From Alphaproteobacteria bacterium (lineage in GTDB: Bacteria > Pseudomonadota > Alphaproteobacteria > Caulobacterales > Aquidulcibacteraceae), in the NCBI GenBank assembly GCA_027485915.1, contig JAIXQA010000037.1:1-40843 (forward strand): a stretch of DNA of 40,843 bases. Direction: 5' to 3'. Shown piece after piece: positions 1 to 40,843 of this stretch (position 1 is its first letter; every line of letters starts with the position of its first letter). The translations under genes were made by a program, and so were the position numbers. A model generated the notes under the pieces. The model was not told the DNA's origin. It worked only from the letters and a program-made list of their open reading frames with translations, and searched no databases.

Positions 1-84
1 ACCACCATCCCCTCCGGAATGCGGGGACCCCATGGGACTTTGGGGCGCAAGGCCCCGGCTCTGCTCACGCCGTCCGGGATGACT

Positions 85-540
85 TCATCCAGTGCGCCCA
101 AAGGCCCGCACCGCCCGCACGTCTTTTGCCACCACCTCTTCCCCGCATGCCGCACATGCCACATAGGGCGTCAGGATATGGCCACAGGATTCATGCTGAT
201 GGCGGATTTGCGTTTCAGGCTGGCCTGCGACAGCCGTACGTCCCCATTCGCCCAGCATCAACATGATCCCATTGAGCGCTTTGCCCTTAGCCGTCAGCAC
301 ATAATCATGACGGACTGGACGCTCTTGATAGGGTCGTTGGACCAGAATACCGGCCCGCACCAATTGCGCTAACCGATCGCGTAGAATGGTGCGGGAGATG
401 CCGAGATTGGCCTGAAAGCCTTCAAACCGCCGCACACCCGAGAAGCAGTCGCGCAGGATCATAAAGGTCCAGCGGTCGCCCAAAATGCTCAAAGCTCGAG
501 CGATTGGACAATTGGCTGTATCAAGCTCGCTCCAGCGCAT
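85..540 (-). CDS. HxlR-type winged-helix transcriptional regulator
   Basis: A 151-residue protein with the hallmarks of the HxlR family: an N-terminal Cys (TANCPIARAL), the segment LGDRWTFMILRDCFSGVRRFEGFQ, then a recognition helix region GISRTILRDRLAQLVRAGIL and a beta-wing ending in YVLTAKGKAL. HxlR proteins are small dimeric DNA-binding regulators, several of which respond to aldehydes or oxidants through the conserved Cys. The start at 540 is preferred over the in-frame codon at 576 because a GAGAGAG-like Shine-Dalgarno lies about 10 bases upstream. The C-terminal tail carries a CxxC pair (ACAACGEE), possibly metal-binding. The gene diverges from the SDR-isomerase-thioesterase operon and is its most obvious regulator; that link is inferred from position. 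Confidence 0.85.
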   Translation of the reverse strand: MRWSELDTANCPIARALSILGDRWTFMILRDCFSGVRRFEGFQANLGISRTILRDRLAQLVRAGILVQRPYQERPVRHDYVLTAKGKALNGIMLMLGEWGRTAVAGQPETQIRHQHESCGHILTPYVACAACGEEVVAKDVRAVRAFGRTG

Positions 541-656
541 ATGCAAATACTCTCTCAGTTGACGCTGCGGAGGCAATTGACGCTCGCCAGCGCCATCCGT
601 TAAGTGCGTTTAGTTTATGGACTGACTATAGACGGCTGACCGAGGGAAAAGCAAGC

Positions 657-1397
657 ATGGCCGAAGTACGCGCGAAAGTTTGTCTCGTGGTGGGGGCTGG
701 CGATGGCCTAGGTGGTGCGATCGCGCGCGCCTTTGCTGCCCAAGGCATGATTGTTTGCATGACACGCCGCCCACGTAATCTCGAGAGTCTTGAAGCACTG
801 GCCCAATCCATCCGCGATCAAGGTGGGCAGGCCTATGCCTTTGGTATTGATGCGCGCGAAGAAGAGCCAATGGTCGCTTTGATCAACAAGATTGAAGCTG
901 AGCTTGGTGATTTGGAGGTCCTAGCGTTCAATATCGGGGCTAATGTACGCTTTTCCATCACCGAAACAACGTCGCGCGTCTACCAAAAGGTCTGGGAAAT
1001 GGCCGCTTTTGCCGGCTTTGTGGCCGGGCGTGAGGCAGCGCGTGTGATGAGCCCGCGCGGTCGCGGCACCATCATCTTTACGGGTGCTACGGCAAGCTTT
1101 CGCGGGCGCGAAGGCTTTTCCGCCTTTGCTGGGGCCAAGCATGCGCTGCGCGCACTGGCCCAAAGTATGGCGCGCGAATTGGGACCGAAGGGCTTGCACG
1201 TCGCCCATGTGATCTTAGACGGTATGGTCGAGGGCACCTTTATCAAAGGCCTTTTGGCTGATTATGACGCCCGCTTAGCCAAAGGCGACATCATCCAAGT
1301 GGATGAAGCCGCGAAAAATTGGGTCTGGCTGTGGAGCCAAAACAAATGCGCCTGGACCCATGAATTGGATCTAAGGCCTTGCAGTGAAACCTGGTGA
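657..1397 (+). CDS. Atypical SDR-family oxidoreductase lacking the catalytic Tyr
   Basis: A 246-residue short-chain dehydrogenase/reductase-like protein. The N-terminal Rossmann strand has the nucleotide-binding pattern GAGDGLGG, followed later by the NIGAN motif. In the active-site region TAS supplies Ser, but the YxxxK motif reads FAGAK: Phe replaces Tyr while Lys is kept. This matches what is known of the classical-like SDR subgroup often called SDR_c10, which lacks the Tyr. Redox catalysis by the usual mechanism is therefore doubtful. The start at 657 is chosen because GAGGG lies 10 bases upstream; an upstream in-frame extension to 504 would overlap the divergent regulator. First gene of a tight three-gene operon. 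Confidence 0.85.
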   Translation: MAEVRAKVCLVVGAGDGLGGAIARAFAAQGMIVCMTRRPRNLESLEALAQSIRDQGGQAYAFGIDAREEEPMVALINKIEAELGDLEVLAFNIGANVRFSITETTSRVYQKVWEMAAFAGFVAGREAARVMSPRGRGTIIFTGATASFRGREGFSAFAGAKHALRALAQSMARELGPKGLHVAHVILDGMVEGTFIKGLLADYDARLAKGDIIQVDEAAKNWVWLWSQNKCAWTHELDLRPCSETW

Positions 1398-1404
1398 GGA
1401 AGTG

Positions 1405-2004
1405 ATGAAACAGCTTGAATTTATTTTTGATTTTGCAAGTCCAAATGCCTATTTGGCCTATCATGCTTTGGGGCCAATCCTTGAAACCACTGGGGCAGAA
1501 CTCGTGATCACGCCTTGCCTTTTGGGTGGTATTTTCAAGGCCACCGGCAATCAAGCACCTATGGTGGCCTTTGGCGGCATTAAGGGCAAAATGGATTATG
1601 AGATGCTAGAAATGCGCCGCTTTATCGCGCGCCACAAGCTGACGGCCTTTAAAATGAACCCGCACTTTCCGCTAAACTCCATTCACGCCCAGCGCGGCTT
1701 GATCGCGGCCCAAGCGGCAGGCGTTGGCACGCCTTATCTTAAGGCGGTTCTTCAGGGTTTCTGGGAAGATGGCTTGAAGATGGATGATGTGACCGTCCTA
1801 GAGCAAGTCCTGCGCGAAGCGGGTTTAGACGGCCCTGCCCTCATGGCGGCCACGTCTGAGCCAGATGTAAAGACCCAGCTTGTCGCCAATACGGAAGCTG
1901 CGGTCGCCCGTGGGGTGTTTGGCGTGCCCAGCTTCTTTGTTGGCCGCGAGCTTTATTTTGGCAAGGATCGCTTGGGCCAAATTGAAGAGGCATTATCCGC
2001 ATGA
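1405..2004 (+). CDS. 2-hydroxychromene-2-carboxylate isomerase family (DsbA-like/kappa-GST) protein
   Basis: A 199-residue thioredoxin-fold protein. The N-terminus (FIFDFASPNAYLAYHAL) is the typical HCCA isomerase/kappa-class GST start, with Ser at the active position and no CxxC pair. The C-terminal signature GVFGVPSFFVGRELYFGKDRL holds the cis-Pro (GVPSF). Known members isomerise hydroxychromene carboxylates with glutathione in naphthalene breakdown, or act as mitochondrial-type GSTs; the substrate here is unknown. ATG at 1405 is preceded by GAGGA with a 5-base spacer, so it is preferred over GTG at 1384. It follows the SDR stop by 7 bases and overlaps the next gene by 4 bases (ATGA), so the three genes are surely co-translated. 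Confidence 0.85.
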   Translation: MKQLEFIFDFASPNAYLAYHALGPILETTGAELVITPCLLGGIFKATGNQAPMVAFGGIKGKMDYEMLEMRRFIARHKLTAFKMNPHFPLNSIHAQRGLIAAQAAGVGTPYLKAVLQGFWEDGLKMDDVTVLEQVLREAGLDGPALMAATSEPDVKTQLVANTEAAVARGVFGVPSFFVGRELYFGKDRLGQIEEALSA

Positions 2005-2810
2005 GCACCGATCAAGAAGTTACCCGCTTTGACACTTTGCTCCGGCAAATGGTTGAGACCGAAGGGCATTATTGCGTCAATGTTGGGCCAGATTGGATGC
2101 AAGGTCGCACCTTATATGGTGGGATAAGTGCGGCCCTGTGTCTGCGCGCTGTTCGCTTAGCCTTTCCAGAATTGCCTGCTTTACGCTCAGCCCTGATTGC
2201 CTTTGCAGGGCCCAGTTCCGGCGATGTCCATATCCGCCCCAGCATGCTGCGCCAAGGCAAGTCTGCTGCCTTTGTAACAGCTGATTTGACCAGTGAAGCG
2301 GGCTTTGGCGTGCATGCCACCTTCTGTTTCGGGGCCAGTCGGGAATCAACTAAGCGGCAGGTCTTGCTGGAAATGCCCAGCTTGCCAACACCGGATGAAG
2401 TCTATCGGCCGAAGCCCAAAGATCGGGTGTTGCCCCACTTTACCGATCATTTCGATATGCGTGTTGCAAAGGGCGGCTTGCCCCTATCTGGCGCGCCCGA
2501 TGCCGACATCTGCTGGTGGTTGAAGGCCCTTGATAGCCATGAGGAATTTGCCGAAGCGACCCTGCTTGCCTTGGCAGATGCCCCGCCACCGGCTGCCCTA
2601 AGCCTCTATGACCGCTTTACGCCGCTGAGCACGATGACGTGGATGGTGGATTTCCTGGCCGATGACCCTAGGAGTCCCGACGGTTGGCATGCTGCCCATC
2701 TCAAAAGCGAAGCGATCGCGGACGGCTATTCCGCGCAAAACGCTTATGTTTGGGCCTCAGACGGCAAACCACTTTTAGCCTGCCGCCAAACCGTGGCGCT
2801 CTTTGGTTGA
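2001..2810 (+). CDS. Acyl-CoA thioesterase-like (double hotdog) protein
   Basis: A 269-residue protein of the TesB-like/4HBT_3 thioesterase type. The first hotdog carries MQGRTLYGGISAALCLRA, the segment that forms the central helix in this family, and GPSSGDVHIRPSMLRQGKSA. The second hotdog holds the SLYDRFTPLSTMTWMVDFL segment, and the C-terminus ends with ASDGKPLLACRQTVALFG, typical of the family. Such enzymes hydrolyse acyl-CoA thioesters in the cytoplasm. The start codon overlaps the preceding stop (ATGA), implying translational coupling. With the SDR-like and isomerase-like partners this suggests a small pathway acting on an acyl-CoA or aromatic acid; the actual substrate cannot be read from sequence. 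Confidence 0.75.
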   Translation: MSTDQEVTRFDTLLRQMVETEGHYCVNVGPDWMQGRTLYGGISAALCLRAVRLAFPELPALRSALIAFAGPSSGDVHIRPSMLRQGKSAAFVTADLTSEAGFGVHATFCFGASRESTKRQVLLEMPSLPTPDEVYRPKPKDRVLPHFTDHFDMRVAKGGLPLSGAPDADICWWLKALDSHEEFAEATLLALADAPPPAALSLYDRFTPLSTMTWMVDFLADDPRSPDGWHAAHLKSEAIADGYSAQNAYVWASDGKPLLACRQTVALFG

Positions 2811-2816
2811 TTCAAA

Positions 2817-3365
2817 TCAAGATGCGTGGCGCGGGATGACGGCAACATCTTCGTGCCGCATGGTCAAGGGATCATCAATGCGCTGCTTGGGTGGTTCGAT
2901 ATCGGGATGCAGGCGCCCCACACGTCGGCATGGACCGGTATAGCCATCCGCCGCGATAAAGGGCCTGGGCCTCTCCAGGGCCGAGATTAAGCGTGTCATC
3001 AAGACAGCGCTTGAAAATGGCTTGGCGACAAATTCGGTAACGCCCGCATCGCGCGCTTCATAGACAAAGGCTAAATCGCTGCGATGCGCCAAAAGGATGA
3101 TCGCGGCGGTACGGTTGAGCCCCATTTTGCCGGAACGAATGAACCGTGTGATGGCAACGGCATCCAAGTTTGCAATGCCAGAATCCAGCAAGATCACTCC
3201 ATAAGGAGTCGAGCGAATGGAATCCATAAAGACCCTAGAATCTGAAACTTCCGTGATGTTACTGAATTCGTAATGCAACAGCATGGAGCGCACGGCCGTC
3301 CGGATCTGAGGGTTAGACTCAGCCAAAAGGATCGAGACTGTTCGAGTTTGGGGCGATGGGCGCAT
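2817..3365 (-). CDS. Orphan receiver-domain (CheY-like) response regulator
   Basis: A 182-residue protein made of one receiver domain (about residues 10-130) plus a 50-residue tail without a recognisable output domain. The phospho-acceptor Asp is in GVILLDSG and the conserved Lys in VAKPFS. The usual Asp-Asp pair near the N-terminus reads AESN, and the conserved Thr/Ser position after strand 4 reads LLAHRSD, so switching may be altered. ATG at 3365 has AGG-rich sequence upstream; an upstream TTG at 3407 is less likely. No histidine kinase is nearby. A 17-bp palindrome at 3418-3434 lies in the promoter region. Convergent with the thioesterase gene, whose stop is only 6 bases away. Confidence 0.75.
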   Translation of the reverse strand: MRPSPQTRTVSILLAESNPQIRTAVRSMLLHYEFSNITEVSDSRVFMDSIRSTPYGVILLDSGIANLDAVAITRFIRSGKMGLNRTAAIILLAHRSDLAFVYEARDAGVTEFVAKPFSSAVLMTRLISALERPRPFIAADGYTGPCRRVGRLHPDIEPPKQRIDDPLTMRHEDVAVIPRHAS

Positions 3366-3417
3366 CGACACCTGACCTTGTCTAGGGTGTGGAGAAAGTA
3401 CGCACAATGTTATTACC

Positions 3418-3434
3418 TATTGGTAATACCAATA
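3418..3434. promoter_or_regulatory. Perfect 17-bp palindrome upstream of the response regulator gene
   Basis: TATTGGTA-A-TACCAATA is a perfect dyad with a single central base, about 50 bases upstream of the ATG at 3365 and downstream of gor. Its size and position fit a repressor or activator site. The cognate protein is not known. Confidence 0.4.
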
Positions 3435-3488
3435 AGTTACCGATTGCCTAACACCGCAAGCTAAATTGTAAGAGGACGTGCGTGGGCC

Positions 3489-4871
3489 TCAGAGAATGGG
3501 CGGCACCCACTTGTCTTTCATCGTCACCAGCTCTTCGGCCACCGTGGGGTGGACGGCACAAGTGGCGTCAAACTGGGCCTTGGTCAGGCCATGTTTGACC
3601 GCAATACCAACAGCTTGGATAATTTCTGCCGCGTCGGGGCCAACAATATGGCAGCCGATCACCACATCATCGGAAGGCCGCACAATCAACTTCATCAGCA
3701 TACGTGTCTCGTCATTGGGCATAACATAACGCATGGGCCGGAAGGTGGTCTTATAAACATCAACTGGGCCATATTTCGCCCGCGCATCGGCTTCAGACAA
3801 GCCAACCGTCCCGGTGGGAGGTTGGGAGAAGACGGCTGTGGCAATCGTATCATGATCAAAGGCCATGGGCGTGCCGCCAAAAACGGTGGCAGCAAAGCAC
3901 GCCCCTTCCCGGATCGCAACCGGGGTCAAATTCATCCGATTGGTCACATCGCCCACTGCATAGATGGACGGCACAGAGGTTTGCGAGAAAGCGTCCACCT
4001 TGATCGCGCCGTTGGCCTGGCGCGCCACGCCCACGCTCTCACAGCCAAGCCCATCGCTATAGGGGTCGCGACCCACCGCTAGCATTAGGGCGTCGCTGTG
4101 GATGGTCTGGCCATTGACAAGATGCGAGATCAGGCCCGCGTCGGTCTTCTCCACGCTGGCCAAAACCGTATGGGTCACCACCCGAATACCCTTGCGCTTC
4201 AATTCGCCATGCACATGCAGGCGCACATCATCGTCAAAGCCGCGCAGCACTGTATCGCCGCGATAAAGCAGCGTCACATCTACGCCCAAGCCCTTCAACA
4301 AAAAGGCAAACTCAACGGCAATATAGCCACCGCCCGCAATCAGGATCGACTTGGGCAGCGCATCCAACAGGAAGATTTCATTGGAAGTGATCGCATGCTC
4401 AATCCCTGGCACTTCGGTCGGCACATAGGGTTTGCCGCCGGTGGCGATCAGAATGACTTTGGCGGTCACCGTCTCGCCCGTCGATAATTTCACGCTGTGG
4501 GGGCCGGTGATTTCGGCGCGTGCTTCGATAATGGTGACGCCCGAATTGCGCAAGTTGCGCGCATAAATTCCGCTCAAACGGTCGACTTCCGCGCCCACAT
4601 TGTCGCGCAGCGTGGTCCAGTCAAACTTTGCCCCCTCAAACGTCCAGCCATAGCCTGGGGCAATATCGGCCATTTCATGACCAAATTCAGAAGCATAGAT
4701 CAGAAGCTTTTTCGGCACACAGCCGCGGATCACACAAGTTCCGCCAATGCGATATTCTTCCGCCACCGCCACCTTGGCCCCATAAGCCGCACTCATCCGC
4801 GCCGCCCGCACCCCCCCAGAGCCCGCACCAATGACAAATAAGTCAAAATCATAGGCGGTCGCGTCGGTCAT
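3489..4871 (-). CDS. gor: Glutathione-disulfide reductase
   Basis: A 460-residue FAD- and NADPH-dependent class I pyridine nucleotide-disulfide oxidoreductase. Visible motifs are the FAD-binding GAGSGGVRAARM, the redox-active dithiol GGTCVIRGCVPKK (Cys-x4-Cys), the NADPH-binding GGGYIAVEFA, the second FAD motif SIYAVGDV, and the C-terminal HPTVAEE with the catalytic His-Glu pair, which in the dimer reaches the partner's dithiol. The dithiol followed by PKKL and the FGHEM region fit glutathione reductase better than lipoamide or mercuric reductase. It recycles GSSG in the cytoplasm. In many alphaproteobacteria gor sits beside rpiA; here a small ORF and about 200 non-coding bases separate it from rpiA. 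Confidence 0.92.
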   Translation of the reverse strand: MTDATAYDFDLFVIGAGSGGVRAARMSAAYGAKVAVAEEYRIGGTCVIRGCVPKKLLIYASEFGHEMADIAPGYGWTFEGAKFDWTTLRDNVGAEVDRLSGIYARNLRNSGVTIIEARAEITGPHSVKLSTGETVTAKVILIATGGKPYVPTEVPGIEHAITSNEIFLLDALPKSILIAGGGYIAVEFAFLLKGLGVDVTLLYRGDTVLRGFDDDVRLHVHGELKRKGIRVVTHTVLASVEKTDAGLISHLVNGQTIHSDALMLAVGRDPYSDGLGCESVGVARQANGAIKVDAFSQTSVPSIYAVGDVTNRMNLTPVAIREGACFAATVFGGTPMAFDHDTIATAVFSQPPTGTVGLSEADARAKYGPVDVYKTTFRPMRYVMPNDETRMLMKLIVRPSDDVVIGCHIVGPDAAEIIQAVGIAVKHGLTKAQFDATCAVHPTVAEELVTMKDKWVPPIL

Positions 4872-5090
4872 GGGGGGTCAGCTTTCGTTAGAGGTCGAGC
4901 CTTTCCATGTAGGGCGCAGGGTGCGGGATTGCTAGGTGGGGGATGTGGATGGGGTTAGGTTGGGATTCGAGCGGTACCTAAGTCGTGCTTTGAAGGCCTT
5001 CCCGGCCAATACAGCTTCGGCGACTGTTTCGTCTCATCCGTGATATCCAAGCACAATGCTGGTCGAAAGCCGATGCACTTATTTTTCCGA

Positions 5091-5279
5091 TTAGCGTTTC
5101 GTGAAATTGCCCTTGGCGGTCAAAACACCCTCGCGCCGCAAAACCAATTCCGCAGCCCCTGGCGAAGCCCGCAGCCGCGCATCAAACTCCCGCGCTAGTT
5201 TTTTAAAGCGGGCAACCGCGGCCGGTGAGTTCAGCGAAACAACGGCCTTGCGACTGGGTTTGTTACTGATTGGTTTCAT
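5091..5279 (-). CDS. Small basic hypothetical protein (62 aa)
   Basis: A 62-residue basic protein with a Lys/Arg-rich N-terminus, a predicted helix (VARFKKLAREFDARLRASP) and the ending GVLTAKGNFTKR. A GAGGTGA Shine-Dalgarno about 10 bases before the ATG supports translation. It resembles in style small alphaproteobacterial proteins of about 60-90 residues with a terminal LTxxGxLT(K/E) motif, some of which accompany toxins, but no toxin partner is seen here and I do not recognise the family with certainty. It lies downstream of rpiA on the same strand with a gap of about 110 bases, and may be the last gene of the glmU-rpiA unit. Confidence 0.55.
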   Translation of the reverse strand: MKPISNKPSRKAVVSLNSPAAVARFKKLAREFDARLRASPGAAELVLRREGVLTAKGNFTKR

Positions 5280-5389
5280 GCGGTCAAAATCACCTCAAAG
5301 CCCGCCTCCGACAAGAGGCTATTTACGCCGGAACCCAAAAACCGACGGGCAACAAAATCATCCAAAAATCAACTGCCCTAGGTGCCCCC

Positions 5390-6103
5390 CTAAACCTCCA
5401 GCATATCCACCCCATCGTCATGGCCGAGTAGCACGGTGCGGACGGTGCGGGGGAAGGCGAGGAAGATGCCGTTTTCGACGACGCCGGGGATGGCGTTGAG
5501 GGCCGTGGCGGTGGCGGCAGCGTCTGGGATGTGTTGGCAGGCGCAGTCTAGGATGTAATTGCCATTGTCGGTGATGAAGGGCCGGCCGGGGGCACCGGCT
5601 TCGCGCAGCTTGATATCGGCAGAGCTACAGCCCGTGCCACGCAGGGCATCAAACACTTTTTTCGCCGTAATGGTAAAGCCAAAGCTTGTGACTTCAACGG
5701 GCAGAGGAAACGCGCCTAAATCTTTGACGAGCTTTGACTTATCAGCAATCACCACCAGATGGTCGGTGGCGTGGGCGATGATTTTTTCCCGCAATAAGGC
5801 CCCGCCCCCGCCTTTGAGCAAGTTCAAATATTGGTCGACCTCATCGGCGCCATCCACCGTCACATCAATGCGGTCAGCTTGGTCGACATCGATTAAGGGG
5901 ATACCAAGGCTGGCGGCCAAACGGCGGCTGGCCTCTGACGTGGGGATTGCGCCAATCGAGAGGCCCTCTCGCACGCGTTCGCCCAACATAGAGATGAAGT
6001 GATTGGCGGTAGAGCCTGTGCCCAAGCCCACAATCATGCCGTCTTCGACATATTCAAGGGCGGCGGCGGCGGCCTGCATCTTGGCAAAGTCAGGGCCGGT
6101 CAC
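5390..6103 (-). CDS. rpiA: Ribose-5-phosphate isomerase A
   Basis: A 237-residue RpiA that interconverts ribose-5-phosphate and ribulose-5-phosphate in the pentose phosphate pathway. Motifs seen: GLGTGSTANHF near the N-terminus (phosphate binding), DVTVDGADEVD, and LLKGGGGALLREKI with the catalytic Glu, then ADKSKLV. Length matches the family. The start is GTG at 6101-6103, overlapping the glmU stop TGA in the sequence GTGA, so translation is coupled to glmU. The pairing of glmU with rpiA in one transcript is seen directly. Confidence 0.95.
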   Translation of the reverse strand: MTGPDFAKMQAAAAALEYVEDGMIVGLGTGSTANHFISMLGERVREGLSIGAIPTSEASRRLAASLGIPLIDVDQADRIDVTVDGADEVDQYLNLLKGGGGALLREKIIAHATDHLVVIADKSKLVKDLGAFPLPVEVTSFGFTITAKKVFDALRGTGCSSADIKLREAGAPGRPFITDNGNYILDCACQHIPDAAATATALNAIPGVVENGIFLAFPRTVRTVLLGHDDGVDMLEV

Positions 6104-7470
6104 GCGCCCTCCCCCTTGGCTTTCAGCGCTTTGGCAGCGGCCTTGCGGGCACGAAACTTGGTGGCCCAGCCTTCCAGATTGCGCTGGTCGGCCCGCTCTA
6201 GGCCCAAAGCCCCGGGCGGCACGTCCTTGGTGATGGTAGAGCCTGATCCCGTCATCGCGCCCTCGCCAATGGTGACGGGGGCAACCAACATCGTGTCCGA
6301 GCCGATAAAGGCATTGGCCCCAATCTCGGTATGATATTTGTCAAACCCGTCATAATTACAGGTGACGGTGCCGGCCCCAATATTGGTCTTGGCCCCCACG
6401 GTGACATCGCCCAGATAGGTCAGATGATTGGCCTTGGCCCCTGCCCCGATCTTGGCCTTTTTCGTCTCAACGAAATTGCCAATATGGGCATTCTCGCCAA
6501 TGTCGCTGCCCGGACGGATGCGGGCATAAGGCCCGATCAAGGCCCCTTTGCGGATGAGGCACTCTTCCAAATGTGAGAAGGCGCGGATCACGGCGCCGGT
6601 TTCCACCACCACTTTGGGGCCAAACACGACATGGGGCTCTACCGTCACATCATTGGCGATCTGTGTGTCGTGGGAGAAATAGACGGTGTCGGGCGCGGTC
6701 AAAGTCACCCCCGCCACCATGGCCTCGTGGCGCTTGCGGGCTTGAAATTGGGCTTCGGCTTGGGCCAGTTCCACCCGGCTGTTGACGCCCAAAACCTCGT
6801 CCTCGGTGCCGGGGACAGCGGTGGCGCGAAGACCGCGTGCGCGGGCCAAGGCCACCACATCGGTCAAATAATATTCGCCCTTAGCATTGTCATTTTTGAC
6901 CTCTGCCAAGAGCTCAAGCAGCAAGGGTGCAGGGGCGGCCAAAACGCCAGAATTACAGAGGCGCACCGCCAATTGTTCTGGGCTTGCTTCTTTGGCTTCG
7001 ACAATCGCATCGAGGTCGCCAGAGGCGTTAAGGATCAAGCGGCCATAGGCACCGGGGTCTGCGGCCTCAAAGCCCAGAACCGAGACGGCATAGCCTTGGG
7101 CGAGGCTGTCAAACACTTGGGCGGCGGTCTCGGTGCGGATCAAGGGCGTGTCGGCATAAAGCACGATGGCATCGCCCTCAAAACCTTTGAGCGCCTCGCG
7201 CGCTGCATTCACGCCATGAGCGGTGCCGAGTGGGGGGTCCTGCAGCGCCGTGGTGCCGGGGCCAAGGCTGGCTTCAGCCACCAGCTTGGCATCTGGATTA
7301 TGGCTGCCGACCACCACAATGATCTTTTCACAGCCCAAGCTTTTGGCCAAAGCAATCGTCCACGCCATCATGGGGCGACCGCCCACGGGGTGCAGCACTT
7401 TCGACAAGCTCGACTTCATGCGGGTGCCGTGTCCAGCTGCAAGAATAATAGCGGCGCGCGCGCGAGACAT
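6100..7470 (-). CDS. glmU: Bifunctional UDP-N-acetylglucosamine pyrophosphorylase / glucosamine-1-phosphate N-acetyltransferase
   Basis: A 456-residue GlmU making UDP-GlcNAc for peptidoglycan and lipopolysaccharide. The N-terminal uridyltransferase domain (about 1-230) begins AAIILAAGHGTRMKSSLSK and has DTPLI; the C-terminal acetyltransferase is a left-handed beta-helix of hexapeptide repeats (IGENAHIGNFVETKKAKIG, NYDGFDKYHTEIG). ATG at 7470 is chosen because GGAAGGA lies 6-7 bases upstream; the open frame extends 15 codons further without support. It is followed by rpiA with a 4-base overlap and diverges from gph, so the two genes share a promoter region of about 140 bases. Confidence 0.95.
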   Translation of the reverse strand: MSRARAAIILAAGHGTRMKSSLSKVLHPVGGRPMMAWTIALAKSLGCEKIIVVVGSHNPDAKLVAEASLGPGTTALQDPPLGTAHGVNAAREALKGFEGDAIVLYADTPLIRTETAAQVFDSLAQGYAVSVLGFEAADPGAYGRLILNASGDLDAIVEAKEASPEQLAVRLCNSGVLAAPAPLLLELLAEVKNDNAKGEYYLTDVVALARARGLRATAVPGTEDEVLGVNSRVELAQAEAQFQARKRHEAMVAGVTLTAPDTVYFSHDTQIANDVTVEPHVVFGPKVVVETGAVIRAFSHLEECLIRKGALIGPYARIRPGSDIGENAHIGNFVETKKAKIGAGAKANHLTYLGDVTVGAKTNIGAGTVTCNYDGFDKYHTEIGANAFIGSDTMLVAPVTIGEGAMTGSGSTITKDVPPGALGLERADQRNLEGWATKFRARKAAAKALKAKGEGA

Positions 7471-7613
7471 GGGATTTCCTTCCAGGATGCAAGTGCTGAT
7501 TCGGCTTGTGCCCAAACGTCTAGCCTTCTAGCCGTCGAACGGGCAGACAGACCAGAGGCCAAACAGAAAAACCTTTCTGTGCGGCCATGTCGCTGAACCA
7601 AAGGACGATGGAA

Positions 7614-8294
7614 ATGCGCGGAATAGATGGGCTTGCGATCTCCTTTGATCTGGACGGCACCTTGGTGGATACCGCGCCAGATTTGGTGCGCGCGACCAAT
7701 GCCGTCATGGTGCGGGCGGGCCTGCCCCAGATTTCATTGACCAGCGTGCGCGGCATGATCGGTCAAGGTGCCCGCGCCTTGGTGATTAAAGCGGGCTTAG
7801 CCGCCGGCGTCAGCTTTGATGACGAGACTTTGGCCGCCCATGTCGCCCATTTCCTCGAAGTCTATCAAGCCGGCCTGACCCAAGAAAGCCTGCCGTTTGA
7901 TGGGGTGATTGAGGTGCTGGAAGCGCTATCGGCGAAGGGGGCGATCTTAAGCGTCTGCACCAATAAGCCTGCCCATCTGGCTCAACCAGTTCTTGAAGCC
8001 TTTGATATGGTGCGCTATTTTAAGGCGATCGTCGCCAATGGGCAGGCAGGCGTCAATAAGCCCGATGGCCGCCATTTAACCTATACGATTGAGGCCAGCG
8101 GCGGCAGCGTGGACCATGCCCTCATGGTAGGCGACAGCATCACCGACCTGCAGGCCGCGCGCAATGCCTCTATCCCCGTGGTGTTGGCAACTTTTGGCTA
8201 CACCATAGAAAAAGCGTCCGCCTTGGGGGCGGACGCTATATTCGATCATTATCATGAGCTACCCGATCTGATCGAACAGCTCTTGATAAAATGA
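7614..8294 (+). CDS. gph: HAD-family phosphatase, phosphoglycolate phosphatase-like
   Basis: A 226-residue HAD hydrolase. Motif I is FDLDGTLVDT with the nucleophile Asp, motif II is SVCTNKP, and motif III/IV is NKPDGRH and VGDSITDLQAARNA. A helical cap of subclass I lies between motifs I and II (VRGMIGQGARALV). The family removes phosphate from 2-phosphoglycolate formed during DNA repair or oxygenation reactions; other sugar phosphates are possible. ATG at 7614 has AAGGA with an 8-base spacer; ATGs at 7587 and 7608 are less well placed. It diverges from glmU. Confidence 0.85.
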   Translation: MRGIDGLAISFDLDGTLVDTAPDLVRATNAVMVRAGLPQISLTSVRGMIGQGARALVIKAGLAAGVSFDDETLAAHVAHFLEVYQAGLTQESLPFDGVIEVLEALSAKGAILSVCTNKPAHLAQPVLEAFDMVRYFKAIVANGQAGVNKPDGRHLTYTIEASGGSVDHALMVGDSITDLQAARNASIPVVLATFGYTIEKASALGADAIFDHYHELPDLIEQLLIK

Positions 8295-8295
8295 T

Positions 8296-8499
8296 TTATG
8301 CGGCTTCAGTCACGGCGCGGCGACGTGGCAAACCATTGACCATGTCAGAGCGCACATCGGTACGGCCCGAACGCATGGCTGGCACGAAACCTTCTTCAAC
8401 CAGATCTACGCTCACGTCATAGCCGCGCTCGCGCCAATACTCTTGAATCTTCAGCTTCAAACGTCGTGCGCCGTCGTTCGTGCAAAAATCGCCTTCCAT
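8296..8499 (-). CDS. Small conserved alphaproteobacterial protein of unknown function (67 aa)
   Basis: A 67-residue protein: MEGDFCTNDGARRLKLKI, then EYWRERGYDVSVDLVEEGF, then RSGRTDVRSDMVNGLPRR. It looks like a compact mixed alpha/beta fold and has the feel of a conserved lineage protein, but I cannot assign a function. ATG at 8499 is preceded by GAGGA with a 5-base spacer, preferred over ATG at 8511. It is convergent with gph, the stops being 1 base apart. Its promoter must lie in the long AT-rich gap to the right. Confidence 0.7.
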   Translation of the reverse strand: MEGDFCTNDGARRLKLKIQEYWRERGYDVSVDLVEEGFVPAMRSGRTDVRSDMVNGLPRRRAVTEAA

Positions 8500-9107
8500 T
8501 TTCGTCCTCATTTTTTCTGTTATTGATTGGTTGAGACAAACCCATAATCAGCATCGGTTTGTTTTGGATGGCGGCTTAAACTACACAAACCTGTCACATT
8601 CAAGGCAAAAATCGACGAATTTTGAGTGGCCTTCGAACACCAAAAAATCATCAAATTAGGGCTTGACATCAGATTTTCTCAACATGTCCCAAATTCGCGA
8701 CAAATGGCGGTAGAAAATTGCTTGTTTCTTGTCATCTTCAGAATTTTTTTGGCCAAATTGTCGTAATCCCCCCTGAATCAGCAAGGCCGATTACCTCTAT
8801 TTTTACTAATCATAGGTGCATTGCAATTTTGCATGGAACCGATTGCGGACCCTGATTCAGGCCGAAAAGTCGCTAAAATGAACGTTCACATGGAAAAATC
8901 GGTTATCCTAAGGTCAAGCTTGGACCAAAGAATTGATTCCCATCTGCGTGGATCTGGGGATAGTAAAACTCAATCCGTCGCCCATTTCCGACGATTTTTT
9001 CGCGACGGATCAGACGATGATTGGCACCTCGCCCCCTTGACGTGGTCGCCTCCAAGCTTCATGACGCCGCCTCTCGCACATAAGGCCACATTTAAGGCCT
9101 TGCGGAC
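8500..9107. other. 608-base gene-poor, AT-rich intergenic region
   Basis: No convincing gene is seen. The left part is clearly richer in A and T than the flanking genes and should contain the promoter of the small gene ending at 8499. A TTGACA hexamer at about 8673 is a possible -35 element, without a convincing -10. An open frame from 8821 runs into the tRNA and has no family features. Confidence 0.5.
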
Positions 9108-9182
9108 GGGCGATTAGCTCAGCGGAAGAGCACTGCATTCACACTGCAGGGGTCACTGGTTCAATCCCAGTATCGCCCACCA
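9108..9182 (+). tRNA. tRNA-Val (anticodon CAC)
   Basis: A complete cloverleaf: acceptor stem GGGCGAT/ATCGCCC, D arm GCTC/GAGC, anticodon stem CTGCA/TGCAG enclosing TTCACAC, T arm ACTGG/CCAGT with loop TTCAATC. The anticodon CAC reads GUG valine codons. The 3' CCA is encoded. No duplication of its 3' end (an attachment-site scar) is seen nearby. Confidence 0.95.
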
Positions 9183-9248
9183 TTTTTGAAGCCGATGGCA
9201 TTAAAGCGGTTCAGGTATCAAACACTAGCGATGCCCTTTAAGCAATCG

Positions 9249-9273
9249 GGTGCACTCCGTCAGGAATGCACCG
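9249..9273. repeat. GGTGCA-type intergenic palindrome, copy 1
   Basis: CGGGTGCACTCC followed by GTCA and GGAATGCACCG: inverted arms of about 10 bases with one mismatch. It belongs to a family of short palindromes also found at 9325, 10237, 22188 and 30618, all outside genes. Confidence 0.6.
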
Positions 9274-9324
9274 TCTTCCAACAACGCCTGACTTTATTAT
9301 CGGTGGCAGGGTCTGCGGGAACAA

Positions 9325-9349
9325 GGTACATTCCCAAGGGAATGCCCCC
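9325..9349. repeat. GGTGCA-type intergenic palindrome, copy 2
   Basis: GGTACATTCCC-AA-GGGAATGCCCC: arms CATTCCC/GGGAATG are perfect, with imperfect outer bases. It lies 52 bases after copy 1, downstream of tRNA-Val and upstream of nothing obvious on the plus strand. Confidence 0.55.
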
Positions 9350-9423
9350 TAACAAGCTAGAGTCCTGAATGAGCCGGGCTAGCCCGTTGAACGGAACTTG
9401 GCAAAGATCGCCTGCAATCCAGA

Positions 9424-10074
9424 CTAAGACGAGGTTGGTTTAACTTCCGGCTCGATTACATAGAATCGATCGCGATGGGCATAGACCCACTCACTCAACG
9501 GCCGGTAGAAGGCCGCATCATATCCATCGCCATCGGTCTTGGCTTGCATTAGACTAAACAACTGAGAGGAAAGTATTCCCAATCGCTTTTCGATAATGGC
9601 AACAGGATGCGAGGGACCTTCCGCAACGCTGCTTGTGTTTTCGGCAAGCTTTGCTGCCTCGCAGAAAGCTTCCCAACGCCTATTACGTTCCGTACGGTCC
9701 CGGGGCATAGGACGCGGCCCCAGCAGATCCAAAGCCTCGTCAATAATCTCCGCATAATTCGCCAGTTCAAACCGACGAAGCCCGAGGACGCACTCTTCAG
9801 AAAGCTCACCGTATGAATTGTAGAGCAGCGCTCCAAAGCCTCCGTTGCAAACACTCCCAATTACTTGGGCAACAGCAAAGAGCTCAAGCTGCTCCTGTGT
9901 CATTTTTCTCGCGACCTCACGAGACGTAACCACGTCATCCCATTCCCATTCATAAAGTGCCCCACTGGTGGCGGTATCGAGTATTTCGTACCATTGTTTT
10001 GGGGGCCAGAAGGCGTCATCCCACGTCTTGCTAAAACCGGGCTGTGGTACAGCAGAAAATGTCCAATCCATCAT
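9424..10074 (-). CDS. DMP19/DUF4375-like protein (possible DNA mimic)
   Basis: A 216-residue protein. Its central part (VCNGGFGALLYNSYGE followed by LRRFELANYAEIIDEALDLLG) has the NGGF...N(S)YGE pattern of the DMP19/DUF4375 domain, known from the Neisseria DNA-mimic protein DMP19, which binds a transcription factor in place of DNA. The N-terminal part is rich in Trp (WTF, WDDAFW, WYEILD, YEWEWDD) and acidic residues. Three consecutive ATG codons at 10077, 10074 and 10071 follow GGAG; 10074 or 10071 has the better spacing. It stands alone between palindromic repeats beside tRNA-Val, so acquisition by transfer is plausible. Function here is inferred from the domain only. Confidence 0.65.
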   Translation of the reverse strand: MMDWTFSAVPQPGFSKTWDDAFWPPKQWYEILDTATSGALYEWEWDDVVTSREVARKMTQEQLELFAVAQVIGSVCNGGFGALLYNSYGELSEECVLGLRRFELANYAEIIDEALDLLGPRPMPRDRTERNRRWEAFCEAAKLAENTSSVAEGPSHPVAIIEKRLGILSSQLFSLMQAKTDGDGYDAAFYRPLSEWVYAHRDRFYVIEPEVKPTSS

Positions 10075-10175
10075 CATGGCTCCATCCAAACGGTGCGGCC
10101 CAAGTTAAATCTGAAATAGATTCGCCGCCTACTTCTATCCTTTATTGTTCACCTGCCTGCTTACGTGCACTCGAA

Positions 10176-10220
10176 TAGGCACAAAGCGCGCTTCTGCATA
10201 AATATGCACTTTGCGCGGTA
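10176..10220. repeat. Imperfect long hairpin (CAAAG...TGCATA-AA-TATGCA...CTTTG)
   Basis: An inner perfect dyad TGCATA-AA-TATGCA is flanked by CAAAG on the left and CTTTG on the right, inside the gap between the DMP19-like gene and the DUF900 gene. It might be a terminator remnant or a repeat; no second copy is seen in the window. Confidence 0.35.
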
Positions 10221-10236
10221 GGGTCAGCGCGGTAGA

Positions 10237-10258
10237 GTGCATTCCCACGGGAATGCAC
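10237..10258. repeat. GGTGCA-type intergenic palindrome, copy 3 (perfect arms)
   Basis: GTGCATTCCC-AC-GGGAATGCAC, perfect 10-base arms with a 2-base centre. It is the cleanest member of the family, in the gap upstream of the gene starting at 10387. Confidence 0.65.
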
Positions 10259-10386
10259 CCGACAAAACGCCGCGCCTTCATTTGCGGCCAGCCCCGCTTG
10301 AGGCTGCCCGTGTGCATCGCGAAAAACCCATGCTAATCTCGCCCCATCTGGAGCAAGCTGATTGGGTTTAGGGGTTGAGAGGGCAT

Positions 10387-11763
10387 ATGTCTTTTAATCA
10401 AAAGCGGTTTTCGCTTGGGCTCGTGCTCGCGATGCTGCTGGCTGTGGCGGGATGCGCCAGTGATCCGCTTTTACTTAAAATTGTTGGCGCGCCAGAGGCC
10501 CTCAATCATGGCAAGCTTAATGCTACGATCGACGCGCAGCCCATTTCAGAATTGCCGGGCGGCGGCATGCTTTATGCGACTGATCGTGCGCCAGTTGGGC
10601 AAAACGAAAACGGGTTTTATGGTAGTGGGCGCAGCCAAGCCCTACGGGTTGGCTTGGCTAAACTCGAAGTGGGCGATAGTGACCTTACTTGGGAGAAGGC
10701 GCGCGAAATTTCCATCCTGAAGAATAAGGCAGCCCATTATCCTTTGCGCGTCACTGGCGTGGAAGAATTTGGGGCCCTAGACCCGCGCGCGCCCTTAACG
10801 GAGGATGGTATGCCCGATGTAGCGGGCGTGGCGCGGGCCCGTTTTGCCGAAGCTATCAATCAACGTCTAGCCCAATCGGGTCAGAAGGATGTCTTCATTT
10901 ATGTGCATGGCTATAAGGTCGTGTTTGAAAATCCTGTGCTGGTGAGTTCTGAGCTGTGGCATTTTTTGGGCTATGAGGGGGCATTTATTGCCTTTTCGTG
11001 GCCTTCGACGCCGCGGAGCACGGCCTATTTTGGCGATATTGACGCCGCAGCCGGCATGGCGCGCAATCTGCGCGAGTTGATCGAATTTGTCGAAACCTCC
11101 ACCAATGCCGAACGCATCCATATTCTAGGCTATAGCGCGGGTACCCGCATGGTCGCCCGCGCGATGGAGCAAATCTCGCTAATCAATCGGGGGCGTGAAG
11201 CCGATCCAAAACGCCTTGGCCACAAGCTGGAAAATGTGATGCTGGTGAGTAGCGACATCGACCGCGATGTATTTGCGGCCTATCTGGCAGATGGTATCTT
11301 GGGCGCGCAGCAGCATCTGATCATTTATGGATCGCAACGTGACCATGCCCTGCAGATTTCCAGTGTCGTTACCGGTCACAAAAGGCTCGGCTCCATGATG
11401 ACGTTACGTGAGCTCACCCCGGCCTTTCGGCGCTTGCTGATCGAGAATAAGGACCGGATTTCCTATATAAATGTGTCCAACGCCGAAGATATCGCACTGG
11501 ATCACGGGCACGGCTATTTCCGTTCCAGCCCTTGGGTGAGTGGCGATATTTTAATGAAGCTCGCCTATCGGCTGCCGCCCGAGGAAAGAGGCTTGGTGCG
11601 CGATCCCACAACTGGGATTTTGTCCTTCCCGCCAGACTATTTGCAACGCATGGCCGCCATCCAATCGGTGGCCTTTGCCGCCCAATGCGCCCCCCCATCT
11701 GTAGCGAGACCTCTTGCCCCGCACTGTAAAACAAAACCGCTGCCTACGCCGCCTAAGAATTGA
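10387..11763 (+). CDS. DUF900 alpha/beta-hydrolase lipoprotein
   Basis: A 458-residue predicted lipoprotein. Residues 1-25 form a type II signal with lipobox LAVAGC. A catalytic-type alpha/beta-hydrolase core follows: VFIYVHGYKVVFENP (oxyanion segment), FIAFSWPSTPRSTAYFGDIDAA, and the nucleophile elbow ILGYSAGTRMVARA (GYSAG). This arrangement is typical of DUF900 proteins, predicted esterases or lipases exported to the envelope. A late HGHGYF segment may hold the catalytic His. The ATG at 10387 follows GAGAGGG closely; TTG at 10375 is unlikely. The next gene is convergent, about 50 bases away. The substrate is unknown. Confidence 0.85.
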   Translation: MSFNQKRFSLGLVLAMLLAVAGCASDPLLLKIVGAPEALNHGKLNATIDAQPISELPGGGMLYATDRAPVGQNENGFYGSGRSQALRVGLAKLEVGDSDLTWEKAREISILKNKAAHYPLRVTGVEEFGALDPRAPLTEDGMPDVAGVARARFAEAINQRLAQSGQKDVFIYVHGYKVVFENPVLVSSELWHFLGYEGAFIAFSWPSTPRSTAYFGDIDAAAGMARNLRELIEFVETSTNAERIHILGYSAGTRMVARAMEQISLINRGREADPKRLGHKLENVMLVSSDIDRDVFAAYLADGILGAQQHLIIYGSQRDHALQISSVVTGHKRLGSMMTLRELTPAFRRLLIENKDRISYINVSNAEDIALDHGHGYFRSSPWVSGDILMKLAYRLPPEERGLVRDPTTGILSFPPDYLQRMAAIQSVAFAAQCAPPSVARPLAPHCKTKPLPTPPKN

Positions 11764-11812
11764 GATCAAAGGTGCTGGTTCGGCAGCTAGCGGCTTCATC
11801 AAGGCCCTGCCC

Positions 11813-12736
11813 CTAGCCCCGCAAAAACGCCAGCAACGGACCAAGGCTCGCCGCCGCATCTTCCTCATGCGGCACATGGCCGAGCGTGTTGAATGTCACC
11901 AAAGACGCATGGGGTAGAGCTTTCAGATAGTCTTGCGCATTGGCCACGGGGATCAGAGCATCCTTTTGGCCCCAGAGCAGCAACACGGGCTGGGTGATTA
12001 AGGGCAGGATCGGACGGGGGTCGATAAGGACCGTCTGCTGCATGCGGGCAAGTAGGGCTGCCCGGCTGCCCGGTGCGAGTGTCAGGTCATAATAGCGGTC
12101 AAAAACGGCCTGCGACAGGCGGGTGGGGTCGCCATAGGCAGCTTCAATATTGGGTCGATAGAGCGCTTTGGGCAGGACAAAAGTCATGACCGATAACAGA
12201 GCGGGCACCTCGGCCTTCTGGCCATAGGCAAAGCCGGGGCTGGCAAAACCATCCGGCGAGATCAGCACAAGCTTGGTGACCCGATCTGGATGCTTGGCTG
12301 CAAACGTCCAAGCAAGCCTGCCGCCGAGCGAATTGCCAATCAAGACAGCCGATTGAATGCCAAGTTTATCCATGAGTTGAAGGATGAGGGTGTGGGTGCG
12401 CGCGTCGGTATAAATCCCCGTCGGATCAGCCTCCGATAGGCCAGCGCCGGGCAAATCAAAGCGCACAACCCGATAATCACGCTCGAGCGCCGTGGCCCAG
12501 CCATCCCACGTCTGCAAACTAGAGCCAAAACCATGCAGAAGGATAAGGGTTGGGGCAGACTTAGGCCCTGTGTCGCGAATGTGGAGGCGAAAGCCGCCGA
12601 GATCGATGAGGTCAGTCGGGCTACTTAAATAGCGCGCCGCAAGTTCTGCCCGCGAACGATCGGGTGTCCAGAGCCAAAAGACCAGCCCCGCAAGCGCGAT
12701 CATGAAGGCTAAGCCCAGTGCTTTCCCTATTTTCAT
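11813..12736 (-). CDS. Alpha/beta hydrolase with N-terminal membrane anchor
   Basis: A 307-residue alpha/beta-hydrolase fold protein. One hydrophobic helix at residues 5-24 (ALGLAFMIALAGLVFWLW) anchors it or acts as an uncleaved signal. Core motifs: LILLHGFGSSLQTWDGW (oxyanion hole), FDLPGAGLS, nucleophile elbow IGNSLGGRLAW, acid LLWGQKDALIP and His in LGHVPHEED. This is close to the general esterase/haloalkane dehalogenase-like class, so substrate cannot be set. ATG at 12736 follows AAGGGG with a 6-base spacer. Convergent with the DUF900 gene. Confidence 0.85.
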   Translation of the reverse strand: MKIGKALGLAFMIALAGLVFWLWTPDRSRAELAARYLSSPTDLIDLGGFRLHIRDTGPKSAPTLILLHGFGSSLQTWDGWATALERDYRVVRFDLPGAGLSEADPTGIYTDARTHTLILQLMDKLGIQSAVLIGNSLGGRLAWTFAAKHPDRVTKLVLISPDGFASPGFAYGQKAEVPALLSVMTFVLPKALYRPNIEAAYGDPTRLSQAVFDRYYDLTLAPGSRAALLARMQQTVLIDPRPILPLITQPVLLLWGQKDALIPVANAQDYLKALPHASLVTFNTLGHVPHEEDAAASLGPLLAFLRG

Positions 12737-12944
12737 TTGATGCCCCTTCGCGCCGCGCAACCAATACAAGGCTAGGCCAATGGCAGACGGTGGCAAGAGG
12801 GCAGAAGCGGCCTTGGCCGAAACCGCATCCTTAGATAAAATCCCAGATCAAGTCTTGCCGCTAAAATGCCACGTTTGCTGACAAGACTTCGTCTTCTTGG
12901 CATAAGCTCAATGGACGTAAACAGACGCAAGAAAGGTCGGTGAC

Positions 12945-13241
12945 ATGAAGGGGATGATTATCGGCCTTGCCTTATCAACCGGTGCCTGCGTGTCACCCTC
13001 CGGCCTCTATGGCACTGTGCCCAATCCCGAGGATGCTAATTATAGCTCGCCCAATTGCCGCGCCATTCGTGCTATGGCCACAGAACATGAGTTTAGATCG
13101 TCCTCGCGGACTGGTTTGGCGTTGGCGGCTGAAAGTTCACGCAAAAAGCTCAAGGAATTGCCCTCTGCCAGTGGGGCGGCGGCCCATCACGAGCGTGGCC
13201 CAATGCTTGCCGGAGGCGTGCGCGCCTTATGCACTTCCTAG
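12945..13241 (+). CDS. Small putative lipoprotein (98 aa)
   Basis: A 98-residue protein whose first 15 residues (MKGMIIGLALSTGAC) look like a short lipoprotein signal with lipobox STGAC. The mature part has a second Cys (SSPNCRAIRAMATEHEF) and a Cys close to the C-terminus. AAAGG and GGTG occur a few bases before the ATG. I do not recognise the family. The C-terminal half is Ser/Ala-rich and could reflect a frameshifted former longer hydrophobic segment, but this cannot be shown from one sequence. Confidence 0.5.
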   Translation: MKGMIIGLALSTGACVSPSGLYGTVPNPEDANYSSPNCRAIRAMATEHEFRSSSRTGLALAAESSRKKLKELPSASGAAAHHERGPMLAGGVRALCTS

Positions 13242-13262
13242 GGGATTAGGTCCCACACCGCT

Positions 13263-13772
13263 CTAAGATTTCGGCTTGCGTCGCCAGTCCCACGGTGCCT
13301 CGAAACTGCCCGTCCACATGCCTGCCCCACTGGCCTTAGCTTCGGCTTCATAAGGTCGATAGGCCTTGGAATAGCGCAAGAAGGCAAGCGCATGGCCATT
13401 GCGTACCATCCATGCTTGCAAATCTTCCCCTGCCAAAGAACAACGCGCTACAAGGCGGCCATAGCGGTCTTTGCCGGTCGGTTGGCACGAGACAGGCCGC
13501 GAACCCACCTTATCTGCCAAGGCAAAGGCAGCACGCTGGCCACAGCGATAGCCATTACCGGCCGCGTCCAAACAAATTTGCGCCGATTCTGGTGCATCAA
13601 TCCCAAACAGGCGAATACGCTCGCCTCGGACTTCCAATGTATCCCCATCAATGACCGAGGCCCGGCCCTGTACGGCCCCTGTTGAGGCGGTCGCAGCAAC
13701 CGACACAACCAGCGCAATCAGGCCGCCAAACCCGGCTAGACTTAAAATATTTTTAATTGTAAATTGATTCAT
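13263..13772 (-). CDS. Secreted SNase-like (thermonuclease-fold) nuclease
   Basis: A 169-residue protein with an N-terminal signal (hydrophobic segment about residues 8-30, SLAGFGGLIALVVSVAATAS) and a staphylococcal nuclease-like OB fold: ASVIDGDTLEVRGERIRLFGIDAPES carries the Asp and Arg of the active site, GKDRYGRLVARC carries the second Arg, and AYRPYEAEAKASGAGMW closes the fold. Four Cys suggest disulfides (ICLDAAGNGYRCGQ, PVSCQP, ARCSL). ATG at 13772 gives a good signal; ATG at 13793 is possible and would overlap the divergent gene start. Paired with a Cys-rich exported protein. Confidence 0.8.
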   Translation of the reverse strand: MNQFTIKNILSLAGFGGLIALVVSVAATASTGAVQGRASVIDGDTLEVRGERIRLFGIDAPESAQICLDAAGNGYRCGQRAAFALADKVGSRPVSCQPTGKDRYGRLVARCSLAGEDLQAWMVRNGHALAFLRYSKAYRPYEAEAKASGAGMWTGSFEAPWDWRRKPKS

Positions 13773-13791
13773 ATTAACTTTAGGTAATAAC

Positions 13792-14067
13792 ATGAACACC
13801 GCACACTACAAGACTTATATCGCTGCCCTCATCATGGTTTGCGTGCCAATTCAACTCAATTCATCGCCAGTGTCGGGCCCATCCTGGCTCACACCTGCCG
13901 ACGCCATTTATGCCTCAGAATATCAAGTCGGGCGGTGTAGTGGCTGTGGTTGTCGCGGTGGTCCGGGCTGGCGATCCAAGCGCACAGGGCAATGTGTGGG
14001 CTGGAAGAACCTCTATCGCGAATGCGGCAACCCACCTAGCCCGGCGCGTTGCACCAAGGAAAACTGA
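13792..14067 (+). CDS. Small Cys-rich exported protein (91 aa)
   Basis: A 91-residue protein with a signal-like hydrophobic stretch (YIAALIMVCVPIQL) and a mature domain containing seven Cys in a compact pattern: CSGCGCRGGPGWR, GQCVGWKNLYRECG, ARCTKEN. I recall similar small GCGCxGGPG(Y/W)R proteins next to SNase-like genes in alphaproteobacteria, although no search was made. Its ATG at 13792 overlaps base by base the alternative divergent nuclease start (CATG). Role unknown; an extracellular partner or inhibitor of the nuclease is conceivable. Confidence 0.65.
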   Translation: MNTAHYKTYIAALIMVCVPIQLNSSPVSGPSWLTPADAIYASEYQVGRCSGCGCRGGPGWRSKRTGQCVGWKNLYRECGNPPSPARCTKEN

Positions 14068-14081
14068 GGCCCTTGGATGGC

Positions 14082-14759
14082 TTAGCTGTCGAAGCCAACA
14101 AAAGTTGTCGCTTCAGCTACGCTTTTGCGTTCTGAAACAACCGCATTGGCAGGGAAGCTCTCATCAGGCCAGCCCAAAGCGATAGACTTCATGATAACCT
14201 GATCGTCGGCGATGCCAGCATGCTCGCGCACAACAGGCGACTGCATAATACCTTGGCTGTTGATGACAGTGCCTAAGCCCCGCGACCACGCAGCATGGAC
14301 CAAAGCGGTAGCCACAGCCCCACAGTCAAAGGGGGTATCATCACTGCCATCGAGGACCTTGTCATAGGTGATGATGATGCAAACAGGCGCGTCAAACTGG
14401 CGGAACCCGCGAAGCACCCAGTCCTGGCGCATTGCTTGATCGTCACGAGCAATGCCCATGGCCGCAAACAATTGCTTGGCTACTCCAACTTGGCGATCGC
14501 GGTGTACGCCCGCGAAAGCCTGCCCAATGCGGAATTCGCGCGAGTGCGGCACACCGGCCAGATTGCGCTCTGTATTACCGGCACGAATACGGTCGAGCGG
14601 TTCGCCTGTCAGCACATAGAAGTTCCAAGGCTGGGTATTCATCGACGATGGTGCCCGCATGGCCAAGGCCAAAATCTCTTCAATCAGAGCCCTTGGCACT
14701 GGGTCAGGTTTGTAGCCCCGAATACTGCGGCGACCCAAAACGACTTCGTCAAATTCCAT
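14082..14759 (-). CDS. Nitroreductase-family FMN oxidoreductase
   Basis: A 225-residue nitroreductase. FMN-binding features are the N-terminal RRSIRGYKPDPV and APSSMNTQPWNFYVL, and the C-terminal half holds the GLGTVINSQGIM segment and IALGWPDESFPANAV. Such dimers reduce nitroaromatics, quinones or similar acceptors using NAD(P)H. The gene is convergent with the Cys-rich gene (14 bases between stops) and is preceded by a terminator for the acyl-CoA dehydrogenase gene, so it is its own unit. Confidence 0.88.
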   Translation of the reverse strand: MEFDEVVLGRRSIRGYKPDPVPRALIEEILALAMRAPSSMNTQPWNFYVLTGEPLDRIRAGNTERNLAGVPHSREFRIGQAFAGVHRDRQVGVAKQLFAAMGIARDDQAMRQDWVLRGFRQFDAPVCIIITYDKVLDGSDDTPFDCGAVATALVHAAWSRGLGTVINSQGIMQSPVVREHAGIADDQVIMKSIALGWPDESFPANAVVSERKSVAEATTFVGFDS

Positions 14760-14814
14760 CTTCGTCCCCTATGCAGACCCAAAACGTGTCGCTGCGCCAC
14801 GCCATGGGAAGCAA

Positions 14815-14841
14815 AAAGGCCAACCCGATAGGCTGGCCTTT
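14815..14841 (-). terminator. Rho-independent terminator after the acyl-CoA dehydrogenase gene
   Basis: Read on the minus strand, an 8-bp stem AAAGGCCA/TGGCCTTT with an 11-base loop is followed by more T residues. It lies 30 bases past the stop of the gene ending at 14873. Confidence 0.75.
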
Positions 14842-14872
14842 CCCGTTTGTTTTGGAAAATCGCTCCGGCCGA

Positions 14873-16027
14873 TTAGGCCGCGGCCTTGTCCCCAAGCGTC
14901 ATGGCGGCATAGCGCTTCAAATGCCAATCGGCGCTGCCGGCTTGGGTGTCGATCATGGTCAAGCGCTTGAAATAATGGCCAATGGCCAATTCGTCTGTCA
15001 TGCCCATACCGCCAAAGATTTGGATGGCGTTTTGGCCGACAAAGCGACCACCGCGGCCGATTTGGGTCTTAGCCCCAGCACAAGCCTTCGCCCGCTCCAA
15101 CACGTCATCTTCCCCGCAACGGATCGCCGCGAGATAGGCCATAGAGGTTGACTGCTCTGTCCACATGAACATGTCGACCATACGGTGCTGCAGGACTTGG
15201 AACGAGCCAATCGCGACGCCAAATTGCTTGCGCTGACGGGCATAGTCGACCGTCATCGCGTGGGCGACGCGCATGCATCCGACAGCTTCGGCGCACAAGG
15301 CAGCGATCACATTGTCCTGCGTCTCTTCCAAGGCTGGCAAAATGCCATCGACAGGGCCGATGACAGCTTCTGCACCGACCGAGACATTTTCCAAATAAAC
15401 GTCACTGGCGCGCAGGCCATCAACGGTTGGATAATCCTTGGTAGAGACGCCAGCGGCGGTCTTGGACACCAAGAAAGCGGTCAAACCAGCCCGCTCACGC
15501 TGGCTGCCAGCAGTACGCGCGATCACAATCAATGTATCCGCTTGTGGGCCGCCAATGACGACCGATTTATGGCCGTTCAAAATATAGCCTGAGCCGTCCT
15601 TTTTCGCGGAGGTCGATACATCGGCTAGATCATAGCGGCTCTTAGGCTCATTGGTGGCAAGGGCGTAAATCCCTTCACCCGTGGTGATGCGACCACCATG
15701 TTCTTCTTGCTGAGCGGCAGAGCCTGCCAAACGCAAGAGATTGCCACTGGCGACAACGGATGGGATGAAAGGCTCAACCACTAAGCTTTTGCCGAACTCT
15801 TCCATGATAACAAGTGTATCGATTGCACCGCCGCCAAGGCCACCCATGGCCTCTGGCAAGGGTGCCATCATCAGACCCATCTCTGCCATTTCAGCCCAGA
15901 TCTCTGGCCGCCAGCCCAGATCGGAATGAATCGCCTTGCGACGCGTGTCGAAATCATACTTTTGCTGGACGAGCTTTGCGATCGAGTCCCGCAGCATGTT
16001 CTGTTCGTCGGTAAAATTGAAATCCAT
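14873..16027 (-). CDS. Acyl-CoA dehydrogenase family protein
   Basis: A 384-residue flavoprotein with the full acyl-CoA dehydrogenase layout: helical N-domain (FNFTDEQNMLRDSIAKLVQQ), GLGGGAIDTLVIMEEFG, middle beta domain with GYILNGHKSVVIGGPQADTL, and C-domain with YARQRKQFGVAIGSFQVLQHRMVDMF and IQIFGGMGMTDE. It resembles proteins annotated as the small subunit of pimeloyl-CoA dehydrogenase. The usual catalytic Glu position near the C-domain is not obvious by eye, so activity might need a partner subunit, which is not next to it. It oxidises an acyl-CoA and passes electrons to ETF. Confidence 0.88.
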   Translation of the reverse strand: MDFNFTDEQNMLRDSIAKLVQQKYDFDTRRKAIHSDLGWRPEIWAEMAEMGLMMAPLPEAMGGLGGGAIDTLVIMEEFGKSLVVEPFIPSVVASGNLLRLAGSAAQQEEHGGRITTGEGIYALATNEPKSRYDLADVSTSAKKDGSGYILNGHKSVVIGGPQADTLIVIARTAGSQRERAGLTAFLVSKTAAGVSTKDYPTVDGLRASDVYLENVSVGAEAVIGPVDGILPALEETQDNVIAALCAEAVGCMRVAHAMTVDYARQRKQFGVAIGSFQVLQHRMVDMFMWTEQSTSMAYLAAIRCGEDDVLERAKACAGAKTQIGRGGRFVGQNAIQIFGGMGMTDELAIGHYFKRLTMIDTQAGSADWHLKRYAAMTLGDKAAA

Positions 16028-16149
16028 GTGGACGTTCCCTGAGTTCGTGCCTGTTCAGGCTCTGCATTATGGATGAATTGATAGCGCGTTTAGCGTACGA
16101 TGCTAGGGGGGAGAGGCCGTTTAATTCAGACGATTACACATCAGAACGC

Positions 16150-16182
16150 AAACAAGCCCGCGTTTCGGCGGGCCTGTTCTTT
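16150..16182 (-). terminator. Probable terminator after valS
   Basis: A GC-rich stem GCCCGC/GCGGGC with loop GTTTCG, extended by AACA/TGTT arms, lies about 20 bases past the valS stop. On the minus strand it is followed by a modest T-rich run (TTGTTTG). Confidence 0.6.
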
Positions 16183-16199
16183 TGGCTGGCGAGGCGAGC

Positions 16200-18920
16200 T
16201 TAGCCCAAGCGGGCAAGTGCTGCTTCATATTTCTGCTTTTCAGCTTCGTAAGTGGCGCGCCGCTCACGCTGCTCTTCGATGACCTCAGCGGGTGCCTTGG
16301 CCACAAAGCCTGGATTGTCGAGCTTACGCGAAACCGTGTCGATTTCCTTAGCACAACGCGCGATCTCTTTGTTAAGGCGGGATTTTTCGGCCCCGATATC
16401 CATCACGCCCGCCAAAGGAATGGCAACAATGGCCTCACCCAGGACAAAGGTCACGCTGCCTGCAGGGGAAGCGTCAGCCACCACCGAATATTCCAAGCGC
16501 GCCAAACGATCGATTTCTGCCTGATAGCGCTCCAAGCGCAGGGCTGTTTCTTTGGAAGCCCCGATTAATAGCGCTGGCACCTTGGCCCCAGCCGGCACAT
16601 TGGTCTCGCTACGCAAGGACCGAAGACCTGTCACTAAATCCACCACCCAACCCACTTCGGCAGCAGCGGCTTCGTCAATCAAGCTGGCATCGAGTTTTGG
16701 CCAGGATTCGCCGATTAAATGCCCTACCCGCTTCGGCCCAAACTCAGCAGTCTTGTCCCACAATTCTTCGGTCACGAATGGCATGAAGGGATGCAGGATT
16801 TTCAAAATCTGGTCGAGGACCCAAGCAACGGTCCGACGCGTCTCGGCCTTGGCTTCTTCATCTTCACCATTGAGAAGCGGTTTGACAAGTTCAAGATAGA
16901 GGTCGCAAAACACGCCCCATACAAAAGAATAATTGGTCTGGGCGGCTTCATCGAACCGGTGGGTTGCAAGGGCTGCTTCCACGCCATGGGCGGTCTTGGT
17001 CAATTCTGACACAATCCAGCGGTTGAGCGTGTGCTTGACGGTCCCGGGGTCAAAGGCTTCCCACAACGTGCACTCATTCATCTGAGCAAATCGCGCCGCA
17101 TTCCACAATTTCGTGCCGAAATTGCGATATCCTTCAACGCGCTTGTCACTCATGCGGATATCGCGACCGGGTCCCGCGGCAATGGCCAAGGTAAAACGCA
17201 AAGCATCGGCCCCATAGGTATCAATCAAAACCGTTGGGTCGATGATATTGCCTTTGGACTTTGACATTTTCTTGCCGTGCTCATCGACCACGCGAGAGTG
17301 GATCACGACAGTGGAAAATGGTGCTTTGCCGGTGAAGTGGCAGCCAAACATCATCATCCGGGCAACCCAGAAGAAGATGATGTCAAACATGGTAACCAAG
17401 GTGCTGGTGGGGTAAAAGCGGTCCATCTCGGGTGTAGCTTCTGGCCAGCCCAAAGTTGAGAACGGCCAGAGACCGGACGAAAACCAAGTATCCAGCACGT
17501 CTTCATCTTGAACCAGAGCCACCTCGCGGCCATGCTTAGCTTTTGCCGCGGCTAGGGCTTCCGCTTCAGTTTCTTCGACGAAAATATTGCCTTCATCATC
17601 ATACCAAGCCGGGATGCGGTGCCCCCACCAAAGCTGGCGCGACACACACCACGGCTCGATATTGCGCATCCATTGGTAGTAGGTGGCAGTCCAGCTTTCG
17701 GGAACGAATTTGGTCTCGCCACTTTCCACAGCTTTGAGCGCATTGACGGCAAGCTTAGCTGCGTCGACATACCATTGGTCCGTCAACATTGGCTCAATCA
17801 CGACGTCTGACCGCTCGCCCAATGGCTGGGTGATCAGCTTGTCTTCAACCTTCAGCATCAAGCCGCGTGCATCAATGTCGGCCACGACTTGCTTGCGCGC
17901 CTCAAACCGATCCAATCCCCGATAAGCTTCGGGAATATAGTCGGCGTCCAGCATCCGGCCCTTGGTGTCGAGCAGCACGAACATCTCAATATTGTGGCGA
18001 CGAGCGACTTTATAGTCGTTAAAATCATGCGCCCCGGTGATCTTCACCGCGCCAGAGCCGAAATCTGGATCGGGATATTCATCGGCAATGATCGGGATCA
18101 ATCGATCCGCCAAAGGCAGGAGGCAACGCTTGCCGACAATGGAAGCATAGCGCTTGTCGCTGGGATGAACGGCGACAGCACCATCGCCCAACATAGTTTC
18201 AGGCCGTGTTGTGGCGATCGAAATATAGTCTCTTGTTTCAAATTCTGTTGGCTCGCCATCCTCATCGAACGCGGTAGGGAATTCATAGGTTTCGCCATTT
18301 TCCAGCGGATATTTGAAGTGCCAGAAATGCCCTGCGCGCTCTTCATTGACCACTTCTAGGTCTGAGACAGCCGTTTCAAAGTGCGGGTCCCAATTCACCA
18401 AGCGCTTGTCGCGATAGATCAGACCTTCCTTATGAAGTTGAACAAATACTTTGCGCACAGCCGCTGACAGGCCATCATCCATGGTGAAGCGCTCGCGGCT
18501 CCAATCACATGAGGCGCCCAAGCGTTTGAGCTGGGTGGTGATCGTCCCACCGCTTTCGGCTTTCCAAGACCAAACGCGCTCGAGGAACTTTTCCCGACCC
18601 ATCCCACGGCGCGTTTCATTGGTACCCGATTGCGCCATCTGGCGCTCCACCACCATTTGTGTCGCGATGCCTGCATGGTCTAGGCCCGGTTGCCATAAGA
18701 CCGATTTACCACGCATGCGCTCAAAGCGGCACAAAATGTCTTGCAGGGTGCAATTGAGGGCATGGCCGATGTGCAGCGATCCCGTCACATTGGGCGGTGG
18801 AATAACAATAGAGAAAGTTTCCGCGTCTGGATCGGCTTTTGGCTTAAAGGCGCCAGATTGTTCCCATGCCGCATATAGACGAGGCTCAGCGGCTTGAGCG
18901 GAGAAATGACTTTCTAACAT
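16200..18920 (-). CDS. valS: Valyl-tRNA synthetase
   Basis: A 906-residue class Ia synthetase. The HIGH motif is in NVTGSLHIGHALNCTL, the KMSKS motif in KKMSKSKGNIIDP, the editing (CP1) region includes ATTRPETMLGDGAVAVHP, and a C-terminal coiled-coil arm (about the last 65 residues, KSRLNKEIARCAKEIDT...) is typical of ValRS. It charges tRNA-Val; a tRNA-Val gene is at 9108. It follows popZ on the same strand after about 145 non-coding bases. Confidence 0.96.
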   Translation of the reverse strand: MLESHFSAQAAEPRLYAAWEQSGAFKPKADPDAETFSIVIPPPNVTGSLHIGHALNCTLQDILCRFERMRGKSVLWQPGLDHAGIATQMVVERQMAQSGTNETRRGMGREKFLERVWSWKAESGGTITTQLKRLGASCDWSRERFTMDDGLSAAVRKVFVQLHKEGLIYRDKRLVNWDPHFETAVSDLEVVNEERAGHFWHFKYPLENGETYEFPTAFDEDGEPTEFETRDYISIATTRPETMLGDGAVAVHPSDKRYASIVGKRCLLPLADRLIPIIADEYPDPDFGSGAVKITGAHDFNDYKVARRHNIEMFVLLDTKGRMLDADYIPEAYRGLDRFEARKQVVADIDARGLMLKVEDKLITQPLGERSDVVIEPMLTDQWYVDAAKLAVNALKAVESGETKFVPESWTATYYQWMRNIEPWCVSRQLWWGHRIPAWYDDEGNIFVEETEAEALAAAKAKHGREVALVQDEDVLDTWFSSGLWPFSTLGWPEATPEMDRFYPTSTLVTMFDIIFFWVARMMMFGCHFTGKAPFSTVVIHSRVVDEHGKKMSKSKGNIIDPTVLIDTYGADALRFTLAIAAGPGRDIRMSDKRVEGYRNFGTKLWNAARFAQMNECTLWEAFDPGTVKHTLNRWIVSELTKTAHGVEAALATHRFDEAAQTNYSFVWGVFCDLYLELVKPLLNGEDEEAKAETRRTVAWVLDQILKILHPFMPFVTEELWDKTAEFGPKRVGHLIGESWPKLDASLIDEAAAAEVGWVVDLVTGLRSLRSETNVPAGAKVPALLIGASKETALRLERYQAEIDRLARLEYSVVADASPAGSVTFVLGEAIVAIPLAGVMDIGAEKSRLNKEIARCAKEIDTVSRKLDNPGFVAKAPAEVIEEQRERRATYEAEKQKYEAALARLG

Positions 18921-19064
18921 GTGTGTCCCGAGTGAATATGGTGTAGGTGCCGGGGAACAACCCCATAGGCACCAAACAAAAGCGACGCTGGCATATCATG
19001 CCAACGCCGTTCTTTTGAAGACTTTCTGCTGTTGGAAGCAGCCCAATCGGCTGAAAGGATTGCC

Positions 19065-19667
19065 TCAGAAGGAGCGACGGGCAATCCGTGCGACTTCAGC
19101 TTCGACTTTTTCTTCCACGATACGGGGCAAATTCGCATCGAGCCAGTCTTTCAGCATTGGCTTGATCAGTTCACCAACCATGGCTTCCACCGTATTGCCA
19201 GAGATAAACACGCCAGGCAGGGTGGTGTTTGGTGCCAATTTTTGGAAGACCGTCGACGCCTTGTCTGCGACCGGATCGCTTACCAAGCCCTGATCGAAGG
19301 GAAATGCCGTGGGTGCAGGCTCTGGCGCATAGACCGGTGCCGGTGCTGGGGCTGCTGCGACAGGCGCAGGTGGCGGTGCCGGGGCTGGTTGAGGCTCTTC
19401 CCAACGGTCCTCGACGATGATTTCTTCAAGCGCAACCTCAGGCTCATCATCCACGGGCAAGGCGTCGAAGTCGAAGTCAGGCGAAACCGTTTCCGGCAGA
19501 TCCATGACCGGCTCGTTCAATTCCAAAACCTCATCGCCGAAATCCGGCTCTGCTGCCGAAGGCGCGGCCTCATCGGAGGCACCAGTGTCATCTTCAGAAA
19601 TAATCCGGCGAATTGAAGCCAGAATTTCTTCCATAGTCGGTTCGGATTGTGCGTCTGCGGCGCTCAT
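19065..19667 (-). CDS. popZ: PopZ-type polar organising protein (DUF2497)
   Basis: A 200-residue protein with three parts as in Caulobacter PopZ: a conserved N-terminal helix (PTMEEILASIRRIISEDD), an acidic and Pro/Ala-rich middle (residues about 30-125, with PAPAPPPAP runs), and a conserved helical C-terminus (VFQKLAPNTTLPG, then GELIKPMLKDWLDANLPRIVEEKVEAEVARIAR). PopZ self-assembles into a polar matrix that anchors ParB and other proteins; the C-terminal helices drive assembly and the N-terminal helix binds clients. ATG at 19667 has GGGGA 5 bases upstream. Position before valS matches Caulobacter. Slightly longer than the Caulobacter protein. Confidence 0.85.
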   Translation of the reverse strand: MSAADAQSEPTMEEILASIRRIISEDDTGASDEAAPSAAEPDFGDEVLELNEPVMDLPETVSPDFDFDALPVDDEPEVALEEIIVEDRWEEPQPAPAPPPAPVAAAPAPAPVYAPEPAPTAFPFDQGLVSDPVADKASTVFQKLAPNTTLPGVFISGNTVEAMVGELIKPMLKDWLDANLPRIVEEKVEAEVARIARRSF

Positions 19668-19764
19668 AATATCCCCATTGTGTGCGAATCGCACATGAAG
19701 TTCAGTAAGCTAAACTGGATTGCCAATTAAAGTCTAGCGATGGCTCGAATCTGACAACAATTCG

Positions 19765-20373
19765 TTAAAATGCAAATGCTGGCGCGACAGAAAAGCCAGG
19801 TAATTGAGGTACGGTCGCATCGAATACCACGCGCCCAGCGACACTTTCCCCGCTCTTGGTAAAGATATTCGCGGTGCCCATCGGGCCCTTTAGCAAAATG
19901 ACGCATAAGCGGCCCTGTTCGCCCAATATCTCTGTCCACGCGTCTGGAAAGGTCTCAACCCCGCCATCCACAAACACGACGTCAAATGGACCGGCCGGAG
20001 GGGTATCCAAGGGCCCAACGACGCTGGTCACGCCAGGAATGGCGACCGATATATCATCCAAAATGGTAACATTGCAGCCCAAAGCCGCAAACACAGCCGC
20101 GCTATAGCCCCCCGCGCCACCAATCACCAGAACCCGCTCGCCCGCCATCACATGGGCAGCTTGGGCCAATTTCGAAAAGTCGCGCGGCTTCCACAACCAG
20201 CGACCTGATGGCGTCGGCGATGTCACTTCTGCATAGGCGAAAGCGCGCTTTTCAGCGACGACAAATTGCTCGCGCTCGACGACCCGCATCGCGCCTTGTA
20301 GCGCCAAGTCGCTGACATCATTGGTACGAACCTGGCTTTCGATCATCGTGTCGCGTGCTGCCGCAAAGTCCAT
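19765..20373 (-). CDS. Protein-L-isoaspartate O-methyltransferase-like protein
   Basis: A 202-residue protein with the Pcm-like N-terminus (MIESQVRTNDVSDLALQGAMRVV), SAM-binding motif I as VLVIGGAGGYSAAVFAALG, and the PCMT-like C-terminus. The motif I Glu of typical Pcm (VLEIG) is Val-Ile here, and the overall length is short, so isoaspartyl repair activity is uncertain. In Caulobacter a similar gene precedes a TolC-family gene and popZ; here popZ follows directly with about 100 bases between. Confidence 0.75.
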   Translation of the reverse strand: MDFAAARDTMIESQVRTNDVSDLALQGAMRVVEREQFVVAEKRAFAYAEVTSPTPSGRWLWKPRDFSKLAQAAHVMAGERVLVIGGAGGYSAAVFAALGCNVTILDDISVAIPGVTSVVGPLDTPPAGPFDVVFVDGGVETFPDAWTEILGEQGRLCVILLKGPMGTANIFTKSGESVAGRVVFDATVPQLPGFSVAPAFAF

Positions 20374-20578
20374 GTCGGTCCCCGTACCTGTGCTTAAAGT
20401 GTGTCAATTGACTGTCGAAACTCATTACAAGGAATTGGGCGGTGCGGGCAAGAATGGATAACTGTCCAAAGTCGGCAATATTTTGGTTGAGTTACAGCTT
20501 GAACCTGCAGACATTTATTGCTGCTTAAGGCCTGCTCTGTTACATCGCCCGTCCACCCGCTTGCTTCTGCGTCCAGAA

Positions 20579-20652
20579 GGCCTCGTGGCGGAGTGGTGAC
20601 GCAGCGGATTGCAAATCCGTGTACCCCGGTTCGATTCCGGGCGAGGCCTCCA
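20579..20652 (+). tRNA. tRNA-Cys (anticodon GCA)
   Basis: Acceptor stem GGCCTCG/CGAGGCC, anticodon stem GCGGA/TCCGT around TTGCAAA, T arm CCCGG/CCGGG with TTCGATT. The anticodon GCA is cysteine. CCA is encoded at the 3' end. Confidence 0.95.
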
Positions 20653-20688
20653 AATTCTCCGCAAGTACAGGCCCAGAGAGTATTGGAA

Positions 20689-21162
20689 TTACCTTTGTGG
20701 AATATTTGCGTGCGGAATATCATCTCCTAGCAAATACCGTGGCCCAGCGCCGTTTTTGGCGGCCCGGTCATTTGGATTAAATAAAGCGCAGGTCTCCAAG
20801 GAGAGGCATCCACAGCCAATACAGCCGTCCAAACGGTCCCGCGTTTTGGTAAGCGCTAAGATTTGTTCATCCAACCGATTAGCGATCGCTTGGCTGATCA
20901 TGCGCCAATCCCGTGCATTGGGTGCGCGGCCTAAAGGCAGGCGATTTAATTCCGCTTTGATCTCTTCCAAGCTTAAACCCAGTTGTTGGGCGATTTTGAT
21001 GAAAGACAAGCGACGGATATCGGCGCGATGATAGCGCCTTTGTTGGCCGGCACTGCGGTGGGCCACAATCAGTCCACGCGCTTCGTAAAACCTTATCGCC
21101 GAGACTGAAAGCCCAACACGCGAGGCAATCTCGCCAATACTCAATAAGTCTGCTGCTTGCAC
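20689..21162 (-). CDS. soxR: SoxR, redox-sensing MerR-family activator
   Basis: A protein of about 157 residues with a MerR-type helix-turn-helix (LLSIGEIASRVGLSVSAIRFYEARGLI), a dimerisation helix, and the [2Fe-2S] cluster motif CIGCGCLSLETC (C-x2-C-x-C-x5-C) that defines SoxR. Oxidation of the cluster by redox-cycling compounds or superoxide activates transcription. The start is uncertain: GTG at 21162 follows GGGAA, while ATG at 21213 would put the SoxR box inside the coding region. The SoxR box at 21190-21207 lies between this gene and a divergent VOC gene, so that gene is the likely target, with soxR itself possibly autoregulated. Confidence 0.88.
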   Translation of the reverse strand: MQAADLLSIGEIASRVGLSVSAIRFYEARGLIVAHRSAGQQRRYHRADIRRLSFIKIAQQLGLSLEEIKAELNRLPLGRAPNARDWRMISQAIANRLDEQILALTKTRDRLDGCIGCGCLSLETCALFNPNDRAAKNGAGPRYLLGDDIPHANIPQR

Positions 21163-21185
21163 TGCAAATTCCCGCACTCTGAAGC

Positions 21186-21216
21186 TTGACCTCAATCTAA
21201 GTTGAGGTTGCATAAG
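21186..21216 (+). promoter_or_regulatory. SoxR box within a -35/-10 pair driving the VOC gene
   Basis: CCTCAA-TCTAAG-TTGAGG at 21190-21207 is a perfect inverted repeat of the SoxR-box type. TTGACC at 21186-21191 and CATAAG at 21211-21216 form -35 and -10 elements with a 19-base spacer, the overlong spacing expected of MerR/SoxR-activated promoters. It faces the gene at 21305. Confidence 0.85.
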
Positions 21217-21304
21217 GCCATCTGTCAAGTGACCCCAAACCGTGCGCCGCTCTCTGTCCATCTCGATCCAGATCGCGCGCACCACCCAATTAGGAGCTTT
21301 TCAG

Positions 21305-21700
21305 ATGACCCAATCCTTTCTTGAACATGTGAATGTCACCGTCGCGGATGCTGATCAGACGGCGGCTCTCTTGGTAGATGTGTTTGACTGGCACATCCGC
21401 TGGTCGGGCCCTGCCCGCGATGGCGGCTACACAGTCCATGTCGGTACCGAGGAGCAATATCTGGCCGTGTACCGCCCATCAGAGGGGCAAAGCCGCGACT
21501 TCCCCAAAGGCGCGCCCCTCAATCACCTGGCGATTGTCGTAGATGATCTAGATGCCGTTGAAGCCAAAGTGGTCGCTCGGGGCCTGACGCCCTTTAACCA
21601 TGGCAATTATGCCCCTGGGTGCCGTTTTTATTTCTTTGACGACAATGGCATTGAGTTTGAAGTTGTGTCCTATCGCTGCGGCAGCGCCCAAAGGGCCTAA
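21305..21700 (+). CDS. VOC-family (glyoxalase/bleomycin resistance-like) protein
   Basis: A 131-residue vicinal-oxygen-chelate protein with one pair of beta-alpha-beta-beta-beta modules: SFLEHVNVTVADADQTAALLVDVF at the N-terminus (His metal ligand in EHVN), PLNHLAIVVDDLDAVEAKV in the second module, and YFFDDNGIEFEVVSY (Glu ligand) at the end. AGGAG sits 8 bases before ATG at 21305. Members isomerise methylglyoxal adducts, bind antibiotics or cleave rings; control by SoxR points to detoxification of redox-active compounds, which is an inference. Confidence 0.85.
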   Translation: MTQSFLEHVNVTVADADQTAALLVDVFDWHIRWSGPARDGGYTVHVGTEEQYLAVYRPSEGQSRDFPKGAPLNHLAIVVDDLDAVEAKVVARGLTPFNHGNYAPGCRFYFFDDNGIEFEVVSYRCGSAQRA

Positions 21701-21960
21701 AGTCGCGCAAAGGCGCAAATTTTATGCCCCTCAGGTGATCGCAAATAGGCCCCATAGGTCATGCGGTCGCCACTCGGGCGTGGCCCGGGCACCCCCTCAT
21801 CCTGGCCACCGGCCAAAAGCCCCGCGGCATGAAAGGCGCCAACCGCAGAAGGCGTTGCGGCGCGAAAGCCAATCGTGCCGCCATTGCCCGCCGCAGCATT
21901 TTGCCCGTCCAGCGGCCGCATCACCAAAAACGCCCCCGCCTCTGCGTAACAACCTATTCT
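21697..21960 (-). pseudogene. 5'-truncated VOC-family gene remnant
   Basis: Reading from about 21960 leftwards the frame encodes YAEAGAFLVMRPLDG, then GNGGTIGFRAATPSAVGAFHAAGL and the ending YGAYLRSPEGHKICAF, which is the C-terminal two-thirds of a VOC protein. The first 40-60 residues, including the first metal ligand region, are missing: an in-frame TAA precedes the remnant and no good start is seen. Just beyond the break lies a copy of the dispersed repeat (22038-22153). Its stop overlaps that of the convergent VOC gene. Confidence 0.65.
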
Positions 21961-22037
21961 AGATACTGGGGTTTACCATCAGGCTGGACAGTCATTACCA
22001 CTAAACACCCTTGTCCAATGGCTTGTCCATCATACGA

Positions 22038-22153
22038 GGGGTGCAATCGGCTACGCCGACGCGCGAAGCGCGCCCCTTGACGCCCCCTCTTGCGCGCTCA
22101 CACTCAGGAACGGCCTTTGCCTAGGCAGAGCCCGTGGCAAAGGCCGTCCAGGT
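22038..22153. repeat. Dispersed structured repeat, copy C (partial, inverted relative to copies A and B)
   Basis: Matches the reverse complement of copy B (31960-32155) from its central hairpins to its end: GTGCAATCGGC, a GCGC-GAA-GCGC hairpin, CTTGACGCCCC, CTTGCGCGC, CACACTC, and the end GTGGCAAAGGCCGTCCAGGT. It contains its own perfect 10-bp inverted repeat GGCCTTTGCC/GGCAAAGGCC (22112-22145). The left arm of the outer stem is lost. Confidence 0.65.
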
Positions 22154-22187
22154 GAAAAACTTTCTCCAAGATCGCGGCACACGAGGT

Positions 22188-22211
22188 GGTGCAGTCCTGT
22201 CGGACTACACC
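22188..22211. repeat. GGTGCA-type intergenic palindrome, copy 4
   Basis: GGTGCAGTCC-TGTC-GGACTACACC, arms of 10 bases with one mismatch, just right of the dispersed repeat and upstream of the nitroreductase at 22384. Confidence 0.6.
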
Positions 22212-22383
22212 CTACAAGTTGGCTTCATAAACGTCCGCTTTCAATCAACCGTCAGCCAGCCCAAACAAACCGCCACTTTGGCCAACCCGTTGCTGCCTTA
22301 CAGTGCCCCCTATTCCATCGCGCGCCCATCCACCCCAGATGACACTCAATCGGCATCGTGCTGATCACCAAAAGGAAATTGTT

Positions 22384-23016
22384 ATGCTAATCGATCAGCT
22401 CAAATGGCGCTATGCAACCAAGAAAATGGACCCCAGCAAGAAAGTCCCCGAAGACAAAGTTGCGGCAATCCTTGAAGCTATTCGCCTGACGCCAACCTCT
22501 AGCGGCCTGCAGCCCTATGAAGTGATTTTGGTCACCAATCCCGAAGTTCGCGCGCAAATCCAGGCTGCAGCTTGGAATCAAGCCCAAATAACCGATGGCT
22601 CCCACCTGTTGGTCTTCGCCGCTTGGGACAATTATACCGCGGATCGTATCAACCATATGTTTGACCTGACAAACGAAATTCGTGGCTTCAAGAACGAAGG
22701 CTGGGAAAACTATCGCAACATGCTGCTCGCAACCTATCCGCAGCGCGATGGGGAAACCAATTATCAGCATGCCGCCCGTCAAGCCTATATTGGCGTGGGT
22801 GTGGCCATGGTTGCTGCGGCCGAAGCCGAAGTGGATGCGACCCCGATGGAAGGCTTTGACCCCACAGCGGTTGATAAGATTTTGGGCCTCGGTGAGCGCG
22901 GCCTGCGCAGTGTTGTCATCATTCCCTTGGGCTATCGCCAAGAAGAGGGCGATTGGCTGGTAAATCTGACAAAAGTGCGCCGTCCGACTGCCGATTTCGT
23001 CACCGAAGTACGCTAA
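22384..23016 (+). CDS. NAD(P)H-dependent nitroreductase (NfsB-like)
   Basis: A 210-residue FMN enzyme: LIDQLKWRYATKKMDPSKKV (phosphate-binding Arg/Lys), RLTPTSSGLQPYEVILV, SHLLVFAAWDNYT and the C-terminal ILGLGERGLRSVVIIPLGYRQEEGDW. This layout is that of NfsB/DrgA-type oxygen-insensitive nitroreductases or quinone reductases, and differs from the shorter nitroreductase at 14082. AAAGGAAA lies about 8 bases upstream of ATG at 22384. Two hairpins follow the stop. Confidence 0.88.
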   Translation: MLIDQLKWRYATKKMDPSKKVPEDKVAAILEAIRLTPTSSGLQPYEVILVTNPEVRAQIQAAAWNQAQITDGSHLLVFAAWDNYTADRINHMFDLTNEIRGFKNEGWENYRNMLLATYPQRDGETNYQHAARQAYIGVGVAMVAAAEAEVDATPMEGFDPTAVDKILGLGERGLRSVVIIPLGYRQEEGDWLVNLTKVRRPTADFVTEVR

Positions 23017-23091
23017 ATACAACCCACATCATACTCATGGGTAATATTGATATTAACCAAACATTAAGGTTAGAATCATATTAACTGGTCC

Positions 23092-23108
23092 TGTCTTCTC
23101 AGGAAGAC
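23092..23108. repeat. Short hairpin TGTCTTC/GAAGACA
   Basis: A perfect 7-bp inverted repeat with a 3-base loop (TCA plus G), 25 bases ahead of the terminator at 23131. It might help to terminate or protect the 3' end of the nitroreductase transcript. Confidence 0.4.
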
Positions 23109-23130
23109 ACCCCACCATACCCGATCTTAA

Positions 23131-23163
23131 CGGGGGGCCCGCAACGGCTCCCCGCTTTTTTTG
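23131..23163 (+). terminator. Rho-independent terminator after the nitroreductase gene
   Basis: Stem CGGGG-GCC/GGC-CCCCG with small bulges and loop CGCAAC, followed by CTTTTTTT. Located 115 bases after the stop at 23016. Confidence 0.8.
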
Positions 23164-23276
23164 AGTTTCTGGTTTTTGAATGCCTGAGATGCGCTGATCT
23201 GCAGCTTGCTGCATTCAAACCGCATCAAAGGCTTGCACGATCCGAAGGTGGCGGTATAAGGCGCGCCTCCAAGTGT

Positions 23277-23352
23277 TCCCCGATAGCTCAGTTGGTAGAG
23301 CAAGCGACTGTTAATCGCTTTGTCGTAGGTTCGAGCCCTACTCGGGGAGCCA
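23277..23352 (+). tRNA. tRNA-Asn (anticodon GTT)
   Basis: Acceptor stem TCCCCGA/TCGGGGA, D arm GCTC/GAGC, anticodon stem AGCGA/TCGCT around CTGTTAA, T arm GTAGG/CCTAC. The anticodon GTT is asparagine. CCA is encoded. Confidence 0.95.
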
Positions 23353-23409
23353 CTTTCCTCCATCCCAAAAAATCCAACAACTTAGACCCTTGCGGGTGGC
23401 GCTTGGCCC

Positions 23410-25227
23410 TTAAGCTGGCTCTGCATTCATGCGGGCCTGCATCTCCCACAATTCGGCATAGACAGCACCTTTGGCCAAAAGTGCATCATGGGTGCCGCGC
23501 TCGGCGACTTGCCCATCTGCCAGCACAATAATCTCGTCTGCATCCGCGACCGTCGACAGGCGGTGGGCGACCACAAGGGTTGTGCGGCCCTTAGCTGCAT
23601 CCTCCAAGGCCTCGCGCACTTCAGCCTCCGTGACCGAATCAAGGCTGGAGGTGGCTTCATCCAGCACGAGAATGGGTGGGTTTTTCAACAATGCGCGGGC
23701 GATGCCAACCCGCTGTCGCTCACCACCCGATAGTTTCAAGCCTCGTTCACCCACTCTGGTAGCCAGCCCCATGGGGGCTGCCGCGATGAGCCCCTCCAGT
23801 CGGGCCATTTTAGCGGCCTGCTCGATTTCCTCTTGCGTCGCCTCTGGGCGGCCATAGGCGATATTATAGGCCAAAGTGTCGTTAAACAGCACCACATCCT
23901 GTGGCACGAGCCCAATGGCCGCGCGGACGCTTTCTTGGGTCACATCGCGCAAATCCTGCCCATCAATGCGCACGGCCCCAGCTTGGGGGTCATAAAAGCG
24001 GAACAACAAGCGGACAATGGTGGACTTGCCTGAGCCAGACGGACCAACAATCGCGACCGTTTTGCCCGTCGGAATCGCGAAAGAGACTTCGGATAGGCCT
24101 GCATGGCGACCGTCATGCACAAACGCGACCCGGTCAAATTGCACCTCGCCCTGAGTGACGTTTAACGCGGGTGCGCCTTGCTTATCGGCAATGTCGGGCA
24201 CTTCATCAAGCAGGGCATACATGGCCTCCATATCAATGGAGCTTTGCTTGATCTCGCGCCAGGCAAAGCCCAAGATATTCAGCGGGCCGTAGAGGTTCAG
24301 CATCACCAAAGTGACCGCGGCAATGTCACCCGCCCCCATTGTGCCGCGCGAAATGGCGTAGCCGGCGGCGGCCACCATGGCAGCGAGGCCGAGATTCTGA
24401 ATAAAGCCTTGGGCGGCGTTCAGGCCCTGTAAGGTCGCATTAGATTGAACCGAGGCACGGGCATAGGTTCGAACGGCCTGATTATAGCGCTCTGTTTCGC
24501 GCGCTTCCGCGGCAAAGGCTTTGACGGTCTCAAAATTCATCAAGGAATCCACCGCCCGCCCCGTCGCTTCGCTATCGGCTTCGTTCATGTCGCGGCGATA
24601 TTGCAAACGCCATTCTGTAATTGCGAGGGTGACTATTGTGTAAATTACCACCGTGGAAGCCGCGATCAGGGCAAAAAACCAACCATAGCGCACCCCCAAA
24701 ACGACGGCAGCCATGACCAGTTCAATCAAAGTCGGCCCAATGTTGAAAGCAACAAAGCGGGTTAGAAAGTCGATCGCGCGAACGCCGCGCTCAATCGTGC
24801 GCCACACCGCCCCAGTGCGTTTGGACTGATGAAATCGGATCCCTAGGGCGTGGACATGGCCAAAGACGGCAACCCCTGCCCGCCTTTGGGCTTCTTCACT
24901 GACTGGCTGGAAAATAGTGTCGCGCAATTGCGGCGCGCCAGAGCCTAAAAACCGCATCAAGGCCCAAGCCCCGATCGCCATCAAAAAGACGATGTCCCAC
25001 GAAGGGTTACTGCCACTGGTGAGGCCATTGACCGCATCTGCCAGCACCAGGGGCGCGCCGACGATGAAAACCTTGGAAATGAGCGTGAGACCCAAGGCGA
25101 GTCCCACACGGACACGCAGCTCGGTCGTATCAAGCCCCCCGATCAGTCGAAGCAAGCGCGACAAGGCCCGTCCGATTGGTGAAATCTCATTGGCTGCGTC
25201 GGACTTGTTGCGTTCGCCTTTTCTCAT
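23410..25227 (-). CDS. Atm1/HMT1-type ABC exporter (fused membrane and ATPase domains)
   Basis: A half-transporter of about 605 residues. The N-terminal membrane domain (about 40-330) has several hydrophobic helices (VFLMAIGAWALMRFLG, YGWFFALIAASTVVIYTIVTLAI, GLAAMVAAAGYAIS) and the segments HALGIRFHQSKRTGAVWRTIERG and NFETVKAFAAEARE that mark the Atm1 subfamily. The ATPase domain has Walker A VGPSGSGKST, signature LSGGERQRVGIARAL and Walker B ILVLDEATSSLD. Atm1-type exporters carry glutathione-linked sulphur or metal adducts across the inner membrane. No strong Shine-Dalgarno is seen before ATG at 25227. Divergent from the LOG gene. Confidence 0.88.
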   Translation of the reverse strand: MRKGERNKSDAANEISPIGRALSRLLRLIGGLDTTELRVRVGLALGLTLISKVFIVGAPLVLADAVNGLTSGSNPSWDIVFLMAIGAWALMRFLGSGAPQLRDTIFQPVSEEAQRRAGVAVFGHVHALGIRFHQSKRTGAVWRTIERGVRAIDFLTRFVAFNIGPTLIELVMAAVVLGVRYGWFFALIAASTVVIYTIVTLAITEWRLQYRRDMNEADSEATGRAVDSLMNFETVKAFAAEARETERYNQAVRTYARASVQSNATLQGLNAAQGFIQNLGLAAMVAAAGYAISRGTMGAGDIAAVTLVMLNLYGPLNILGFAWREIKQSSIDMEAMYALLDEVPDIADKQGAPALNVTQGEVQFDRVAFVHDGRHAGLSEVSFAIPTGKTVAIVGPSGSGKSTIVRLLFRFYDPQAGAVRIDGQDLRDVTQESVRAAIGLVPQDVVLFNDTLAYNIAYGRPEATQEEIEQAAKMARLEGLIAAAPMGLATRVGERGLKLSGGERQRVGIARALLKNPPILVLDEATSSLDSVTEAEVREALEDAAKGRTTLVVAHRLSTVADADEIIVLADGQVAERGTHDALLAKGAVYAELWEMQARMNAEPA

Positions 25228-25389
25228 AGAGATCACATAGGCAATCTTGACGGGGATTGAACAGCCCAAATGTGCTTGCTGGCAAGGCCTGATGCATAAA
25301 TGTCAGGAAACATGCATATAGCGCTCGCAAAAACATGTGCCCTGCCAAGTGAGTCGGGCGCAGGAAGCGATCGGCTTGAGGAGCAGGGC

Positions 25390-25944
25390 ATGACCAAACT
25401 GAAATCTGTCTGTGTCTATTGTGGTTCGTCCAACCAAGTAGACCCTGCCTATCTTGAGCTCGCGACACAAATGGGGCGGGAAATTGCAAAACGCGGCATT
25501 CGCCTCGTCTATGGCGGCGGCAATGTTGGCCTCATGGGTGCCTCCTCGCGCGCGGCGCATGAAGCCGGGGGTGAGGTTTTGGGGATTATGCCACATTTTC
25601 TAACCAAATGGGAAAAGCCCAATGCCGCGTTTGAGACCCGCATGGTCGACACCATGCACGAACGCAAATGGGGGTTGTTTGCTGAGTCTGATGCCTTCAT
25701 CGTCTTGCCAGGCGGTATTGGGACGTTGGAAGAAGTGGTTGAGACCCTGTCATGGCAACGCCTAGAACTGCACCATAAGCCAGTCGTCCTCGTTGGTCGT
25801 ACGTTTTGGAAGCCCTTTGTTGACTTGATCGAGGCGACAATCGAGACAAAATTCACGCCCGAGGCATTTCGAAATTCCTTCTTCTGCGTGGATACGCCTG
25901 AAGAAGCGCTGGACGGCTTATTAGCCGCCCAAGTTAAGGCGTAA
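25390..25944 (+). CDS. LOG-family cytokinin riboside 5'-monophosphate phosphoribohydrolase-like protein
   Basis: A 184-residue Rossmann-type protein with the LOG signatures VYCGSSNQVDPAYLELA, VYGGGNVGLMGASS, ERKWGLFAESDAFIVLPGGIGTLEE (PGGxGTxxE) and SWQRLELHHKPVVL. LOG enzymes release the base from nucleoside monophosphates; in bacteria the true substrate is often AMP or a modified nucleotide. GGAGCAGGG precedes ATG at 25390. It is divergent from the ABC exporter and followed by the long AT-rich region. Confidence 0.88.
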   Translation: MTKLKSVCVYCGSSNQVDPAYLELATQMGREIAKRGIRLVYGGGNVGLMGASSRAAHEAGGEVLGIMPHFLTKWEKPNAAFETRMVDTMHERKWGLFAESDAFIVLPGGIGTLEEVVETLSWQRLELHHKPVVLVGRTFWKPFVDLIEATIETKFTPEAFRNSFFCVDTPEEALDGLLAAQVKA

Positions 25945-26466
25945 CAACCGCAGACCCCCAGCACAATCCGTCGAAAAGGGCCGCCACCCATGTGTGGTGC
26001 GCGGTCGTCCGTGCACGCGTGCCACGGCGGTCAACATTCTTGGCAGAAATCAAAAATACGCCAAAGTAAATTTGAGTATATTTTTCCTATATTGCGATTA
26101 AATTTTGCAGAAAATACAATTAAAATTTTATATTATACCATTTTAAGGGGAAATTAGCGAATTTTTAACGCCTATCTAACTGAAAATAATAGTATTTTTG
26201 CCATTAACTGTAATTGAATATTTATTTCCAATTTGATTCGTTTTACTCTTTGATCTGCAACAAAGTAAACATCTTACTTTTTGGTAGAAACGGCGAGCGA
26301 ACTCTTAAAGTATGCACCTTCAAAAGGACATCAAAAGAGACGGTTGATTGAACTGCCAGAGGATCCAACCCAAACCTCAAAGGGGAGAGTCGGATCGAAA
26401 GCTAGGTGGGACCTTCAGATTGCAGGTGCCAGCCGCAAAGCAGCTGGAGAATGAGGTCGTAGGTTG
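25945..26466. other. 522-base intergenic region, very AT-rich in its centre
   Basis: From about 26040 to 26300 A and T dominate strongly, unlike the GC-rich flanks. No gene is seen. The TTACTTT half-sites are at its right part. The last 150 bases return to mixed composition and form the leader of the TetR pair, with a CCAGC/GCTGG hairpin at about 26427-26445 just before the start. Confidence 0.6.
26240..26280. promoter_or_regulatory. Cluster of TTACTTT-type half-sites (candidate TetR operator)
   Basis: AAAGTAA-ACATC-TTACTTT at 26262-26280 is a perfect 19-base dyad. About 10 bases left, TTTACTCTTTG forms a second, imperfect dyad with CAAAGTAAA. Three half-sites in 40 bases upstream of two TetR-type genes suggest an autoregulatory operator; inferred. 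Confidence 0.45.
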
Positions 26467-27261
26467 ATGAAAATGGAAAATTCTAACTTCAAGCTACAAG
26501 CAACACCGCTGCAGGACAGTTCTGTCCTCGCGATGGACCTAACTAGTCCTAACAGCGGACTTTATTACGACAACCAAGTCCGACGTTATCTCAAGGCCGC
26601 AGCACGCCGTCATGACACGGCAGCGCGCAACAAACGCATTCTTGCAAGTGTCCTGCAAGAATGGACAGAAGTTGGTTATCTCAAGGCGCAAATCTCGAGC
26701 GTTGCAAACCGTGCGGGCATGTCGACAGCGACGCTTTATCGGCTTTTCCCCGATAAAAACGCCCTTTTTTTGGAAGCGCTTAAGTTCGGGCAATCCATCC
26801 TAGTCGATGCACTGGCGAACTATATAGCGCACCCAAATCCGATCCGGGATTTGACAGAAATGCTGCGCAATCATGCAGAAACCCTTGCGCAGCCAGCCCC
26901 GCTGCAATTGTTGCTGACGCAACGGATCATGATCTTTGATTCAAAGCTCCATGATCAGGTCTGTGCGATTGCGACGGAGAACCACCAAAGGGTCAAAGAA
27001 AATTGGCACGCAAAAATCCAAAGCCTGCGTGAGGCAGGTTGGATTAAACTCGACCAAATAGAGTGGCAACGCTGTCGCTTGGTCGGTGCTTTGGAAGCGC
27101 GTACCTTTGGCTGGTTTATGTTGGGCCAAGCACCGTCCAAGCCTGCCGTCAGTTGGGAACACGACGCATATAGGGTCGTGCAGGACTTTTTCAGGCTATA
27201 TGGAACGGAGAAATTTTGGGAAAACTGCCGGCAGTTTAATTGGGATTGGGGTTTGCCATGA
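26467..27261 (+). CDS. TetR-family-type regulator, first of a tandem pair
   Basis: A 264-residue protein. After a 45-residue leader the HTH domain reads ARNKRILASVLQEWTEVGY, then SSVANRAGMSTATLYRLFPDKNALFLEAL, the typical TetR helix-turn-helix followed by the FPDK turn. The C-terminal helical ligand-binding part includes AHPNPIRDLTEML and ends VVQDFFRLYGTEKFW. The same landmarks (HPNP, VxDFxxLYGTxxF) recur in the next gene, so the two are paralogs. ATG at 26467 is placed 10 bases after GAGG; ATG at 26473 is possible. No effector gene is adjacent, so targets are unknown. Confidence 0.8.
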   Translation: MKMENSNFKLQATPLQDSSVLAMDLTSPNSGLYYDNQVRRYLKAAARRHDTAARNKRILASVLQEWTEVGYLKAQISSVANRAGMSTATLYRLFPDKNALFLEALKFGQSILVDALANYIAHPNPIRDLTEMLRNHAETLAQPAPLQLLLTQRIMIFDSKLHDQVCAIATENHQRVKENWHAKIQSLREAGWIKLDQIEWQRCRLVGALEARTFGWFMLGQAPSKPAVSWEHDAYRVVQDFFRLYGTEKFWENCRQFNWDWGLP

Positions 27262-28010
27262 CGACCCTAGAGGTCCCAACGCATCTCAATGAATATATCC
27301 TCCAATATTTGCAGAATTTGGTGGCGAGGCGGGGTAATCGCCTTGATCCAAGTAATCGCTACCAGCGCATTGTCGCGGCAGCGCTTCTGGAAATCTTCAC
27401 CACGAACTACGCGCAACTCAGCGTACCGGCAGTTGCCAAGCGCGCAGGCGTGTCTACCGCAACTGTTTACCGCATTTTCCCGGACCACTATGCACTCTAC
27501 AAAGCTGGCCACCAATTGGGACTAGAGCTTTATCTAGAATGGTTGTCAGCCGATTGTACGCACCCAAATCCACTGATGCGCTTGGCAATCTTATCAGATC
27601 GCCGCGTTCAAGTTTGGACTCGGCCACTTGCCATGGAGGCATGCTCCCCCACCTATTTTATGATTTGCGAACGCGACCCTTCCCTAGATGATCACTCCAA
27701 GCCTTATGTTGATCACTTCGCGAACTTCTGGATCAGCCAATTTCGCAGGTTGAAAACTGAGGGTTATCTTGATTTAGAGCCTGATTGGCACCTCGTGGAG
27801 ATGTTCTGGGGGCCAATTGAATGCCTTGTATTCTACACAACGGTTCTAACCGACCGTCCCTATGTTTCTGAAACCTCAAAATTCGAGGATTGCTGGCGCG
27901 CCGTTGATGATTTTTTGACCCTATATGGCACGCCATATTTCCATACGCTTCGCAAAAAACTGTCCTGGGACAAAGCGCTTTCAGCCTATCAGACCGGTAA
28001 TAGTCTCTAA
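27258..28010 (+). CDS. TetR-family-type regulator, second of a tandem pair
   Basis: A 250-residue protein beginning 4 bases inside the stop of the first regulator (ATGA), so translation is coupled. HTH: RYQRIVAAALLEIFTTNY, then PAVAKRAGVSTATVYRIFPDHYALYKAG. The ligand domain has THPNPLMRLAIL, and the end is AVDDFLTLYGTPYFHTLRKKLSW. Identity to the first regulator is clear but limited, so the duplication is old. Coupled translation of two different paralogs favours a heterodimer or a matched repressor pair. Confidence 0.8.
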   Translation: MTTLEVPTHLNEYILQYLQNLVARRGNRLDPSNRYQRIVAAALLEIFTTNYAQLSVPAVAKRAGVSTATVYRIFPDHYALYKAGHQLGLELYLEWLSADCTHPNPLMRLAILSDRRVQVWTRPLAMEACSPTYFMICERDPSLDDHSKPYVDHFANFWISQFRRLKTEGYLDLEPDWHLVEMFWGPIECLVFYTTVLTDRPYVSETSKFEDCWRAVDDFLTLYGTPYFHTLRKKLSWDKALSAYQTGNSL

Positions 28011-28020
28011 GGAAAATGTG

Positions 28021-28107
28021 ATGATCAGCCTGTACCTTTCCGTCCAACTCAATCGGTTGTTCAACTATCTGACTGGGCAGACTTTGCCAGCCTCTCACGA
28101 AAGGTAG
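28021..28107 (+). CDS. Possible small peptide (28 aa) after the TetR pair
   Basis: AAGGA overlaps the preceding stop and lies 7 bases before ATG at 28021. The 28 codons give MISLYLSVQLNRLFNYL and a polar tail. There is no other support; it might be chance. Confidence 0.22.
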   Translation: MISLYLSVQLNRLFNYLTGQTLPASHER

Positions 28108-28339
28108 CGCTCTTGGCCAGAAGGGGTCACGCATAGCCACGCCATTCGCGCACAATCCTTGCAAGGGCAGTTGGGGGGCGTGCTGGACAACCCAAATGAT
28201 TATGACCGGCCCGGTCGCGCTCGCGCGGCCGTCTTTGTGGGATCAGAAGAGGTTTGCCTCGAATGTCCCAAGCTGAGCGCGCTCATGTATCGGCTGGGTT
28301 TGTCTAAATCCAGCCAAGTTCAGCCCATGCCGAACCGAC
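28108..28339. other. Non-coding gap between the TetR pair and gltX
   Basis: With the doubtful small ORF at 28021 the gap covers about 330 bases. GC-rich open frames exist (from 28159) but match nothing I know and overlap gltX. No terminator is obvious. Confidence 0.4.
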
Positions 28340-29674
28340 CTAAGACTCTTTGCCCGCCAGTCGGCTTGCGGCGCGCTCTGGTCCGATCAGCATGAAGATC
28401 AACTTCATCTCTGGTCCATGTTCTTGGCCCGTCAAAGCCTTGCGTAAGGGCATGAATAGCCCTTTGCCTTTCGCGCCAGTTGCCGCCTTCACCGCTTCGG
28501 TAAAGCCAGACCAAGAGGTTTCATCATACGGGCCTGCGGGCAAAAGCCTTGCAGCTGTCGAGATAAACTCTGGCTCGTCAATTTGCGGCGCAATCGGGCC
28601 TTGGACGACACGTGCCCAGAGCGCCACATCGTCAAACTTTGCGAGATTCCCTCGCACCGCTAGCCAAAAGGCCTCACCAAGATCACAATCGATGGCGGCA
28701 AGGCGCGGCTGGATTGCAGCATATTCTGCATGCTGCAGCAATTGCGCATCCAAGCGGCGGACATCTTCGGGGTCAAAGCGGGCTGGCGCTCGGCCGATCT
28801 TGCCAAAATCAAAGCCAGCGACCAGAGCGTCTAAATTATCGACGGCTTCGACAGGGTCAGACGTGCCGATCCGCGCCATCAAGGACAGAACAGCCAAGGG
28901 CGCGACCCCCTGCTCACGCAAGCTTTCAACCGACAAAGAGCCAATACGCTTGGACAATGTCTCGCCATCTGCGCCAACCAAGAGCGGAAAATGGCCAAAT
29001 TCCGGACGTTTGCCACCCGTCAAAGCCTCAAAAATTTCAGCTTGCGCGCCGGTATTGGTCACATGGTCTTCGCCGCGGATCACATGCGTGACACCCAAAT
29101 CCACATCATCGACGACCGACGGCAAGGTGTAGAGATAGGCGCCATCTTCGCGGATCAAGACAGGGTCGGACATGGAGGCCGTATCCACGGTTTGCTCGCC
29201 CCGGATCAAATCTTGCCACGCTACCCGCTTGCCCGAGAGCTTAAACCGCCAATGTGGCTTACGGCCTTCGGCTTCAAAAGCAGCTTTGTCTGCCTCTGTC
29301 AGGGCGAGCGCCGCCCGATCATACACTGGCGGCAGTTTGCGCGACAGTGCAATCTTACGCTTGCGGTCAAGTTCTTCTGAAGTTTCATAACAGGGATAGA
29401 GCAGGCCCGCGGCGATCAGGCGATCTCGTGCCCTGTCATAGACGTCAAAGCGGGCGGATTGGCGCGCCTCTTCATCCCAAGTCAGGCCTAGCCATGTCAG
29501 GTCGGTGCGAATGCCATCCTCATAGGCTTGGGTAGAGCGCGCTGTATCGGTGTCATCAATGCGCAACAAGAAGGTGCCGCCATGTTGGCGCACAAACAAC
29601 CAATTCCGCAATGCGGTGATCACATTGCCGACGTGAAGCTTGCCCGTGGGCGAGGGTGCAAATCTGACTTTCAT
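28340..29674 (-). CDS. gltX: Glutamyl-tRNA synthetase
   Basis: A 444-residue class Ib synthetase. The HIGH-like motif is PSPTGKLHVGNVITALRNW (HVGN), and the KMSKS-like motif is GETLSKRIGSLS. GTFLLRIDDTDTARS and the zinc-less middle are typical of GluRS. Both signature motifs deviate from the canonical HIGH/KMSKS in the way often seen in one of the two alphaproteobacterial GltX copies, so a second gltX may exist elsewhere. Short length fits that form. It diverges from lexA, and two LexA boxes lie in the space between. Confidence 0.92.
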   Translation of the reverse strand: MKVRFAPSPTGKLHVGNVITALRNWLFVRQHGGTFLLRIDDTDTARSTQAYEDGIRTDLTWLGLTWDEEARQSARFDVYDRARDRLIAAGLLYPCYETSEELDRKRKIALSRKLPPVYDRAALALTEADKAAFEAEGRKPHWRFKLSGKRVAWQDLIRGEQTVDTASMSDPVLIREDGAYLYTLPSVVDDVDLGVTHVIRGEDHVTNTGAQAEIFEALTGGKRPEFGHFPLLVGADGETLSKRIGSLSVESLREQGVAPLAVLSLMARIGTSDPVEAVDNLDALVAGFDFGKIGRAPARFDPEDVRRLDAQLLQHAEYAAIQPRLAAIDCDLGEAFWLAVRGNLAKFDDVALWARVVQGPIAPQIDEPEFISTAARLLPAGPYDETSWSGFTEAVKAATGAKGKGLFMPLRKALTGQEHGPEMKLIFMLIGPERAASRLAGKES

Positions 29675-29793
29675 GTTTCTTTCCTATCAGGGGTGACTTA
29701 GCAGTCATGGCCCTGACAGGCGAGAGGGGCATCTGCAGGTCGGCTATGCAATGGCTGCGGAAAAATTTACAGCGGCCTATAGACGTAAAAACG

Positions 29794-29808
29794 GAACAGA
29801 GTTAGAAC
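29794..29808. promoter_or_regulatory. LexA box (GAAC-N7-GAAC) upstream of lexA
   Basis: GAACAGAGTTAGAAC is the reverse complement form of the alphaproteobacterial LexA site GTTC-N7-GTTC. It lies 11 bases left of a second box in the opposite orientation. Confidence 0.75.
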
Positions 29809-29819
29809 ATCGCCACTTT

Positions 29820-29834
29820 GTTCGCGCATCGTTC
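29820..29834. promoter_or_regulatory. LexA box (GTTC-N7-GTTC) upstream of lexA
   Basis: GTTCGCGCATCGTTC matches the alphaproteobacterial LexA site exactly, 66 bases before the lexA ATG at 29901. It fits autoregulation of lexA. Confidence 0.88.
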
Positions 29835-29900
29835 ACGGTGCCATCGGATTTTACTAGGGCGAAGCGCACACGCATGCGCCCGACAAGATAGGGGGAGTTG

Positions 29901-30593
29901 ATGCTGACGTCCAAACAACGAGAGCTTTTGCTATTCATTCATGAGCGTCTGAAGGAGACAGGCGTTTCGCCGTCTTTCGACGAAATGAAGGATGCGTTGG
30001 ACTTAGCATCCAAATCGGGCATTCACCGCCTGATTACAGCGCTGGAAGAGCGCGGCTTTCTTCGCCGTCTAGCCCATCGCGCCCGCGCGCTAGAAGTTCT
30101 GAAACTGCCAGATAGCGCAACAACGGCTGCGCCACCTAAGGGCCGCCAGCCCTTCACGCCGCTGGTCGTCGGTTCCAAGCCTGCGCCCTCAATCCCAGCC
30201 GTTCCGCCCTCAGCAGCCAATGACATTGCGGTTTTGGGCCGGATTGCGGCTGGTGTGCCCATCGCGGCGATCCAGCATGAGATTGACCGGATTGCAGCCC
30301 CAGACCAATTAGACCCTGCCCTGCACTTTGCTTTGGAAGTCAAAGGCGATTCCATGATTGATGCGGGCATTTTGGAAGGCGATTTTGTCATCATCCGCCG
30401 TACCGATGATGCTCAGTCGGGCGACATTGTCGTCGCCTTGGTCGATGATGAAGAAGCCACCCTCAAGCGCCTGCGCCGTCGCGGCCAGTCCATCGCCCTT
30501 GAAGCTGCCAACCCCCGCTACGAAACCCGCATCTTCGGGCCAGATCGGGTGAAGGTACAGGGCGTATTGGCGGGCCTGTATCGGCGCTATTAG
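29901..30593 (+). CDS. lexA: LexA SOS repressor
   Basis: A 230-residue LexA. The N-terminal winged helix starts [29 protein letters not shown] and has the recognition segment [22 protein letters not shown] Pro-rich linker follows. The S24-type autoprotease has the Ala-Gly cleavage site in [10 protein letters not shown], the nucleophile Ser in [10 protein letters not shown] and the general-base Lys in EATLKRLRR. Activated RecA triggers self-cleavage and SOS induction. ATG at 29901 follows GGGGGAG. Two LexA boxes precede it, and another box controls the peptide gene at 37072. Confidence 0.96.
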
Positions 30594-30617
30594 GGGCGGC
30601 TAACCGCCCGACTATCG

Positions 30618-30641
30618 GGTGCAGTCCAGCGGGGCTGCACC
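30618..30641. repeat. GGTGCA-type intergenic palindrome, copy 5
   Basis: GGTGCAGTCC-AGC-GGGGCTGCACC: arms pair with one G-T step. It lies 25 bases after the lexA stop and could also act as a terminator stem, though no T-run follows. Confidence 0.6.
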
Positions 30642-30700
30642 GCCCTCGGGTTTAGGTGGATGACAAACCCAAAGTCACAAATGAAATCTAGGGCGGACAA

Positions 30701-31039
30701 ATGATGTCTCGGATCTGCTATGTTGAATTACCCGCATCCGATCTGCCCGCAACGCGCGCCTTTTATGGCGATGCGTTTGGCTTTGCCTTGACCAACTATG
30801 GCCCCAGCTATTCGTGCACCACAACAGGTGACGTGGACTTTGGCTTACAAGGGGACCTAAGCGAAGCCACGGGCGCCCCTCTGCCCGTGATTGCCGTTGA
30901 AGATTTGGACGCTTGTTTTGACGCGGTGAAACAGGCGGGCGGGGTCATTACCAAACCACTTTTTGCCTTTCCAGGCGGCCGCCGGTTTCACTTCCGCGAT
31001 CCCAGCGGCAACGAGCTTGCCGCCATGAGGGCGGACTAA
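30701..31039 (+). CDS. VOC-family protein
   Basis: A 112-residue vicinal-oxygen-chelate protein: RICYVELPASDLPATRAFYGDAFGF at the N-terminus, VIAVEDLDACFDAVKQAGG in the second module and FHFRDPSGNELAAM with the terminal Glu ligand. It resembles small glyoxalase-like proteins of unknown substrate. Two ATG codons, 30701 and 30704, follow AGGGCGG. It lies downstream of lexA after about 110 bases with a palindrome between, and no LexA box of its own is seen. Confidence 0.85.
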   Translation: MMSRICYVELPASDLPATRAFYGDAFGFALTNYGPSYSCTTTGDVDFGLQGDLSEATGAPLPVIAVEDLDACFDAVKQAGGVITKPLFAFPGGRRFHFRDPSGNELAAMRAD

Positions 31040-31083
31040 CTCTCTGCTCCGCAGGGTAGCGTGCATAGGAGAAAGACCGCGTC

Positions 31084-31137
31084 ATTACCTATGCAGTTCC
31101 CAATACCTATGCAGTTCCCATTACCTGTGCAGTTCAT
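31084..31137. repeat. 18-bp tandem repeat, three units
   Basis: Three consecutive units: ATTACCTATGCAGTTCCC, AATACCTATGCAGTTCCC and ATTACCTGTGCAGTTCAT. Period 18, so any reading frame gives a 6-residue repeat. It opens the repeat-rich patch right after the VOC gene. Confidence 0.85.
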
Positions 31138-31151
31138 TGTGCCTTTTTCCA

Positions 31152-31272
31152 GTCTGGACTGGCTTTGCCGCAGGCCCGGCCCGGGCAATGCCTGTGTTCG
31201 AGTTTGTGCGCGCAAAGTGGGGTATCAAGCGGCTTCAAGGCAAGCGGAGTGACGCATTGGACTGTGCCAAGC
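31152..31272. repeat. Dispersed structured repeat, copy A (internally deleted, 121 bp)
   Basis: Same orientation as copy B. Left part shares GGCTTTGCCGCAGGC and TTCGAGTTTGTGCGCGCAA; right part shares CAAGGCAAGCGGAGTGACGC and ATTGGAC(T/C)GTGCCAAG. About 75 bases holding the paired core hairpins of copy B are missing. Confidence 0.8.
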
Positions 31273-31365
31273 AATGTTACTGGTGCCCAACAGACGCGAG
31301 CTCCTGAATTGCTTGGCCATAGCGCATTCTTGGTAAGGAAGGCACACTATCGCGCGAAGCGCCTA

Positions 31366-31830
31366 TCAACTCGGCTTCCATTCAAAGAGGGCAATAGGGT
31401 GACCCATCCTTGGGTGAGTCTCGTTTCCGAGAAAATTCAATCCGGCTTTCAAATAGAATGAGCATGCGCGGTCATTTGTTGTCGCTGTATGGAGGGTGAA
31501 ACCGTGAGGCATCAACAACCTACAATGTTCTAGAAGAGACCGACCTAATCCCCTTCCAATAAACTCTGGTCGGACAAACACCTGATCCAGCACCGATTGC
31601 TGACATTTGATTGCGGCAAAGCCAATCACTTCACCGTCGCGGTCCGCAACTGTTACATGCCATCCCAATTCCATTTCTATATCAAGCCTTTCGCGTAGTT
31701 CGCTCGCGGTTGGCATGGCGATAGGCGCTACACCCGGCAGGCTGGCACCTGCATGCCAAACGGCAGCAATGGCATCATAATCGCCAATGGTTGCTGGGCG
31801 CAGCAGCCACCTCTCGTCTTTTGTGGACAT
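31366..31830 (-). CDS. GNAT-family N-acetyltransferase
   Basis: A 154-residue acetyltransferase: LRPATIGDYDAIAAVWHAG at the N-terminus, GEVIGFAAIKCQQSVLDQVFVRPEF in the central strands, the acetyl-CoA loop GRGLGRSLLEHC (R/QxxGxG/A type) and NDRACSFYLKAGLNFLGNETHP near the end. It would transfer an acetyl group to an amine; the acceptor is unknown. ATG at 31830 is chosen over TTG at 31842. It is framed by two same-direction copies of the dispersed repeat (31152-31272 and 31960-32155), so it may have moved together with them. Confidence 0.85.
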   Translation of the reverse strand: MSTKDERWLLRPATIGDYDAIAAVWHAGASLPGVAPIAMPTASELRERLDIEMELGWHVTVADRDGEVIGFAAIKCQQSVLDQVFVRPEFIGRGLGRSLLEHCRLLMPHGFTLHTATTNDRACSFYLKAGLNFLGNETHPRMGHPIALFEWKPS

Positions 31831-32352
31831 GGCTTTATCCAAATAAGCTCCCCAGCGGGAAGAGTTTACGGGTTAAAAGTGAAGAGAAGCACCAAATCCC
31901 TCCGTGAGAAAGAGTAGGATGGTGATAATGATGCCTCCACCGTGCTGCTAGGCCACTTTACTTGGACCGCCTTTGCCACAGGCTGTGCCCTTGCAAGAGC
32001 TTCGTTCGAGTTTGTGCGCGCAAGATGTGGGGTCTAGGGGCGCGCCTCCGGCGCATCGGCAAAGCCGATTGCACCACTTGACCGCATATCTTGCGCAAAG
32101 ACAATTGCCGGGCGGCTGCAAGGCAAGCGGAGTGACGCATTGGACCGTGCCAAGTGATTTGGCTGAGGTTCCAGGTGAAGATGCGCAGAAATTGCTTGAC
32201 CTTGGTAAACTGGATGGTTGGAACGCACCCTTACAACGCGGACATTCAAAACTAATGTCGAAGCGCTGATGGATTACTCTTGCGATAGATGATTTTTGGA
32301 TCGTTTGGTCTGGCTTTAGCGATTAGAAATAGTTTTCTGCTAGTTCTGCCTC
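31831..32352. other. 522-base gap holding repeat copy B
   Basis: Apart from the repeat nothing coding is convincing. After the repeat, the bases up to about 32203 keep weak similarity to those after copy A (ATTGCTTG shared), so the repeated unit may once have been longer. Confidence 0.5.
31960..32155. repeat. Dispersed structured repeat, copy B (longest copy, 196 bp)
   Basis: Bounded by ACTTGG at the left and its complement CCAAGT at the right. The core folds: GCGCAAGATGTGGGGTC (32018-32034) pairs with GACCGCATATCTTGCGC (32080-32096) with two mismatches in 17, enclosing GCGCC-TCC-GGCGC (32042-32054) and ATCGGC-AAA-GCCGAT (32055-32069). No clear target-site duplication is seen. Confidence 0.8.
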
Positions 32353-33141
32353 ATGGATATACACAAACTCTATGGGCTTTTGGCTGAGGCCCTAACGCGC
32401 CTAACTTTCGACTTTGTGGAGCATCCCCAAACGCCTCGAGATGTTGAGGCTGGGCAAGTAGCGCCGTTGAAAGTTAAGGCTGGAGATACCGGATGGGGCC
32501 AGCTTTTATCTGCTTTCAATCAGGCTGGTTGGATACTCAAAGAATTGGGTGTCGTCGAAATAACGGGGGACGACGCATCTGGCTATTCATGGCGTTACTT
32601 GATGGACGGAGACACAGTATTCGACTTTGTCTCGAAGAGGGTTCAGGCTAATCAGTTTCCACTTCCAACTCTCAAAAACACCGTCGAGGCATGGGTACTA
32701 TGCGTCGCTCAATTGGGCGTCAATTCGACCTCCCGGATGCCGTTTTCGCCGCATGATGATATGCGTCCGCTGATGTTTGCATTCGCCGAGCATGGCTACG
32801 CCCGTCAGATTGGACAAGAGTTTTTGTGGACCGATAAAATTGGTGAGATTATGCAAGCAACTTACCAGTGGAACGAAGACAATCTGTCTACAGAGGAAAT
32901 TTTGCAACGGGCTGCTGAAGTTGAACTTGCACGTGCGCTAGCGACAGTGCCAAAGGATGTCCATCTTGCCGCACTAAATGGCAATGTGACCGCAGTTTAC
33001 GATGCATTTAGCACCCGCTGGCGCAATGGAAAATGGCAAGAAGCTTTGTCTGATCCAAATGGCAGATTTGGTGATATACAGCGCGCCATCGACTTTGTGG
33101 AAATGATTGCGAATGGGGCAAACGCTAAATCGACACACTAG
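32353..33141 (+). CDS. Unrecognised 262-aa protein in the repeat-rich patch
   Basis: A 262-residue soluble protein with no signal or membrane segment. It has a mixed, helix-rich N-terminal half (MDIHKLYGLLAEALTRLTFDFVE; WGQLLSAFNQAGWILKELGVVEI) and an Asp/Asn-rich C-terminal half (YQWNEDNLSTEEILQRAAEVELARAL; FSTRWRNGKWQEALSDPNG). I recognise no family. Codon use is less GC-biased than in the neighbouring dnaE, which suggests acquisition. No good Shine-Dalgarno precedes the ATG. It lies alone between repeat copy B and dnaE. Confidence 0.6.
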   Translation: MDIHKLYGLLAEALTRLTFDFVEHPQTPRDVEAGQVAPLKVKAGDTGWGQLLSAFNQAGWILKELGVVEITGDDASGYSWRYLMDGDTVFDFVSKRVQANQFPLPTLKNTVEAWVLCVAQLGVNSTSRMPFSPHDDMRPLMFAFAEHGYARQIGQEFLWTDKIGEIMQATYQWNEDNLSTEEILQRAAEVELARALATVPKDVHLAALNGNVTAVYDAFSTRWRNGKWQEALSDPNGRFGDIQRAIDFVEMIANGANAKSTH

Positions 33142-33315
33142 TTACCTATGTCTGCCGCAATCGAATTAACGAGAGTCGAGGCCGCATGGACTAAAGAGCA
33201 GCTGAACGCGCGGATGACGGGTCCCCTCGTATAGGCGCTATCGGAGGCTAGTGATTGCCATTCCGCCGAACCGCCACCATCGGCCAACTATTGCCAAGCG
33301 CAATCCCACGTCCCC

Positions 33316-36300
33316 CTAAAACTCCGCCACCAAATCCACGCCAGATGCGCTCTTCAAAGCACGCCGGGCCGCGACGTCAATAGGAAAGCGGCCGGGGGCT
33401 TGAATTTCGACTTCGCGGCCATCGGCCAGTTCCACGACAACGCGCAGTTCGCCAAAGCTGGAGGAGGTGGCACCACGCAAGGTCTCGGTCACGCGGGCCA
33501 ATTCCTCGATGGGGGCCCCGCGCGCAAGGAAGACTTTAATCCCGGCGCAGCCCGACATGTCGGTTTGGTCCAAAAGCTCAATCTTCTCAGCCGACAGCTT
33601 CAAATCGCCATCACGCAAGCGCGCTTTCGCCCGGAAGCTGACCGACGTGCCAGGGTCTAGATATTCGCGCGCTTCATTGAGGGTCTCGGGCATGATCATG
33701 ACTTCAAACTCACCCGTCGGGTCGCTCAAGGTCACCCACGCAAACTTGCCACCGTCGCGCGCTGGCCGCTCTTTTCGAGCCCGGACCACGCCGGCCATAC
33801 GGAAAATCGCGTCAGATCCCTGCATTTTGGACTGAATTTCTGAAAAAAAGACCGTTTGGCGGCGGCGCAGCGCCTCAATCAAATCGTCCAGCGGGTGACC
33901 CGACAAGAAAAGGCCGAGGGCCGCAAACTCATGATCCAAACGCTCTTGCGCCGACCAAGGTTTAACGCTGGGCAAAGGTGCGCGCGGCGGTGGGGCGGCA
34001 TCGCCAAAAAGGCTTGTCTGTGCGCTGTGCCGGTCCGAAGCCGCCGCATTGGCATGGGCGACCAATTGATCGGATGAGGCAAATACTAAAGCGCGATTGG
34101 GCTCAATCGAGTCAAACGCCCCTGCTTTGGCCAAAGTCTCCCATGTGCGTCGACCCAAAATTCGGGGGTCCACACGCTCGGCCAGATCATACAAGGACTT
34201 AAACGTGCCGCCTGCCCGGCGGATTTCCACCACTTGCGCCATCGCCGCAACGCCCACAGACTTAATGCCCCCCAAAGCATAGCGAATGGCATTGTCTTGG
34301 ACCGTAAAGTCGGCCTCAGAATAATTAAGATCAGGCGACAATACTTTGATCTTCATGCTTTTTGCTTCTTGCATGAAGGCACCCAGCTTGTCGGTATCAT
34401 CAATATCGAGCGACATAGACGCTGCCATGAACTCAACCGGATGATTGGCCTTCAGATAGGCGGTCTGATAGGCGATCACGGCATAGGCAGCAGCGTGGGA
34501 CTTGTTGAAGCCATAGCCTGCAAATTCGCTCACCAATTCAAAGATACGGTCGGCAAGATCAGCATCGACGCCGCGCTCGGTCGCACCACTGACAAAGCGA
34601 TCCTTTTGCTTGGCCATTTCTTCGGGCTTCTTTTTACCCATGGCGCGACGCAAGAGGTCGGCTTCACCCAAAGAATAGCCCGAGAGGATCTGGGCGATTT
34701 GCATCACCTGTTCCTGATAAATGATCACGCCCTGGGTCTCTTTCAGGACTGAAACCAAGCTCTCATGCAGATAATCGGCTTCTTTGCGACCAAATTTCAC
34801 GTCGCAATAAGTCTCAATATTCTTCATCGGGCCCGGCCGATAAAGCGAAATCAAAGCGATGATGTCGTCAAGCGTATCGGCCCGCATCTTACGCAATGTG
34901 TCGCGCATGCCTTGGCTTTCCAGCTGAAACACGCCCATGGTTTTGCCTGAGGCCAAAAGCTCGTAAGTTTTGGGATCATCAAACGGCAATGTATCGAGAT
35001 CGACCTCAACGCCGCGTGCCTTCAAAAAGTCCAGGGCGCGCTGGATCACGGTCAGCGTCTTTAGACCTAAAAAGTCGAACTTCACTAAACCAGCAGGCTC
35101 TACCCACTTCATATTGAACTGGGTCGCAGGCAAGCTGGAGCGCGGATCCTTATAGAGCGGCACGAGTTGGTGCAATGGCCGGTCGCCAATCACCACACCG
35201 GCGGCGTGGGTGGAGGCATTACGATAAAGGCCTTCAAGTTCTATGGCGGCGTCGAGAAGTGTGCGCACATCGGCATCGCGCGACCGTTCCTCCTGCAGGC
35301 GCGGCTCGTCCTTAATGGCCTGCGCCAAGGTGACCGGAGCGGCTGGATTATTCGGCACCATTTTGGCCAGCCGGTCGACTTGGCCGTAGGACATATCCAA
35401 AACGCGGCCAACGTCACGAAGAGCCGCGCGGGCTTGCAGCGTGCCAAAAGTGATGATTTGCGCCACACGGTCTGTGCCATATTTCTTCTGCACATAATCA
35501 ATCACTTGATCGCGCTTCTCCTGACAAAAGTCGATATCGAAGTCGGGCATAGAGACGCGTTCTGGGTTCAAGAAGCGCTCAAAGAGAAGACCAAAGGCCA
35601 ATGGGTCAAGGTCGGTAATGGTCAGCGAATAAGCGACCAGAGAGCCAGCACCCGAGCCCCGACCGGGGCCAACTGGAATATTGTTTTCTTTAGACCATTT
35701 GATGAAGTCCGCAACGATCAGGAAGTAGCCTGCAAACCCCATGCGGTTGATTACATTGATTTCGTGTTCGAGCCTTTGCTCATAAATTTCGCGTGCCACA
35801 ACAGGCGGGCGCTTTAACAGGCGCGCTTCCAAGCCTTGGCGCGCTTGGGTGGCCAATTCTTCGGGTTCATCGCGCCCTTCGGCGGTGGTAAATCGCGGCA
35901 AGATGGGTGCACGCATCAAGGGACGGATCGCACACCGCTGCGCGATATCAACACTATTGGCCAGAGCCTCCGGCAAGTCAGCAAACAAGGCGACCATCTC
36001 TGCTTCGCTGCGGAAGCAATGATTAGGTGACACACGTTCGCGCTTATCATCAGCTACTCGGGTGGCTTGGCCGATACACATCAGGATGTCTTGCGCGCGA
36101 TGCCGCTCCGGACTGTCAAAGCGCACATCATTGGTCGCCACCAATGGCAGATTGCGCTGATAAGCGAGGTCAATCAAGCTCGGCTCAATCTGGGCCTCAT
36201 CGGCCATGCCGTGGCGCTGTAACTCGATATAAAGCCTATCCGGGAACGCCTTAGCCAATTGGTGCAGCAGGATATCGGCCTCGGCCTTCAAATTGGCGAG

Positions 36301-36879
36301 TAAGGCACGGCTTAAGAGGCCTTCCCGCCCACCGGTCAGACAGATCACGCCTTCACTATGATCGAGTACTTTTTGGATGCTGACATGGGGTAGGCTGCCG
36401 GCTGGCACTTCCAGAAAAGACATGCTCGATAGCGCCATTAAATTGGCCCAGCCAACTTCATTCTGCGCGATCAGCGCCAAAACGCCGTCTGGACCGGCTG
36501 CTGCACCTGGCTTTAGGCTGAGGAACGAGACCGGCAACGTCAAGCCCATAATGGGCTGAATACCCTTTTCGGCCAAGGCTTCGGAAAACTCGAGCGCGCC
36601 GAACAAATTAGGGTCTGAAATGCCAACCGCAACACAGCCCGCCTTGGCGGCAAAGCCCGCGAGCTTCTTGACCGTCATCGCACCATCAAGCAACGAGTAA
36701 GCCGACCGGACCCGCAAATGCACAAAGCCCGGCCCCGCCAAAACGGGCCTGACTACCTGCCCTGCCCCAGCCACCAACGCGCCTGCTGCCAACGCGCCAC
36801 TTGGCTCCGTCAAGTCGACACCTGCACCACCCTGACCTGCATCAGAGAACGCGCCGCCTGAAAGAGTACCATCTGCCAT
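33316..36879 (-). CDS. dnaE: DNA polymerase III alpha subunit
   Basis: A replicative C-family polymerase of about 1187 residues. The PHP domain begins FVHLRVRSAYSLLDGAMTVKKL; the palm carries PGRGSGAGSLVAYSL and PDFDIDFCQEKRDQVIDYV with catalytic Asp residues; the fingers have GVFQLESQGMRDTL and SLYRPGPM; AGYGFNKSHAAAYAVIAYQTAYLK and an OB fold near the C-terminus (FRMAGVVRARKE) complete it. ATG at 36879 follows AGGTGG. About 55 Gly/Ala-rich residues precede the PHP domain, more than usual. It follows the small peptide gene by 107 bases. Confidence 0.95.
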   Translation of the reverse strand: MADGTLSGGAFSDAGQGGAGVDLTEPSGALAAGALVAGAGQVVRPVLAGPGFVHLRVRSAYSLLDGAMTVKKLAGFAAKAGCVAVGISDPNLFGALEFSEALAEKGIQPIMGLTLPVSFLSLKPGAAAGPDGVLALIAQNEVGWANLMALSSMSFLEVPAGSLPHVSIQKVLDHSEGVICLTGGREGLLSRALLANLKAEADILLHQLAKAFPDRLYIELQRHGMADEAQIEPSLIDLAYQRNLPLVATNDVRFDSPERHRAQDILMCIGQATRVADDKRERVSPNHCFRSEAEMVALFADLPEALANSVDIAQRCAIRPLMRAPILPRFTTAEGRDEPEELATQARQGLEARLLKRPPVVAREIYEQRLEHEINVINRMGFAGYFLIVADFIKWSKENNIPVGPGRGSGAGSLVAYSLTITDLDPLAFGLLFERFLNPERVSMPDFDIDFCQEKRDQVIDYVQKKYGTDRVAQIITFGTLQARAALRDVGRVLDMSYGQVDRLAKMVPNNPAAPVTLAQAIKDEPRLQEERSRDADVRTLLDAAIELEGLYRNASTHAAGVVIGDRPLHQLVPLYKDPRSSLPATQFNMKWVEPAGLVKFDFLGLKTLTVIQRALDFLKARGVEVDLDTLPFDDPKTYELLASGKTMGVFQLESQGMRDTLRKMRADTLDDIIALISLYRPGPMKNIETYCDVKFGRKEADYLHESLVSVLKETQGVIIYQEQVMQIAQILSGYSLGEADLLRRAMGKKKPEEMAKQKDRFVSGATERGVDADLADRIFELVSEFAGYGFNKSHAAAYAVIAYQTAYLKANHPVEFMAASMSLDIDDTDKLGAFMQEAKSMKIKVLSPDLNYSEADFTVQDNAIRYALGGIKSVGVAAMAQVVEIRRAGGTFKSLYDLAERVDPRILGRRTWETLAKAGAFDSIEPNRALVFASSDQLVAHANAAASDRHSAQTSLFGDAAPPPRAPLPSVKPWSAQERLDHEFAALGLFLSGHPLDDLIEALRRRQTVFFSEIQSKMQGSDAIFRMAGVVRARKERPARDGGKFAWVTLSDPTGEFEVMIMPETLNEAREYLDPGTSVSFRAKARLRDGDLKLSAEKIELLDQTDMSGCAGIKVFLARGAPIEELARVTETLRGATSSSFGELRVVVELADGREVEIQAPGRFPIDVAARRALKSASGVDLVAEF

Positions 36880-36945
36880 GGGGCCACCTGAATCCGTCGA
36901 CTGAATCATCACCAAAGAGCGACTTAGTCTGACAGGACTCACAGG

Positions 36946-36971
36946 TTTCTGTCAGCCCTCGCGGACAGAAA
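36946..36971. repeat. Inverted repeat TTTCTGTC/GACAGAAA between the peptide gene and dnaE
   Basis: A perfect 8-bp stem with a 10-base GC-rich loop, 15-40 bases beyond the stop of the peptide gene and upstream of the dnaE start. It could separate the two transcripts or affect dnaE translation. Confidence 0.45.
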
Positions 36972-36985
36972 ATATAAAGCCATCC

Positions 36986-37072
36986 TCAACCGATCACAGC
37001 GCCCCAACCCCAAGCCATGAGGGTGAAAGCGAGAATTGCTGCAAAAGCGGCTGCGTCTTGAAGTTGGGCCAT
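36986..37072 (-). CDS. 28-aa single-helix membrane peptide, SOS-controlled, SidA-like
   Basis: The frame reads MAQLQDAAAFAAILAFT then LMAWGWGAVIG and stops with TGA. After a 6-residue polar start there is one unbroken hydrophobic helix of about 20 residues. The Shine-Dalgarno GAGGTGG lies 3 bases before the ATG, very strong. A perfect LexA box (37087-37101) sits 15 bases upstream, overlapping a -10 like TAGAAC that pairs with TTGCCA at 17-base spacing. Caulobacter SidA is a 29-residue SOS-induced inner-membrane division inhibitor acting on FtsW/FtsN; size, topology and control all match. Orthology is inferred, no alignment was made. It is too short for ordinary gene calling. Confidence 0.75.
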   Translation of the reverse strand: MAQLQDAAAFAAILAFTLMAWGWGAVIG

Positions 37073-37086
37073 GTTCCACCTCGTTT

Positions 37087-37126
37087 GTTCTTCCTTCGTT
37101 CTATTCTTGTTTTGTTCTCATGGCAA
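37087..37126 (-). promoter_or_regulatory. LexA box and promoter of the SidA-like peptide gene
   Basis: GTTCTTCCTTCGTTC at 37087-37101 is GTTC-N7-GTTC. On the minus strand TTGCCA (37121-37126) and TAGAAC (37098-37103) form a promoter with a 17-base spacer, so bound LexA would cover the -10. A further isolated GTTC lies at 37114-37117. Confidence 0.8.
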
Positions 37127-37166
37127 GGCTTTTTTTGCAGCGACATAGAAGATCGAGAATGGCGCT

Positions 37167-37847
37167 TTAGTCTTGCACGAGGCGGCCGCTATCGATGCGG
37201 AAAACACGGTCCATTTGCCGAGCTAAATCAATATTATGCGTTGCGACCAGAGCGGAAGTCCCCTCTTCCCGCGTGGCTTTGCGAAAGGTGTCAAATACAA
37301 AGCTGGAGGTAGCGGGATCGAGATTGCCGGTTGGCTCATCGGCAATCAAAAGGGCTGGCTGGTTGGCAAGTGCGCGTGCAATAGCCACGCGCTGTTGTTC
37401 ACCGCCCGACAATTGGCCGGGCTGGTGAAGTTTCCGGTCGGCCAGCCCCATCATGTCGAGGAGCTGTTCGGCACGTGCACGCGCTTCGGCTTGCCCAACG
37501 CCTGCAATCCATTGTGGCAATGCGACATTATCAACGGCGCTAAACTCTGGCAGCAAATGGTGGAATTGATAGACAAAGCCCAGCGCCGTGCGCCGTAGCG
37601 CCGTGCGCGCGGCGTCGGGCAGCTTCGTGGCGTCAATTCCGGCCAATTCGACCGTGCCGCCTTGCGCGGCCTCCAGAAGGCCAGCTGCGTGAAGCAATGA
37701 CGACTTGCCAGAGCCCGAAGGGCCAATCAGGGCCACGATCTCGCCTGGCATAATGGTCAGATTGACGCCCTTGAGAACTTCGAGTTCGCCCGCGCGAGTC
37801 TGATAGACGCGGCGTAAATCGGTGAGGCGCAGAACCGGGCTACTCAT
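37167..37847 (-). CDS. lolD: Lipoprotein-releasing ABC transporter ATP-binding protein LolD
   Basis: A 226-residue ABC ATPase: Walker A IGPSGSGKSSLLHAAGLLE, Q-loop YQFHHLLPEFSAVDNV (the LLPEF segment is typical of LolD), signature LSGGEQQRVAIARAL, Walker B LLIADEPTGNLD, and switch His VATHN. With LolC/E-type permeases it releases outer-membrane lipoproteins from the inner membrane to LolA. Its ATG at 37847 lies 8 bases inside the end of the upstream permease gene, so translation is coupled. Confidence 0.93.
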   Translation of the reverse strand: MSSPVLRLTDLRRVYQTRAGELEVLKGVNLTIMPGEIVALIGPSGSGKSSLLHAAGLLEAAQGGTVELAGIDATKLPDAARTALRRTALGFVYQFHHLLPEFSAVDNVALPQWIAGVGQAEARARAEQLLDMMGLADRKLHQPGQLSGGEQQRVAIARALANQPALLIADEPTGNLDPATSSFVFDTFRKATREEGTSALVATHNIDLARQMDRVFRIDSGRLVQD

Positions 37848-39117
37848 AACGAAGCGCCTCCACCGGATCGAGCTTGGAGGCGCGCCACGAGGGTGGCAGC
37901 GTGGCGACAATGCTGGCAATGGCCGCAAATACCGCCGTTGTAATCACCTCATGCCATTCCACTTTGGCGGGGATTTGGCTCAAGAAATAGATGTCGGCAT
38001 TGAAGACGGGGCCAAACACAAACTCCACCACTTTTTGGATGGTGCCAATGTTGAGGCAGAATAAGGTGCCGCCAATGGCCCCGGCGAGGGTGGCGAGAAT
38101 GCCCACACTGGCCCCCGACATCATGAATACCCGCATGATCGAGGCACGCGATGCCCCCATGGTGCGCAAAATAGCAATGTCGCGGCCCTTATTTTTAACC
38201 AGCATCACGAGGCCCGAAATGATGTTCATGGCTGCAATCGCCACAATCAACATTAATATCAAGCGCATCACATTGCGCTCAATCTGCAAGGCGGAGACGA
38301 GGCTTTCCGATTGCTGTCGCCAATCGGTCACAAAGCGATTCTGGCTAAATTTTGCAACTTCCAGTGCCAAGAGGTCAGCTTTATCTGGGTCCTGCATCCG
38401 AAGTTCGATCGTGTCCCAGCTGGTTTCTTTGGAGAAGAAGAGTTGGGCCTGTTCAATCGGCATATAGATGAAGGTGGCATCATATTCGCTCATGCCGATA
38501 TCAAAAATGGCCGAGACCGTGTAGTCTTTAATCCGCGGGGTGGTGCCAAATGGCGTTGAGGCCCCTTGTGGCGAAATTAATTGCACCGAATCCCCCGGCA
38601 AAACGCCCAAGGCTTCGGCCAGTCGAGACCCCATGGCGATTTCGTCACCGCCATACTCGCCCATGCCCCAAGTCTTGAGGTTACCACCAACCAGATTACC
38701 GGAGACGATTTTGAGCTTGGCAAGATCAGAGGCTGCAAGCCCCGTCACCATCGCACCACGCGCCAGATTGCCACCCTGGCCAACCGCCATCACTTGGCCG
38801 TCAATCTTAGGCATCACGTCGACGACGCCCGGTAAAGCCTTGGCTTTGGCAATGATGGCGCGGGCTTCTGGGATGGGCATGTTACGCACATCGACAAAGA
38901 CATGGCCATTGACGCCCAAAATCCGTCCTAAAAGCTCTGCCCGAAAGCCGTTCATCACGCTCATCACGATGATCAAAACGGCGACAGCCAGAAAAATGCC
39001 GATAAAGCTGATGAGTGAGATCAAAGCGACCCCGCCATCTTCACGCCGAGCCCGCAAATAGCGTGCGGCTAGCGTGCGCTCCCACATGCCAAAAGGCCCT
39101 GCACTCCCGGCTTTCAT
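37840..39117 (-). CDS. lolC: Lipoprotein-releasing ABC transporter permease (LolC/LolE family)
   Basis: A 425-residue membrane protein with FtsX-type topology: TM1 ([25 protein letters not shown]) following [13 protein letters not shown], a large periplasmic domain (about 55-270) and three C-terminal TM segments ([60 protein letters not shown]), ending PVEALRYE. One permease gene is present where enterobacteria have lolC and lolE, so it probably forms a homodimer (sometimes named LolF). It overlaps proS by 4 bases upstream and lolD by 8 downstream. Confidence 0.92.
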
Positions 39118-40463
39118 GCGGAGGCCTTGCCGGTTAATTGCGCGAGCGCGCTCTCCAAGGATACTTCCTCCTTGGTACCGGTCTTGCGGTCCTTTACCTC
39201 AACCAAGCCATTGGCAAGCCCCTTGGGCCCCACGATCAATTGGGTTGGGACACCGATCAGATCCATGGTGGCGAATTTCGCACCAGGGCGGTCTTGGCTG
39301 TCATCATAGAGCGGGTCAAGCCCTGCCTTCAACAGGGTCTGATAGGCTTGCTCGCAAGCCGCATCGACTGCTTCATCGCCCGGACGGAGGCTGATCACAC
39401 CGACATCAAACGGGGCCACCGCATCTGGCCAGATAATGCCATTGTCATCATGGCTGGCCTCAATAATGGCACCAACCAGACGCGAAACGCCAATGCCGTA
39501 AGAGCCCATTTGTACCAGAACGTCCTTCCCGTCTGGGCCCGTGACTTTGGCATTCATGGGGGCGGAATATTTGGTGCCAAAGAAGAAGATATGGCCCACT
39601 TCAATGCCGCGGCCGGTGCGGCGGCGCTCTGACGGCACTTCGCTCTCAAAGCGGGCCTCGTCATGGATTTCGTCAGTGGCGGCATAGGCCTTCACAATGC
39701 GAGAGACGGTTTCAGCGCGCTTGGCGCGGGCGACTTCTGTATTGTCAAAGCTGATATCCATGCCGGCCCAATCGGTCTCGTCATAAATGGCGTCATAGAA
39801 CACACCACTTTCGCCCGTCGGCGCGAGCACCAGAAACTCATGGCTTAAGTCGCCGCCAATCGGCCCGGTATCGGCGCGCATGGGTACGGCTTGCAGCCCC
39901 AAGCGCTGGAACGTCTTGAGATAGGCCAAGAACATCTTGTTATAGGCATCGCGCGCGCCAGCTTCATCCAGATCAAAGCTATAGGCATCTTTCATCAAGA
40001 ATTCGCGGCCACGCATCACGCCAAAGCGCGGGCGGACTTCATCGCGGAACTTCCATTGAATATTATAGAGGTTAAGCGGCAATTCCTTATAGGACCGCAC
40101 ATGGTTGCGGAAAATATCGGTCACAACTTCTTCCGCTGTCGGTCCAAACAGAAGGTCGCGCTCATGCCGGTCGGTGATGCGCAGCATTTCAGCCCCATAG
40201 GCATCATAGCGCCCGCTTTCCCGCCACAGATCGGCCCCTTGCATGGTCGGCATCAAAACCTCCAATGCACCAGAACGGTTTTGTTCTTCGCGCACAATGG
40301 CCTCAATCTTTTGCAAGACTTTCAAGCCCAAAGGCAGCCAGGAATAGATCCCGGCAGAATGTTGCTTGATCATGCCCGTGCGCAGCATCAGCTTGTGCGA
40401 CACGATCTCGGCATTGGCAGGGGTTTCTTTTGTAACGGGCAGGAAATAGCGCGACATGCGCAT
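39114..40463 (-). CDS. proS: Prolyl-tRNA synthetase (short, without editing insertion)
   Basis: A 449-residue class II synthetase. It has the class II motifs ([59 protein letters not shown]) and the anticodon-binding domain at the C-terminus. Between motifs 2 and 3 the long editing insertion of E. coli ProS is missing, as usual in alphaproteobacteria. The start ATG at 40463 is preceded by AAGGTGA with a 5-base spacer. First gene of the proS-lolC-lolD operon, overlapping lolC by ATGA. Confidence 0.95.
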
Positions 40464-40562
40464 GGCGATCACCTTCTCTTGGACGCTCTGCCATAGTCTG
40501 TGCCGCGCGCTGAGGCAATTAGCCAGCGCTGCGGGTGGTGGGTGGTGAACGTTTCCCTCCGG

Positions 40563-40600
40563 ATCTATTCTGGTGACAATTTTGTTGCACCAAAATAGAT
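40563..40600. repeat. Interrupted dyad upstream of proS
   Basis: ATCTATT-C-TGGTG and CACCA-A-AATAGAT pair over 12 positions with one mismatch, separated by a 12-base AT-rich loop. It lies about 100 bases upstream of the proS start; operator or hairpin, not decided. Confidence 0.4.
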
Positions 40601-40786
40601 GATCAAGGATGAGCGCGACATCTGTGTCGTCAAGTGTCCGTTTTCTGCGAAAACAGATCGCGTCGCGACGCAGCGAAGCTGCGCACTTGACTATCCAAAG
40701 GTCGCAAGAACAATTTCATGAGCGATGTGGTGGACCAGAGGGAACACCAAAGCGCATATGTCCGCGAATGCCCACTCAGCAGCTGA

Positions 40787-40843
40787 CTTGGAATGGTTCA
40801 AGGCCGCACTTCGCTTGCCTTGAAGCCACTCGACAATTGTTTC
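40787..40843. repeat. Dispersed structured repeat, copy E (cut by the window edge)
   Basis: Reads in the reverse orientation relative to copy B: GACTTGGAATGGTTCAA, then CGCTTGCCTTGAAGCC and CGACAATTGT, against ACTTGGCACGGTCCAA, CGCTTGCCTTGCAGCC and CGGCAATTGT in the complement of copy B. The rest lies beyond the window. Confidence 0.65.

What the first reader, a model, noticed from the sequence alone, without database searches (positions are those of the whole stretch)
36986..37126. SOS-controlled 28-residue membrane peptide next to dnaE, likely a SidA-type division inhibitor
The sequence shows an open frame of 28 codons with a very strong Shine-Dalgarno (GAGGTGG), a single hydrophobic helix, and a perfect GTTC-N7-GTTC LexA box that overlaps a -10 element. 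It is too short for standard annotation. Caulobacter SidA is a 29-residue SOS-induced inner-membrane protein that blocks division through FtsW/FtsN. Together with lexA at 29901 and popZ at 19667 this would be a checkpoint module in a new lineage. Orthology to sidA is inferred from size, topology and regulation, not from alignment.
Basis: partly seen in the sequence, partly recalled or inferred. Interest (0 to 1): 0.88.

Follow-up and report, generated by a model that had tools for sequence, protein, structure and literature searches.

The report
Divergent SidA-type SOS division-inhibitor peptide
A freshwater relative of Caulobacter carries, just upstream of its main DNA polymerase gene, a conserved 28-residue membrane peptide with DNA-damage (LexA) control sites that is most likely its version of the Caulobacter cell-division inhibitor SidA, and similar small peptides sit at the same spot in a number of other alphaproteobacteria.

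Summary
Observation confirmed. Window 36986-37072 (-) encodes MAQLQDAAAFAAILAFTLMAWGWGAVIG behind a Shine-Dalgarno, a perfect LexA box and a second box one mismatch off. It is a real gene: the 8 other genomes held of its genus (Aquidulcibacter group) all have it, pN/pS 0.027. At the same place before dnaE, 23/23, 20/20 and 20/20 sampled genomes of three sister families have a 25-42-residue one-helix peptide; 0/20 of a fourth do. In the near-C. vibrioides genome that peptide is SidA by NCBI's curated model (72.4 bits, cut-off 35). A profile built without the window's family ranks the window peptide first in its 3.3-Mb genome (E 0.018, next 1.26); the curated model itself misses it. So it is the SidA-locus ortholog, strongly diverged. 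Most likely LexA cleavage induces it and it blocks septation through FtsW/FtsN; that is inferred. The 'checkpoint module' with lexA is not supported. Beyond the finding: 14 of 106 sampled genomes of other orders have a perfect LexA box within 500 bases before dnaE, and all 14 have a one-helix small ORF behind it, against about 10% behind random points: the family may be class-wide.

The parts
36986..37072 (-). 28-residue peptide MAQLQDAAAFAAILAFTLMAWGWGAVIG, SidA-locus ortholog (stop codon included)
37076..37082 (-). Shine-Dalgarno GAGGTGG
   Evidence: sequence; GAGGTG kept in L004-L007
37087..37101 (-). LexA box, perfect (GAAC-N7-GAAC on the coding strand)
37103..37117 (-). second LexA box, one mismatch (GAAC-N7-GAAT on the coding strand)
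   Evidence: relaxed match 45 bases before the ATG
37098..37103 (-). -10-like element TAGAAC inside the LexA boxes
   Evidence: sequence; resembles the Caulobacter -10 (recalled); not found by the E. coli-type scan
37121..37126 (-). -35-like element TTGCCA, 17 bases from the -10
   Evidence: sequence; TTGAC- stands at the like place in a number of relatives
33316..36942 (-). dnaE (DNA polymerase III alpha), next gene downstream; the listed start may be too far upstream
37167..37928 (-). lolD-like ABC transporter ATPase, next gene upstream
   Evidence: ABC_tran; the name lolD rests on the finding and on the MacB/FtsX-type permease beside it
29794..29834 (.). two LexA boxes upstream of lexA (29794-29808 minus, 29820-29834 plus)
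29898..30593 (+). lexA

Best explanation
The ORF is the sidA gene of this genus. In undamaged cells LexA sits on the tandem boxes over the promoter and keeps it silent. DNA damage makes RecA-dependent LexA cleavage free the promoter, the peptide is made, inserts as one helix in the inner membrane and holds the FtsW/FtsI/FtsN septal-synthesis complex inactive, so division waits for repair. Shown by sequence: the coding gene, its constraint, the LexA boxes, the conserved place before dnaE, homology at profile level to peptides of the SidA locus. Inferred from Caulobacter: LexA binding, induction, FtsW/FtsN as target, division block.
For: Gene: 9 of 9 genomes held of the genus keep it; pN/pS 0.027. 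Locus: peptide upstream of dnaE in 23/23 (f3), 20/20 (f4), 20/20 (f5) sampled genomes (the f3 peptide of L060 was missed by the script and read from the bases). Identity of the locus: G130, whose MipZ is 262/263 identical to PDB 2xj4 MipZ, has a 29-residue peptide there that matches NF033228.1 'cell division inhibitor SidA' over 29/29 positions, 72.4 bits against cut-off 35. Homology: a profile of f3+f4+f5 only gives the window peptide as best of its whole genome, E 0.018, next 1.26; 0 of 1998 scored residue shuffles (2000 made) and 0 of 2000 shuffles keeping the polar positions reach its score; hhalign 94.9%, E 4.7e-8, pairwise. Regulation: of 75 peptides laid out, 64 have a perfect and 74 a GAA[CT]-N7-GAA[CT] box within 160 bases upstream. 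FtsW-family genes are present. In C. crescentus SidA is a 29-residue SOS-induced inner-membrane protein that acts on FtsW (PMC4211646, passages).
Against: The window peptide does not match NF033228.1 even at E 10, and BLASTP to the G130 SidA gives no alignment. At 28 residues the homology is carried by profile, promoter and locus, not by pairwise identity (11% to G130 SidA in the alignment). The known suppressor positions of FtsW (A31, F145, A246) could not be placed: nowhere does the G130 FtsW frame have A, F, A at that spacing, so target conservation is untested. 13 of 17 sampled genomes of its own family outside its genus lack the peptide at dnaE. No expression or phenotype data.
Confidence: 0.85

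Rival explanations
1. A regulatory leader: translation of the short ORF tunes expression of dnaE, so that the SOS response raises the replicative polymerase.
For: The ORF lies upstream of dnaE on the same strand; 3 of 13 genomes of the family without the peptide have LexA-box-like promoter pieces before dnaE (L026, L028, L031); no T-run terminator was found between them.
Against: Residues, not just reading, are kept; in G013 the peptide and its LexA box stand downstream of a thiolase gene, with no dnaE match in the 3.1 kb held around it; in the near-C. vibrioides genome the same ORF is the curated SidA.
Confidence: 0.06
2. An SOS-induced membrane-damaging peptide of the TisB/DinQ kind (type I toxin) that slows growth by depolarisation.
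For: Small, one helix, LexA boxes; E. coli DinQ is an SOS-regulated toxic single-helix peptide (PMC3567139, start of abstract).
Against: The peptide at this locus is SidA in the near-C. vibrioides genome; an acidic residue before the helix is kept (D invariant in the 9 rows, D in at least 70% of 54 rows). An antisense RNA was not looked for.
Confidence: 0.07
3. A chance ORF.
For: 28 codons only; the LexA box count in the window is only mildly above chance.
Against: pN/pS 0.027, 8 of 8 congeners held, a like peptide at the same place in three other families.
Confidence: 0.01

Closest known systems
SidA of Caulobacter crescentus (NCBIfam NF033228.1; CCNA_02004 in PMC10769358, passage)
   Same: 28 against 29 residues, one helix, LexA boxes in the promoter, place directly upstream of dnaE, acidic residue before the helix
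   Different: sequence too far for the curated model or BLASTP; a W-G-W-G stretch stands where the Caulobacter type has FVWMMC
DidA of Caulobacter crescentus (PMC4211646, passages)
   Same: small one-helix division inhibitor made after DNA damage, acts on the FtsW/I/N complex
   Different: 71 residues and SOS-independent; here LexA boxes and 28 residues
YneA (Bacillus), SosA (Staphylococcus), ChiZ (Mycobacterium) (PMC13396833, passages)
   Same: damage-induced small membrane division inhibitors; that paper predicts binding to FtsW for these and for SidA, not at high confidence
   Different: YneA needs its LysM domain, and 28 residues leave no room for one; sequence relation not tested
SulA of Escherichia coli
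   Same: SOS-induced division inhibitor
   Different: acts on FtsZ (PMC4211646 and PMC13396833, passages) and is not a membrane peptide (recalled)

Membership tests
SidA | about 29 residues with one membrane helix | tested here: met
   28 residues, best 17-residue hydropathy mean 1.84; no membrane predictor was run
SidA | LexA box of the GTTC-N7-GTTC type over the promoter (motif given for Caulobacter in PMC12700426, passages) | tested here: met
   37087-37101 perfect, 37103-37117 one mismatch
SidA | place directly upstream of dnaE as in the near-C. vibrioides genome G130 | tested here: met
SidA | match to the curated equivalog model NF033228.1 | tested here: not met
   no match at E 10; the one f4 and the one f5 peptide tried also miss it, and an f3 peptide of genus g16 (20.5 bits) falls under the cut-off of 35
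SidA | sequence homology to SidA-locus peptides of other families | tested here: met
SidA | pairwise similarity to the G130 SidA | tested here: not met
   no BLASTP alignment
SidA | target residues in FtsW | tested here: inconclusive
   FtsW-family genes present, but the published positions could not be mapped
SidA | induction by DNA damage; binding to FtsW/FtsN; filamentation on overproduction | not testable with these tools
   needs bench work
DidA | 71 residues, SOS-independent | tested here: not met
   28 residues with LexA boxes

The most novel reading that the evidence does not exclude
SidA is one branch of an old, class-wide alphaproteobacterial checkpoint: a roughly 25-55-residue one-helix peptide under LexA control just upstream of dnaE, often after lolD, easily overlooked because it is short and too diverged for the curated SidA model, and lost in some lineages (no peptide at dnaE in 20 of 20 genomes sampled of one family that I take to be Hyphomonadaceae, and in 13 of 17 sampled of the window's family outside its genus). 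These losses may fall in lineages that bud rather than divide by fission.
Probability: 0.6. Interest if true: 0.72.

Novelty: new variant of a known kind. Interest (0 to 1): 0.5.

Why it matters
To my knowledge (recalled, not searched for) the SOS division inhibitor is known in few alphaproteobacteria besides Caulobacter. An address (the stretch before dnaE, a LexA box, one helix, an acidic residue before it) makes candidates findable genome by genome, gives dozens of natural variants with which to map the FtsW contact, and lets loss of the checkpoint be compared with growth mode. For the window itself the result is expected biology: a diverged sidA.

Tried and rejected
'Checkpoint module': rejected, (lexA within about 30 kb of dnaE in 12 of 17 genomes, 4 of the 12 without the peptide; farther off in 5, namely G041, G060, G072, G076, G136; G139 could not be computed). 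FtsW suppressor positions: tried on the G130 frame, numbering did not fit; dropped. Weak profile hits in f2 and in f1 genomes (G100, G201, G245, G017, G024, G251): loci were read for five of these (L368-L372; G100 had no hit at E 0.5) plus G088 (L377); none of the six loci has a GAAC-N7-GAAC box, and I take the hits as chance. Class hits without dnaE beside them (L259, L260, L261, L264, L265) were set aside as chance; L256 has lolD but its contig ends before dnaE. Folding the spacer before dnaE gave a hairpin in 3 of 4 genomes with z from -1.88 to -2.70 and not in the fourth (-0.90); not pursued. No structure prediction was run: the peptide is under the tool's 30-residue limit.

Limits of the counts. 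Order sample: 120 genomes; upstream DNA fetched for 100 of them (17 f1, 23 of 24 f3, 20 of 24 f2, 20 of 23 f4, 20 of 24 f5), the 8 of the window's genus in that sample being held. G011, G013 and G034 came in through a peptide hit and are not in the 4-of-17 count. Peptide starts were chosen by eye among in-frame starts, so lengths are approximate. Class sample: 140 genomes with dnaE; 106 were tested, the best by dnaE score down to G400, without G000 and G038 (known positives) and without G439, G408 and G491, left out by oversight; 103 of the 106 have 400 or more bases upstream. Controls: dinucleotide shuffles give a box in 0.65 regions on average (at most 2) and box plus ORF in none; but one-helix ORFs alone are common (41 of 106 regions have one in the last 500 bases, and one stands behind 285 of 3000 random points in box-less regions), so the weight lies on 14 of 14. 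The opposite-orientation box occurs in 7 regions, 3 with such an ORF; two of the three (L332, L358) are among the 14 and the third (L336) may be a further case, so it is not a clean control. Four of the 14 (L269, L270, L283, L358) are not seen by the profile of earlier members at E 1.

Full report
What is there. On the minus strand of the window, between a lolD-like ABC ATPase (37167-37928) and dnaE (33316-36942), lies a 28-codon ORF, 36986-37072, MAQLQDAAAFAAILAFTLMAWGWGAVIG. A GAGGTGG Shine-Dalgarno stands three bases before the ATG. Upstream, on the coding strand, runs TTGCCA - 17 bases - TAGAAC, overlaid by GAAC-N7-GAAT and GAAC-N7-GAAC one base apart. The only other two perfect boxes of this type in the 40.8 kb lie upstream of lexA. 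The E. coli-type promoter scan reports nothing here, so the -35/-10 reading rests on likeness to relatives and to the Caulobacter -10 as I recall it.

It is a gene. The peptide occurs once in its own genome and in 8 of 8 other genomes of its genus among the 61 searched, at 93-100% identity. Over the nine, 18 of 28 codons vary, 16 of them only synonymously; pooled pN/pS is 0.027; between the window and L002 there are 14 base and no residue differences, where 9.5 residue differences are expected. Named kin are Hyphomonadaceae bacterium UKL13-1, Aquidulcibacter paucihalophilus TH1-2 and Candidatus Phycosocius bacilliformis. PMC12700997 places Aquidulcibacter in Aquidulcibacteraceae, sister to Hyphomonadaceae, order Caulobacterales (passages of it and of its addendum PMC13109427); its main text has no occurrence of sidA.

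The locus is the sidA locus. From 120 genomes of the order with dnaE located I fetched the upstream DNA of 100. A one-helix ORF of 25-42 residues (by the starts I chose) stands there in 23 of 23 genomes of family f3, 20 of 20 of f4 and 20 of 20 of f5, in 0 of 20 of f2, and, at 31-32 residues, in 4 of 17 of f1 outside the window's genus. Of 75 peptides laid out with their upstream bases, 64 have a perfect box and 74 a GAA[CT]-N7-GAA[CT] box within 160 bases. In f3, genome G130 has a MipZ 262/263 identical to the PDB MipZ chain 2xj4 (that this chain is from Caulobacter is recalled, the table says MIPZ; G198 reaches 262/263 too), and its 29-residue peptide matches the NCBI equivalog NF033228.1 'cell division inhibitor SidA' end to end with 72.4 bits, cut-off 35. 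10 of the 41 peptides of alignment A4 match that model at E 0.1, not all above its cut-off (20.5 bits for one of genus g16). The published SidA is a 29-residue, SOS-induced inner-membrane protein acting on FtsW (PMC4211646, passages), gene CCNA_02004 (PMC10769358, passage).

The window peptide is its homolog, but a distant one. It does not match NF033228.1 nor align to the G130 SidA by BLASTP. A profile made from f3, f4 and f5 alone, with nothing of the window's family, nevertheless gives it as the best hit of the 3.3-Mb genome, E 0.018, next 1.26; among 1316 frames of the window E 1e-4, next 2.2; none of 1998 scored shuffles, nor of 2000 that keep the polar positions, reaches its score. Profile against profile, hhalign gives 94.9% and E 4.7e-8 over 26 columns without gap. 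The shared pattern is a D or E just before the helix and, at its far end, often W and G. Because the curated model was tested and not met, I call it the SidA-locus ortholog and a diverged variant rather than a member of NF033228.1.

How it most likely works. LexA keeps it off; damage frees the promoter; the peptide enters the inner membrane and holds the FtsW/FtsI/FtsN complex inactive. Boxes, gene, constraint and homology are shown; LexA binding, induction, target and division block are carried over from Caulobacter. FtsW-family genes are present, but the suppressor residues published for C. crescentus FtsW could not be placed on the G130 frame. Against a mere leader of dnaE: in G013 the peptide with its LexA box lies away from dnaE, downstream of a thiolase gene. 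The LexA-box-like pieces before dnaE in 3 of 13 peptide-less f1 genomes (L026, L028, L031) fit loss of the gene there, though SOS control of dnaE itself is not excluded.

The 'checkpoint module'. lexA lies within about 30 kb of dnaE in 12 of 17 genomes for which I could compute it, four of the twelve without the peptide (G024, G049, G053, G088). The vicinity is shared chromosome order, not a module. PopZ distance was not surveyed.

Beyond the finding. Class-wide profile searches hit peptides outside the order that again lie before dnaE with a LexA box, often after a lolD homolog: 5 of 289 genomes at E 0.001 with A3 (besides 3 of the order), and 19 of 386 at E 0.01 with A4 (besides 4 of the order), of which 5 are not at dnaE and one (L256) ends before it. 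A test that does not use the profile: of 106 dnaE-upstream regions from other orders (the known positives G000 and G038 set apart), 14 have a perfect GAAC-N7-GAAC within 500 bases, and all 14 have a 20-65-residue one-helix ORF just behind it; in 20 rounds of dinucleotide shuffles the box occurs in 0.65 regions on average (at most 2) and box plus ORF in none. Such ORFs alone are common: 41 of 106 regions have one, and one stands behind 285 of 3000 random points in box-less regions, so 14 of 14 is the telling figure. The 14 belong to 11 family labels. The profile of earlier members (A4), scored on 1052 upstream ORFs, lists ten at E under 1, all among those 14; six of the ten had contributed to it or been found with it, four had not, and four of the 14 are not listed. 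I found no report of such a range in what my searches returned (listings, with passages of some papers); most subscription papers, Modell 2011 included, are not held, so this is not a claim of priority. Homology of the most remote peptides rests on place, promoter and pattern and could in part be convergence.

Verdict. Observation confirmed; the SidA-type reading supported; function inferred. For this window the result is expected biology in a diverged form. The wider range of the peptide is the more interesting part.

Noticed in passing
L269, L270, L283, L301, L310, L332, L358, L365, L222, L220, L249, L250, L257, L255; also L253, L254, L262, L263: SidA-like one-helix ORFs behind LexA boxes upstream of dnaE in orders other than Caulobacterales.
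   Followed up: partly
L026, L028, L031: Three genomes of the window's family without the peptide keep LexA-box-like promoter pieces before dnaE, as if only the gene had been lost.
   Followed up: partly
L066-L085; L029, L033, L034, L035, L037-L040: No peptide at dnaE in any of 20 sampled genomes of family f2 (taken to be Hyphomonadaceae) nor in 8 of f1 genus g11 (taken to be Vitreimonas-like); budding occurs in such groups (partly from PMC13109427 passages, partly recalled). A link with growth mode is only an idea.
   Followed up: no
L011:1501-1584: In G013 the peptide with a LexA box lies downstream of a thiolase gene, not at dnaE.
   Followed up: partly
36946-36971: Inverted repeat TTTCTGTC...GACAGAAA between the peptide's stop and dnaE; a hairpin in 3 of 4 congeners folded, without a T-run.
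   Followed up: partly
29794-29834: Two perfect LexA boxes in opposite orientation upstream of lexA.
   Followed up: no
L336 (G399): A possible further SidA-like ORF before dnaE behind a LexA box in the opposite orientation.
   Followed up: no
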